From Acidimicrobiales bacterium (GTDB lineage: Bacteria > Actinomycetota > Acidimicrobiia > Acidimicrobiales > Palsa-688): DNA of 52,650 nucleotides. The DNA is taken from assembly GCA_035533095.1 (NCBI GenBank), contig DATLUM010000009.1, positions 1 to 52,650 of the forward strand, given 5' to 3'. The stretch's first letter is position 1, and each line of letters begins with the position of its first letter. The translations under genes and the position numbers were made by a program. The notes below the pieces were generated by a model. The model saw nothing but the letters and a program-made list of their open reading frames with translations. It ran no database searches and was not told where the DNA came from. Below, in pieces: positions 1-52,650 of the stretch.

Positions 1-140
1 ACCACGCCACCGCGGCCATGTGTATCGACGACCCGCTCCAGCACCACGAGAGCTGGTTCCATCACCTATTCGACACCCATCCTCCGATCGCCGAACGCAT
101 TGCCGCCTTGAAGCAGCTCGAGTACGGCAACGCCGCCTAG
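1..140 (+). CDS. M48-family (HtpX-like) metalloprotease, C-terminal end only
   Basis: The reading frame with codons starting at base 3 is open from the window edge to a TAG at 138-140. Its last residues read LFDTHPPIAERIAALKQLE. The F-x-THPP-x-x-ERIAAL signature closes M48/HtpX membrane zinc proteases, after the active-site HExxH region, which lies outside the window. The family degrades misfolded membrane proteins. The gene is convergent with the cyclase gene that ends at 244. Only about 45 residues are visible, so the family call rests on this tail motif alone. Confidence 0.7.
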   Translation, partial: HATAAMCIDDPLQHHESWFHHLFDTHPPIAERIAALKQLEYGNAA

Positions 141-243
141 ACGCCTGGCTCATCTCGCTCACCACGATCGACTCCCTCACCGATAGGCGACTGACCCTGC
201 AGCGACCGCCGACGAGCCGTACGTAGCCGTGGCTCAGCTCCTT

Positions 244-3200
244 TCAGACGACAGCTTCTGGTAAGCCGCTCATCACGAGCGCTCGTGCCGATTCGATGAC
301 GCCGAGTTCACGGAACAAGGCGTCGCGCTCGTCGGATTCGTCATCTGTCAGGTCTGTCGGCCACAGGTCGCTCACCGCCTGCAGGGACAGTGCCAACTCG
401 TACCGGGCGTCGTGACGCCGGGCGACCGCGATGCTCTCTGCGAGCGCCTGGCGAGCCTGGGCAGCATCCAAGCCGAGCGAACGGAGCGCTACTCCGAGCA
501 CCCTCTGAGCGAGCGGCACCACGAGATGGCGGCCGGGGAGGGAGTTCGCGTTTGTTAGGACGCGCCGGGCGAGCTCGGCCGCTGCGTCGGGTTCGCCCGC
601 GCGTAGAAGGGCTTCGGCGAGCATGGCATCGGTGAGTATCACCTGCAGTGACTCGCCGTCCGACTCGTAGATGCCGCGGGCTGCCGCCAGGAGTTGCCGG
701 CTCAACTCGGGGTCTCCGCGCCGGGCCGCGAGCCGGCCCAGGAGGCGGGTGCCGTCGGCCACGAAGGTCGCGGTCCCGGCGGCTCTGTACGTCTCTAGTG
801 CTTCTTCGAGGACTGGTTGCGCTTCCGTCAGGTAACCCTGGTCGGCAAGTACCTCGGCGATGTTGGCCGACTCGACCGCAGCCGTCCAGCGGTCGCCGGC
901 GCGGTTGCAGGCGTCCCTGGATTGCGAGTAGTAGCGCACGGCTTCCGACCAGCGCCCGGAGAAGTACGCCCGGATCCCGAGCTGGTTGAGCGCCCTGGCC
1001 TCCAGCCACGGGTTGTCGCCCAAGCTCGTCTGGATGGAGAGGGCACGCCGCGCATGGCTCCCGTCTCCGGACATGCCAGCCGTCAGCTCGGCGATGTCCA
1101 GATAAAGCAGGGTGTTCGCGAGAACGTCACCTGCGTCTGCCTCGGTCGCCCACTTCACTGCTTCGCGCAGAAGGCGCACGGCATCGGGCCCTTTGCCCTG
1201 CCTGTGGCGAACCAGACCGTATTGAGCTCGGATCTCCGCCCGCATCCGTAACAGGGCCGATGAATCGCCTTGCCCGAGGCTGCGGTCGGCGAGTGATAGC
1301 AATTGAAGGGTCTTGCGGTAGTTGCCGGATCGGTCTGTCGCGAGCGCCCTCTTGAATTGGAGCCTGGCGGCTCCGACGGGGGTCTGTGCCCATCGACGGG
1401 CATGACGGAAGGACTGTTCCGCGAGCGTGAACTGGCCCAGGTGGGTATGGGCGTCGCCTAGAGCCTCAGCGACTTCGAGGAGTTCGCCGGGGGGGATGTC
1501 GCGTACTGCCCGCCCGGCACGCAGTGCATGTTCGTAGAACGTGGCTGCCTCGAGCGGGGCGTGCACGGAGCGGGCCCGTTCGGCTGCGACGCGGGCGTAT
1601 TTCCATGCAGAGGGATGTTCACCGGCCTGCTCGAAGTGGATTGCGAGCACGCCGGCGATTTCGGCGGTGCTCTCACCGGCCCGGCCTTCGAGGATCTCAC
1701 CGGCCCTGGCGTGCAGTTCGCGCCTCCGAGCGAAGGGCAGTCCTTCATAGGCGGCGTCACGCAGCATGCTGTGCCGGAAGCCGACCAACCCACGCCCATC
1801 GGCGGTGAAGAAGTCTCCCATGAGCGTTGAGATGTCAAGCTCGGTGCCGGCCAGCTCGCGCAGGGCTTCGACGTCCACCTGCTTCCCGAAGACGGAAGCG
1901 ATCCGCAGGATCCGCCGGTCCTCAGGAGGCAGCTGGTCGATCTGCGCTGCGAAGACGCCTTCGACCGAGTCGGGCATCGCCTTGTCGAACCCCGACTGCT
2001 GGCCGGCCCCAACCAACTCGAGGAGGAAAAGGGGATTGCCCCCGCTGCGATCAGCGATCGTCTCCCGCAAATGCGGCACGAGCGGGATTTCCGCTGTCAC
2101 CGATCGGAGCAGTTGTGTGACGGCGCCTGAACCCAGGGGCCCCACTTGCAGGCGTTCGACATCAGGAAGATCACCGAGATCCAAACCGCGTTCGACAGGT
2201 CGTCGTGCCACGAGCACCAACCACGAACGTTGGGTCGCAGCGGAGAGGAGTCGCCGGAAGAGAGACGCGCTCGCGTCGTCCATCCATTGCGCGTCCTCGG
2301 CCACGATGAGAGCCGGCCCCGGCAATCCTGCTGACAGGAGTTGGACCAGGGTGTCTGCCAGGCGCTCCTGGCGGAACCTGTCGTCGAGGACCCGCGTCTC
2401 CGGGGTCGGTTCTGCGTCCGCCCCGATTACCGGAGCGAGCAGTGGCACAAGAGGTAGGAGGTGGGGCGCGAGGCGGCGTACCGTCGCCTCCAACTGCAAC
2501 CCGCGCGTGACCTCATCCGCCTCTGAATCGATGTCGAGGATCTCGCGTACCAGTGCTCCGATGGAGGTGTGAGGGTTCAACGAGTGGAACTCGTCGCACA
2601 CCACGTCCACCACCCGGTGGCCCGCAGCGCGGGAGCGGACCTCTTCTACTAGGCGTGACTTGCCGATACCTGCAGGTCCCACCAACTCGACACATGATCC
2701 GCGTCCTGTGGTCGCGGCGTCGAGGCGATCGACAAGGAAGAGCATCTCCTTCTCACGCCCTGCCAGCGCGGGTCCCATGTGCGTGACAGCTCGCCGTCCG
2801 GAGAGCGCGGCGAACACCCGGCTAGCACGCACGGGGTGCTCCTTGCCCTTCACGAGGAATGGCTCGAGCTCTTCCGTCACGAAGCCGAGCCGGCTGCGTT
2901 GGATCACTGCTTCGGAGGCGTACACCTCGCCTGCCCCCGCCCGACCCATCAGGCGTGCCGCCAGGTTGATCGCGTCACCCTTCGCCGAGTACGTGCGCCG
3001 GTAGGAAGGTCCGAATCCCCCGGTGAAGACACGCCCGTAGTTGACTCCCACTCGGATGCGAAGGCGCCCGATCGCATCCACGACGTCCCGGACACTGGCG
3101 AGGAGGGCGCCCGCGTCGTCCTCGCCGGCGGTCGGCGCCCCGGCCACCAGCATGATCTTGCCGCCGTCTTCGGCGATGTCCGTCTCCCAGAAGGTCACAC

Positions 3201-4113
3201 CGTGACGAGCACTCGTCTCTTGGACTCGGGTCAGGACTTGGTCCAAGACGTCGGCGACGGATTCCAGGCTTTCGCACGCGAGGAGGTCGTCGACTCCCGA
3301 GAACTCGACGAACGCTACTGCGACCTGGCGGTGTTCGCTCTCGATCGGAGCAGCGAGAAGGAACTCGCGGAGCACCGCAGGGAGGCACCCACTGGGCGGC
3401 CCCGCCGGGACAGCCGCTGACCTCTGAACCTCGCGTGCGCGTACCGATGGCGCAGCGGCGAGCAGAAGGCCGTCCTGCTTGCCTGGTCCAACCGTTCTCG
3501 GGTCGAGCTGCCGGGCCGTGTCGGGGCTGATCACTATCTCTCCGGCCTCGGCCACCGACTCGAGGTGGGCGGTAAGAGAGGCCGCCGGGCCGGTGACGAT
3601 CAGTTCCCTGTGCAGGGACCCCACTGAGAAGAAGTGGAAGGTGCCGCTGTGTATCCCGACCGACATGCGCAATGTTGCGCGGCCCGCGGAGGTCTGAAGG
3701 CGACCGATTCGCCGCATCGTCCGCTGCATTCGCCACGCCGCGTCGGCCGCGCGCGCCGCGTGTTCCTCTCCGCTGTACCAGAGAAGGACGGCATCGCCTC
3801 CCCACTTCACGAGTTCCCCGCCGTTCGCGTAAGCCAGGTCCAAGAGCGCGGCGAAGCTGGCGTCGAGGTAGCCGGTCAGCTCCTCCGCGCCGGCCTTGCC
3901 GCGTCCCGCGAGCATTTCGGTCAAACGGGTGAAACCAGAGATGTCGACGAAGGCAAGCGTGCCCTCGAGGATCCTGGCCCTGTCCTCAGGAGTCTCTGCC
4001 AGCCAACGCGTGGCAAGTGCCGCTACGTACGGCGAAAGGATCGTCTCGTCGCGCCCTGTCACTGTTCGGCCACCGGCTCTTGCCCAAAGAGGTTCGCAGA
4101 ATTGCCTGAGCAA
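244..4113 (-). CDS. two-domain class III adenylate cyclase with AAA ATPase and TPR region (soluble-AC-like)
   Basis: Predicted to make cAMP in the cytoplasm. The 1289 residues hold cyclase domain 1 (about 50-205), cyclase domain 2 (about 260-430), a P-loop ATPase with Walker A GPAGIGKS (479-486) and a Walker-B-like segment ending AEDAQWMDD, then a long helical TPR-type C-terminus. Domain 1 keeps both metal aspartates (D57 in FVDISGF, D107 in KWGGDA) and the substrate lysine K103, but has S179 and H183 at the transition-state positions. Domain 2 has E270 and K319 at the metal positions but keeps N383 and R387 (AINLAARL). One composite active site is therefore expected. The same order of modules is found in vertebrate soluble adenylyl cyclase and in many actinobacterial regulators. 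The longest frame begins at a TTG (4113); a GTG at 4062 is an alternative start just before the conserved region. It is divergent from the cNMP-domain MFS gene. Confidence 0.85.
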   Translation of the reverse strand: MLRQFCEPLWARAGGRTVTGRDETILSPYVAALATRWLAETPEDRARILEGTLAFVDISGFTRLTEMLAGRGKAGAEELTGYLDASFAALLDLAYANGGELVKWGGDAVLLWYSGEEHAARAADAAWRMQRTMRRIGRLQTSAGRATLRMSVGIHSGTFHFFSVGSLHRELIVTGPAASLTAHLESVAEAGEIVISPDTARQLDPRTVGPGKQDGLLLAAAPSVRAREVQRSAAVPAGPPSGCLPAVLREFLLAAPIESEHRQVAVAFVEFSGVDDLLACESLESVADVLDQVLTRVQETSARHGVTFWETDIAEDGGKIMLVAGAPTAGEDDAGALLASVRDVVDAIGRLRIRVGVNYGRVFTGGFGPSYRRTYSAKGDAINLAARLMGRAGAGEVYASEAVIQRSRLGFVTEELEPFLVKGKEHPVRASRVFAALSGRRAVTHMGPALAGREKEMLFLVDRLDAATTGRGSCVELVGPAGIGKSRLVEEVRSRAAGHRVVDVVCDEFHSLNPHTSIGALVREILDIDSEADEVTRGLQLEATVRRLAPHLLPLVPLLAPVIGADAEPTPETRVLDDRFRQERLADTLVQLLSAGLPGPALIVAEDAQWMDDASASLFRRLLSAATQRSWLVLVARRPVERGLDLGDLPDVERLQVGPLGSGAVTQLLRSVTAEIPLVPHLRETIADRSGGNPLFLLELVGAGQQSGFDKAMPDSVEGVFAAQIDQLPPEDRRILRIASVFGKQVDVEALRELAGTELDISTLMGDFFTADGRGLVGFRHSMLRDAAYEGLPFARRRELHARAGEILEGRAGESTAEIAGVLAIHFEQAGEHPSAWKYARVAAERARSVHAPLEAATFYEHALRAGRAVRDIPPGELLEVAEALGDAHTHLGQFTLAEQSFRHARRWAQTPVGAARLQFKRALATDRSGNYRKTLQLLSLADRSLGQGDSSALLRMRAEIRAQYGLVRHRQGKGPDAVRLLREAVKWATEADAGDVLANTLLYLDIAELTAGMSGDGSHARRALSIQTSLGDNPWLEARALNQLGIRAYFSGRWSEAVRYYSQSRDACNRAGDRWTAAVESANIAEVLADQGYLTEAQPVLEEALETYRAAGTATFVADGTRLLGRLAARRGDPELSRQLLAAARGIYESDGESLQVILTDAMLAEALLRAGEPDAAAELARRVLTNANSLPGRHLVVPLAQRVLGVALRSLGLDAAQARQALAESIAVARRHDARYELALSLQAVSDLWPTDLTDDESDERDALFRELGVIESARALVMSGLPEAVV

Positions 4114-4145
4114 GAGACAGTAACGTCTTCATAGCTCGATGTGGG

Positions 4146-4177
4146 ACCGGTTGGTTGCAGGGGGTACCGGCCGGTTG
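4146..4177. promoter_or_regulatory. direct repeat in the divergent cyclase/MFS promoter region
   Basis: ACCGGTTGGTTG (4146-4157) and ACCGGCCGGTTG (4166-4177) differ at two bases and start exactly 20 bp apart, two helical turns. They sit in the 97-bp gap between the divergent cyclase and transporter genes. This fits an operator shared by both genes; the regulator is unknown. Each unit also contains a short palindrome (CCGG). Confidence 0.4.
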
Positions 4178-4210
4178 TACGATCCGCCGAGGGGCAAATA
4201 GGGGGATCCG

Positions 4211-5980
4211 ATGACGGCCAAGACCGGTCAGGCGAGTGGCTACCGATCTGCTCTCCGCTCGCGAGATCTTCGTCGCCTTCTCTCCAGCCAGGTTGTGTCG
4301 TCAACCGGCTCGTGGGCGTACGCCGTCGCGCTGGCCGTGTTCCTGTTCGAGGAGACTCATTCGACGTCCTGGGTTGCGATAGGGGCGTTGGCTCGATTCG
4401 TTCCGTCGCTGATCTTCAGTGCTTACGGCGGGGTGATCGCGGAGCGGTTCGAGCGGGTTCGCCTGATGATCGTTCTCAACGTGGTTGCACTCACCTTGCA
4501 GTCAGGCCTGGCGCTGGCGATGTGGCGGCATGCGCCCGTGGGCGTCGCCGTCGCTTTGGCTGCCGCGACCGCCATCGTGTTGACCGCGTACATCCCTGCG
4601 GTACCCGCGGTGATCCCGCAAGTGACCGATGAGGACGATCTGGCCGCCGCCAACGCGTTGAGCGGGGTCGTCGACAACCTGGTCATCGTTCTGGGCCCCG
4701 CGATCGGCGCCGGCTTGGTGGCGGTGGGCGGTCCGAGCCTCGCGGTGGTCGTGAACGCGGCCAGCTTCGGAGTGGCCGCGCTGATCGTTTCGACGATGGG
4801 AGTGAGGAGTCGCCCGAGCGATGTGACCGACGGCGGGCGTGCCGGCCCGTTGCGCCAGATGGTCGAAGGGTTCCGGGCGGTCGTGTCCACCACCACTGTG
4901 GCGATCTTCGTGGTGTTCAGCGTCCTGGCTAGCTTCGTCTACGGCACCGACACGGTCCTGTTCGTACCGATCTCGACCGAGCAGTTGCACACAGGCTCCA
5001 GCGGGTACGGATATCTCCTCGCCGGCCTGGGAGTGGGCGGCGTCGTGGGTGCGGGTTTGGTGAACCGCCTCGCTCGGAATCCCCGGCTGGCGCCCGCCAT
5101 CATCGGCGGGATAACCGTGTATTGCCTTCCTACCGCTTTTCTCGTATTCGTCCACCAGCCGGGAGTCGCTTTCGTTCTTCAGGTCGTCCGCGGGGCGGGA
5201 ACGTTGGTCGTGGACACCCTGGCGATCACCGCGCTGCAGCGGTCGGTTCCCAAGGAGATGGTGGCTCGCGTTTTCGGTGTGTTCTTCGCGTTGGTGCTGG
5301 CGGCGATCAGCATCGGCGCCCTCATCACACCGGTCGTGCTTGACGCGGGTCTGCACACGACGCTCATCGTGTACGGAGTCGGGGTACCGGCTCTGTGCAT
5401 GTTGGCGCTTCCCCGGCTGGTCGCGTTGGACCGCGTTGCCGGAGCCCGGGCTGTGCTCCTCGCCCCTCGCGTCGCCATCTTGGAGCGCATGGATCTCTTC
5501 GCTGCCGCTTCTCGGTCCAGCCTCGAGGGGCTCGCTGGTGCCTCGAAAGAGCTGAACGTACCGGCGGGCACGCCGGTGGTGGTCGAGGGCCAGACTGCGG
5601 ATGCCTTCTACGTGGTCGTCGAGGGTCAACTCGATGTGACCGCAGTGGGGGAGCAGGGTGTCGAGGCTCGTTGGCTCCGCACGCTCAACTCGGGGAGCTA
5701 CTTCGGCGAGATCGGGCTCCTGGGGCACGTGCCGCGCACCGCGACGGTGACCGCCACAACTGACTGCTCCCTGCTGCAAATTGACGGGAGCGACTTCATC
5801 GACGCGCTGACGAACCTCAGTGCGTCGCCGTCGCTGCTCGAGGGTGCCCGGACCCGCCTGTCGCTCACGCATCCGTCGAGCACGGTGCTGGACATCACCG
5901 ACGCGGCCCTCGACAAGGTGTCCGCACAGGTGGATCACGAGGAGAGCGGAAAGCCGGTGTCGGCCTCGACCGATGCGTAG
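4211..5980 (+). CDS. MFS transporter with C-terminal cyclic-nucleotide-binding domain
   Basis: A membrane carrier of the major facilitator superfamily; the substrate is unknown. Residues about 15-405 form the hydrophobic 12-helix MFS body, with SGVVDNLVIVLGPAIGAGL typical of MFS_3-type exporters. Residues about 435-540 form a cNMP-binding domain whose phosphate cassette is canonical: FGEIGLLGHVPRTATV, with the Glu and Arg that hold the cyclic phosphate and ribose. The ATG follows GGGGGAT at a good distance. The gene is divergent from the adenylate cyclase, so the simplest reading is transport gated by cAMP made next door. At 589 residues it exceeds a plain MFS protein by the size of the extra domain. 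Confidence 0.88.
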   Translation: MTAKTGQASGYRSALRSRDLRRLLSSQVVSSTGSWAYAVALAVFLFEETHSTSWVAIGALARFVPSLIFSAYGGVIAERFERVRLMIVLNVVALTLQSGLALAMWRHAPVGVAVALAAATAIVLTAYIPAVPAVIPQVTDEDDLAAANALSGVVDNLVIVLGPAIGAGLVAVGGPSLAVVVNAASFGVAALIVSTMGVRSRPSDVTDGGRAGPLRQMVEGFRAVVSTTTVAIFVVFSVLASFVYGTDTVLFVPISTEQLHTGSSGYGYLLAGLGVGGVVGAGLVNRLARNPRLAPAIIGGITVYCLPTAFLVFVHQPGVAFVLQVVRGAGTLVVDTLAITALQRSVPKEMVARVFGVFFALVLAAISIGALITPVVLDAGLHTTLIVYGVGVPALCMLALPRLVALDRVAGARAVLLAPRVAILERMDLFAAASRSSLEGLAGASKELNVPAGTPVVVEGQTADAFYVVVEGQLDVTAVGEQGVEARWLRTLNSGSYFGEIGLLGHVPRTATVTATTDCSLLQIDGSDFIDALTNLSASPSLLEGARTRLSLTHPSSTVLDITDAALDKVSAQVDHEESGKPVSASTDA

Positions 5981-6023
5981 AGTCCGGTAGGAGAGCCGCG
6001 GGCGGCATGTCTACAGTGCGTTC

Positions 6024-7073
6024 GTGTCTTCGTTGACGCCGGCTGACGATCGAGCGCGGGAGTGGCTCGAGCGCGGGTCGCTCTACAGGTGGGAGCCCGT
6101 CTCGGGCAAGGCGGCGGGAAAGTCGATCGACATCTTCCACGTCGAGGCTGGGCGGCCCGACGCTCCGCTATTGCTGTTGGTCCACGGCTTCCCGACGAGC
6201 AGCATCGACTGGTACGACGTGATCGACCGGCTTGCCGAGGACTACCGGGTCTGCGCGCTGGACTTCCCCGGCTACGGGTTCTCCGGCAAGCCACCGGACT
6301 GGCCGTACAGCCTCGAAGTCGACGCCGGCCTTCTTGTCCATCACCTCAGGAACGTCCTTGCAGCATCGAAATGCCGCGTGGTCGCCCACGACCGCGGTGA
6401 CAGCGTCGCCCTCCTGATGCACCACAACCTGTCCCGAGGCGAAGACCCAGCGGGCGTCACCATCGAGCACCTCGTGCTCAGCAACGGCAACATCTTCCTC
6501 CCGCTCGCGAATCTCACGACGTTCCAAAAGCTCATTCTCGACCCAGATCGCGCCAAGCAGGTCTTGGAGGTCATGACGCCCGCAATGCTGGCGGCCGGGA
6601 TGGGCAACACCACGTTCACGCCGCAGAGACCACCCGGCGACCCGACGGTCGAAGCGCTCGCTGCGACCCTCGCCCACAACGACGGTATCTCCGTCCTCCA
6701 CGACACCGTCCAGTACCTGCGAGAACGTGCTGAACACGAAGTCATTTGGCTGCAGTCGCTGGCCGCGAGCGAAGTTCCTTCAACCGTGATCTGGGGAATC
6801 TGCGACACCGTGTCGCCCCCCCGTGTGGCAATGCACGTATGGGAGCACTACCTGCAAAAGAAGCCAGGTTCGAACGAATTGTGGATCGTCCCGGCCGCGA
6901 ACCACTACCTGCAAAACGACCGCCCCGACGCCTTCGCCGAAGCCCTCCTGCACTCCCTCGAGCGGCAGGGACCTAGCGACCCCGGACCCCTCGAGGCCAC
7001 CCCCGGGGCTGCCGTGCGCGTCGACCATTCCGCGCCTGCGCTGCCCGACCCCACCTCCGGCTTCGTCGTCTGA
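6024..7073 (+). CDS. alpha/beta hydrolase with Asp nucleophile (haloalkane dehalogenase / epoxide hydrolase type)
   Basis: Cytoplasmic hydrolase, 349 residues. The oxyanion segment LVHGFPTS and DFPGYGFSGKP are typical of the fold. The nucleophile elbow reads VAHDRGDSVALL, with Asp where ordinary esterases have Ser, as in haloalkane, haloacetate dehalogenases and epoxide hydrolases. The catalytic His is probably in PAANHYLQNDRPD. A C-terminal extension of about 30 residues is Ala/Pro rich. The start is a GTG with no clear ribosome-binding site; the nearest upstream ATG (6007) is out of frame. It lies 43 bp behind the MFS-cNMP gene and may share its transcript. The true substrate cannot be told. 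Confidence 0.8.
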   Translation: MSSLTPADDRAREWLERGSLYRWEPVSGKAAGKSIDIFHVEAGRPDAPLLLLVHGFPTSSIDWYDVIDRLAEDYRVCALDFPGYGFSGKPPDWPYSLEVDAGLLVHHLRNVLAASKCRVVAHDRGDSVALLMHHNLSRGEDPAGVTIEHLVLSNGNIFLPLANLTTFQKLILDPDRAKQVLEVMTPAMLAAGMGNTTFTPQRPPGDPTVEALAATLAHNDGISVLHDTVQYLRERAEHEVIWLQSLAASEVPSTVIWGICDTVSPPRVAMHVWEHYLQKKPGSNELWIVPAANHYLQNDRPDAFAEALLHSLERQGPSDPGPLEATPGAAVRVDHSAPALPDPTSGFVV

Positions 7074-7125
7074 CGCGCGTCTTTCCGGTCCATCTCACCA
7101 GAGGCTCTGCCGCGTAGGCAAAAGA

Positions 7126-7152
7126 GGGCGGCGCCGGAAGCCGGCGCCGCCC
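7126..7152 (-). terminator. intrinsic terminator between convergent genes
   Basis: A perfect 12-bp stem, GGGCGGCGCCGG / CCGGCGCCGCCC, with a 3-base loop (AAG on the plus strand). On the minus strand it is followed by TCTTTT, fitting termination of the surface-protein gene that stops at 7175. The plus side has only CTTCGATCACTT, so it probably also slows reading from the hydrolase gene but less well. Confidence 0.8.
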
Positions 7153-7174
7153 TTCGATCACTTGACTCGATTGG

Positions 7175-8344
7175 TTAGACGATGGACGTCTTCCGGCGCG
7201 ACCACCAGACGAGTCCCACACCACCCAGGCCGAGGGCCAGCGCGAGTGCCACGAGGCCTCCGATGTCGAGGCCGGTGAAGGCGAGCGCCCCCGACGACGC
7301 CGGCGCGGCTTGACCCGTGTTGCCCGCAGGTGGGGCGGTCGTCGGGCTCGTGAGAGCGCCATTGCCGCTACCCGAGCTCACGGTTGGAGCGGAGTTGGTG
7401 ACCGTGGTGGACTTGACCACGTCGAGCTGCTGGGTCGCCGGGGTGTTCGGCAGTACGGTCGCGCTCAGCACCTCGCCGGCGGATGACGTAACGGTGCCCG
7501 CGACGCCGCCGGAGGAGGTGACGCAGCTGAGCGACAGCAGGCTCGGGATCGTCAGGGCGCATTGTCCGTTGACCTGGCTGCTGCTGCCGATCGGGGTGCC
7601 GTTGATCGAAACGAGGTAGCTGCTGCCGGCACCGGACGAGCTGCTCTCGGAGTGGAGCAGGTCTATGGTCAGGCCGCTCGGTCCACCGGCGTTGAGGATT
7701 GCCCCGTCGGCGGAGGAGCTGCCGGAGCTGGCGGCCGGCGTCCAACTGGCGTCGGACTTCGACTGCAGGACCCGAAGGCTCGCCGACTGCGAGGTCGACG
7801 GGTCGCCCAGGTCGAGCAGCACGATGTCGGACACCGCGCTGGCCGTGCTCCCGCTCGACGACTGGCTGTTGGTCGCCGACCAGGGGGTGAGGGCCAACCG
7901 GAACTGGCTGCTCGGCCCGGTATCGAGAAGTGCTCCCTTGCTGTTCCCGTTACCGTTCTGCGTTCCGCCGAACTGCGTCGAGGGAACGCTCCCCCCGAGT
8001 TCGAGAGGATCAGCGGTCGAAGAGGTTCCGCTTCCCGAAGCGCTCGCCTTTGTGTGGCTGATGGCGAGGATATTGGCGAGGTTCAACGCGTACGCCTCGG
8101 CAGTACCTCCCGGTGCCGGGGTGGTCTGCGTCGAAGTGCTGCTCGCCGTACGGGTCGTAGATGTTTGGGTGCTGCTGGTCTTGGTCGTCGTCGGCTGTGT
8201 CGTCGACGTGTTCGGCGCTGTTGGGGTCTGCGCAGTGGGTGTTGTGGTCTGTGTACTGGTTGTCCCGGTCGATGCCTCCGCGGCAGCCGGGATACCCATT
8301 AGCAGCGCCGCCCCCACGACGGCACTCCATCTGCCTATCCGCAA
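7175..8344 (-). CDS. secreted Ser/Thr-rich surface protein with LAFTG sorting-like C-terminus
   Basis: Start chosen at the TTG at 8344-8342: GAGAGGAGG lies just upstream, and it places a clean signal peptide (RIGRWSAVVGAALLMGIPAAAEAS) at the N-terminus. An in-frame ATG 31 codons upstream would add a basic, non-signal extension. The 389-residue product has a Thr/Ser/Gln/Pro-rich linker (about 25-85), a Ser/Gly-rich body of no recognised family, and a C-terminal LAFTG, about 20 hydrophobic residues and WWSRRK tail. This is the layout of sortase substrates, though Ala replaces the usual Pro. Predicted location: cell wall or membrane surface. Function unknown. Confidence 0.75.
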   Translation of the reverse strand: MRIGRWSAVVGAALLMGIPAAAEASTGTTSTQTTTPTAQTPTAPNTSTTQPTTTKTSSTQTSTTRTASSTSTQTTPAPGGTAEAYALNLANILAISHTKASASGSGTSSTADPLELGGSVPSTQFGGTQNGNGNSKGALLDTGPSSQFRLALTPWSATNSQSSSGSTASAVSDIVLLDLGDPSTSQSASLRVLQSKSDASWTPAASSGSSSADGAILNAGGPSGLTIDLLHSESSSSGAGSSYLVSINGTPIGSSSQVNGQCALTIPSLLSLSCVTSSGGVAGTVTSSAGEVLSATVLPNTPATQQLDVVKSTTVTNSAPTVSSGSGNGALTSPTTAPPAGNTGQAAPASSGALAFTGLDIGGLVALALALGLGGVGLVWWSRRKTSIV

Positions 8345-8473
8345 TCTGGGCCTCCTCTCTGTGTGTCCCTCACGTAGAGGCGGCCGATGCCGCCCCGGCC
8401 CTTTCTTGGACCTCCGACATCTATTGCTTCCCCACAAATGTCCGAAATCATGCCCGGATTCGACCTTTTTGGG

Positions 8474-8514
8474 AAAAAGATGGAGCCCATGCGCTTACTG
8501 CGCGCGCGGCTCCA
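8474..8514 (-). terminator. intrinsic terminator of the MFS gene
   Basis: Read on the minus strand, a TGGAGCC/GGCTCCA 7-bp stem encloses an inner GCGC pairing and is followed after two bases by TTTTT (plus-strand AAAAA at 8474-8478). It starts 26 bp after the stop of the exporter gene and separates it from the surface-protein gene. Confidence 0.7.
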
Positions 8515-8539
8515 CGGGGCGTGGTGGAAAACGGGTGTT

Positions 8540-9778
8540 TCAGGCAGCCGCGACGGTCGGGGCGTCCGAAATGACCTTTGCCTGACGGCGCATGCTCGCC
8601 AGCAGCCGCGGAGCTGTCACCGCGAGGATCGCCACCTGGAGGAGGCCCGCGACGAGAAACGTCTCTCTCACGCCGATCTCGCCGACCATGATTCCGCCGA
8701 GCAGGCTTCCCAACGGGATGGCCGTGAGCACTGCCATCTGGTAGGAGCTCGCCACCCTGCCTTGGAGGTCGGGCGGGACGATCGCCTGGCGCAACGACCT
8801 GGCGGAGATGTTTCCCACGACGACCCCCGCCGCTTCGAGCGCCAGGGCGCCGCCGGCGGTCACCGGGGAGTGGGTGATCGACATCACCGGATACGCGGCG
8901 CTCGCCGCCAAGCCTGCCGCGATGATGCTCCACCCGCTTCCGAGGCGTGCGTGGATCTGGTTGGCGGCCACCGCAGCTATGGCCGTGCCGACGGCGCTGA
9001 CGCCGAGGAGCAGTCCGAAGCCTGACCTCGTCATGTGAAGGTCTTGTGTGGCGTAGAGCACGATCACTCCCAGGACGAGCGCCTGGCAGAAGGCGAAGGA
9101 CGCGATGAGTCCTGTGAGCATGCGCAGCAACGGAAGCCTTGCGAACCATCGAAGACCGTCGCGCAGGTCCGCCCCGAAGGAGGTGTTTGTGCCTACCGAC
9201 CGGTTGTCCGGAACCGCCCGGTTCAACATGCCGGCCGAAGCAGCGAACGTCGCCGCGTCCGCGATGAATGGAAGCGCCGCGGTCGCGGCGAACAGGATTC
9301 CCCCCAGTGCCTGCCCGGCGATTTCCTGGGCGACTGTCTGCACCGTGAGCAGGTTGGCATTCGCCTTGACCAGAAGCCGCGGCTTCACGATGGAGGGGAG
9401 GGTCGCACTGGCGGTGATGTCGAACACCACGCTCAGGCCGCGCAGGAGGAACACCGCCGCGTACAGCATCGGCAGGCTGTCCCAACCGCGCAGGATCGCC
9501 ACTCCGAAGGCCGCCAGGATCGAGAAACGGACAAGCTCGAGCCCGACCAGCAGGCGGCGCCGGTTCGTCCGGTCGGCGAGGGTTCCCGCCGGCAGCGCGA
9601 CGAGTAGGGCCGGGACGGCGCCCGCGATCGCGACGCCGGCAATCAGCACGGCGTTGTGGGTGAAGTTCAGGGCCAGGAGGGGAAAGCCGACGAGGACCAT
9701 GCCGTCGCCGAGCGACGAGGTACCCGCGGCGGTCCATACACGCCAGAAGCGACTTTCCAGCCTCGGTGGGTAATGCAT
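8540..9778 (-). CDS. MFS exporter
   Basis: A 412-residue membrane protein with about 12 hydrophobic segments. The segment between helices 2 and 3 reads PAGTLADRTNRRRLLVG, the MFS motif A (G-x-LaDR-x-GRR). The N-terminal MHYPPRLESRFWRVWTAAG matches drug or siderophore exporters of the MFS_3 (EntS-like) group. The ATG at 9778 opens the conserved region. No neighbour indicates a substrate. A strong hairpin in its leader (9824-9869) suggests control at the RNA level. Confidence 0.82.
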   Translation of the reverse strand: MHYPPRLESRFWRVWTAAGTSSLGDGMVLVGFPLLALNFTHNAVLIAGVAIAGAVPALLVALPAGTLADRTNRRRLLVGLELVRFSILAAFGVAILRGWDSLPMLYAAVFLLRGLSVVFDITASATLPSIVKPRLLVKANANLLTVQTVAQEIAGQALGGILFAATAALPFIADAATFAASAGMLNRAVPDNRSVGTNTSFGADLRDGLRWFARLPLLRMLTGLIASFAFCQALVLGVIVLYATQDLHMTRSGFGLLLGVSAVGTAIAAVAANQIHARLGSGWSIIAAGLAASAAYPVMSITHSPVTAGGALALEAAGVVVGNISARSLRQAIVPPDLQGRVASSYQMAVLTAIPLGSLLGGIMVGEIGVRETFLVAGLLQVAILAVTAPRLLASMRRQAKVISDAPTVAAA

Positions 9779-9823
9779 GGGGGTCTGCGTGGATCCTCTT
9801 GTTTGGTGCTTCCGCCGAATAAA

Positions 9824-9869
9824 GCCCGACCGGCGTCGACATATGTCTCAAGGTCGTCGCCGGCCGGGC
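9824..9869 (-). promoter_or_regulatory. leader hairpin of the MFS exporter gene
   Basis: On the minus strand GCCCGGCCGGCG pairs with CGCCGGTCGGGC in a 12-bp stem with one G-U pair and a 22-base loop, followed by TTTATTC. On the plus strand the same position is an A-C mismatch, so the fold favours minus-strand RNA, the leader of the exporter gene that starts 45 bp on. It could be an attenuator. Confidence 0.45.
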
Positions 9870-9898
9870 CGATTGTTTGATTTGGGATACCACGGTCA

Positions 9899-10041
9899 GT
9901 TGCCTGCCAGCGCCGGACCGTGCTCAGCAAAGGGGTGCTGGGGTCTGCCAACTAGGCAGACCTCAGCCCCAAGTCCAAGACTTGCGGGTCATTTGGTCGG
10001 GACACCTCCCTTCCGTGCTCAGCTGTGGGTGTTGCCTGCCA
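9899..10041. repeat. two 11-mers in A-B-B-A order around a hairpin
   Basis: GTTGCCTGCCA occurs at 9899-9909 and 10031-10041; CCGTGCTCAGC at 9918-9928 and 10013-10023. All four are in the same orientation, and the order is A-B, hairpin, B-A. They fill most of the 425-bp gap (9779-10203) between the exporter and the GGDEF-EAL gene. A small CAAGTC/GACTTG hairpin lies at 9970-9984. No coding frame of note was found in the gap. Confidence 0.5.
9937..9967. other. strong 13-bp hairpin in the gap before the GGDEF-EAL gene
   Basis: GCTGGGGTCTGCC (9937-9949) pairs with GGCAGACCTCAGC (9955-9967) across the 5-base loop AACTA, with a single G-T pair. No T-run follows on either strand, so it is not a standard terminator. 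It sits at the centre of the A-B-B-A repeat arrangement. Confidence 0.6.
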
Positions 10042-10203
10042 CCACTGAGGGTAAGGGTTGACTTCCGGTTTTTCCAGGGGGCAGATAGCAAGAAAACGGC
10101 GTGAAAGGGATTGTTGTGACGTCGTTGATAAGAAATTGGTGAAGGCCTAGTTTTATCGGGCCGATACATGACCCGAATCCGCGCCAAGGGGCGGGAGGGG
10201 CAA

Positions 10204-12765
10204 TTGAGCACTACCCAACCGGACAGTCGCAGCGAGGAGGCCCGGCCCCGGCCGGGTCAGGTGCGCGTCTGGTCGTACATCGCGGCGGTCTGCGTAGCAG
10301 CCGGAGTACTCGGGTACTTAGCAGTGAGCACGGTCCAACCACTGCACATTCACCCGCTGGTGCCTTGGCCGGCGATCGCCGTTGCGCTCGCCCTTTCGCT
10401 GGTCTTCCCGGTCCAATTCCACATCGGCAACCAGACCATGAGCCAGGATCTTCTCAGCCTGGTTTTGGTCCTCGGCGCGATTACCACCACCCCTTCAACC
10501 TTGTTGCTTGCCCAGATGCTGGCGATCGGCGTCGCTGCTTACAAGCTTCGCTGGACTCCGAACAGGACACTGTTCAACGCCGCCAGCTCCGTCCTGGCCG
10601 CATCCCTAACCCTGTTGGCGTTGCATCCGATGATTGGTGGGTCGTCTCCCGATCACGTCTCCACCTGGCCGGCGTTGATTGGTCTCATGTTCCTTTTCGA
10701 GGCCGTCACATTCGTGATAGTCCTCGGTGTGGTGACGCTGAGTACTGGGGTGCCAGAGGTCAGTTACCTGAAGAGTATGGGCACCCAGTACGCGGTGTTC
10801 CTTCCTCTGAACGCCGGGCTGGGGATCCTCGCGGTGACCCTGGCATGGATCCAACCGTGGGCTCTGATTCTCCTCGCAGGCCTCGGTCTCGCCATCGCCG
10901 TCTGGTACCGCAAGGCCAACAAGATCCACAACCGTTTCGCCGATCTCCAGAAGCTTTACGGCTTCACCATGCGGCTCTCGGGATCGGACGACGCGCGGGA
11001 GCTCTTGTCGAACGCGCTCGAGGAATCCAAGAGCTTGCTGCACTGCCAGTACGCGGGCGCCTACCTCCCCGAGGGCGAAGGCTCGGTGTACGTGCGCTAC
11101 GAGGTCGAAGCGTCGGGGCGCATATCGCGTTCGCCGATCGAGATGCCCTCGGAGCTGCAGGTCCTGCTCCAAGAAGGGTCGTCGCTTCTGATCCCGCGGG
11201 GGAAGCCCACGCCCCTCGCTGTCATCCTCGGCCTCGGCGACCTTCTCGCCGCTCGCCTCGAGTTCGGTGACGGCCGCTCGGGGGCGTTGGTGCTCGGTGA
11301 CCGCGAAGGTCGCCTTGCTACCTTCGACGGCGAGGACCAGCGGCTCCTCGAGGCACTTGCGGCCAACATGGGCACCGCCCTCACGAGTAGCCGCCGCCTC
11401 GACAAGCTGCGGTCCGAGATGGACCTGCGCGAGTACGAGGCCCGCCACGACAAGCTGACCGGGCTCGCCAACCGGTCCTCTTTCACCAACTGGCTGCAGT
11501 CGGGCCTGGAGCGCAGGCAGAGGAACGAGCTTCTCGCCGTCGTGCTCATGGACCTCGACGGCTTCAAGGAGATCAACGACACGCTCGGTCACCACATCGG
11601 CGACGAGATTCTCCAGGAGACCGCGCGCCGGGTACGCGGCCCTTCGGCCGACACCCGCCTGGCCGCTCGGCTGGGCGGCGACGAGTTCGCCATTCTGATC
11701 CCGCTGGCCTCATCGACGGACGAGGTCATCCGGGCCGCCGAGGCTGCCATCTCCTCGGTGGCGTCCCCGATCTCCGTCGGCGGCGTCGTCCTCGAAATGC
11801 GGGCGAGCGCCGGCCTCGCACTCGCGCCTCTGCACGGCACCGACCCCACGTCGCTTCTCAAGCGGGCCGAGGTCGCGATGTACGAGGCGAAGCGGTCGCA
11901 TCGGGGCCTGGTGACGTACGACCCGTCCATCGACCACAACACCACCCGCCGGCTGCAGCTCGCCACCGAGCTGCGCAGGGCCATCGCGGCCGACGAGCTC
12001 GAGGTCTACTACCAGCCGGTCGCTGACCTCCGTTCGGGCGACGTCCGCGGCTTCGAGGCACTGCTTCGCTGGCGCCACGACCATTACGGCAGCGTCAGCC
12101 CCAATGAGTTCATCCCCGTCGCCGAGCAGACCGGCATCATCGGGGAGCTCACGTGGTGGGTGCTCGACAAGGCGCTGCGCCAGCTGCGCAAGTGGCACGA
12201 GGACGGCTACGACTTCCACGTAGCCGTGAACCTCTCGGCGCGCAGCCTCCTCGACGGCGGGTTGGTCTCACGGCTGCGGCAGATGCTCGAGGATCTTCGG
12301 GTCCGACCGGGCACTCTCACCCTGGAGATCACCGAGTCCTCCATCATGCTGGAGCCCGAACGGTCCGAGAAGGTGCTCGAGAGCCTCGCTGAGCTCGGCG
12401 TCAAGATCGCGATCGACGACTACGGCACCGGCTACTCCTCGCTATCGCGCCTGCAGCGGCTTCCGGTGACGACCGTCAAGATCGACCGCTCGTTCGTCAT
12501 GCACATGTGCGCCGAATCCAAGGACGAGGCCATCGTGCGCGCGACGATCGAACTGGCCCGCAATCTGGGGCACGTTGTGGTCGCCGAAGGCGTCGAAGAT
12601 CTCAGCACCTGGGAACGCCTCGCGGAGCTCGGATGCGACCAGGCGCAGGGCTACTACCTGTCCCCGCCGATCCCGGCCGAGGAGTGCCGGCTCTGGCTGC
12701 ACAGCCGTGAGTCCTCGCGCCTTGCACCCGTGCGCCACCTCTGGAGCGTCTCGCAGGGCGCTTGA
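10204..12765 (+). CDS. membrane GGDEF-EAL protein (cyclic-di-GMP synthesis/breakdown)
   Basis: Controls the second messenger c-di-GMP at the inner face of the membrane. The N-terminal 250 residues form several membrane helices, followed by a GAF-like sensor region (about 255-400), GGDEF (about 410-570) and EAL (about 585-835). The cyclase site reads LGGDEF; no RxxD inhibitory site is visible before it. The EAL site keeps EALLRW, NLSARSL, EITESS, IDDYGTGYSS, KIDRSF and VAEGVE, so both activities look intact. Start: a TTG at 10204 directly after GGGAGGGG is preferred; an in-frame ATG at 10168 adds 12 basic residues and has no clear ribosome-binding site. It is convergent with the acetyltransferase gene. 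Confidence 0.92.
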   Translation: MSTTQPDSRSEEARPRPGQVRVWSYIAAVCVAAGVLGYLAVSTVQPLHIHPLVPWPAIAVALALSLVFPVQFHIGNQTMSQDLLSLVLVLGAITTTPSTLLLAQMLAIGVAAYKLRWTPNRTLFNAASSVLAASLTLLALHPMIGGSSPDHVSTWPALIGLMFLFEAVTFVIVLGVVTLSTGVPEVSYLKSMGTQYAVFLPLNAGLGILAVTLAWIQPWALILLAGLGLAIAVWYRKANKIHNRFADLQKLYGFTMRLSGSDDARELLSNALEESKSLLHCQYAGAYLPEGEGSVYVRYEVEASGRISRSPIEMPSELQVLLQEGSSLLIPRGKPTPLAVILGLGDLLAARLEFGDGRSGALVLGDREGRLATFDGEDQRLLEALAANMGTALTSSRRLDKLRSEMDLREYEARHDKLTGLANRSSFTNWLQSGLERRQRNELLAVVLMDLDGFKEINDTLGHHIGDEILQETARRVRGPSADTRLAARLGGDEFAILIPLASSTDEVIRAAEAAISSVASPISVGGVVLEMRASAGLALAPLHGTDPTSLLKRAEVAMYEAKRSHRGLVTYDPSIDHNTTRRLQLATELRRAIAADELEVYYQPVADLRSGDVRGFEALLRWRHDHYGSVSPNEFIPVAEQTGIIGELTWWVLDKALRQLRKWHEDGYDFHVAVNLSARSLLDGGLVSRLRQMLEDLRVRPGTLTLEITESSIMLEPERSEKVLESLAELGVKIAIDDYGTGYSSLSRLQRLPVTTVKIDRSFVMHMCAESKDEAIVRATIELARNLGHVVVAEGVEDLSTWERLAELGCDQAQGYYLSPPIPAEECRLWLHSRESSRLAPVRHLWSVSQGA

Positions 12766-12777
12766 CCTGCTTCCGGC

Positions 12778-13803
12778 TCAGACCGGCTGGGCCAGGGCCA
12801 AAGACGCAGCCGTGACGATGTCGTGCACGGCAGCCGCCAGAAGATCCCGGGTGGCATTGGGCAGGACGGATGCAGCCGCCTCGCTGGCCATCGTCACCCT
12901 TAGGACTCCCGGCTCCTCGAACACGGTCGTCGCGCCGGCCTTGGCGAACACCGCCCGCATGGGCACGTTGTCGTCGAGGACGTGAGCGACCAACCTGCTC
13001 ACTCCCGCTTCGACGGCGGCTACTCCTATCGCGCCGAGGAGCAGAGTGGCGAGGCCGCGACCGTGATGCGACTCAGCGGTGCCGAACGCCACCTCCGCGA
13101 GATCGTGTGTGTTCGTCCGGACGAACCGCGCCGACGCGAGGCCCTCGTGCGGCTCGGTGGCATCCAGCACCACCCATGCGAAGTGGTCGATGTAGTCGAT
13201 GTCTGTCAGGTACTCGATGGTGGCTTCTGACGGCGTGCCGACGGAGAAGAACCGGCGCCTGAGAGAGTCCTGCGAGAAGTGCGCCACGACGGATCGGAAG
13301 ACTGCGCGGTCTTGCGGGAGCAGCGGGCGGATCCAGACCGGGGTCCCGTCTTTCAGCGTGGCTGGCACCGGTCTCAGGTCGCGGGCAAGCCGGGCACTCG
13401 CGAGCCGCCCGAGTCGGTCTCGCACGGCTGGCACGGACATGAGCAGGTCGAGCGCAGCCCGGTCGCCCACCGCCAGCAACGAAGGAGCGGTCGCGGTGAG
13501 GGTCGCCACGCGCAATCCGCCCCGCAGGACTGACAGTTCGCCCAGGATCGAACCGGGGTTCGCGTCGGCGAGGTGGTGTGGCTCGGCGCCCGCCCCCGGT
13601 CGAGTCGACCGCCTGGTGACGGCGACCGCGCCTTCGACGAGCAGCCCGAACGTGTCGCCCGGTTCACCTTCGCGCAGGAGCACCTCTCCGGCTTGTGCCT
13701 CCCGCCACCACATGCGCCTGGCGGCAGGGGCTAGTTCCGTAATCGTCGCGCCTTCGAGGATCGGCAGGGACGCCAGGCGCGCCGGGTCGACCGGAGAGCT
13801 CAT
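12778..13803 (-). CDS. cyclic-nucleotide-gated GNAT acetyltransferase (Pat-like)
   Basis: Predicted protein lysine acetyltransferase switched by cAMP, as for mycobacterial Pat (Rv0998/MSMEG_5458), which regulates acyl-CoA synthetases. The length of 341 residues matches that family (about 333). Residues 15-135 are a cNMP-binding domain with the cassette GELSVLRGGLRVATL (E89 and R98 in place). Residues 150-300 are GNAT, with LAEVAF (E236, at the place of the Pat catalytic Glu) and the acetyl-CoA loop ESHHGRGLATLLL. It follows htrA by 30 bp on the same strand and may be co-transcribed. The nearby cyclase could supply the ligand. Targets are not shown by the window. Confidence 0.88.
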   Translation of the reverse strand: MSSPVDPARLASLPILEGATITELAPAARRMWWREAQAGEVLLREGEPGDTFGLLVEGAVAVTRRSTRPGAGAEPHHLADANPGSILGELSVLRGGLRVATLTATAPSLLAVGDRAALDLLMSVPAVRDRLGRLASARLARDLRPVPATLKDGTPVWIRPLLPQDRAVFRSVVAHFSQDSLRRRFFSVGTPSEATIEYLTDIDYIDHFAWVVLDATEPHEGLASARFVRTNTHDLAEVAFGTAESHHGRGLATLLLGAIGVAAVEAGVSRLVAHVLDDNVPMRAVFAKAGATTVFEEPGVLRVTMASEAAASVLPNATRDLLAAAVHDIVTAASLALAQPV

Positions 13804-13833
13804 CCGGCCGGAGCGGTCGAGCCGGCGGTCACC

Positions 13834-15375
13834 CTAGGCGGCCGGTCCGTTCGCCAGTGTGATCGACGCCTGATGGTTCTGCCCCGAAGCGTCGAGCCAG
13901 CCGATGGCGACACTCTGTCCGGGGTGGTACTGGCCGACGAGGGCAGTCAGCGTGTTTGGAGAGTCCACGTTCTTCCCGCCGAGGGAGACGATCGTGTCAC
14001 CGCTTTGCAGACCGGCCTGGGCGGCGGGACCGCTCGGTACCACACCGCTCAGAGTCGCTCCCTGCGACGACGCCCGGGTGTCGACCAGGACACCGAGGAA
14101 CGCTGTCGGACCGATGTGGACCGTCGAGCTCTCTTGGCCCGACCGGATCTGCCCGGCGATCGACATCGCCTGGTTGATCGGGATGGCGAATCCCTGGTTC
14201 CCCTGCGTCTGGAAGGAGAACCCGGCGGACGCCGCCGTGTCCATCCCGACGACCTGACCGGACGAGTTGACCAGCGCGCCACCCGAGTCACCCGGCTGGA
14301 TGTTGGCGTTGGTCTCGATGAGCCCCATGAGCTGCTCGGTGGTTCCGTTCCCCTCGTCGCTGGCCGTGATCGACCGGTTCAACCCGGTGACGGTGCCTTC
14401 GGCGCTGCTCGGTGGCCCCCCGACCCCGCCGGCGTTTCCGAGACCGACGACGCCGTCACCAATGGACACCTTGTCCGAGTTGCCGATCTCGGCCTTCTGC
14501 AGATCTGAGGCACCGCGCAGCTTGATGACTGCGATGTCGTGGGTGCGGTCGTAGCCCACGACGTCCGCCGGGTAGGTCTTCCCGTTGCCCACGTCGGTCG
14601 CCGAGATGGAGGTAGCGCCTGATATGACGTGATTGTTGGTCAGCACGACCCCGTCGGAGGTGAGGACGATGCCCGTCCCGGCAGCCTGGTCGTGCTGGTA
14701 GCTGAGCGACGTGTTGATGTCCACCAGTGCGGGGCTGACCTTGGCCGCGACGGAGGCGGGGTCGATGCTCCCGCCCTGGCCGGAGTTGCCGGAGTTCCCG
14801 ACACCCGAGGGTGCAAGCGCACTCCCTGATCCCGCCGGCGACGGGTTCGCGGTGGATTTCCAGACCCCGTGCCCGATCCCCAGACCGACGAGCACCGCGA
14901 CCACGAGGAGAAGCGCTATGACTGCCCCGGGGAGCGTCTGGCGCGGGCGGGAAGGCCCTGGACGACCCCACGGGGTCGCCCACCCGCTCGGGGAGTGGGG
15001 GCCTGCGGGGCCACCGGCCCAGTCGCCACCCCAACCGCCCGGGGCGGCTCCCCAGCCTCCAGGGGCTCCGCCACCGGCCGAGCCACCCCCGGGCGACCCG
15101 GGGCCCGACGGTGGGGTCCAGCCTCGGGGAGTCCCGCCCCACAAACCGGACTGGGGACCTCCTCCGGGTCCGCCCCAGCCGCCCGGGGTCCAACCACCGG
15201 GCGCGTCGCTCCCTGCTCCGGGGCGCGGTTCCCATGGGGGTGACGGCGAGGCAGGGGGAGGGGGATTCCATTCTCCGCCGCTGCTCCAAGGTGAAGCGCC
15301 GGCCACCGGCTCCTCCGCCGCGCCGCCGCCAGGCTGGTGCTCGCCGTTCGTACCTGGTTCGTGTGTGTCGTCCAT
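13834..15375 (-). CDS. membrane-anchored HtrA/DegP-type serine protease with PDZ domain
   Basis: Extracytoplasmic quality-control protease, 513 residues. A cytoplasmic Gly/Pro/Trp-rich tail (1-145) precedes one membrane segment (149-170). The trypsin-like domain carries the triad H249 (TNNHVISGA), D280 (RTHDIAVIKL) and S364 (PGDSGGALV). A PDZ domain follows (about 415-510). The proline/glycine tail is common in actinobacterial HtrA proteins. The ATG at 15375 is the first in the frame. It is divergent from the PilT-like gene across 215 bp in which no further gene is evident. Confidence 0.92.
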   Translation of the reverse strand: MDDTHEPGTNGEHQPGGGAAEEPVAGASPWSSGGEWNPPPPASPSPPWEPRPGAGSDAPGGWTPGGWGGPGGGPQSGLWGGTPRGWTPPSGPGSPGGGSAGGGAPGGWGAAPGGWGGDWAGGPAGPHSPSGWATPWGRPGPSRPRQTLPGAVIALLLVVAVLVGLGIGHGVWKSTANPSPAGSGSALAPSGVGNSGNSGQGGSIDPASVAAKVSPALVDINTSLSYQHDQAAGTGIVLTSDGVVLTNNHVISGATSISATDVGNGKTYPADVVGYDRTHDIAVIKLRGASDLQKAEIGNSDKVSIGDGVVGLGNAGGVGGPPSSAEGTVTGLNRSITASDEGNGTTEQLMGLIETNANIQPGDSGGALVNSSGQVVGMDTAASAGFSFQTQGNQGFAIPINQAMSIAGQIRSGQESSTVHIGPTAFLGVLVDTRASSQGATLSGVVPSGPAAQAGLQSGDTIVSLGGKNVDSPNTLTALVGQYHPGQSVAIGWLDASGQNHQASITLANGPAA

Positions 15376-15590
15376 GATCCTCGCCGGCCAGCAGGTAGAT
15401 GGATTGGCCGCTCTTCGAAGCCAGTAAACGGCGTCTAGCTGAGCATTCTATGAAACCGCCCTGAAACTTACGGCAGGCGGAGGACGGCGACCCCGAACTG
15501 AGCGCTCCTGCCAGCACCAAATGCCCTGACCCGGCGTTTTCCCAACCTACTCAGCAGTTGTGTATCGGTTGATGGACCGTTGCGGGCCCT

Positions 15591-16709
15591 ATGACGGCCC
15601 TGCTCGATGATTGGCACATGGCCGTTGAACCCCGTCTTGACGCTTGGCTTTCGGTGCTGCACGAGCGCGAAGGGACGGACATCCTTCTCACCGACGGAGC
15701 GGCACCCCTGCTGCGGGTCGACGGGCGGCTGGCGCCGCTCGAGGACGCGGAGCCCCTCTCCGGGGAGGAGATCGAGGCGATCGCCCGGGCGCAGATCAAG
15801 GACCAGTACGGCGACAGGGTCCACCTCGGCCGGGAGGTCGACTTCTCCTTCTCGTGGCGGAACAAGGCACGCATCCGTGCGAACGCGTTCTACCAGCGCG
15901 GGGCGTGCTCTCTGTCGTTGAGGCGCATCCCGATGGAGATCCCGAGTCCGGTCGAGCTCGGCCTACCACCAGTGCTGTCGGGCATCCTGCGCAACCCGAG
16001 CGGCCTCATCCTGGTGACCGGGCCGACCGGGTCGGGCAAGTCGACGTCGATGGCTTCCATGATCGACGTCCTGAACCACAACCGTGCCTGCCACATCGTC
16101 ACCATCGAAGACCCGATCGAGTACCTCCACGACAACCATATGTCGGCGGTTTCGCAGCGTGAGGTGGGCTCCGACACCGAGTCCTTCGACGCCGCGCTCA
16201 GGTCGGTCCTGCGCGAGGACCCCGATGTCGTACTCGTCGGCGAGATGCGCGACCTCGAGAGCATCGCCGCAGCCCTGACGATCGCCGAGACCGGTCACCT
16301 GGTCATCACCACGCTTCACACCAACGACTCGGCCCAGGCCATCGACCGGATCATCGACGTCTTCCCCGCCGACCGCCGACCACAGATCCAGCTTCAGCTC
16401 GCCGGCACCCTGCTCGCGGTGCTCTACCAGCGCCTCGTGCCGAAGATTGGCCACGGCCTGGTCGCCGCCTACGAACTGATGGTCGGCATCCCCGCCGTAC
16501 GCAACCTCGTCCGTGAAGGCAAGACCCGCCAGCTGCGCAACGTCGTCGCGACCCACAAGGCCGACGGCATGCAGACTCTCGAGACGGCCCTCACGGAGCT
16601 GATCCAGGCCGGCGTCATCGACTACCAAACTGCAGTCGACGCCAGCCTTTACCCGCAGGACATCCCTAAGCCGAGACCGCAGCCGGTGCCGGTCGACGGC
16701 GCGGCGTGA
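15591..16709 (+). CDS. PilT-like type IV pilus retraction ATPase
   Basis: A hexameric secretion/pilus ATPase acting at the inner membrane face. The 372 residues show Walker A GPTGSGKST (K150), the Asp-box region TIEDPIEYLH, Walker B VVLVGEMRD and the His-box HLVITTLHTNDS, all typical of PilT/PilU. Length fits the family. Two starts are possible: ATG 15591 or ATG 15618; neither has a strong ribosome-binding site. No other pilus gene is nearby, so its partner system must be encoded elsewhere. The stop overlaps the next start (TGATG). Confidence 0.88.
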   Translation: MTALLDDWHMAVEPRLDAWLSVLHEREGTDILLTDGAAPLLRVDGRLAPLEDAEPLSGEEIEAIARAQIKDQYGDRVHLGREVDFSFSWRNKARIRANAFYQRGACSLSLRRIPMEIPSPVELGLPPVLSGILRNPSGLILVTGPTGSGKSTSMASMIDVLNHNRACHIVTIEDPIEYLHDNHMSAVSQREVGSDTESFDAALRSVLREDPDVVLVGEMRDLESIAAALTIAETGHLVITTLHTNDSAQAIDRIIDVFPADRRPQIQLQLAGTLLAVLYQRLVPKIGHGLVAAYELMVGIPAVRNLVREGKTRQLRNVVATHKADGMQTLETALTELIQAGVIDYQTAVDASLYPQDIPKPRPQPVPVDGAA

Positions 16710-17437
16710 TGCCCAGCGGGCCGGTAGGGCAGCGCTCAGCGCTGCCCTACCAAATCCTCGCCGGCGTCGAGCCCGTGAGCGGCGGGTGGCTCGTCGCCCC
16801 CGGGAACCTGCAGGGGATATCTCTGGCTCCCCAGCCCGCATACGTGCTCGGAAGCCTGGCGGAGGTGTTGGATTACCGGCCGTCGTTCAGCGTTGTGGCG
16901 CTGCACGCTCCAGTAGGCACCCAGGAGAAGCCCAACGAGGACCGCTCCTGCGACACCACCGCCCGTGAGTTGCTCGGTCGCCGCCGCGCTGCGGCAGTCC
17001 GGGCGCCGTCGAAGGCGCTTCTCGAGGCGACCAGCCTCGAGGAGGCACAGCGGATCGACCCCAGCGTCGACATCGTCCGCTGGCGGTCGCTTTCGAAGGC
17101 CACAGAGTCGATCCGCGAGGTGCAGTCCTGGCGCCAGCGAGCCGTCTGGGAGGTGAACCCCGAGTTGTCGTTCCGGCAGATGAACGACGGCAAGGATCTC
17201 ACCTACGGGCGCCGCACCATTTTGGGCCGCCAGGAGCGGATCGAACTTCTCGTCCACAAGCTGCCCGGTGCGGAGCGCGTGCTCGCCGAACGGCCCCGCG
17301 GGGTGCGCGAGGACAAGCTCGTCGACGCCCTGTCGGACCTGTGGACCGCCCGTCGCGTGATCGCTCACGCCATCTCACGGGCTGCGGATCCTCCCGTATG
17401 GGACGAGGACGGAGTGCGAATGGACATCGTCTTCTAG
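16709..17437 (+). CDS. DUF429-family protein (predicted RNase H-like nuclease)
   Basis: 242 residues. ILAGVEPVSGGWLVAP aligns with the opening strand of DUF429 proteins (usually VDGCRGGW), VWEVNPELSFRQMN with the family's VYEVHPE-LSF motif, and EDKLVDALSDLWTARR with its C-terminal DDxLDAxAAAWTA motif. DUF429 is linked by fold to RNase H-like nucleases, but no activity is established; the first acidic residue here is Glu in place of the common Asp. The ATG overlaps the pilT stop by one base, so the two are probably translated together. A 13-bp perfect hairpin lies inside codons 5-15. Confidence 0.75.
   Translation: MPSGPVGQRSALPYQILAGVEPVSGGWLVAPGNLQGISLAPQPAYVLGSLAEVLDYRPSFSVVALHAPVGTQEKPNEDRSCDTTARELLGRRRAAAVRAPSKALLEATSLEEAQRIDPSVDIVRWRSLSKATESIREVQSWRQRAVWEVNPELSFRQMNDGKDLTYGRRTILGRQERIELLVHKLPGAERVLAERPRGVREDKLVDALSDLWTARRVIAHAISRAADPPVWDEDGVRMDIVF
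16723..16751 (+). other. perfect 13-bp hairpin inside the start of the DUF429 gene
   Basis: GGTAGGGCAGCGC (16723-16735) and GCGCTGCCCTACC (16739-16751) flank a 3-base loop, TCA. It begins 13 bases after the pilT stop. No T-run follows. It falls in codons before the conserved DUF429 core, so it could cap the pilT message or control entry into the DUF429 gene. Confidence 0.7.
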
Positions 17438-17443
17438 GCAAGA

Positions 17444-17534
17444 TCTGAGGGGGCAGCCCTCAGACCCGGAGCCAGCGGGGCCCCGGGTTTGCTCCGGCCG
17501 GCGGGCCGGCCTGCAATACCAGCAGGCCGGCCCG
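17444..17534. terminator. pair of hairpins in the convergent gap
   Basis: The gap between two convergent genes holds TCTGAGGG/CCCTCAGA (17444-17451 and 17457-17464, loop 5) and a perfect 13-bp stem CGGGCCGGCCTGC / GCAGGCCGGCCCG (17502-17514 and 17522-17534, loop AATACCA). Neither has a T-run, which is common for actinobacterial terminators. They probably stop transcription from both sides. Confidence 0.6.
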
Positions 17535-17560
17535 TGGTCGTCTTGGCGTGAGGTTCCCTC

Positions 17561-18481
17561 CTACACGCCCGGCGCCACCGCGTTCTCCAAGCGAGCCGCC
17601 GCAGACGGCACCAGGTATGCGCGCACCGCTCCGATCAGCTGCTCCACGGGGGGCACCAGGGACAGCAGCCACCTGGCGAACATGCCGTCGTCCATCCACG
17701 CCGCCATCCGCGCGTCGACGAGCCCTTCGAGGTTGCCGCCGGCGGCCTGGGCGCGGATCTCCGGCCAGGACCAGGCGTTGGCCGCGATGCGGATCATGTC
17801 GGCAAGCTCGTCCGGCTTCTCCACGTCGCCCTCCACGCCGTCCTCGGCGTCCTCGCCGCCCGTGGGTCCGCCCAGGTCGCCCGCGAGAAGCCTGGCCAAG
17901 GGGTGGAGGCGGGTCACGTCGGACCACGTCAGAGGCCTCGGTGATTCCATCGCCGCCTCCAGCACGGACGCGATCCAGGCGGCCGCGTGCAACTCTGCAG
18001 CCGGCTCCGGGGGAGGCGGCGTGGCCAGACCCAGGCAGCGCTTGAGGCAGTCCAGCAGCCGGCCAGCCTCGGGCGCCGAGGTGCCGCGGACGCCATGCGG
18101 GCCCTCCAGGTGCCATCCCACGTCACCGGATCGACCCACGACGCAGCACATCCGGATCCGCGACCCCTCTATCTGGGCGAGGTCCTGGTAGACGTCGCCG
18201 AAGCTGCGCCCGTCACCCGACCAGCCGCCGGCCGCGGAAGGGTCGACCCGGAGTCGCCCGGTGGCGACAACCCCGACGGCGACGCACTCGGGCGGCGCCG
18301 TCCAACCGAGCAGCGCCTGAGGTTCGCTGCTCGCGTCCACAGCGAAACCCGACTCCTCGTCATCGTCGTCGAAGACCCTGACCCAGGTCGGGACCCCCTG
18401 GTCGCGCACCTCGTCCCCGAGGGTCTCTAGCAGCTCTTCGGCCAACTGTTGCCAGCCGGAAACCCGGATCGGTTCGTACAT
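17561..18481 (-). CDS. hypothetical protein, 306 residues
   Basis: No family recognised. The ATG at 18481 is preceded by GGAGGTGGAG. The product is acidic, with no signal peptide or clear membrane segment. A first half of mixed strands contains FDDDDEESGF and CCVVGRSGDVGW; a second half is helical and Ala-rich (AAWIASVLEAAMESPRPLTWSDVTRLHPLARLL, shown only in part as a helical stretch), with an acidic linker GGEDAEDGVEGDVEKPDE. The C-terminus has VPPVEQLIGAVRAYL. It stands alone between two convergent or terminator-bounded units, downstream of aspS on the same strand. Codon use resembles the neighbours, so it is a true gene. Confidence 0.7.
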   Translation of the reverse strand: MYEPIRVSGWQQLAEELLETLGDEVRDQGVPTWVRVFDDDDEESGFAVDASSEPQALLGWTAPPECVAVGVVATGRLRVDPSAAGGWSGDGRSFGDVYQDLAQIEGSRIRMCCVVGRSGDVGWHLEGPHGVRGTSAPEAGRLLDCLKRCLGLATPPPPEPAAELHAAAWIASVLEAAMESPRPLTWSDVTRLHPLARLLAGDLGGPTGGEDAEDGVEGDVEKPDELADMIRIAANAWSWPEIRAQAAGGNLEGLVDARMAAWMDDGMFARWLLSLVPPVEQLIGAVRAYLVPSAAARLENAVAPGV

Positions 18482-18675
18482 TCGGCTCCACCTCCACGCT
18501 GTCGTGCTGATTTGGCACTGCGGGGGTGGGTCCGAAACCCCGATATGAGGAGACCCGGGGCGAACCTACCAGCGACGCGCGACGGCCGCGAGCGGAGTCG
18601 CGCCGGCGGGCCGGGCGCAGACCCCCCGACATCTCGGGCAGCGCAATCACGACTCTCGTGATATTTCAATCTGAC

Positions 18676-18741
18676 TTTTGAGGGACGGTCCTGTTTTGAG
18701 GGACGTAGCCGTCGTGAGATGACGCCTGTGTCCCGCAAAAA
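18676..18741 (+). repeat. 66-bp dispersed palindromic element, copy 1
   Basis: Starts TTTTGAGGGACGG and ends GTCCCGCAAAAA. It aligns without gaps to the minus strand of 38049-38114, with 54 of 66 bases identical by hand count. The left arm (TTTTGAGGGACGG) is present twice, 18 bases apart. The inner part folds as GAGGGAC, then CCGTCGT / ATGACG, then GTCCCGC. It lies in the 348-bp gap (18482-18829) between aspS and the hypothetical gene; the rest of that gap holds the tandem repeat at 18742 and, from 18482 to 18675, nothing recognised beyond the hypothetical gene's upstream region. Confidence 0.75.
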
Positions 18742-18834
18742 CCCGCCGGCGCCGGCGCCCCGCCCTCTAAAACCCGCCGGCGCCGCCCCGCCCTCTAACC
18801 CGCCGGCGCCGGCGCCGGCGCCCCGCCCCCTAAT
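18742..18834. repeat. GC-only tandem repeat overlapping the aspS stop
   Basis: Three successive units of 31, 26 and 36 bp (18742-18772, 18773-18798, 18799-18834). Each runs CCCGCC, a variable number of GGCGCC blocks (2, about 1 and 3), CCGCCC, then CTAA. The CTA of the third unit is the aspS stop codon read on the minus strand, so the repeats look like copies of the gene's last bases. Confidence 0.8.
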
Positions 18835-20638
18835 CCGCCGGCGGCACGACCCGAAGGTGCAACTCGGCGAGCTGCGAGGGCAGGACCTCGCTCGGCGCGC
18901 CCATGAGGAGGTCCCTGGCCCCCTGATTCAAAGGAAACGCGATCACCTCGCGCAGGTTCGCCTGATCCTCCAGCAGCATCAGCAGCCGGTCGAAGCCGGG
19001 GGCGATACCGGCGTGGGGCGGCGGACCGTAGTGGAAGGCGTTCCACAACGCCGGAAACGACTCCCTCACCCGCTCGGGACCGTACCCCGCTATCTCGAAC
19101 GCCGCCTCCATCACCTCGGGAAGGTGGTTGCGGACGGCGCCCGACGACAGCTCGACGCCGTTGCACACGAGGTCGTATTGGAATGCCAGCACGTCGCCGG
19201 GATCGGAGGACCGCAGCGCCTCGAGGCCGCCCTGCGGCATCGAGAACGGGTTGTGCGAGAACTGCCACCCACCGTTGTCCGCGTCCGGTTCGAACATGGG
19301 GAAGTCCACCACCCAGCAAAAAGACAGCGCGTCGGGGTCTCCCAGTCCGAGCTCCCGGCCCAAGGCGCTGCGCCGCTCACCGAGGACCGAAGATGCCGCG
19401 TCGGCCGGCCCTACGACCACCAGCACGGCGTCTCCTGCCTCGGCCTCCACCGCCGACGACAGAACCTCGGCCTCTTCGTCGGTCAGCTTCTTGGACAGCG
19501 ATCCTCGACGGCCGTCGGGGTCCAGTTGCAGCCACGCGCCGATGGCGCCGGCCTTACGTGCGGAATCCGCGAACTCGTCGAACCACTTGCGCGGACGCGA
19601 AGCGCCCCCAGGCGCGCGCAGCGCTCTGATCGAACGCCCGGCAGACGGCGCCTCGGCGAAGATCGGTAGTTCGGTGCGGCCGCCCAGCGCCGCGCTCACG
19701 TCCTCTATCTCCAAGCCGAACCGCAGGTCCGGCTTGTCCGTCCCGTACCTCGCCACCACGTCAGCGAATGCCAGCCTCGCAAACGACCCCACCGCCTTCT
19801 TCGTCGAGCATTCCTCCACCACCCGGTTCATCAGCAGCTCGACTTCCTCGAACACGTCCTCCTGGGTCGCGAAGGCCATCTCGAGGTCGATCTGGTAGAA
19901 CTCGCCGGGGCTGCGATCCGCACGGCTCGCCTCGTCGCGGAAGCACGGGGCGATCTGGAAGTAGCGCTCGACGCCTCCGACCATCAGCAGCTGCTTGAAC
20001 TGCTGGGGGGCCTGGGGGAGCGCGTAGAACTCGCCGGGGTACAGCCGGCTCGGCACCAGGAAGTCGCGCGCCCCTTCAGGCGAGGACGCGGTGAGGATCG
20101 GCGTCTGCACCTCGAGGAAGCCCCGTGACGACAGATGTTCCCGGACGACGGTCGCCAGGCGCGCTCGCGCCGCCAGCCGTTCGACCAGCGGGCCCCTGCG
20201 CATGTCCAAATAGCGGTAACGAAGCCGCGCCTCCTCACCCACGTCGGTGTCGCGCTCGACCGGGAACGGCAGCACGTCCGCCGACGAAAGTATGTCGACC
20301 GACTGCACCGTCACCTCGACCTCGCCGGTCGCGAGCTTGGGGTTCACCGTCTCGGCGGGCCGATGCACCACCGAGCCGCGGACGCTCACGACGCTTTCCA
20401 GGCGCAACGACGTCAGCATCTCGAACGCCGGAGAATCGGGGTGCGCGACGAGCTGAACGACCCCGCCCGCCTCGACGCCTCCCGCGTCGCGCAGGTCGAT
20501 GAACAGCAGCCCGCCGTGGTCGCGCTTTGCCGCGACCCACCCGGAAAGCAGAACGCTGCGCCCGGCATCGCCGGCGCGCAGCGCCCCGCATCTCACGTCT
20601 CTGTAGTTGTTCACGGCCAGCGGTCGGGTGTCCTCCAT
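18830..20638 (-). CDS. aspS: aspartyl-tRNA synthetase
   Basis: Charges tRNA-Asp (possibly also tRNA-Asn) in the cytoplasm. The 602 residues match the bacterial type. An N-terminal OB-fold anticodon domain (LLSGWVAAKRDHGGLLFIDLRD) comes first, then the class II core with motif 2 (APCFRDEASRADRSPGEFYQ) and motif 3 (GIAPGFDRLLMLL), with the bacterial GAD insertion between. The start is ATG 20638; NNYRDVRCG follows. A strong hairpin ends two bases before the ATG, and no Shine-Dalgarno sequence lies at normal distance except in that hairpin's 5' arm. The C-terminal stop lies in a GC tandem repeat. Confidence 0.97.
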   Translation of the reverse strand: MEDTRPLAVNNYRDVRCGALRAGDAGRSVLLSGWVAAKRDHGGLLFIDLRDAGGVEAGGVVQLVAHPDSPAFEMLTSLRLESVVSVRGSVVHRPAETVNPKLATGEVEVTVQSVDILSSADVLPFPVERDTDVGEEARLRYRYLDMRRGPLVERLAARARLATVVREHLSSRGFLEVQTPILTASSPEGARDFLVPSRLYPGEFYALPQAPQQFKQLLMVGGVERYFQIAPCFRDEASRADRSPGEFYQIDLEMAFATQEDVFEEVELLMNRVVEECSTKKAVGSFARLAFADVVARYGTDKPDLRFGLEIEDVSAALGGRTELPIFAEAPSAGRSIRALRAPGGASRPRKWFDEFADSARKAGAIGAWLQLDPDGRRGSLSKKLTDEEAEVLSSAVEAEAGDAVLVVVGPADAASSVLGERRSALGRELGLGDPDALSFCWVVDFPMFEPDADNGGWQFSHNPFSMPQGGLEALRSSDPGDVLAFQYDLVCNGVELSSGAVRNHLPEVMEAAFEIAGYGPERVRESFPALWNAFHYGPPPHAGIAPGFDRLLMLLEDQANLREVIAFPLNQGARDLLMGAPSEVLPSQLAELHLRVVPPAD

Positions 20639-20640
20639 GT

Positions 20641-20666
20641 CAGGGAGGCAGGCTAATGCCTCCCTG
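20641..20666 (-). promoter_or_regulatory. 10-bp hairpin directly before aspS
   Basis: CAGGGAGGCA (20641-20650) and TGCCTCCCTG (20657-20666), loop of 6. It lies 22 bp after the stop of the surface-protein gene and two bases before the aspS ATG. It may terminate the upstream transcript (no T-run) or control aspS translation. Confidence 0.55.
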
Positions 20667-20687
20667 CAGGAGGACCCGACTCAGGAC

Positions 20688-22418
20688 CTATGCCGCGGAG
20701 CGCCTGCGGAGCCGGCGGACGAGGGCCAGCGAGAAGCCGCCCAGGCCGAGGGTGCCGACGCCGACCACGGGCTGCCACAGACCACCCGGGCCACCGGTGA
20801 AGGGGAGCTTCGGCGGCACGGTCGTCGGGGTAGGCAGGGTCGGGTTGTTCTGGGCCTGAACAGTCGCGCACGAGATCGGCTGCTGCTGGTTCGAGTTCGC
20901 CTCGAGCACGCCGACAGCCGGGTTGGCCAGCGCGATATCCGGGAGCTGGATGCTGGTCAGCGGGATGTTGACCTGGTTGACGACCTGCTGGGGGATGTTG
21001 ATCGAGCTGTTCGTCAGACCGAGCTTGATGTTGAGCAGTTGGAAGGCCCCCGATGCGGCCGTCCCGCCGGTCGTCGCAGGCGACGAGCCGAACGCTCCCC
21101 CGATGGCGTGGGGCACGGTCTCGATGTCGATCTCCCCGAGGTTCAGGTTGATGACACCGTTGAGGGTGCTGATGATCTGCTGCAGCGTCGGCGTCACGGT
21201 GTTCAGGGCCGACTCCACCGGGCTCACCACGGGCTGCAGCACGCCGAGCACCTGGTTCAGAGCGCTGCTCAGGGTGGAACCGCTCGGCAGCGAGTTGAGG
21301 GTGTTCTCGAGGAACGTGGTCAGCTGCGGCAGCGTCAGCTGGGAGAGCAGAGCGGAGATACCGCTGATCGACAGCGGGATCTGCTTGCCGTTGCTGGCGA
21401 CCGACGACAGCGGCACCTGCTCGTCGATGGCCGGGGTCGACTGGCCGGCGGCGGTGAGTTTGACGGTGAGGATGTCGTCGGTGGACATCTTGACGGTGGC
21501 CGGGACGCTGGGCTCGCCGCTCGTCGTGGCGGTGAGCGTCACAGGATCGTTGACGCCACCCGCGCTCTGGACCGAGATCTCCAACGTCGCCAGGCCGAGC
21601 AGGTTGAACGTGATCGGAGCGATGATGTCCGACGCCTGCGTCTGGATGCCGTAGGTCCCGTCACCGTTGGGTACTAGCGAGGTCAGCGACTTAGACAAGA
21701 ACACGGAAGTGCCGTCGCCGGCGGTGCTGATGAGCGGCGCGCTGTTGACGCCGCTGGATGTCAACGTCGGCAGCCCGGTCAGGATGTTCGCCGCGGTGAG
21801 GTTGCCGAGGCCGTAGGAGATGTCGCTCGTCGGGCACGATGCGGTCGGGAAGTTGGCCTGCGCCTGCCCAAGCAGCGACGACGCGTTGGCGATCGGATCG
21901 AGGCTGAGCGCCGATTGATTGGTGACGCCGGGGATGTTCGGCGGGGCGAGCGCGATCGCCGGCGCGGGGATCGCCTGCTTCGCGGCGGCGAGCACGGTGT
22001 TGGCGAGATTGTTGAGCGTCGCGCCGGTCGTGCCCCCGAGGTTGAGCTGGAGTCCCGCTCCCTCGTCGAATGCCTTCGTCGTGGCCGCCTGCGCAGGCTG
22101 GATGACGGTCTGCAGCTCGGACGTCAAGGGCGTGGTCAGGCCGGCGGTGTTGGTGGACGCCGCGGAGAAACCTTGGTCGAGGCTGTTGATGCTCAGCCCG
22201 GTGATCGGGCTGAGGTTGCCCCCGGTGATCTGGTCCAGTGAGTTGAGGGCGGTGGTGCCGAGGTGCAGTTCGGTACCGGTGGCGTATCCGCTGAAGTTCG
22301 CCTGGCTGAACGGCACCGCGGCGCTCGAGCTCGCCGACGCAGGCGGTATGACGACGGCCGCAGCAACGATGGCCGCAGCGAAGCCGCCAGCGGTCGCCTT
22401 GATCAATGGGTTCCTCAC
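20688..22418 (-). CDS. secreted surface protein with LPFTG sortase signal
   Basis: Start set at GTG 22418, which follows GGGGAGGC at the right distance and opens a signal peptide (RNPLIKATAGGFAAAIVAAAVVIPPASA); the frame upstream to 22487 gives an implausible basic extension. The 576-residue product is rich in Asn, Thr, Leu and Gln, with strand-like and helical repeats but no recognised domain. The C-terminus is KLPFTG, a hydrophobic helix and LVRRLRRR, a standard sorting signal. It is expected to be fixed to the cell wall by a sortase not present in this window. Function unknown; adhesion or envelope structure is a guess. Confidence 0.8.
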   Translation of the reverse strand: MRNPLIKATAGGFAAAIVAAAVVIPPASASSSAAVPFSQANFSGYATGTELHLGTTALNSLDQITGGNLSPITGLSINSLDQGFSAASTNTAGLTTPLTSELQTVIQPAQAATTKAFDEGAGLQLNLGGTTGATLNNLANTVLAAAKQAIPAPAIALAPPNIPGVTNQSALSLDPIANASSLLGQAQANFPTASCPTSDISYGLGNLTAANILTGLPTLTSSGVNSAPLISTAGDGTSVFLSKSLTSLVPNGDGTYGIQTQASDIIAPITFNLLGLATLEISVQSAGGVNDPVTLTATTSGEPSVPATVKMSTDDILTVKLTAAGQSTPAIDEQVPLSSVASNGKQIPLSISGISALLSQLTLPQLTTFLENTLNSLPSGSTLSSALNQVLGVLQPVVSPVESALNTVTPTLQQIISTLNGVINLNLGEIDIETVPHAIGGAFGSSPATTGGTAASGAFQLLNIKLGLTNSSINIPQQVVNQVNIPLTSIQLPDIALANPAVGVLEANSNQQQPISCATVQAQNNPTLPTPTTVPPKLPFTGGPGGLWQPVVGVGTLGLGGFSLALVRRLRRRSAA

Positions 22419-22493
22419 GTAAGCCTCCCCAGCTTCGCCCCTGAGGCCGCCCCTTTTCGGACGGCTGACTATGCCTCTTGAGCGCAAAAATGT

Positions 22494-22544
22494 AGCTGAC
22501 AGGGCTATACGAGGGCAACGAAAGCTGAGCTAAACGGGCTATAC
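22494..22544. promoter_or_regulatory. 17-bp direct repeat in the surface protein/acnA divergent region
   Basis: AGCTGACAGGGCTATAC (22494-22510) and AGCTAAACGGGCTATAC (22528-22544) match at 14 of 17 bases and start 34 bp apart. They lie in the 268-bp gap between the divergent surface-protein gene and acnA. A further inverted pair, AATTCTT/AAGAATT, lies at 22553-22578. They are candidate regulator sites, unassigned. Confidence 0.4.
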
Positions 22545-22686
22545 ATTCCGGAAATTCTTCACCTTTACCTAAAGAATTCTCTCGAAACGGACGAAAACGG
22601 AAGGCTCGCGACCGGGCCGGTCTTTTTCCCTCTGAACGCCCGCTGCGCCAGACTGGGCCGTAACAGTCACATCACAGGAGTCGCGC

Positions 22687-25362
<2,676 letters not shown>

Positions 25363-25383
25363 CCGGCCGGCCGGCCCCGACAA

Positions 25384-26295
25384 CTACGGCGCCGGCGGGT
25401 GGAGCCCCATCGCCGGGTCGAGGTTCTCCTTGACCACCCACTCGAGCACCTCGAGCGTCGCCTTCGCCGGCGCGCTCGCCCGCCCGCGCCGGCGCAGCAC
25501 CATGCCGACCTTGCGCCTCGGTAGCCCGGTGATGGTGACCCTGGCGAGCTTCATCACCCCCTCGGTAGCACCGGTTGCGGGCAGGATCGCCGGACCAAGA
25601 CCCTTGACGGCGAGCGATGCCATCAGCCGCACCCCGTCGAGCTCCGCGCGGGGAATCAGGGTCACGCCGGCGTCGCGGCACGCCTGGTCTATCTCGAGAC
25701 GGAACGCCGTACCGGGGGCGGGGAGCAGGAGCTCGAACCCGTCGAGATCGTTCAGGTGCACGCTGGGTCCGCTGGCGAGCGGGTGATCTTTCGGCAACAC
25801 GAGTATCAGGTCCTCGTCGAACAGGGGGTGTTCGACGAGCTCAGGGCTTCCTTGCGGCAGGTTCACTATCGCCGCGTCGAGCGAGCCCGACGCCAGGTGT
25901 GGCTCGAGGGTCGCCGAGGTCCCGTCCCCGACGACGAGGCGGACCTTCGGATGTCGTTGCGATGCCGCCTCGAGGAGCAGGGGTGCGAGCCAACGGGCGG
26001 TTGTTCCGATCATTCCTATGCGCACGGTGCCCGTCACCTCGTCGCGTAGCGCTGCGACGTCCGACACCGCGGCCTCGATCTCCGACAGAGCCCTGCGACC
26101 CCGCTCGACGACCGCCGCGCCTTCCTCGGTGACCAGTCCGCTCTGGCGGTCGACGAGCTGGACTCCGAGCTCGCGCTCGAGGCGGGCCACGTGGCTGGAG
26201 ACGTTCGACTGGACCGTGTGCAGGGAGGACGCTGCAGCCGAGAAGCTCCCGTGGTCCGCTATCGCTATCAGCGCTTGGAGTTGGCGCAGGTCCAT
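25384..26295 (-). CDS. LysR-family transcriptional regulator
   Basis: DNA-binding regulator, 303 residues. The N-terminal winged helix-turn-helix MDLRQLQALIAIADHGSFSAAAS and the following recognition region (VQSNVSSHVARLERELG) are typical. Residues about 90-295 form the periplasmic-binding-like effector domain (GTVRIGMIGTTARWLAPLLL). It is divergent from the HAD-acyltransferase gene across about 90 bp. LysR proteins often control the divergent neighbour, which would make that lipid gene the likely target. The effector is unknown. Confidence 0.9.
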   Translation of the reverse strand: MDLRQLQALIAIADHGSFSAAASSLHTVQSNVSSHVARLERELGVQLVDRQSGLVTEEGAAVVERGRRALSEIEAAVSDVAALRDEVTGTVRIGMIGTTARWLAPLLLEAASQRHPKVRLVVGDGTSATLEPHLASGSLDAAIVNLPQGSPELVEHPLFDEDLILVLPKDHPLASGPSVHLNDLDGFELLLPAPGTAFRLEIDQACRDAGVTLIPRAELDGVRLMASLAVKGLGPAILPATGATEGVMKLARVTITGLPRRKVGMVLRRRGRASAPAKATLEVLEWVVKENLDPAMGLHPPAP

Positions 26296-26387
26296 CGCTT
26301 ACAGAGATAGCACAGCCAGATGAACTCTTGGTGAGAGCGTCCCGATTTGGCCCCATCTGGCGCCGGCGGGGGGTAGCGTCGTCTCGC

Positions 26388-27803
26388 ATGAGGACGGCCG
26401 CGATCTTCGACCTCGACCGCACGCTCCTCAGGACCTCCAGCACGCCAGCGATCAATCTCGCCCTGTTCTCCAAGGGGCTGGTAGGACGCTCGTCGGTCCC
26501 GGGGCAGGCGCTGTTCATGCGGTTCTACGACGTGTTCGGCGAGACGCTCCCGTCTATGGCGATGGCCAGGGCCGCGGCGCTCGCCGCGCGGGGGTGGTCG
26601 GTCGCCGAGGTCGCCGAAGCCGCGGAGGAGGCTGCCGAGAACCTCGAGGGCATGGTGCTGCCGTACGTGCCCGGACTCATCGAGTCGCATCGTTCGGCCG
26701 GCCGGGTTCTCGTGCTCGCCACCACGACTCCCTTCCAGTTGATAGAGCCGTTCGCCAAGCGGTTGGGTTTCGACGCCATAGTGGCGACCCGCTACGAGTC
26801 GCGACCCGACTCCGATGGAGTCGCCCGCTTCACCGGCAACTTCGACGGCGGGTTCGTATGGGCCGGCGGCAAGCTCAGGGCGGTCAGGAGTTGGGCATCC
26901 GCCGAGGGCGTGGACCTGCGCGAGAGCTACGGCTACTCCGACAGCTTCTACGACCTGCCGTTGCTGCTGGCCGTAGGGCACCCGACGGCCGTCAACCCTG
27001 ACTACCGGCTCCACGCGGCGGCGACCGTCGCCCGCTGGCCGGTGGTCCACCTGGACAGCCCTGCGGGCGTGCCGAAGATCCTGGGGGCGGAGCCGCTCGA
27101 CGTCGTGCGTACCGCGTTGCAGCAGGTCGCCCTCCCGTTCGCACGCTTCGACATCGCCGGCACCGATCACATACCCGCCCGCGGTGGCGTGATCGTGGCC
27201 GCGAACCATCGCAGTTACTTCGACACCGCCGCGTATGCGATGGCCGTCTTCAAGGCTGGCCGCAATCCCAGGGGACTCGCCAAAAAGGAGTTGTTCGACG
27301 CTCCGATCATCGGCGAGCTCATGAAAGCGTCCGGCGCGATCTGCGTCGACCGGAAGCGCTCCGGCCGCGAGGCCTACGAGGCGGCGGAGCAGGCGTTGCG
27401 AGGCGGCGAGGTCCTGATCGTCGCGCCGCAGGGGACCATCCCGAGAGGGGAGTCGTTCTTCGATCCGGAGCTGAAGGGGAAGACGGGGGTGTCGCGCCTG
27501 GCCGCGGCGACGGGAGCCCCGGTCATACCTCTCGGCGTGTGGGGGACCGAGCACGTCTGGCCCCGCTCCGCGAGACTCCCGAACGTCGCCAACATCCTGC
27601 GCCCACCGACGGTCAGGGTGAGGGTCGGCCCCCCGGTCACCGGGCTCACCGGCACGGATTTCCGAGCTGACACCCAACGGATCATGGAAGCGATCACCGA
27701 GCTGCTCCCGCCTGAGGCAAGGCTCCGCCGGATTCCCACCGAGGACGAGCTGGCTCGCACGTATCCGCCGGGCCGGCGAGGCTCGAAGAGCGGAACCGGG
27801 TAG
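26388..27803 (+). CDS. HAD-IB hydrolase fused to 1-acylglycerol-3-phosphate acyltransferase
   Basis: Phospholipid biosynthesis fusion, 471 residues from ATG 26388; an upstream in-frame TTG at 26328 would add 20 residues lying before the conserved strand. Residues 1-220 are a HAD-IB (SerB-like) phosphatase with FDLDRTLL, TTTPFQLIEPFAKRLGFD and YSDSFYDLPLL. Residues about 240-440 are a PlsC acyltransferase with NHRSYFD (the HX4D motif), CVDRKRSG and APQGTIPRGES. The pairing suggests removal of a phosphate and acyl transfer on a glycerolipid in one polypeptide at the membrane. It is followed 68 bp later by a small membrane protein gene. Confidence 0.9.
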   Translation: MRTAAIFDLDRTLLRTSSTPAINLALFSKGLVGRSSVPGQALFMRFYDVFGETLPSMAMARAAALAARGWSVAEVAEAAEEAAENLEGMVLPYVPGLIESHRSAGRVLVLATTTPFQLIEPFAKRLGFDAIVATRYESRPDSDGVARFTGNFDGGFVWAGGKLRAVRSWASAEGVDLRESYGYSDSFYDLPLLLAVGHPTAVNPDYRLHAAATVARWPVVHLDSPAGVPKILGAEPLDVVRTALQQVALPFARFDIAGTDHIPARGGVIVAANHRSYFDTAAYAMAVFKAGRNPRGLAKKELFDAPIIGELMKASGAICVDRKRSGREAYEAAEQALRGGEVLIVAPQGTIPRGESFFDPELKGKTGVSRLAAATGAPVIPLGVWGTEHVWPRSARLPNVANILRPPTVRVRVGPPVTGLTGTDFRADTQRIMEAITELLPPEARLRRIPTEDELARTYPPGRRGSKSGTG

Positions 27804-27871
27804 AGACAGACAGGGCCGCCCCGAGGCACCCCGTGACGCCCACGCACCGACCAACGGAGGTCGAGCAACCC

Positions 27872-28528
27872 ATGGCCGACATCGAGACGACCACCGGGAT
27901 CGAAGCGGAAGAGGAGGCCGCCCACTGGTTGGCCGAACCGCCGCCCCCTCCGCCGGCATCCGACGGAACCGCCGGCGGCGCCGGTGCCGGCGGCGCCGGC
28001 TCGCCAGCCGGACGAGACAGCGGCCTCGCCACCCGTTTGCCAATGGCCGGAGCGACGTGGCAGTCGGCAGCCGCGCACCTCCGGGAGGAGTCGCCGTGGA
28101 TGCTGGCCTCCGCCGGCGTCCTGGTAGCGCTGGCTGCCTACTGGGTGGCTTCGGTGGTCGCCGCGTTCGAGCACGGGCATCACCTCACGGCCCAGGAGCG
28201 GGTCTTGCGGATCTTCGCCCCGGGCTCGTTCGTCTGGGTGCTCGGAGCGATCGTGGCGGTGGCCTTGTTCTCGGCGGGCCGCCGTTTCGAGTTGCCGCCG
28301 GCGCGGCTCGGCCCGCTACGTGCCCCGCTCGCTATGGCCCTGGTCCTCGCCGGCTCGGCCGCCGTGGCGTCGGCGGCGATGAGCGCTGTGGTCGAGCTCG
28401 CCAACTTCGGCCACGGGATCCTGGCGGCGCTGGCCGCGCTGCTCGGTTATCTCGGGACTCTGGTTTTGGCGGCGGCTGCCGCTTGGTGGGCGAACCGCGA
28501 GCACCAGGAATCCGCCGGAGCGCGCTGA
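27872..28528 (+). CDS. hypothetical four-helix membrane protein
   Basis: No family recognised. Start set at ATG 27872, with GGAGG about 11 bases upstream; a GTG at 27833 is possible. The 218 residues have an acidic then Pro/Gly/Ala-rich cytoplasmic N-terminus (1-70) and four hydrophobic segments at about 85-105, 130-150, 160-182 and 188-208. It is likely in one transcript with the HAD-acyltransferase gene, so a role in envelope lipid handling is possible but unproven. Its stop codon lies in the first unit of a short tandem repeat. Confidence 0.65.
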   Translation: MADIETTTGIEAEEEAAHWLAEPPPPPPASDGTAGGAGAGGAGSPAGRDSGLATRLPMAGATWQSAAAHLREESPWMLASAGVLVALAAYWVASVVAAFEHGHHLTAQERVLRIFAPGSFVWVLGAIVAVALFSAGRRFELPPARLGPLRAPLAMALVLAGSAAVASAAMSAVVELANFGHGILAALAALLGYLGTLVLAAAAAWWANREHQESAGAR

Positions 28529-28563
28529 CGGGCCCTGACGGGCCTGCCGGGACCTGACGGGAC
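28525..28563. repeat. CTGACGGGCC-type tandem repeat starting at a stop codon
   Basis: Four units of 9-10 bp (CTGACGGGCC, CTGACGGGC, CTGCCGGGAC, CTGACGGGAC). The TGA of the first unit is the stop of the membrane-protein gene. This is the start of a 403-bp gap (28529-28931) between convergent genes that contains two more tandem arrays and no recognised gene. Confidence 0.75.
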
Positions 28564-28760
28564 CCGCCGATCGCCCCGAAAAGCCGGCCCCTGGGCCGCC
28601 GGCGGACACAGAACGCAGCCGTTAGGGCTTGCCAGCCGGCAACCCTGTCCCTTTAGGGCGCGTCCCAAGCGGGGCAAGTGGACAGGCAACGCGACCTGGA
28701 CGGCCCATTTGTGTGGCCGGCGCCGAACTCTGTCCTCTTGAGGAACCGAACCGCACGCCG

Positions 28761-28800
28761 GGTCCCGCCAGGTCCCGCCAGGTCCCGCCAGGTCCCGCCA
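28761..28800. repeat. 10-bp tandem repeat, four exact copies
   Basis: GGTCCCGCCA is repeated four times without change, followed by a degenerate GGTTCCCCCG. It lies in the middle of the convergent gap, about 130 bp from the end of the acyltransferase gene. No coding or hairpin role was seen. Confidence 0.9.
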
Positions 28801-28900
28801 GGTTCCCCCGAGCCACCGCCGGCCGGCCAGCCTCGCTGGTCCGGGGCCCGGCCTGACCCTGCACCAGTTCGCCGCCCGCCGTTCGCCGCCCGCCGCCCGC

Positions 28901-28940
28901 CGCTCGCCGACCTAGTCCGCCGCTCGCCGACCTAGTCCGC
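28901..28940. repeat. 20-bp perfect tandem duplication holding the acyltransferase stop
   Basis: CGCTCGCCGACCTAGTCCGC is present twice in a row. The CTA in the second copy (28932-28934) is the stop codon of the minus-strand PlsC-like gene; the first copy repeats the same sequence past the gene end. Related CGCCGCCCG sequence continues upstream to about 28870. Confidence 0.9.
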
Positions 28941-30071
28941 CGGCCAGCGCTCGGTGCCCGAGCCCCCGCGCCGGCGCCCGGAGAGCCCCGAGAGCCCCGA
29001 GAGCCCCGAGAGCCCCGTCCCACGCCCGCCACCACGCCCCGTCCCACGCCCGCCGTCGCGCCCCGCCCCGCGCCCCAGGGCCCATGTCCGCCGCCACGCC
29101 CCCGCCTCGGGGCCGGTGAGAGCCGGCGTGGTGTTCGACGCCGCCCGCCGGCGTGCAGTCCACCAGTCGGTCGTCTGCTCGTCGGCCAGTGCGGCGACGG
29201 CACGCTCCAGCCGTTCGGCCAGCGCGCGGGCCTCCGCGGAAGTACCTCTGTCTTCCCGCGCCTGCAAGGGACGACCGAACGTCACGATCGTCCGTCCCGG
29301 CCGGATCACGTTTCCGCCCTTCGGGAGGATGTCCCTGGTCCCCGAGACGTAGACCGGCACTACCGGCCGCCCGGTCCGCGCGCCGAGCCACGCCGCTCCG
29401 GCGCTGTGCGGCTGTGCCCACCCGTCCGGGCTGCGCCCGCCCTCGGGGAAGATCAGCAGGCTCCAACCCTCGGCGAGCAGCGACGCCACCCGATTGACCG
29501 ATTCGCGGCTGGCCCGCTGGCGTTCGATCGGGACCGCGTTCAACAAGAAGGCGAACACGGTCGCCTTCACCCGCGTGTCGAAGAAGTAGTCGGCGGCGCC
29601 CGCCACGAACATCCGGTGCCGCCACCGTTCGGGGATCACCGACAGGATCAGCGGGGCGTCGACATGGCTGACGTGGTTCGCCGCGAAGATGACCGGTTCG
29701 TCGAGATGGGAGATCCGGTCCAGTCCGTCCACGGTCGGCGAGGCGACCGCCTGGACGAGTGGGCGGGACACGAGTTCCTGCACCAGGACTCGAGCGAATC
29801 GCGCCGGATAACGACGCGCCCATTCGCTGTCATAGTCCATCCCCAGGTTCTTCTCGACTGGCGGCCGGTCGATTCCCCCCGGCCAGGAAGGCGCGGTGAA
29901 CGGGAACGCCAGCGACGACGCCCGGGGCAGGCGCACACGCGACCGCAACGCTCTCAGCGACTCGGGTGTGACGGGCAGCCGCCGCAGCGGCTCGACCGAT
30001 CCGGACAGCCCGCGACCGGCCACACCGCCGCGACCTGCCGCACCGCTGCGCCGGCTTCCCGACGAAGCCAT
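28932..30071 (-). CDS. PlsC-like 1-acylglycerol-3-phosphate acyltransferase
   Basis: Adds an acyl chain to a lysophospholipid-type acceptor at the membrane; 379 residues. Residues about 100-300 hold the fold: FAANHVSHVD (HX4D), PEGGRSPDGW and PVVPVYVSGTRDILPKGGNVIRPG. The N-terminus (1-70) is basic and disordered. The C-terminal 60 residues are low-complexity Gly/Arg, ending in four GLS triplets encoded by a 9-bp repeat. The ATG overlaps the stop of the LarA-like gene by one base (TAATG), so it is the last gene of the coupled minus-strand operon. Confidence 0.87.
   Translation of the reverse strand: MASSGSRRSGAAGRGGVAGRGLSGSVEPLRRLPVTPESLRALRSRVRLPRASSLAFPFTAPSWPGGIDRPPVEKNLGMDYDSEWARRYPARFARVLVQELVSRPLVQAVASPTVDGLDRISHLDEPVIFAANHVSHVDAPLILSVIPERWRHRMFVAGAADYFFDTRVKATVFAFLLNAVPIERQRASRESVNRVASLLAEGWSLLIFPEGGRSPDGWAQPHSAGAAWLGARTGRPVVPVYVSGTRDILPKGGNVIRPGRTIVTFGRPLQAREDRGTSAEARALAERLERAVAALADEQTTDWWTARRRAASNTTPALTGPEAGAWRRTWALGRGAGRDGGRGTGRGGGRGTGLSGLSGLSGLSGRRRGGSGTERWPAD
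28981..29016. repeat. 9-bp tandem repeat coding the acyltransferase tail
   Basis: GAGAGCCCC is repeated four times exactly, in frame with the minus-strand gene, where it encodes repeated Gly-Leu-Ser. Nine-bp units keep the frame, so copy number can change without breaking the protein. Confidence 0.9.
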
Positions 30072-31660
30072 TAGTGGACGTCCGCGAGCATGATCGGCGG
30101 GCAGTGCAGGTGGGTGATCGTGGCGTCACGGCCGACCACGTCGCTCGCCATCTCGAGTGCGTCGGTGAGAGTCGACGCCGGCGAGAACCCGAGCCGGCGC
30201 ACGGAGCGCGGCTCGCCGCCCACGATGATCACACGCCCGAGGTGCTCCAGCGCGTGCGCGCCCCAGTACCACATGTAGAAGGGGTGCACCCCGTGGTAGG
30301 CGTGGCTGGTCCTGTAGAGGTGTCGGTACCACTCGTCTGTGGCGTAGCGCTCCTCGTAGTTCTTCTCGATCTCGACCGGATCGGTCGTGTCCGCGAGGAC
30401 CTCTTCGAAGAAGTCGATGTACGACGGGTGGTGCACCGGGTGGAAGGCCCACGGCGTCGGGTGCGAGAGGATCGCGACACCGCCCTTGCGCACGACGGGT
30501 TGCCCCCGGTACAGGTTGAAGAGGTACCCGAGTCCCATGCACGTCACGAGGATCGGGTTCATGATCGAGTTGACGTTGTAAGGGCACAGGTGAGGCAGGC
30601 CGAATACCGCGATGTCGGTCTGACCTTCGACGTGCACCAACTGCTGGCGGTACACCATCTCCGTGGTCGCGCGGTGCACTGCTTCGACCTCGCCGGCGTT
30701 CACCCCGGTCATCTGATGTGGTGCCTTGATCGACTGGAAGATCGACCGGGCGGCACGGGGCGGAGTCATCGCGAGCGATCTCTCCGTCGCCAGATAGAGC
30801 CCCCTGTCCCGGGCCGACCACTCCCACTCTCGCTTTTGCAGGAAGGCCATCTGGGAAGGGAAGGTGTCGTTGTTGAGGGTCGTCTCGATCTGGAACACCT
30901 TCACGCCGGCGGCCGCGATCAGCCGGCCCATCCGCCAGTTGGAGGAGTGAAGCTCGGATTTCTCCTGGTCCATAAACGACCGGCTGTGTCGCATCGTCTT
31001 CACGTTGTGGTGATGGCGGAGGCTGCGGTAGCTGGCGAGACCAGTCGCCACGCTCTTGTGGCCCCCGTCCATGGCAACCAGGTTGATGTTGACGTAGACG
31101 AGCAGGTCGGATTCGGCAGCCCGCCTGTTGATCTCGACGTCCTCGCCGTGGTCGGTCTGGCCGAGGTGCACCATCGCGTCGGGGTCCTCGGCGTCGTGCT
31201 GCAACAACAGACCGTGCGGCGCGAAGGCGTCGTAGACGCGGTCGCCGATGGCGTGGCGCAACTCGGCTTCGGTCATGCGCCGGTGAAGCGCGAGCGCGCA
31301 GATCAGGACCACGTCGTCGACGCCGGCATGCGCGGCCATGTCGAGCACCGCTTCGATGACGCGCTGCCTGTTGTCGGGGCGGCGCATGGGAGGGAGCGGG
31401 AGGGAGATGTCGTCGAAGGCGATCGTCAGCTTCATGCCGGGGAAGAGCAGTGACGGCAGCGGTTGCGAATCGCCGAGGGGGTTCAACAGGGCGTCGCGGA
31501 TCGCGTCGTCGGGATCTTCGAGCGGCTCGAGAGGCTCGGGCGCGTAGATGACGCGGGAGCGCCCAGCGGGCAGGCGCTCCAGGCGGAAGCCCTCCCCGTG
31601 CCAGGTGAGGATCGGCGGGGTGGACCTGTCGACTTCGAGTACGAATCCGGGGCGGGGCAT
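30071..31660 (-). CDS. LarA-type (DUF2088) nickel-dependent racemase family protein
   Basis: A family of 2-hydroxyacid racemases/epimerases; LarA uses a nickel-pincer nucleotide cofactor. Start taken at ATG 31660, just after the upstream dehydrogenase stop; the frame extends to 31723 inside that gene. The 529 residues include LTIAFDDISLPLPP, the ALHRRMTEAELRHAIG helix (the LarA His-Arg-x-Met-Thr motif), DGGHKSVATGLASYRS and a long C-terminal domain. No larB, larC or larE gene for the cofactor is present here. Placement among acyl-reductase, dehydrogenase and acyltransferase genes points to a hydroxylated lipid precursor as substrate, but this is inference. Confidence 0.75.
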   Translation of the reverse strand: MPRPGFVLEVDRSTPPILTWHGEGFRLERLPAGRSRVIYAPEPLEPLEDPDDAIRDALLNPLGDSQPLPSLLFPGMKLTIAFDDISLPLPPMRRPDNRQRVIEAVLDMAAHAGVDDVVLICALALHRRMTEAELRHAIGDRVYDAFAPHGLLLQHDAEDPDAMVHLGQTDHGEDVEINRRAAESDLLVYVNINLVAMDGGHKSVATGLASYRSLRHHHNVKTMRHSRSFMDQEKSELHSSNWRMGRLIAAAGVKVFQIETTLNNDTFPSQMAFLQKREWEWSARDRGLYLATERSLAMTPPRAARSIFQSIKAPHQMTGVNAGEVEAVHRATTEMVYRQQLVHVEGQTDIAVFGLPHLCPYNVNSIMNPILVTCMGLGYLFNLYRGQPVVRKGGVAILSHPTPWAFHPVHHPSYIDFFEEVLADTTDPVEIEKNYEERYATDEWYRHLYRTSHAYHGVHPFYMWYWGAHALEHLGRVIIVGGEPRSVRRLGFSPASTLTDALEMASDVVGRDATITHLHCPPIMLADVH

Positions 31661-31673
31661 GGGCTTGGGAAAC

Positions 31674-32852
31674 CTATCTTCTCTTCTCGTCACGCATGTC
31701 GAACGCGACCTTGACGGCGCCACGCCGTCCGGCGGCGGCTGCGTGCTCGATGGCGTCGCTGTAGCGGTCGAGGGGGTAGGTGGCGGTTACGAGCCGCTCG
31801 AGACCCGCCGCGTCGACCAGCTCCATGGAGAGATCGAAGCTGTGGCGCCCGCCGGCGGCAGGCTCGGGCCCGTACGCGTAGGCGCCGACAAGGCGGACTT
31901 CGCGCTGCCAGAGCCCTGTGAGGTCTACGTCGACGTGCCCGGGCATGCCGATCATCACAACGGTCCCGCCGGGCGCGACGACCGCCAAGGATTCGGACAA
32001 AGACTGCGCGCTTCCGACGCAGTCGAACACGACAGGTGCGCCCGCGGTGAGTTGTCCGTTGTCGAGCAGCCATCCGCCGGTGGACCTCCGTACCGCACGT
32101 CTGAGCGCGTCGGGCTCGACGACGGTCGCGGCCCCGAGCTCCGATGCGAGCCGGCGTTGCTCGGGGTGCTTCGCGACCGAGATCAACGACACGATGTCGG
32201 GACGCAACCGGCGCACGGCGGCGATGGTCGCCAGGCCGAGAGTTCCGGCACCGATCACCACAGCGGTCGTCTCGTCGCCGGCGGGGGCACTGAGCGCACC
32301 GTGTACCGCGCAGGCGACCGGCTCCACCATCACGGCCGCCTGGTCGGACCAGTCAACCGGGACGTCGTGCAGCTGCAACGTGTGGGCGACCATCGCTAGG
32401 GACCAGCCCCCGCCCGTGTCGGCGCAGTACCCGCTCTGCAGGCCCGGGCTCAGGTGCCCGGTGGTGAGGCGCTCGCAGTGATTCGTCCGGCCCGCCGCGC
32501 ACTGGGCGCAGCGGGGCTCTATCGCGCGTATCGCGCAGTGCAGCACCGGTTCGACGACCACCCGCCGGCCGTCCTCCGTGTCGGCGACGATCTCGTGGCC
32601 GGGCACGAACGGAAAGCTCACGATCGGCTCGAACCACCGCGACGAACGACCGTCCACCGTCGCCAGATCGCTCCCGCATATCCCAGACAACCGCGGCCGA
32701 ACCACCTCCCAGCCTGTGCCCGGCAGCTCGGGCGTCTCCGTGTCGACCAGCCGCAGCGGGCCGACACGTCCACCACCGCCTGAGCGCCACTCCGAGACAG
32801 CACGAGCGGCGGCGAAACGCGCGACCGAGCGTTCCATCTGCAGCGCTTTCAT
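31674..32852 (-). CDS. zinc-dependent medium-chain alcohol dehydrogenase
   Basis: NAD(P)-linked oxidation or reduction of an alcohol/aldehyde. Start taken at ATG 32852, which overlaps the upstream stop (ATGA); the open frame runs further but inside the upstream gene. The 392 residues show the catalytic zinc region SGICGSDLA and FVPGHEIV, a structural zinc region with cysteines in EPRCAQCAAGRTNHCERL, and the Rossmann motif VIGAGTLGLATI. It could interconvert the aldehyde made by the neighbouring acyl reductase and its alcohol. Confidence 0.88.
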   Translation of the reverse strand: MKALQMERSVARFAAARAVSEWRSGGGGRVGPLRLVDTETPELPGTGWEVVRPRLSGICGSDLATVDGRSSRWFEPIVSFPFVPGHEIVADTEDGRRVVVEPVLHCAIRAIEPRCAQCAAGRTNHCERLTTGHLSPGLQSGYCADTGGGWSLAMVAHTLQLHDVPVDWSDQAAVMVEPVACAVHGALSAPAGDETTAVVIGAGTLGLATIAAVRRLRPDIVSLISVAKHPEQRRLASELGAATVVEPDALRRAVRRSTGGWLLDNGQLTAGAPVVFDCVGSAQSLSESLAVVAPGGTVVMIGMPGHVDVDLTGLWQREVRLVGAYAYGPEPAAGGRHSFDLSMELVDAAGLERLVTATYPLDRYSDAIEHAAAAGRRGAVKVAFDMRDEKRR

Positions 32853-35197
32853 GCGCGTGGCCCGATGGGCAGGAGCGGTCGCGGGCCTTGCGGAGCCTTC
32901 GGCCAATGCTCGACGTGCCAACCGCGCTTGCGGGCGATGGCCGCCAGCTTCGTCTCGGGGTTCACCGCGACGGGATGTCCGGCCGCCTCGAGCATCGGAA
33001 GGTCGCTCGCGGAGTCGGCGTACGCGACGCTCTCCTCGAGGTCGAGGCTGTTGGCTTGCGCGTAGTCGGCCATTATCAGCGCCCGCGCCTCGCCGGTCGG
33101 CGGGGCTTCGAGAAGCTCACCCGTGAAGCGCCCGTTCCTCCTGCCGAGGCTTGCGCAGACCACCTCGTCGAAGAGAGGCCGGAGCGGTTCGATTACGACG
33201 TCGAGCGCACCTGTGATCAGGAGCGTCTTGTGACCGAGCGCGCGGTGCTCGCGCACCCGCCGGATGCCGGCCGGGAAGGACTTCGTGAGGATCAGGTCGC
33301 TGAAGAGCTCCCACCCGTCGCGTTGGAGGCGGTCGACTGGGGCGCCCTCGTAGCGTCGGTAGAAGTAGCGGAGGAAATCCCCGCGGTCGGTACGGTCCAG
33401 CGCCAGCAGCTTCGGCGCCTCCCGCAGTGTCTTGATCACGAACCGGGCGCGGTCCGCGTCGTCTTGGTGGCGGGTTGCGAGCCACGAGTACGAGTCGACA
33501 ACGTTGGACGCGATGAGAGTGTTCTCCAGGTCGAACACCGCGAGCTGCCGCTCGGGGGAGAGCACCGCCTTTCGCCCGCGCTCCTCGCGGGTCATGCCGG
33601 TCGACCCCTTGCCGGTCTTCGCTCTGGTCGCCGTTCCCTGTTTGGGTGCCTGGCGGACGCGGGCGTGCGCCACGACCGAGGGGAGGTAGACGTCGCGACA
33701 GAAGTGCGGCCAGTCGATGACGGCCGGGTCGAAGCAGAACTCCTCGCGGTCGTCAGCGGGCAGGCTTGCGTACAGGTCGAGCAGCCGGTCAACCGAGAAG
33801 ATCGCCTCGGTCTCGGTGTACGCCCCGTACAGCTCTACATAGGAGAGCGCGCGTTCCGCCTCCTCTCTCCGCTCTTCCAGCCGCGCGCTCAGCTCCGCCT
33901 GCCTGCCCCGCAGGGGCAGCGCCTGGAGGGTGCGCTCAGCGCGGTCGAGCACCTGCGTGGCGCGCTCGAGCTGGTGCTGCACCCGCCGGCGGCCGGGAAA
34001 CGACCACTCGGGCACCATGATGGGCTGGTCCTGGCTGTCGGCGAGCGGGTTCTCGAGGAACCAGGTCCGCACGAGGTCGACCAGTTGGCGGTAGCGCAAT
34101 GGGTTGCGCGCGCCCGACGCGGAGTGGAACACGTCCGGCTCGTCGAGCGGACCTCTCGCTGCGACCGCCACGATCGAAGCGACGACGAGATCGACGGGGA
34201 TCACGTCGATGATGCCCTCGGGCACCCCGGGGAACTCCTTGAGCAGTCCCTTCGCGTACGAGATGATCACCGGGTCCGCCATGCGGAACCCCCGGATCCA
34301 CCCCGGTACCGGTTCGGCGAGCGACGACTCGATGATCGAGGGGCGCACGATGGTCACCGGCAGCGCGCCTCGCGTGTCGAGCAGCGCCCGTTCGCCCAAC
34401 GACTTCGTGTAGGCGTAGGCGTCTGGCCAGCCGAGACCCTGTGCACGCGCCTTGCCGAACTCGACCATGCGGTCCTTGACCCATTCCTCGCGTAGCCTCT
34501 CGGCCTTTCCCGCCAGCAGCGGGCTACCGGCCGCTCCGAGCTCGCCGCGCGCTCGCCTCTTGAAGCTCGCGAGCATCTTGGGGTCGCGGCTTTCGCTGTC
34601 CGCGTCGGCCCTCGCCCGCCGTGCTGCATCGACCTCCGGTCTCCACGCGACCTCCGCGGACCAGGGTGTGTCCGGGAGAGTCGCTTCGGGCGCTGGCCCG
34701 CGGCGGCTTCCGGCGACGTAAGCGGTCGACACGGCGATGAGGTGGGGAAGCTCACCGCCGCCCGGATGCAGCTCGTTGAGCGTTGAGGCGACGCGCACCG
34801 GGCCGAGAAGGTTGATCTCGACGGCGGCGTCGAGAGGGGAGTCGAAGCTCACGGTCGCGGCTGAATGGATCACGGTCTGGCACGAGCGCAGCACGTCACG
34901 CCCGGCGTCGTCGAGACCGAGGCCGTCCACTCCGACGTCACCTGCCATCACGTGGACGCGACGTTCCATCTCCGTGTCGAAGCGGTCACCGAGCTCGGAG
35001 CGCAGCCGGTCGAAGCAGTTGTTGCGCAGGATCTCGCGCCGCACCCGGTCGGACGCACCCCGACGTCCGGGACGCACGAGCAGCGCCACCTCGCACTCCG
35101 GAACTGCGCGAAGAAGCCTCTCGGCCAGGGCGGTGCCCAGGAACCCAGTAGCGCCGGTGATGGCTATCCGCCGGCCGGCGAGGGCCTCACGCAGCAT
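32849..35197 (-). CDS. fatty acyl-CoA reductase fused to HAD-IB hydrolase
   Basis: Bifunctional lipid enzyme, 782 residues. Residues 1-400 are an NAD-binding_4 (male-sterility type) acyl reductase: ITGATGFLGTALAERLL, VIHSAATVSFD and YAYTKSLGERALL, with the catalytic Tyr-x-x-x-Lys. Residues about 540-770 are a HAD-IB domain starting FDLENTLIASN; the second acidic residue of the HAD motif is Glu instead of Asp. YADSASDLPML closes the HAD site. The reductase would yield a fatty aldehyde or alcohol for waxes or ether lipids. It heads an operon coupled by ATGA to the dehydrogenase. Confidence 0.87.
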   Translation of the reverse strand: MLREALAGRRIAITGATGFLGTALAERLLRAVPECEVALLVRPGRRGASDRVRREILRNNCFDRLRSELGDRFDTEMERRVHVMAGDVGVDGLGLDDAGRDVLRSCQTVIHSAATVSFDSPLDAAVEINLLGPVRVASTLNELHPGGGELPHLIAVSTAYVAGSRRGPAPEATLPDTPWSAEVAWRPEVDAARRARADADSESRDPKMLASFKRRARGELGAAGSPLLAGKAERLREEWVKDRMVEFGKARAQGLGWPDAYAYTKSLGERALLDTRGALPVTIVRPSIIESSLAEPVPGWIRGFRMADPVIISYAKGLLKEFPGVPEGIIDVIPVDLVVASIVAVAARGPLDEPDVFHSASGARNPLRYRQLVDLVRTWFLENPLADSQDQPIMVPEWSFPGRRRVQHQLERATQVLDRAERTLQALPLRGRQAELSARLEERREEAERALSYVELYGAYTETEAIFSVDRLLDLYASLPADDREEFCFDPAVIDWPHFCRDVYLPSVVAHARVRQAPKQGTATRAKTGKGSTGMTREERGRKAVLSPERQLAVFDLENTLIASNVVDSYSWLATRHQDDADRARFVIKTLREAPKLLALDRTDRGDFLRYFYRRYEGAPVDRLQRDGWELFSDLILTKSFPAGIRRVREHRALGHKTLLITGALDVVIEPLRPLFDEVVCASLGRRNGRFTGELLEAPPTGEARALIMADYAQANSLDLEESVAYADSASDLPMLEAAGHPVAVNPETKLAAIARKRGWHVEHWPKAPQGPRPLLPIGPRA

Positions 35198-35213
35198 CCT
35201 GTGTGTCTACCAT

Positions 35214-35288
35214 CTGGGAGTCTGGCATCCCGGGCTATGGGCTCTCAGCGAGTGCGGTCATCGAGTCTGTGACCGCCGAGACTCCCAG
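35214..35288. other. nested inverted-repeat element ahead of the lipid operon
   Basis: CTGGGAGTCT (35214-35223) and AGACTCCCAG (35279-35288) form a perfect 10-bp outer pair around 55 bases, which contain a second pair, GCGGTCA (35254-35260) and TGACCGC (35270-35276). It fills most of the 119-bp gap between the diguanylate cyclase stop and the reductase start, both on the minus strand. No T-run follows on the minus strand. Confidence 0.6.
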
Positions 35289-35316
35289 TTGGTGACGCGA
35301 TGAGTGCCCTTCGGGC

Positions 35317-36870
35317 TCAGGCGATGCTCCGTTTGGCGCTGAACATCGCCCGGTCCGCCTGGCTCACTACCGCCTCGGGATCGTCGTACGGCCCCGCGAA
35401 GCACACCCCGAGGCTCGCCGTGACGTGGAATGTCCCTATATCCGGAATCGTGATCGGCTCGGCGATGGCCTCGCGGATGCGGGCGGCGATGGCGTGGGCT
35501 TCCTCTGCGGAGGGGAGATCCTCGCAGAGCACGAGGAACTCGTCTCCGCCCGTGTACGGCCGGGCCGGGGTGTCGGAAGGCCGCACCGCTCCGCGTATGC
35601 GGTCGGCGACGACCACGATCGCGCGGTCACCGACGGAATGGTCGTACTCGTCGTTGATCGACTTGAAGCCGTTCAGGTCGAGGAACAGGACCGCGATGTG
35701 CCGGCCGCTTCGCACGGCTCGCGCCTGAGCTTGCACCAGGCGGTCGACGAACATCGACCGCAGTGGAAGGCGGGTGAGCGGATCGCGGTTCGCCTGGTCC
35801 TTGAGCCGGTCGTACGCGACGCGCAGTTGAGCTTCGCTCTCTGCCAGCGCGCGCTTGCTCTCCACGACGTCCCTCTGGGCGTCCATGCGTTCTGTCTGCG
35901 CCGCGCCCAGCACAAGCCCGCACAGGGCGAGGACGGCGATGAAGACCTCCAGGTATTCGACCTTTCCAGGAGAGAGCGACTCGACGTGGGCGGCCACGGT
36001 CACCGCGGTCGTGGCGACGGCGACGCCAATCGAGGTTCCGGCGATGCCGCGTCGGAGCGCGAGCCACCCGATGGGTATCAACATCGGGTAATACGTCCGG
36101 CCACCCTGCGCGAAGGCAAGGATTGCGAGACCCGTGAAGGCGCCGGCCTGCGCGAGGTACTCGGCCAAGGGAACCAGCCAGCGCGAAGTGCCGGTGCTCG
36201 CACGGTCGCTTCGTCCCGTGCGTTCCCGGAGCCACCATCCGCCGAGGATGACGAGCGGAGCCGTGGCGAGAGCGCTGGCGGCGCTCGAGGCGAAGGTCTC
36301 GGCGAAGGCGCTCCCGAAGTTGTTGTAGTGCAGGTAGCCCGTCGCTTCAGCGAGCGGCAGGGCGAAGATGACCGCCAATGCCGTTCCGCCGGCGATGCAG
36401 ACTGCCAATAGGACCGCGTCTGACAACCTGCGCAACGAGGGTCTGATGCGCAACTTGCGCGCAGTCACCGCGGCGAAGCCGTAGCCGGTGATCACCGCCG
36501 CAACCACCTCGAGGACCAATGGCCAAGCGGCGCCGCTGTGGCCGAGCGGCGATGCGGTGAGCGCGAGCAGCGCGGCGATGAGGATCGGGGCCGACCGCAG
36601 CCCGTACAGGAAGAGGACTCCGAACACGATGCCGAGGGTGGGCGTCCAGATCGACTGGCCCGCGTGGGAGGTGAAGTTTCTGGCGATGGCGGCAGCCGGG
36701 ACGAGCAGGATCACGAAAAGCGCGAGGTACCACAGTCGCGGCTTCGTCTCTGCCGAGGACGAACGGATCCGCGCGTCGGCGACGACAGTGATCCCGCCAC
36801 CATCGATCGCTGGTTCACCGCCCGGCCTGGCCGGTGCGGACGCGACGCGCACTTGGTCCCCTTTCGTCAT
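35317..36870 (-). CDS. membrane diguanylate cyclase (MASE1-like + GGDEF)
   Basis: Makes c-di-GMP from GTP. Start at ATG 36870 is preferred (a TTG at 36906 adds 12 residues); no strong ribosome-binding site is seen. About 517 residues: a MASE1-like sensor of 8 or more membrane helices (about 35-310), a short coiled linker (ERMDAQRDVVESKRALAESEAQLR) and a GGDEF domain (about 355-515) with LFLDLNGFKSINDEYDHSVGD and GGDEF intact. RPSD lies before GGDEF, seven residues away instead of five, so an inhibitory site may be altered by a two-residue insertion (ARPYTGGDEF). No EAL domain. Confidence 0.88.
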   Translation of the reverse strand: MTKGDQVRVASAPARPGGEPAIDGGGITVVADARIRSSSAETKPRLWYLALFVILLVPAAAIARNFTSHAGQSIWTPTLGIVFGVLFLYGLRSAPILIAALLALTASPLGHSGAAWPLVLEVVAAVITGYGFAAVTARKLRIRPSLRRLSDAVLLAVCIAGGTALAVIFALPLAEATGYLHYNNFGSAFAETFASSAASALATAPLVILGGWWLRERTGRSDRASTGTSRWLVPLAEYLAQAGAFTGLAILAFAQGGRTYYPMLIPIGWLALRRGIAGTSIGVAVATTAVTVAAHVESLSPGKVEYLEVFIAVLALCGLVLGAAQTERMDAQRDVVESKRALAESEAQLRVAYDRLKDQANRDPLTRLPLRSMFVDRLVQAQARAVRSGRHIAVLFLDLNGFKSINDEYDHSVGDRAIVVVADRIRGAVRPSDTPARPYTGGDEFLVLCEDLPSAEEAHAIAARIREAIAEPITIPDIGTFHVTASLGVCFAGPYDDPEAVVSQADRAMFSAKRSIA

Positions 36871-36942
36871 CGGGGTCTTTTGCCCCTCAAGCTCTCCGCA
36901 GCTCAACCATACAACGCCGGCAAACCACTGTGGGCGATGGTC

Positions 36943-37497
36943 TTACCGCTTTGCGCGCTTCGCCTTTGGGGGGGTGTAGCGGCGATTCGGTGTGGGCGCC
37001 TTGGGGCGATTCGAGCTGTCGTCTTCATCCTTTTTCGACCGCTTCCGGCGCGCGGATCGCGCGGGAGGTCTTGTGGATCCGCCCGCCTTGGCCTGCGCGA
37101 TTGCGGCTTTTCGCTGTCGTTGCGTCAAGAGCAGCGCGTACACCAGCGGGAAGACGATCGCTATGACGTGCATCGATTGCACCGAATTGGGTCCACGCGG
37201 AAAAGTCACGAAAAATGCCGCGATGACAGCCGCGAATGGTGCAATGAAGCGGTTGCGCGTTCTTAGTATCGGCAGCAAGGCAACCGCCGCGATCAGCCCA
37301 ATGATCTGGAGTGTCGTTTGGGGGTGGGTTGGAGCGCCGGTTCCGTGGCGGATCAAGAAGTTCGCGATCGCGACCGCGATGAGGATGGCGGCCACGACGT
37401 GGCCGTAGAGGAACTCGTTGCCCTGCATGGTGCTCGGCTTCGCCTGTGGCGAGGTGCCCGCCCCGTTGGTCGCCGTGGAGCTGCTGCCGTCGCTCAA
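36943..37497 (-). CDS. hypothetical membrane protein with basic tail
   Basis: 184 residues, no family recognised. Four hydrophobic segments lie at about 30-50, 62-78, 84-100 and 106-124. The C-terminal 60 residues are strongly basic and disordered (ARRKRSKK, PPKAKRAKR), probably cytoplasmic and able to contact nucleic acid or acidic lipids. The ATG overlaps the stop of the preceding gene (ATGA), which encodes an acidic protein, so the two are likely made together; a basic and acidic pair could interact. Confidence 0.65.
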   Translation of the reverse strand: MSDGSSSTATNGAGTSPQAKPSTMQGNEFLYGHVVAAILIAVAIANFLIRHGTGAPTHPQTTLQIIGLIAAVALLPILRTRNRFIAPFAAVIAAFFVTFPRGPNSVQSMHVIAIVFPLVYALLLTQRQRKAAIAQAKAGGSTRPPARSARRKRSKKDEDDSSNRPKAPTPNRRYTPPKAKRAKR

Positions 37498-37973
37498 GCC
37501 TGCTCCTCGCTGCCGCTGTGCCCGTCGCCGGGCTGGCGTTCAACGCCGGGAGGTTTGGTCCGGTGGTCACCGGAGTTGCCCGGCAGCAGCCATGGCCGGA
37601 CATTGACCACGCTCTGCTTGGGGCGCCCGTATTCGAAGTCCGCTTCGACGGGCAGATCCTGCGGCGGCTCTCCGGAGGTCTCCATGACCACGCTCGGCTC
37701 GTCCCTCTTGGGTTCGAAGACCTGTTGCAGCCCGAGGGCGAACCCGGTCAGGATCGCGCCGGTTGCGCTTCGCCGGCGCCAGGCCTCGACCTTGCTGGGA
37801 AGAGCCGTGTGCGGTTCGCCGTCCTCCTCGTCGGCGGGGAACTCGTAGAACTCGTCTTCGCCGCCCAACTCGTCCAGCGGGTCCAGCGGCTCCAGCGGCT
37901 CCAGCGGGTCCGGCGGGTCCAGCGGGTCGCCGGAGTCGCCGTTGTCTCCGTTGCCGGTACCCGTCTCGTCCAC
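37494..37973 (-). CDS. hypothetical acidic protein with DPLEPL repeats
   Basis: 159 residues, no family recognised. Residues 13-35 are a run of Asp/Glu-Pro-Leu triplets coded by 9-bp DNA repeats (37861-37935). An acidic segment follows (EDEFYEFPADEEDGE), then VEAWRRRSATGAILTGFALGLQQVF, which may be an amphipathic or weak membrane helix. The rest is polar. It is translationally coupled to the basic membrane protein gene after it. Intact frame and coupling favour a real gene. Confidence 0.6.
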   Translation of the reverse strand: MDETGTGNGDNGDSGDPLDPPDPLEPLEPLDPLDELGGEDEFYEFPADEEDGEPHTALPSKVEAWRRRSATGAILTGFALGLQQVFEPKRDEPSVVMETSGEPPQDLPVEADFEYGRPKQSVVNVRPWLLPGNSGDHRTKPPGVERQPGDGHSGSEEQA

Positions 37974-38048
37974 CCCGCCAGGCTACCGCTGCGCCCAGCG
38001 CTCCAAAGAAGGTTCGCAGCATCGCCTCACTCGGCCTATCCGCCCTTT

Positions 38049-38114
38049 TTTTTGCGGGACAGAGCCGTCGTCTGATGACGGATCCGTCCCGCAAAACGGA
38101 TCCGTCCCGCAAAA
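38049..38114 (-). repeat. 66-bp dispersed palindromic element, copy 2
   Basis: Minus-strand partner of the element at 18676-18741. It reads TTTTGCGGGACGG twice, then an inner hairpin (CCGTCAT / ACGACGG), then GTCCCGCAAAAA. On the plus strand the outer arms pair as GCGGGAC (38054-38060) with GTCCCGC (38086-38092), and T/A runs at the base extend the stem. It lies in the 180-bp gap between gltD and the acidic-protein gene. Confidence 0.75.
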
Positions 38115-38153
38115 AGCGCGGCTGGGCGCGGCCACCCAGTCGAGCGAACCGCT

Positions 38154-39620
38154 CTACGCCTGGGGCAGCGGCGCCGGCAGGAGGGTGGCGCCGGCGAGGA
38201 AACGGTCCACCGCCGCGGCTGCGGAGCGGCCCTCGGCGATCGCCCAGACGATCAGGCTCTGACCTCTGCCGGCGTCGCCGCACACGAACACACCAGGGAC
38301 GTCGGTCTCGTAAGACGGCGACCGTGCGATGGTCCCCCGTGACGTCGTCGACGCTCCGAACGCTGACGCGAGCGCCGGCTCCGGACCCGCGAATCCGAGC
38401 GCCAGCAGCACCAGTTCGCACTCCAGCTCGAACTCGGTGCCCTCGATCGGGTCGAAACGAGGCCGCCCGTCGACCTCCGACATCTCGACCTCGCATGCGC
38501 GCAACCCGCGGATCGCCCCCGAGCCGTCGTCGATGAACTCGAGCGTGTTGACCGCGAACACCCTCTCGCCGCCCTCCTCGTGTGCGGACGAGGTGCGGAA
38601 GATCAGCGGCCAGGTCGGCCAGGGCGTGGATGGGTCGCGCAGGTCGGGAGGGCGGGGCATGATCTCGAACTGGTGGATCGACTTGGCGCCCTGGCGGTGC
38701 GCCGTGCCGAGGCAGTCCGCCCCCGTGTCGCCGCCGCCGATGATCACGACCCGCTTGCCCGTGGCGGTGATCGGAGTGGCGGACGCCGGGTCAGGCGCGT
38801 TGACTGCGCGGTTCGCCGGCGGGAGGTATTCCATCGCGTGGTGGACGCCGCGAAGCTCGCGACCGGGGATCTGCAGATCGCGCGGCACGGTGGCTCCGAC
38901 AGCAATGACGACCGTGTCGTGCAACGACCGGACGTCCGCGGCCGACACACAACCCGGTCCTGTCTCCGGACCTACGGATACGCCGGTCACGAAAGCGGTT
39001 CCTTCCGCCTCCATCTGCTCGAGCCGGCGGTCGAGGAACCGCTTCTCCATCTTGAACTCGGGGATCCCGTAGCGAAGCAAGCCGCCTGGGCGGTCGTCGC
39101 GCTCGTACACGGTTACTGAGTGGCCGGCCCTCGTGAGCTGCTGCGCGGCGGCCAGACCCGCCGGCCCGGAGCCGATCACCGCCACCCGTTTGCCCGTCTG
39201 CTTCTCGGGCACGACCGGCTGGACCCAGCCCTCGTCCCAGGCCCGGTCGATGATGGTCACCTCGACCTGTTTGATCGTCACCGGATCGGAGTTGATCCCC
39301 AGCACGCAAGCCGCTTCGCAGGGCGCCGGGCAGAGCCGTCCGGTGAATTCGGGGAAGTTGTTCGTGGCGTGGAGTCTCTCGATGGCCGAGCGCCACTGGT
39401 CGCGGTAGACGAGGTCGTTCCAGTCGGGGATGAGGTTGCCGAGCGGGCAGCCGTCGTTGCAGAACGGTATGCCGCAGTCCATGCAGCGGCTCGCCTGGGT
39501 CTGCAGGCGCTCCGTCGGGAACGGCTCGTACACCTCCTTCCAGTCGCGCAGACGCACGGGTACGGGCCGCCGCTGGGGGAGTTCCCTTCCCGCTTCGAGG
39601 AAACCGGTGGGCTTACCCAT
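38154..39620 (-). CDS. gltD: glutamate synthase small subunit
   Basis: Beta subunit of NADPH-dependent glutamate synthase: feeds electrons from NADPH through FAD and 4Fe-4S clusters to the large subunit. 488 residues. N-terminal cysteines in [22 protein letters not shown] and [10 protein letters not shown] bind clusters; the FAD fold is [15 protein letters not shown] and the NADPH fold [14 protein letters not shown]. The start overlaps the gltB stop by 8 bp, so it is the second gene of a gltBD operon. Confidence 0.96.
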
Positions 39621-42600
39621 GAGCGGCCGCCATCACTGCGTCGTCGACGGGTACTCCCGACTCCCGCGCGGCGCGCATTGCGTCGAGCACCCGCTTGTAG
39701 TCGCGGGGCATCACCTTTACGAACTCCGAAGCCGTCCGCGGCCAGCCCGCCAGTACCCGGGCGCCGACGGCCGAGCCGGTTTCGTCCACGTGGCGTCGCA
39801 GGACGTCGGCGAGCCACTCGACATCCTCGTCGTCGCAGTCCTCGAGGTCGACCATCTCGCCGTTGACGTTCGCTCCGAACGCACCGCGGGGATCCCACAC
39901 GAAGGCGACGCCTCCGGACATGCCCGCGCCGAAGTTCCTGCCGGTCGGTCCGAGCACGACCACCCTGCCTCCGGTCATGTACTCGCAGCCGTGGTCGCCG
40001 ACCCCCTCGACCACCGCGGTCGCTCCCGAGTTGCGTACGCAGAAGCGCTCGCCGACGACACCGCGGATGAACGCCTCGCCGGCAGTCGCGCCGTACAGGA
40101 TCACGTTGCCGGCGATGATCTGCTCCTCGGCCACGAAGCCTGGCGGCGCTTTCGGCGACGGCCGGACCACCAGGCGCCCGCCCGAGAGGCCCTTGCCCAG
40201 GTAGTCGTTGGCGTCGCCTTCCAGTCGCAGGGTGACGCCTCTGGGCACGAACGCCCCGAAGCTCTGGCCCGCCGATCCTGTGAAGGAGAGATCGATCGTT
40301 CCGTCAGGGAGGCCAGCGCCGCCGTAGCGGCGCGAGATCTCCGCGCCGAGCAAGGTGCCGGTGGTGCGGTTCACGTTGCGGATCGGCATTTTCAACACGA
40401 CTGGCCGGGCGTCGTCGAGCGCCGGCCGGCACGCCTCGATCAGCTCGCGGTCGAGGACCCGGTCGAGACCGTGGTCCTGCGAGCTCACGCAGTGGCGGGC
40501 GGCATTCGGATCGACCGCCGGCACCTCGAGTATCGGCGACAGGTCCAGGCCGCGAGCCTTCCAGTGGTCGACCGCCTGTTCGATGTCGATCAGCTCCGGG
40601 TGCCCGATGACCTCGTCGAGCGAACGGAAGCCCGTCGAGGCGAGGAGTTCCCTCACCTCCTCGGCGATGTATTCGAAGAAGGTCACGACGAACTCGGGGC
40701 GGCCGGTGAAGCGCTTGCGCAGCTCCGGGTTCTGGGTCGCAATACCGACGGGGCACGTGTCGAGATGGCAGACGCGCATCATGATGCAACCGCTCACGAC
40801 CAGCGGAGCGGTTGCGAACCCGTACTCCTCGGCGCCGAGCAGCGCGGCGATCACTACGTCCCGCCCGGTCTTCAGCTGACCGTCCACCTGCACGACGATG
40901 CGGTCGCGCAGCTTGTTGAGCATGAGAGTCTGCTGGGTCTCGGCGAGACCGAGTTCCCAGGGAGCGCCGGCGTGCTTGATCGAGGTCAGGGGAGACGCGC
41001 CCGTGCCCCCGTCGTGACCGGAGATGAGCACCACGTCGGCGTGCGCCTTCGACACGCCCGCGGCGACGGTACCGACCCCGACCTCGGCGACGAGCTTGAC
41101 GTGGATGCGGGCGGCGTCGTTGGCGTTCTTCAGGTCGAAGATCAGCTGCGCCAGGTCCTCGATGGAATAGATGTCGTGGTGCGGCGGGGGAGAGATGAGG
41201 CCGACGCCTGGCGTCGAGTAACGGGTCCGGGCGATCCACGGGTACACCTTGTGCCCGGGAAGCTGGCCGCCCTCGCCCGGCTTGGCTCCCTGGGCCATCT
41301 TGATCTGGATGTCGTCGGAGTTGACCAGGTACTCGCTGGTGACGCCGAAGCGGCCCGACGCCACCTGCTTGATGGCGCTCCTGCGAAGATCCCCGTTCGG
41401 GTCGGGCGTGAAGCGGTCGGCGTCCTCGCCGCCCTCGCCGGTGTTCGAGCGTCCTCCGATCCTGTTCATCGCGATGGCGAGCGTCTCGTGGGCTTCGGCA
41501 GAGATGGACCCGTAGGACATGGCGCCGGTGTTGAAGCGCGACACGATCGACGAGACGGGCTCGACCTCGTCGATCGGGACGGGGGTCCGGCCCAGCTCCT
41601 CGGCCGACTTCACGCGGAACAGCCCGCGCAGAGTCCCGAGATGGGCGGCCTGGTCGTCGACGGCCTTGGTGTACTGCTTGAAGATGTCGTAGCGCTGCGT
41701 GCGGGTCGAGTGCTGCAGCTTGTGGACTGTCGTCGGGTTGAACAGGTGGTACTCGCCTTCACGTCGCCACTGGTACTCGCCTCCGACCTCGAGGTCGCGG
41801 TGGGCGAGCTCCGTCGGCCGGTCCGGCCACGCCTTGGCGTGCCGCGCGAGAACCTCCCTTGCGATCTCGTCGAGCCCGATCCCGCCGATGCGGCTGACAG
41901 TCCCGGTGAAGTAGCGGTCGACGAGCTCACGCGACAGCCCGATCGCTTCGAATACCTGCGCGCCGGTGTAGGAAGCGACGGTGGAGATGCCCATCTTGGA
42001 CATCACCTTGAGGATGCCCTTGCCGCAGGCACGCACGTAGTTGCGCGCGGCCTGGCGCGGCGTGACGCCGGCCAGCACCCCGTCCCCGATCAGCTCGGTG
42101 ATCGAGTCGAACGCGAGGTAGGGGTTGATGGCTGCCGCCCCGTAACCCAGGAGGAGGGCCATGTGGTGGATCTCGCGGGCCTCTCCCGTCTCGACGACGA
42201 GACCCACGCGGGTGCGTGTCTTTTCCTGGATCAGATGGTGATGCACCGCGCTCACCAGCAGAAGCGCCGGGATCGGCGCGAGCTCGGCCGAACTGTGCCT
42301 GTCGGACAGGACGATCACCTTCGCTCCGCCGTCGATCGCCTCGCTCACGCGGGCGCAGATTTCGTCGAGCGCTTCCCTCATCGCCTCCCCCGGTGACTCC
42401 GAGCCGACGGGGAACAGGCCGTCGATCGCAAACGACCTCCACCCGGGCTGCGTCCCGTCCTCGTTGATATAGAGCAGCTTCGCGAGCTCCTCATTGGTGA
42501 GGATCGGCTGGGGCATCACGATCTGGTTGCAGCTGTCGGGCTCCGGCGCCAGCAGGTTGCGCTCCGGCCCGATCGTGCTGCCGATGGAGGTCACCAACTC

Positions 42601-44184
42601 CTCGCGGATGGCGTCGAGCGGCGGGTTGGTGACCTGCGCGAACAGTTGCTGGAAGTAGTCGTAGAGGACCCGCGGCCGGTCCGAGAGAACCGCTATGGGC
42701 GTGTCGGTGCCCATCGACCCGATCGGCTCGTACCCGGTCTTGGCCATCGGCGCAAGGAGCACCTTGAGCTCCTCCGTCGTGTAGCCGAACAGGCGCTGGT
42801 GTGTCACGACCGACGCATGCTGCGGCGTCAGCGTGAAGCGAAGAGCCAGGTCGTCGAAGTGGATCTGCTTCTCGGCGAGCCAGTCGCCGTAGGGGTGCTC
42901 TGCTGCGAGCGCCGCCTTGATCTCGTCGTCGGCGACGATCCTCCCCTTGGAGGTGTCGACGAGGAACATCCGCCCCGGTTGCAGCCGGCCCCTCTGCACC
43001 ACCTTCGACGGCTCGATGTCCAGCACCCCGACTTCTGATGCCATGACCACGAGGCCGTCGTCGGTAACCCAGTAACGGGAGGGGCGAAGCCCGTTGCGGT
43101 CCAGCACCGCGCCGATCACGGTGCCGTCGGTGAACGCGATCGACGCCGGCCCGTCCCACGGCTCCATGACCGATGCATGGAATTGGTAGAACGCGCGGCG
43201 CGCCGGGCTCATAGTGCGGTGGTTCTCCCACGCTTCGGGGATCATCATCAGCACGGCATGAGGAAGCGACCGGCCGCCGAGGTGCAGCAGCTCCAGCACC
43301 TCGTCGAAGCTCGCCGAGTCGCTCGCACCCGACGTGACGATTGGGAACGCCCGCGACAGTTCGCCGGGGAACAGGTCCGACTCGAGGAGCGCCTCACGGG
43401 CGCGCATCCAGTTGCGGTTGCCCTGCAGCGTGTTGATCTCGCCGTTGTGCGCGAGGTAGCGGTACGGGTGCGCGAGCGGCCAGCTCGGGAAGGTGTTCGT
43501 CGAGAAGCGGGAATGGACCAGCGCGAGGGCGGAGTCGAGGCGCTCGTCCTCCAAGTCGACGAAGAAGGTCTCGACCTGGGGGGCGGTGAGCATCCCCTTG
43601 TAGACGATTGTCCGCCCCGACAACGACGGGAAGTAGGTGCCTTCGACCTCGTGCTCGACCCGCTTGCGCAGGATGAACGCCCGTCGTTCGAGGTCGAGTC
43701 CCGTCGCACCGCCGGCCGCAGCGACGAACAGCTGCTTCATCGACGGCATCGCTTCCAGCGCGATGGTGCCGAGCGCGCTCGCGTCGATCGGGACGTCCCG
43801 CCAGCCGATGATGGTCATCTCCTCGGACGCGGCGACCTTGCCGATTTCTCTCACGGCCCGCTCGGCTTCGGCCGCCTCCGACGGCAGGAACGCGATCCCG
43901 GTGGCGTACGCCCCCGCCTCGGGCAGTTCGAAGCCGACCTGCGTCCGGTAGAAGGCGTCGGGAACCTGGATCAGGATGCCGGCGCCGTCACCCGTGTTGC
44001 TCTCGGCTCCCGAGGCTCCCCGGTGCTCGAGGTGGCACAGGCTGGCCAGTCCCTTGCGAATGATTTCGTGGCTTCGCCTGCCGTGCATGTCCACGACGAA
44101 CGCGACGCCGCACGCGTCGTGCTCGAACTCGGGCCGGTAGAGACCTTTGGGGTGCAGGCGACTAGAAGAGGGCGGCAACGCCAT
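39613..44184 (-). CDS. gltB: glutamate synthase large subunit
   Basis: Makes glutamate from glutamine and 2-oxoglutarate in ammonia assimilation. Start taken at ATG 44184, which follows GGAAGG; an in-frame GTG at 44223 has no support. About 1523 residues. A propeptide precedes the nucleophile Cys in HDACGVAFV (class II amidotransferase). The synthase domain has the FMN region and the 3Fe-4S cysteines [15 protein letters not shown], and the C-terminus has the GltB beta-helix ([19 protein letters not shown]). Length fits the family. It is next to a tRNA gene on the opposite strand. Confidence 0.97.
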
Positions 44185-44305
44185 CTGCGTCCTTCCGGGG
44201 ATCGATGTAACTGGTCCTGGCACGAAGGGACGACGCTGGCCCTTGCTGCGGAACTCAAGAATAGGCGATCGCCGCCGGCCCGGCGAGCCACTTTCGGGGC
44301 CCGTC

Positions 44306-44311
44306 TATGAT
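44306..44311 (+). promoter_or_regulatory. possible -10 box of the tRNA gene
   Basis: TATGAT ends 13 bases before the tRNA and matches the TATAAT consensus at five of six positions. No convincing -35 hexamer lies 17 bases upstream. Confidence 0.4.
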
Positions 44312-44324
44312 GACGCGTCCTACC

Positions 44325-44398
44325 GGGCGCTTAGCTCAGCTGGTTAGAGCGCAGCCTTCACACGGCTGAGGTCGGAGGTTCGAGTCCTCTAGCGCCCA
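44325..44398 (+). tRNA. tRNA-Val (CAC)
   Basis: A cloverleaf can be drawn by hand: acceptor GGGCGCT/AGCGCCC, D stem GCTC/GAGC, anticodon stem CAGCC/GGCTG with loop TTCACAC (anticodon CAC), T stem GGAGG/CCTCT with loop TTCGAGT, discriminator A. CCA is not fully encoded (ACCC follows). It is flanked by gltB and by an integrase gene pointing at it, so its 3' half is the likely attachment site of the element that follows. Confidence 0.95.
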
Positions 44399-44447
44399 CC
44401 CGCCCCGGTGCAGGTCAGGCCCCATATCGGCCCCGGGCCGGGAACGG

Positions 44448-45563
44448 TCAAGCTCCGGGTCGTGCGCGATCCGTGCGCGAAGGACCGAAAAACGCGCCGA
44501 CCTTCTCGGCTGCCAGCCGGTCCGCCTCGACGGTCGCCCGGGCGTAGATCCCGAGCGTCACCTGAGGCGACGAATGGCCCAGCCGGGTCTGAGCGGTCTT
44601 GATGTCGACGCCCTGGGCGACAAGTGCCGTGGCAGCCATCGAGCGCAGGTCGTGGAACTTCAACCCGACCAACCCCGCCTTCTTGGTCGCCCTGGCCCAC
44701 ATGCGCCGGCGCCAGTTCGTGTAATCGAGCGGTCCGCCGTCTCGGTCCACGAACACCAGGGACTCGCTGTCCGCCGCGGTCAACCCACGACGGGCGATCA
44801 CCGCCGCGAGATCCTCGGCGAGCCATGTCGGTACTGCCAGTGACCGGCGCCCGGCTGTCGACTTCGGAGGCCCGAGCCGCCCGTCGCGACGCAGTTGGGC
44901 TGTCACCTTCACAACACCGGCCGGGAGGACAACGGTACCGACCGTCAGGCCAGCCACCTCAGCCCACCTGAGCCCGCCGACAGCCCCGAGCCACATGAAC
45001 GCCGCCTGGTCGGGCCCCAACGTCTCTGCGAGCCGCTGAAGCTGCTCTACGGCCAGGACGGGACGGTCGACCAGTTCGACCTTCGGCAGACGGATCGCCC
45101 GGCAAGGGGTCCGGGTGATGATGTCAGACGCCTCAGCCCAGGAGAACGCCGCGCGGATGGCCGAATACTGGCGTCCGACCGTCGAGGCCGCCTTGGTCTC
45201 TGCCCACGTGTCGACTAGAGCCTGAATGTCCTCGCGGCCGATCGTCGCCACGGCTCGCGCCGTCAAGGCATCGGGTAGGTGGTTCTCGATGATCGAGCGA
45301 TCCCGCTCGAGGCTCGATGACCGCTTCGACGGGTTCGACGCCAACCACCGCTCGAGCATCGCGGCCAGGGTGACCTTTCCGGCACGCGGATCGACCCACC
45401 CGCCGCGGCGAATGTCGGTCTCGATGCTCGCGAGCCACGCCGTAGCGTCAGCCTTGGCACCGAAGGTCATCGAGCCGGTATGGCGCTCGCCCTTGTGAAA
45501 GTAGGTCGCCTGCCAACGGCCGCTCGGGAGTTTCCTGACAGATCCGAAGTCTCTGCGCCCCAT
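44448..45563 (-). CDS. int: tyrosine-type site-specific integrase
   Basis: Inserts and excises the element at the tRNA. 371 residues: an N-terminal arm-binding domain (1-60), a core-binding SAM-like domain (60-155) and a catalytic domain with R199 (GGLRWAEVAGL), K235, H304-x-x-R307 (FHDLR), H330 (LGHSS) and Y340 (GIYAR). All active residues are present, so it looks functional. Its stop is 50 bp from the tRNA. The ATG is preceded by GAGGAGG, which lies in the end of the upstream gene, so the two are coupled. Confidence 0.95.
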   Translation of the reverse strand: MGRRDFGSVRKLPSGRWQATYFHKGERHTGSMTFGAKADATAWLASIETDIRRGGWVDPRAGKVTLAAMLERWLASNPSKRSSSLERDRSIIENHLPDALTARAVATIGREDIQALVDTWAETKAASTVGRQYSAIRAAFSWAEASDIITRTPCRAIRLPKVELVDRPVLAVEQLQRLAETLGPDQAAFMWLGAVGGLRWAEVAGLTVGTVVLPAGVVKVTAQLRRDGRLGPPKSTAGRRSLAVPTWLAEDLAAVIARRGLTAADSESLVFVDRDGGPLDYTNWRRRMWARATKKAGLVGLKFHDLRSMAATALVAQGVDIKTAQTRLGHSSPQVTLGIYARATVEADRLAAEKVGAFFGPSRTDRARPGA

Positions 45564-45564
45564 T

Positions 45565-46125
45565 TCAGTCCTCCTCTGTTATGAAGCCGCGCTTGCGGGC
45601 CTCAGCGATCCAGCGGGTCGCGTTCCGGTGTGACGTGAAAAGCTGCTCGTGTACCGCCCTGGTCGGGGCGCCGTAGCGGTTCGCCATGTAGATCGCCGCT
45701 GTCTGGCGCAGCAGGGAGTCCGTGATCGGCCGGCGCCGGTAAGGTCCGACCGCGCCGTCCTTGGCGGCTTGCTCCTCCTCGAAGGTCAAGGTCCGTTCCG
45801 ATGGTCCCGGCGGATGGTCGCTGAGGTGACGGAGACGCATGGCCGCCGCCATGCCGGCGTGGGCGATGATCCGCTCGAAGATCTGCTGCCAGCGTGCCTG
45901 CCGCAACCGTGGGGCAAGGATGGCGCCGGCCTCGTCGTCGGGAATCACTGTCAACCGCAGAACGCGGGGAAGTTCGTCGCGGACCCCGACGATTACTTCT
46001 AGATGTAGCCCGTCCTCGCCGTAGAGCGCCGTGGCTCGTTTCGGGAAGTGACCACCCGGGAGTGCGACGATCTCGCCGACATCGGGGAGATCGATGAAGT
46101 AACGATCGCTCGTATCTGGAGGCAT
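45565..46125 (-). CDS. unknown element protein with helix-turn-helix-like C-terminus
   Basis: 186 residues from ATG 46125; the frame extends upstream without a start of similar quality. No family recognised. An N-terminal mixed region (FIDLPDVGEIVALPGGHFP) is followed by a helical part and a C-terminal stretch, YGAPTRAVHEQLFTSHRNATRWIAEARKRGFI, which resembles the DNA-binding helices used by actinophage and actinobacterial element proteins to read DNA. It is directly upstream of the integrase and divergent from the excisionase-like gene, the position of an element repressor or integration regulator. Confidence 0.65.
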   Translation of the reverse strand: MPPDTSDRYFIDLPDVGEIVALPGGHFPKRATALYGEDGLHLEVIVGVRDELPRVLRLTVIPDDEAGAILAPRLRQARWQQIFERIIAHAGMAAAMRLRHLSDHPPGPSERTLTFEEEQAAKDGAVGPYRRRPITDSLLRQTAAIYMANRYGAPTRAVHEQLFTSHRNATRWIAEARKRGFITEED

Positions 46126-46205
46126 GCCGACAGTATAGACACAGACGAGCGACAATGGCGAACCATTAGCGTCCGCAAGTGTCCAGGACTGGCTAGGGTA
46201 AGGAT

Positions 46206-46421
46206 ATGGCTTCCTCGACTGCACTCCCCAACGCGACCGGCCGGCGCTACAAGTCCTTCGCCCAAGCGGTCGCGGACAACGACTGGCTGACTGACCGGTG
46301 GTTGCGCCGCGCCGTGCAAGAGCGCCGGATTCCCTTCTTCAAGGTCGACGGCAAGCTCGTTTTCGACCAGAGCGAACTCGACGGGTACGTCGAGGCCCAC
46401 CGCGTGGATGCCCGGCGATGA
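46206..46421 (+). CDS. excisionase-like small DNA-binding protein
   Basis: 71 residues. The middle (FAQAVADNDWLTDRWLRRAVQERRIPFFKVDGKLVFDQSELDGYV) follows the helix-turn-helix plus hydrophobic wing pattern of excisionase/MerR-like (helix_turn_helix_17) proteins, with the usual R-I-P-F-x-K-x-x-x-K-L-x-F run. Such proteins direct excision or control the early promoter. AAGG lies before the ATG. It opens the plus-strand operon and overlaps the next start by ATGA. Confidence 0.8.
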   Translation: MASSTALPNATGRRYKSFAQAVADNDWLTDRWLRRAVQERRIPFFKVDGKLVFDQSELDGYVEAHRVDARR

Positions 46422-46699
46422 TCGGCCCCCACAACCTGCCCACGAGTGCCGCCGGCCGGCGAAGAGAAGAACCTTGCCCCACACCACGGCGACCCGAGCC
46501 ACCGGGGAGTGAAAAGGCTGCCCGCGAAAGGCGGGACCTGAGCCCGGAGGAAGAGGTCGTCGCCGAAGCTGAGCTTGCTCTCCTGAGCTATGAGGACCTG
46601 GTCCTCAACCTGGTCAACGCGTGGCGGCAAGACCGAATCGACCACCAGAAGTTCCTCGCTGCGATGCGCGCGGTCCTCGACGAGATGGATGGCATATGA
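46418..46699 (+). CDS. unknown small element protein, 93 residues
   Basis: ATG 46418 overlaps the excisionase stop (ATGA). No family recognised. A Pro/Arg-rich N-terminus (1-40) precedes two acidic amphipathic helices (SPEEEVVAEAELALLSYEDLVLNLV and QKFLAAMRAVLDEM). Its stop overlaps the next ATG in the same way. The position suggests an early regulatory or replication accessory role, not shown by sequence. Confidence 0.65.
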   Translation: MIGPHNLPTSAAGRRREEPCPTPRRPEPPGSEKAARERRDLSPEEEVVAEAELALLSYEDLVLNLVNAWRQDRIDHQKFLAAMRAVLDEMDGI

Positions 46700-46911
46700 C
46701 CCCGGACAGAGAACAACCCCGGGCGAGAACCGGGGTCGTTCACAGATCAGCGGGTCGGCGGATCGAGGACCAATCTACCACGACCGAACGACTGTTCGGC
46801 CGCATTGAGTGGGCCGCGCGGTGGCGTCAAGCGCACCCTTCCGGCCCGCACGCTCCTTTGATCGTCGCCGAGCACGTGTGGCATCGGGCACTCGCTGAGG
46901 CGAGCATCTGA
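46696..46911 (+). CDS. unknown small element protein, 71 residues
   Basis: ATG 46696 overlaps the preceding stop (ATGA) and its own TGA overlaps the next ATG (TGATG). No family recognised. Basic N-terminus, then a helical end rich in Trp, His and Ala (RIEWAARWRQAHPSGPHAP, IVAEHVWHRALAEA). Supported mainly by the unbroken chain of coupled starts. Confidence 0.6.
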   Translation: MTPDREQPRARTGVVHRSAGRRIEDQSTTTERLFGRIEWAARWRQAHPSGPHAPLIVAEHVWHRALAEASI

Positions 46912-48314
46912 TGGCGCCGCCGCCGCATGACCTCGAAGCCGAGCGGGCCGTGCTCGGCGCGATGATGCTGTCGCGCGACGCCGTGGCGTCCGCGATGGCG
47001 CTGTGCGAGCGGGGCGACTTCTACAAACCGGACCACGGAAACATCTTCGAGACGATCACCCGTCTGCATGGTCGGGGTGATCCGGTGGAGGCGAGGATCG
47101 TCTCACACGAACTTGTGCGGGCTGGCGTCCCGGTCCCGCCGGCCGATCTCAACGAACTGGTAGCGGACGCTCCTCCCACGTCGACCACCGCGAAGTTCGC
47201 CGGGATCGTCGCGGGGGTCGCTGCGCGACGCCGAGCCGACGCGATCGGATTCGACCTTCGACAAGCCGCCGCCGATGGCGATATCGACGCAGCGATGCTC
47301 GACGCGATAGCGCAACTCGACGGGCTGCGCCGCACCGTCGCGGGTATCACGATTCCGCCGACCTTACGAGAGTTTCTGGCAGAGGATCTCACGCGACGCG
47401 GCTACCTGATCCCCGACCTGCTCGAGCCGGGAGACCGGGTGATCTTCACCGGCCCGGAGGGCGGCGGAAAGTCGACCCTGCTCCGGCAGATAGCGGTCCT
47501 CTGCGCCGGCGGCATCCACCCGTTCACGTTCGAGGCGATGGACCCGATCAGAACCCTGACGGTCGACGCGGAGAACCCGAAGGCCCTGGGTCAGCGCAAG
47601 CTCGCCGAGATCCGCGCGTGCATGGCCGGTGACAGCCCGGCCGACGAGAATCTGCTCGTCGAGTTCACGTCCGATATCGACCTGCTCGACGCCAAGTCCG
47701 CCGCACGCTTCGAGGCCCTCGTCGACGCAGCGGAGCCGCAACTGCTGGTGCTAGGACCGTCGTACAAGTTGAGCGGTGGCGATCCGAACGAGGAGGCAAC
47801 CGCGCGGTCCGTCGTTGCCGTCCTGGACCGGCTACGTGCCCGCCACGGCTGCGCTGTCGTGCTCGAGTCGCACACCCCCCACGGGACCGAGGAACGACCC
47901 TACGGGGCAAGCCTGTGGCGTAGGTGGCCGGAGTTCGGACTCTTCCTCGCACCAACCGGTGCGTTGCGTCACTGGCGCGGACAGCGCGACGAACGCGACT
48001 GGCCTACAGCGCTACAACGCGGAGGCGAGTTTCCGTGGACACCGACCGAGATCCACCGCGACACAACACCGTGGAACGGGCCGACGCATTGCGCGGACGC
48101 CATCCTCGAACTGCTCAACGAGACACCGGGTGCCGAATGTTCGGTCAACACACTCACGGACAGTCTCAAGGCGCGCGGCCAGTCCTATCGCAAGAACACC
48201 GTCTCCGTTGCCGCCGAGACACTCGTCAACGCCGGTCGGATTCGAGTCCGGAGCGGACCTCGTAACAGTCGCATGTACCGAGCCGAAGGGACCGATAATG
48301 ACCAAGTCTTCTGA
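46911..48314 (+). CDS. replication ATPase: DnaB N-terminal domain + RepA-like AAA domain
   Basis: Likely replication initiator/helicase of the element, 467 residues. Residues 1-140 match the DnaB helicase N-terminal domain (LEAERAVLGAMMLSRDAV). Residues about 160-385 are a RecA-fold ATPase of the RepA/AAA_25 type with Walker A GPEGGGKST (K187) and Walker B PQLLVLGPSYKLSGGD. The C-terminal 70 residues are a winged helix (AECSVNTLTDSLKARG). The DnaB C-terminal helicase motor is not the standard one, so it may act as a loader or a compact helicase. Iteron-like repeats follow right after it. Confidence 0.82.
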   Translation: MAPPPHDLEAERAVLGAMMLSRDAVASAMALCERGDFYKPDHGNIFETITRLHGRGDPVEARIVSHELVRAGVPVPPADLNELVADAPPTSTTAKFAGIVAGVAARRRADAIGFDLRQAAADGDIDAAMLDAIAQLDGLRRTVAGITIPPTLREFLAEDLTRRGYLIPDLLEPGDRVIFTGPEGGGKSTLLRQIAVLCAGGIHPFTFEAMDPIRTLTVDAENPKALGQRKLAEIRACMAGDSPADENLLVEFTSDIDLLDAKSAARFEALVDAAEPQLLVLGPSYKLSGGDPNEEATARSVVAVLDRLRARHGCAVVLESHTPHGTEERPYGASLWRRWPEFGLFLAPTGALRHWRGQRDERDWPTALQRGGEFPWTPTEIHRDTTPWNGPTHCADAILELLNETPGAECSVNTLTDSLKARGQSYRKNTVSVAAETLVNAGRIRVRSGPRNSRMYRAEGTDNDQVF

Positions 48315-48537
48315 CCGGTTCCCACTGGTTCCCACCGGTTCCGCACCACTGGGCACCACTACTGGTTCCCACCGGTTCCCACCACCCTTACAGGGTGGGA
48401 CCGGAACCAGTGCCGGGATCCAGTCGCAGACCTGCTCGAAGTGCGGGTCGACCCGAGTCCTCCGCGGCCCGTTCCATGACCGCAACTCCATGCGCTGCGC
48501 GAACTGCGGTGAGACATGGCGAGGTGATGCCACGTGA
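48298..48537 (+). CDS. zinc-ribbon protein, 79 residues
   Basis: ATG 48298 overlaps the end of the replication gene by 17 bp. The C-terminus carries TCSKCGS and CANCGETW, a CxxC-x(n)-CxxC zinc ribbon, giving a probable nucleic-acid-binding module. The N-terminal half (FPLVPTGSAPLGTTTGSHRFPPP) is unstructured and is coded by the DNA repeat at 48315. It is followed by a GTGA-overlapping gene. Confidence 0.7.
   Translation: MTKSSDRFPLVPTGSAPLGTTTGSHRFPPPLQGGTGTSAGIQSQTCSKCGSTRVLRGPFHDRNSMRCANCGETWRGDAT
48315..48408. repeat. iteron-like GGTTCCCAC repeats
   Basis: CNGGTTCC units occur with 10-bp spacing at 48317, 48327 and 48337, again at 48364 and 48374, with an inverted GGAACC at 48403. ACTGGTTCCCACCGGTTCC is present exactly twice (48324-48342 and 48361-48379), 37 bp apart and so in different reading frames. 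A CCACCC/GGGTGG hairpin lies at 48382-48398. The site abuts the replication gene. Confidence 0.65.
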
Positions 48538-48686
48538 CCCGACGCGACAGATTCGGTGAAGTCATCGAAGACGACGACAACACCGAGACCAGAACCGAGA
48601 CCGCACTTCGCTGGATCGCAGCGATACGCAGACAACTACGAGGCGAACCGATGACCACGACCGCACAACGAGAAGCGAGCGACTGA
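48534..48686 (+). CDS. unknown small element protein, 50 residues
   Basis: GTG start overlaps the zinc-ribbon stop (GTGA); stop TGA overlaps the next ATG (TGATG). The product TRRDRFGEVIEDDDNTETRT... is charged, with one helix (ETALRWIAAIRRQLRG). No family recognised. It fills the space between two coupled genes exactly, which is the main argument for it. Confidence 0.6.
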   Translation: MTRRDRFGEVIEDDDNTETRTETALRWIAAIRRQLRGEPMTTTAQREASD

Positions 48687-49024
48687 TGGGACGCTCACAC
48701 TCCCACCGCCCAGCAGGAACAACCCGCCGACCGGACATTCCCCACAGAAAGAGGGCGGCGAAAATGATGGGGGTTCGCTGGCCATCACATTGTCCGTGTT
48801 GTGCGTCACGCCGCATCCTCACCTACCAAGCCGATGGCTCATGGTGGTGCTGCGCCTGCTCTGCCGACTCGTTCGACGACCCACCCACGACCGTAGGGGG
48901 GGACGGCACCGCGACGGGCACGGCAACCGCTCCTGACTGCCAAATCCGTCGTTTCTCTCTCCCCACGATTTCGAAGTCCCGGGACAGCCGGAAGTGTCCC
49001 GCGAGCAGGAGGTTTCCGACGTGA
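48686..49024 (+). CDS. putative zinc-finger element protein, 112 residues
   Basis: ATG 48686 is coupled to the previous stop. It has CPCCASRRI and WWCCACSAD, a CxxC pair on each side of a short strand segment, so a zinc finger is likely; the long C-terminal part is low-complexity Thr/Gly then Ser/Arg rich. Its stop overlaps a GTG preceded by AGGAGG. The C-terminal half may be less conserved than the finger. Confidence 0.55.
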   Translation: MGRSHSHRPAGTTRRPDIPHRKRAAKMMGVRWPSHCPCCASRRILTYQADGSWWCCACSADSFDDPPTTVGGDGTATGTATAPDCQIRRFSLPTISKSRDSRKCPASRRFPT

Positions 49025-49098
49025 AGCGTGACATGTGGGACAAACTCTGTCGAATCTGTTCAATCCCGGCTCCTGCCGACCGTGGGCGGCTCCGGTGA
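49021..49098 (+). CDS. possible 25-residue micro-protein
   Basis: GTG at 49021 overlaps the preceding stop (GTGA) and has GGAGG eight bases upstream. The peptide KRDMWDKLCRICSIPAPAD has a single CxxC. It could be a true small protein or chance; after it, 49099-49248 shows only the direct repeat at 49168. Confidence 0.3.
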   Translation: MKRDMWDKLCRICSIPAPADRGRLR

Positions 49099-49167
49099 CC
49101 GGGGGGTGGGCCTCGCGACGGGCTGGGGCGCCGTCTTTGACCGGTCAACCGTCAGCAAAAAGGTTGT

Positions 49168-49199
49168 GTACGGGTCTGGGGATTCTCGTACGGGTCTGG
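49168..49199. promoter_or_regulatory. 12-bp direct repeat upstream of the glycosyltransferase
   Basis: GTACGGGTCTGG occurs at 49168-49179 and 49188-49199, exactly 20 bp apart, 50 bp before the glycosyltransferase start. Spacing of two helical turns fits a regulator site. Confidence 0.45.
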
Positions 49200-49248
49200 A
49201 GGGGGTCATCTGGGCCCGACCTCTGGCCTCACCAGCAGGGGCGCCGGC

Positions 49249-49989
49249 GTGTCAGTTAGCGCATCGCTGATCACCAGGGACGAGGAGGTGCTGCTGCCAG
49301 CCTGCCTGGCGTCTCTGAAGCCCTTGGTGGACGAGATCGTCGTCTACGACACCGGCTCGACCGATGCGACCATCTCGATCGCCCGGGCCGCCGGCGCAAC
49401 CGTCATCGCTGGCTTTTGGAATAACGACTTCGCCCGGGCCCGCAACGCTGCCCTCGACGCCTGCCCTACCGATTGGGTCCTCTCGCTGAGCGCCGACGAC
49501 ACAGTCCACGGACACCCACAAGCCCTCAGGGACGCCGTGGAGCGCACCAGTCAATCGGTGCTCGCCCTGCCCCTCAAGCGGGTCGACGGGCCGCCCATTC
49601 CGAGCGCGACCCTGCTCCGAAAGAGCGTGTACAGGTGGTCCGGGGCGGTTCACGAGGTGCCGTGGCCGATCGTTGGGGCACCGATCGAACCGCCCGCGAT
49701 GGTCTCGCAGGTCTTCGTCCGCAAACATCGCACATCGCGCGACGTCGCCAGCCAAGAACGGAACCTGGCGATCGCGGCCAGCGCGGTTGCCCGCGGCGAT
49801 GTAAGCCCGTTTCCCGGGTGGCCGCACCTCGCCGCGGCGGTCTCGGCCGCCACCCTCGGCCATGTCGAAGATGCTGAGGGTTGGCTCGAAGCGGCCGGGC
49901 GCCTCAGTGATCAGTGGGACGCGCGGGCACGGGTATTCGCCAAGGTCGCATCGGACTTCGCCCGCGCCGAGATAGCGAACCGCAGGTGA
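49249..49989 (+). CDS. family 2 glycosyltransferase
   Basis: Transfers a sugar from a nucleotide donor; 246 residues. The N-terminus SASLITRDEEVLLPACLASL and VVYDTGSTDAT are the GT-A donor-binding strands, and the metal motif is LSADD. WSGAVHEVPWP matches the acceptor-side motif seen in WaaE/TPR-type family 2 enzymes. The GTG start lacks a strong ribosome-binding site. In a phage-like element it may modify host surface glycans, capsid proteins or DNA; neighbours do not decide this. It stands alone before the capsid gene. Confidence 0.85.
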   Translation: MSVSASLITRDEEVLLPACLASLKPLVDEIVVYDTGSTDATISIARAAGATVIAGFWNNDFARARNAALDACPTDWVLSLSADDTVHGHPQALRDAVERTSQSVLALPLKRVDGPPIPSATLLRKSVYRWSGAVHEVPWPIVGAPIEPPAMVSQVFVRKHRTSRDVASQERNLAIAASAVARGDVSPFPGWPHLAAAVSAATLGHVEDAEGWLEAAGRLSDQWDARARVFAKVASDFARAEIANRR

Positions 49990-50159
49990 GCCACCACCCC
50001 CGAACACACGTTCGATTACACTCGAGCCCAGGAGTCCGCCGCCCGGCCCCTGGTTTGTCGAAGCAACTTTCCAACTACCGCCCGCGGCGTCTCGCAAACG
50101 CCGGAAGCACGGACCGCACCCCGAAGGTGCGACGACGGGGCGACCGTCACCCCACCTGA
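49986..50159 (+). CDS. possible 57-residue basic protein
   Basis: GTG at 49986 overlaps the glycosyltransferase stop (GTGA) and the frame ends 13 bp before the capsid gene. The product is Arg/Pro/His rich with no motif (SHHPRTHVRLHSSPGVRRP). Composition is also what chance frames in GC-rich DNA look like, so support is the overlap only. Confidence 0.3.
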   Translation: MSHHPRTHVRLHSSPGVRRPAPGLSKQLSNYRPRRLANAGSTDRTPKVRRRGDRHPT

Positions 50160-50172
50160 GGAGATCAGGACG

Positions 50173-51750
50173 ATGGCATCACCGAAATGGAATCAACTAC
50201 ACGCCCGACAGCAGTCGCTCTTAGGCCGCATAGCAGCCTTTCAGGCATACAAGCGGTCGCATGGCGAGTGTGATGAGAAGGCCCTCCGCCAGCACCAGCA
50301 GGAGGCAACGCGTATTAGCAACGAGATGGACGCGGAGTCCCGGGCGTGGGAGAAGGCGCACCCTAACCCCCGCCGGTCCGTCACCCGCAACCGCACCGTT
50401 CCCGCGGCTGCATCGGCACCTGCACCGGCACCATCCGCACCGGCACCGGTGCGCAGGATGACCCGCCCGGAGTTTCTCGACCGAGCCTCCGGCATCCTCA
50501 CCGAGGACACGTCCCGCCTGTCATATGGCACGGCGAGAGATCTCGCGCTGATGGACATTGAGAAGAGGGACCTTTCGCCCGCGGCCGCCGACAGGCTCGA
50601 CGCGCTCGTCCGCAACAGAGACCAGCTCCTCGACGGCAAGCTCGCCGCCAGGTGGATTCTGATAACCGGCTCGCCCGGTTACTTCCAGGCGTGGCGGTCG
50701 CTGATGACCGACGTCGTACCTGCGTTCGGTCCGCCGGCGGTCGCCGCGCTTACCGACTACAGAGATTTTCAGGCCTCGCTCGCCCACCGGTCCCGCCAGG
50801 ACGCGGCCGCAAGGTTCGCCGCCGGAGAACTTCGAGCGATGAGCGAGACCGACGCGGACGGCGGCTACGCGGTGCCGTACTTCCTCGATCCGACGATAAT
50901 CCCGACCTCGGGCCTCGCCACCTCACAGATCCTGAGCCTGGCGAAGGTCGTCACGACCACCACTAATGCACGGCGCGGTGTGACGGCGGGTTCGACCGGG
51001 TTCACGACCAAAGCGGAAGGTGCTGCGGCCGACGAGGACGACCCGACGTTCGCCGCTCCCGGCGCGGACACCATCCCGATCTGGCTGGGGTCCGACTGGT
51101 TGCCGTTCTCGGTTGAGTTCGGCATGGATCAGCCGGATTGGGCGACCCACGCCGCGGCAATGTTCGCCGACTCCTACGCCGAGTTCGTGTCGAACCGGGC
51201 GGCGGTCGGTTCCGGCTCGAGCGACCCGACCGGAGTCTTTACGCGCATGGCGGGCACGACCACCTCGCCGGCTCATGTCACCGTGACGACCTCCGGCACG
51301 TTGGGGGCTGTCGACCTCAGGGCCGCATGGTCGGCGTTGCCGGAGCGATACCGCGTCGACCCGTCGTGCGCGTGGGTGATGAGCCCCAGCGTCGAAGATC
51401 GGGTCAGCGCCTTGTCTGCACCTAGCGAGACGGCAGGGCTTGGCCCGCAGGACTTCACCGTCGACCCCAACAGCGGGCAGCGGCGACTGTTCGGAAGGCC
51501 GATCTTGTCGGTTTCGGATGCGCCGGCGCTCACCTCGACGACCGGCAACGCGAACTACTGCGTGGTCGGCTCGATGAAGAGGTTCGTCATCGCGAACAGG
51601 CTCGGCGGGTTCCAGGTCGAACTCGTTCCGAACGTGCCGGACTTCAGCAACGGCGGCCGCCCCAGCGGTAACCGGGGATTCCTTGCTACCGCGCGCATCG
51701 GTTGCGACGTTGTCAACACCGACGCCTTCAGGCTGCTCTCGAACAGCTAG
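50173..51750 (+). CDS. HK97-fold major capsid protein
   Basis: Builds the virus-type head; 525 residues. The N-terminal 90 residues are a charged coiled region (LHARQQSLLGRIAAF) and an Ala/Pro linker, the place of the HK97 delta/scaffold domain. The core (about 225-525) has GGYAVPYFLDPTII, IPIWLGSDWLPFSVEF, AVGSGSSDPTGVFTRM and AWVMSPSVEDRVSAL, all typical of the family. GAGGAGATCAGG precedes the ATG. A processing protease, portal and terminase normally precede this gene but are not seen here. Confidence 0.88.
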   Translation: MASPKWNQLHARQQSLLGRIAAFQAYKRSHGECDEKALRQHQQEATRISNEMDAESRAWEKAHPNPRRSVTRNRTVPAAASAPAPAPSAPAPVRRMTRPEFLDRASGILTEDTSRLSYGTARDLALMDIEKRDLSPAAADRLDALVRNRDQLLDGKLAARWILITGSPGYFQAWRSLMTDVVPAFGPPAVAALTDYRDFQASLAHRSRQDAAARFAAGELRAMSETDADGGYAVPYFLDPTIIPTSGLATSQILSLAKVVTTTTNARRGVTAGSTGFTTKAEGAAADEDDPTFAAPGADTIPIWLGSDWLPFSVEFGMDQPDWATHAAAMFADSYAEFVSNRAAVGSGSSDPTGVFTRMAGTTTSPAHVTVTTSGTLGAVDLRAAWSALPERYRVDPSCAWVMSPSVEDRVSALSAPSETAGLGPQDFTVDPNSGQRRLFGRPILSVSDAPALTSTTGNANYCVVGSMKRFVIANRLGGFQVELVPNVPDFSNGGRPSGNRGFLATARIGCDVVNTDAFRLLSNS

Positions 51751-51837
51751 CTGAGAAGGTCACGGTTTGCCGGTGTCGCCTTCTTGGCTGCCAGCGGGCG
51801 CAGGCGCCGAAGGGGCGCACCGGCAATCACGGCGTCG

Positions 51838-51873
51838 GGTCGTGCACGGGCTCAGGCATGGCCCCGTGCGACC
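51838..51873. terminator. hairpin between capsid and tail genes
   Basis: GGTC (51838-51841) and GCACGGG (51844-51850) pair with CCCGTGC (51863-51869) and GACC (51870-51873), with a two-base bulge and a 12-base loop. No T-run. It lies in a 209-bp gap holding no recognised gene. Confidence 0.45.
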
Positions 51874-51959
51874 TTGGCGCCCCGGTCGGGCCGCGTAGCC
51901 GTGTCTCCTTGTCGCGGCTGCGCGCGCCCGACCAAACCTCTTCTTGAAAGGAGATATTG

Positions 51960-52650
51960 ATGGGCGACTTTGTTGGTGACCAGTCGGGTGCGGCAGGTAG
52001 GTCCCGTGTCGGCGGGGAGAAGCTCCCGGATTGGTGGGCGCGCCTGTCCCGTCTGAATCCGGCGTTGTCGCCGGATCTGGTGGCGTCGATTCTCGCCGCG
52101 GGTGACGGTCCGCCGCCCAACCCTGTTGTCGCGACGCCGGTCCTGCAGTTTCTGGTCGGGTTTTCCAACGGTGCGTTCGATGACCCCGCGGACATCACGA
52201 CCGTGGCTTCTCCTGCCGGGACGTTGGGCGCGGCGAACGAGTGGACCGACATCACCCCGTGGGTGATGCGCTATTCGATGCGACGCGGCCGTCAGCACGA
52301 GCTTTCGCAGTTCGAGGCCGGCACCATCGAACTCGACCTGAACGACGAGGACGGCCGGTTCAACCCGCAACGCACCTCGGGCCCGTACTACGGCCTGCTC
52401 AAGATCCGCAAACCGGTGCAGGTCCGCGCTACGTGGGACGGGGTGACCTACAACCGGTTCACCGGGCACGTGAACGCGTGGCCTACGGTGTGGCCGGACA
52501 CCGTGACGGCGTTCGCGCAGTTGCACGCCACCGACGCGCAGCGGGTCCTGCAGGGCGCGAAGATCACGACCACCGGCTACCCGGTGCAGGTAGTCGCCGA
52601 TGGCGCGTCGTCGTACTGGCGTTTCGGTGACCCCATCGGGTCCACCCAAG
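51960..52650 (+). CDS. phage minor tail protein (distal tail/LamG type), cut by window end
   Basis: The frame is open from ATG 51960 (after AAAGGAGAT) to the last base. 230 residues are visible. After a 60-residue lead, the segment WTDITPWVMRYSMRRGRQ, FEAGTIELDLNDEDGRFNP and YGLLKIRKPVQVRATWDG follows the pattern of actinophage minor tail proteins that begin the tail-tip module. The last visible residues, SSYWRFGDPIGSTQ, look like the start of a LamG/concanavalin domain, often a host-binding part. The rest lies beyond the window. Confidence 0.75.
   Translation, partial: MGDFVGDQSGAAGRSRVGGEKLPDWWARLSRLNPALSPDLVASILAAGDGPPPNPVVATPVLQFLVGFSNGAFDDPADITTVASPAGTLGAANEWTDITPWVMRYSMRRGRQHELSQFEAGTIELDLNDEDGRFNPQRTSGPYYGLLKIRKPVQVRATWDGVTYNRFTGHVNAWPTVWPDTVTAFAQLHATDAQRVLQGAKITTTGYPVQVVADGASSYWRFGDPIGSTQ

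Follow-up and report, generated by a model that had tools for sequence, protein, structure and literature searches.

The window analysed here, i.e., the whole stretch of 52,650 nucleotides, is the complete contig C9 of a 142-contig, 3.44-Mb draft genome. Two copies of a short sequence lie in it in opposite orientation, both in intergenic gaps: copy 1 is 88 nt beyond the stop codon of aspS, and copy 2 is 39 nt beyond that of gltD (Table 1; the names aspS and gltD are those of the initial annotation, adopted without a family search). In a repeat search of the window, the two aligned over 66 nt without a gap, with 54 of the 66 positions (82%) complementary; this pair topped the 25 inverted repeats listed, the runner-up covering 71 nt at 72%. 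When copy 1 was used as a blastn query against the whole genome, copy 2 was retrieved with an E value of 4.1e-12. Both searches agree with the initial annotation, which had reported an ungapped match of 66 bases in opposite orientation with 54 identities; the placing of both copies between genes, just past aspS and gltD, was likewise confirmed. Each copy is also palindromic in itself, with a core of 47 nt.

Table 1. Positions of the two copies, their boxes and their neighbours in the window
Feature	Position	Strand	Remarks
Copy 1, three boxes (outer-left, inner-left, inner-right)	18676..18741	+	
Copy 1 outer box TTTTGAGGGAC	18676..18686	+	
Copy 1 inner box TTTTGAGGGAC, 18 bp from outer box	18694..18704	+	
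Copy 1 inverted inner box TTTTGCGGGAC	18730..18740	-	
Copy 1 palindromic core, 47 nt, CGTC-N7-GAC centre	18694..18740	+	
G+C-rich direct repeats abutting copy 1, at the place expected for a fourth box	18744..18833	.	Repeat families D8, D17; belong to the surplus DNA at this site (gap comparison)
Copy 2, three boxes	38049..38114	-	
Copy 2 inner box TTTTGCGGGAC	38050..38060	+	
Copy 2 inverted inner box TTTTGCGGGAC	38086..38096	-	
Copy 2 outer box TTTTGCGGGAC, 18 bp from inner box	38104..38114	-	
Copy 2 palindromic core, 47 nt	38050..38096	+	
aspS, upstream neighbour of copy 1	18830..20638	-	26/31 other genomes searched have relatives with 43-81% identity (in G015 as two pieces)
306-aa gene, no match to Pfam, on the downstream side of copy 1	17561..18481	-	Adjoins aspS also in the three closest sister genera having both
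gltD, upstream neighbour of copy 2	38154..39620	-	
159-aa gene, downstream neighbour of copy 2	37494..37973	-	In relatives, 7 loci have a homologue near gltD

Other features of the window were also recorded. The interval 18744-18843 holds G+C-rich direct repeats of 27 nt (three times) and 35 nt (twice), i.e., families D8 and D17, which reach into the end of aspS; by eye, the three closest relatives showed none of them in their orthologous gaps. A short hairpin-like stretch of G and C (TCGGGG..GG.CC..CCCCC; 18520-18543, minus strand) lies just before the 306-aa gene; three sister genera have it, by eye, in the corresponding position, and it possibly represents a regulatory leader. The octamer palindrome CGCCGGCG occurs 51 times in the window (1-52650) against 10.0 expected, a count reached by none of 100 dinucleotide shuffles; its over-representation recalls HIP1 of cyanobacteria.

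Blastn searches with copy 1 and copy 2 located 12 copies in the genome, two of them in C9 (C9a and C9b) and the others in C27, C49, C54, C63, C69, C71, C75, C106, C119 and C142, with E values between copies as low as 3.8e-18. A sequence-only profile (R1) built from the 12 copies recovered the same 12, plus a tandem tail in C63, and its next-best place had an E value of 0.044 (150 of 2267 first-look candidates were scored). Copies beyond the pair in the window therefore exist, although the family of tens or hundreds that had been foreseen comes down, by blastn and profile, to 12. The reading that two palindromes had been paired by chance had nothing in its favor beyond the initial annotation having two copies only; it is refuted by the copy number, along with the E values and the fixed spacing of the boxes described below, and we regard it as virtually impossible.

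The full element is about 85 bp long and contains four boxes, TTTTGNGGGAC, two per arm and 18 bp apart, with the arms inverted. The order is thus outer box, 18 bp, inner box, CGTC-N7-GAC centre, inverted inner box, 18 bp and inverted outer box; the box itself has 11 letters, and the next letter is usually R. The 12 copies align over 85 nt without gaps. In this alignment the inner boxes are present in 12/12 copies on both sides, and the outer boxes in 11/12 on the left and 10/12 on the right, all 21 of the latter being 18 bp from the inner box. Because both copies in the window are without one outer box, the initial annotation saw 66 bp; its unit is indeed palindromic, but is an element of 85 bp and four boxes in a three-box form. 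The exact box TTTTGNGGGACR occurs at 35 sites genome-wide, 33 of them inside the 12 elements, and a reversed control gave 0 sites. The two outside the elements are single boxes in C41 and C77, which fall in what appear by eye to be a transposase gene and a tRNA-modification gene, respectively. In the copy in C63 (8935-9020, L029), the right arm is expanded to several extra tandem units in steps of 17-18 nt; this arm is possibly a slippage hot spot.

The neighbours of the copies, identified as Pfam matches (aspS and gltD as in the initial annotation), are diverse. Convergent genes flank the copies in C119 (lactate/malate dehydrogenase and isocitrate/isopropylmalate dehydrogenase) and C71 (Tim44-like and glucosaminidase). 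Genes running in the same direction are found at C106 (aromatic amino acid lyase and urocanase, here hutH and hutU), C142 (tryptophan synthase alpha and AbiEi-like) and C54 (cytochrome b and FtsK), and divergent genes at C27 (esterase and MpaB-like) and C75 (alpha/beta hydrolase and a frame without family). The copy in C63 lies next to a gene for a thiamine-pyrophosphate enzyme and then the contig end, while those in C69 and C49 adjoin a polyketide-cyclase-like gene and a histidine kinase gene, respectively, with no gene having a family on the other side. In ten of the 12 copies, one or more called genes have their 3' side towards the element. At two places, C54 and C75, a neighbouring open frame extends back over the element, but the Pfam match of that frame begins beyond the element, so that we call all 12 copies intergenic. 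No function or orientation is shared by the neighbours of the 12 copies and, since convergent, co-directional and divergent gaps are all occupied, any effect on the host is probably slight.

The boxes are far more constant than what lies between them. Over 45 boxes (a count that excludes one false box of C9a, removed by hand), GGGAC deviates in 3/225 cells and TTTTG in 11/225, whereas N differs from C in 19/45 boxes and spacer cells depart from the majority in 65/120 (all 12 rows, with the three arms that lack an outer box counted in). No deviations were seen in the centre, CGTC/GAC (0/84). In the outer-left boxes TTTTG deviates in 8/55 cells and GGGAC in 1/55. The cores diverge by 9-30% between copies, with the boxes intact.

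Conservation of pairing was assessed on the same 12 copies. The covariation score, 0.122 versus 0.145 in shuffled alignments, was equalled or exceeded by 471 of 500 shuffles, and 7 pairs had two-sided changes versus 11.1 in shuffles; compensatory base-pair changes, as expected of a structured RNA family, were therefore not found above shuffles in these copies. When partners were slid as a control, the palindrome had 75.6% of its cells paired versus 40.6-48.4% in the slid versions, and a score of 0.122 versus 0.049-0.103. We take that this excess is due to the palindromic consensus itself, and it does not count against a hairpin. The two arms of one element are complementary at 75.4% of positions and arms of different elements at 77.1%; because an element's own arms match no better than foreign ones, N and the spacers seem to be free on each side separately. 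As palindromes do, all 12 copies folded as RNA below their own shuffle means (z from -2.00 to -9.65), although some shuffles folded as well for C9a (6/200), C142 (3/200) and C106 (1/200). No match to Rfam was obtained at the sites at the gathering threshold.

These results bear on an RNA element, i.e., a transcribed hairpin at the 3' ends of genes that would act as mRNA stabiliser, attenuator or terminator. Such a hairpin would fit the fold energies, the better pairing of the palindrome than of its slid versions, the location of 10 of the 12 copies at a 3' side, and a terminator-like stem whose end falls on the outer-box T-run in both window copies (one site each, with 0.4 and 0.2 expected). 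However, covariation does not exceed that of shuffles, N breaks its own pair in 5/12 copies, own arms are no more complementary than those of other elements, the copies in C27 and C75 lie between divergent genes, and the T-run comes before the hairpin rather than after it, on both strands. The conserved RNA fold that the initial annotation had suggested looking for is thus not borne out by covariation, and we consider an RNA element very unlikely. With a nearly invariant GGGAC, varying N and spacers, and no covariation above that of shuffles, it is the sequence of the boxes and not the hairpin that seems to be conserved, as for a DNA-binding protein; from this pattern of substitutions we read the boxes as a putative DNA site for a protein.

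In the relatives searched the family was not detected. Among 61 genomes (its own, 31 of the family and 29 of the order), its own alone had matches at an E value of 1e-3. The exact inner-pair pattern, which detects 9 of the 12 copies, occurred, out of 397 genomes from the order, in its own alone, and 71 loci from relatives, 299,945 bases in all, contained no exact box. Orthologous gaps were compared at three of the 12 sites, i.e., aspS, gltD and hutH-hutU, in sister genera, which are too distant for exact empty-site junctions. None of these gaps contains the element, in line with the empty sites in relatives that had been envisaged at the outset, and in the closest genomes the gaps are shorter. 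The three closest sister genera have 116, 118 and 127 nt between aspS and the 306-aa gene, compared with 348 nt here; this neighbour of aspS was found in 6 loci of relatives, the other three gaps being estimated at 21, 48 and 849 nt. Between gltD and the 159-aa gene there are 180 nt here versus about 64 nt in G014 (starts uncertain), and in 5 of the 7 loci of relatives with a homologue of the latter it lies at most about 125 nt from the stop of gltD, the other two being at about 0.75 and 1 kb. The hutH stop and the hutU start are 214 nt apart here, compared with 19 nt for G007 and 46 nt for G001; hutH is directly upstream of hutU in 3 of 16 other hutU loci (L170, L171 and L176), none with the element. 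Where gltD and aspS are on one contig they are 17 kb apart in G014 and 29 kb in G007, compared with 17.5 kb here. The surplus DNA, about 220-230 nt at aspS and 170-195 nt at hutH-hutU, is larger than the element, so that the gained unit was not simply 85 bp; to judge from the gap lengths, further DNA, G+C-rich at aspS, either came along with the element or arose beside it.

What might have moved the element was sought in several ways. Its own genome has no Y1 (IS200-like) transposase (PF01797, 0 matches). PF01797 occurs in 13 of the 61 genomes, and the 30 loci fetched from relatives are without TTTTGNGGG, GGGACGGWWC or their complements, so the REP-type (RAYT) transposase proposed as a check was not linked to the element. 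The initial annotation had recognised no IS or REP class; its description of a dispersed family of unknown mover stands, with 12 places and no RAYT link. In the draft genome, no IS was seen to carry the exact box at its ends. Target-site duplications were not found in 8 of the 12 copies, i.e., the four-box ones, leaving aside C9a, C9b, C69 and C63; the best score was 6 against a null mean of 7.4, with 199 of 200 nulls reaching or exceeding it. Plasmids and phages yielded no relative by blastn, and three patterns gave 0, 0 and 1 match in viral contigs. The single viral match falls in a 606-aa reading frame, a phage terminase by eye, and had an R1 E value of 2.1e-5 over 29 nt with 57 kb searched; since a match of such a pattern length is expected in a scan of the whole collection, we took it as chance.

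A scan of the named genome collection with the inner-pair pattern gave 22 stretches, none of which (0/22) had the exact outer box beside the pair. Two bins of uncultured Clostridia accounted for twelve of them (11 and 1). We take the first bin to hold a different, structure-conserved family, in which pairing is kept through two-sided changes (GAGGGACGC/GCGTCCCTC, ATGGGGCGC/GCGCCCCAT and GAGGGATGC/GCATCCCTC); its palindromes, GATTTTTGAGGGACGC...GCGTCCCTCAAAAATC, measure about 54-56 bp and show compensatory stem changes (L103:545-600, L106:6385-6438, L106:6669-6722 and others among L089-L109). The other 10 stretches were from cyanobacteria (four) and one each from Shimia, Armatimonadetes (inside a long reading frame), Lacticaseibacillus, Rossellomorea, Verrucomicrobiota and Thermoactinomyces. 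Cyanobacterial palindromes, TTTTGGGGGACTT...AAGTCCCCCAAAA, lie by CCCCCAA or TTGGGGG-like stretches in L097, L100, L107 (Phormidesmis priestleyi) and L095, three of them in one genome.

Ends of Tn7-like and Tn5053-like transposons carry several phased transposase sites, and plasmid iterons are tandem boxes. By description, not by sequence, the element resembles both in its tandem boxes, its period of about 18 bp and its inverted pair, but no transposon body, Rep gene or transposase was seen beside the elements. An iteron reading, for which the motif is TGAGGG, was rejected since N is A in 8/45 boxes, so that A is not conserved. As for the literature, the box strings turned up only in papers with unrelated titles, and among the titles returned none concerned this element.

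According to PMC10969869, miniature inverted-repeat transposable elements (MITEs) are shorter than 500 bp, with terminal inverted repeats and with target duplications that flank at least the young copies and fade with age. As an 85-bp palindrome, the element has the size and the terminal inverted repeats of a MITE, and it is also non-coding, intergenic and dispersed. It differs in lacking target duplications in the 8 copies scanned, in having no related IS that we could find, in its arms of phased boxes and in its 12 copies. On this evidence we judge it unlikely that the elements are ends or remnants of one or more IS, i.e., a MITE of a known IS family with its master missing from the assembly. 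Their palindromic form, length of 85 bp, intergenic sites and absence from the relatives searched would suit such an origin, and a repeated IS may be missing from a draft assembly in 142 contigs. Against it are the lack of target duplications in 8 of the 12 copies, the occurrence of the exact box just twice outside the family, singly (exact boxes, draft assembly), and the plasmid, phage and viral searches, with their one chance match.

With REPs and REPINs (GTAG-tagged and RAYT-mobilised) the element shares a palindromic form and extragenic sites, mostly beyond gene ends. Unlike them it has no Y1 transposase, is 85 bp long with four boxes, and has 12 copies, versus a usual REP copy number of more than 100 (PMC2817692); an unpaired GTAG-type tag at the end of a 20-40 bp palindrome was absent, by eye, from the 85-nt alignment. 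The CGTC-tagged REPs have stems of 8-9 bp, loops of 4-5 nt and CCA tails (PMC3733652). They are like our element in that they have no dedicated transposase known, occur mostly as inverted pairs and conserve CGTC; their unpaired CGTC tag, 8-9 bp stem and CCA tail are absent from the 85-nt alignment. In our element CGTC is at the centre of the palindrome and not in an unpaired terminal tag. It behaves much as a MITE or REPIN does, but lacks a defining feature of each among those tested, so that we file it under neither; it is one of the broad kind of dispersed palindromic intergenic repeats.

Our preferred reading, to which we give about an even chance, is that the palindromes are a dispersed, non-autonomous element about 85 bp long, which this genome acquired at intergenic sites after the genus split from its sister genera. 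The boxes would be bound by a DNA-binding protein for which TTTTG and GGGAC matter and N does not, with two to four protomers sitting on the arms and pairing the ends. The most economical candidate for the mover would be a recombinase or transposase, acting in trans to copy the element, which may now be lost, unassembled, or of a kind outside those looked for. The remaining nine sites would also have been gained. In the simplest account, a small passive element would thus have been copied to 12 places by a protein gripping its phased boxes, the mover being no longer visible.

The main tension in this reading is that the boxes are intact in spite of the 9-30% divergence of the cores, which should not be seen in dead copies diverging since their insertion. 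Either the copies were made recently, from masters that differed among themselves, or every site is being maintained, the latter being more novel. Maintenance would be expected if the boxes were host binding sites kept by selection, i.e., if a chromosome organiser, nucleoid protein or regulator on phased boxes at 12 places served the cell, a real possibility that we nevertheless doubt. Copies diverging after insertion should lose boxes as fast as spacers, yet GGGAC is nearly invariant beside variable spacers and N, and outer-left boxes lose TTTTG before GGGAC; in addition, neither a mobility gene nor a target duplication was found. On the other hand, the sites were not found in sister genera and are absent at the three compared, which would be unusual for a core chromosome function; the neighbours have no common function or orientation, so that a regulon is unlikely; and diverse active masters would also give constraint on the boxes.

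More speculatively, and with considerable doubt, the element could be a novel type of chromosomal landing array of phased, inverted TTTTGNGGGAC boxes in 18-bp steps, putatively read by a genus-specific DNA-binding protein, with selection keeping the boxes intact at each site and N and the spacers drifting. Gained after the split from the sister genera, it would be a young system, either chromosome-organising or derived from a mobile element.

Bacterial genomes commonly harbour small orphan palindromic repeats for which no mover is known. The layout of this one helps to separate two readings that are commonly confounded, i.e., conservation of hairpin pairing and conservation of an array of boxes, and the data favor the box array. 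That reading makes the putative binding protein a concrete target, for which the 85-bp element could be used as bait. If the protein is a recombinase, it would be of a kind outside those tested; if it is not, the boxes would mark a young chromosome-binding system.
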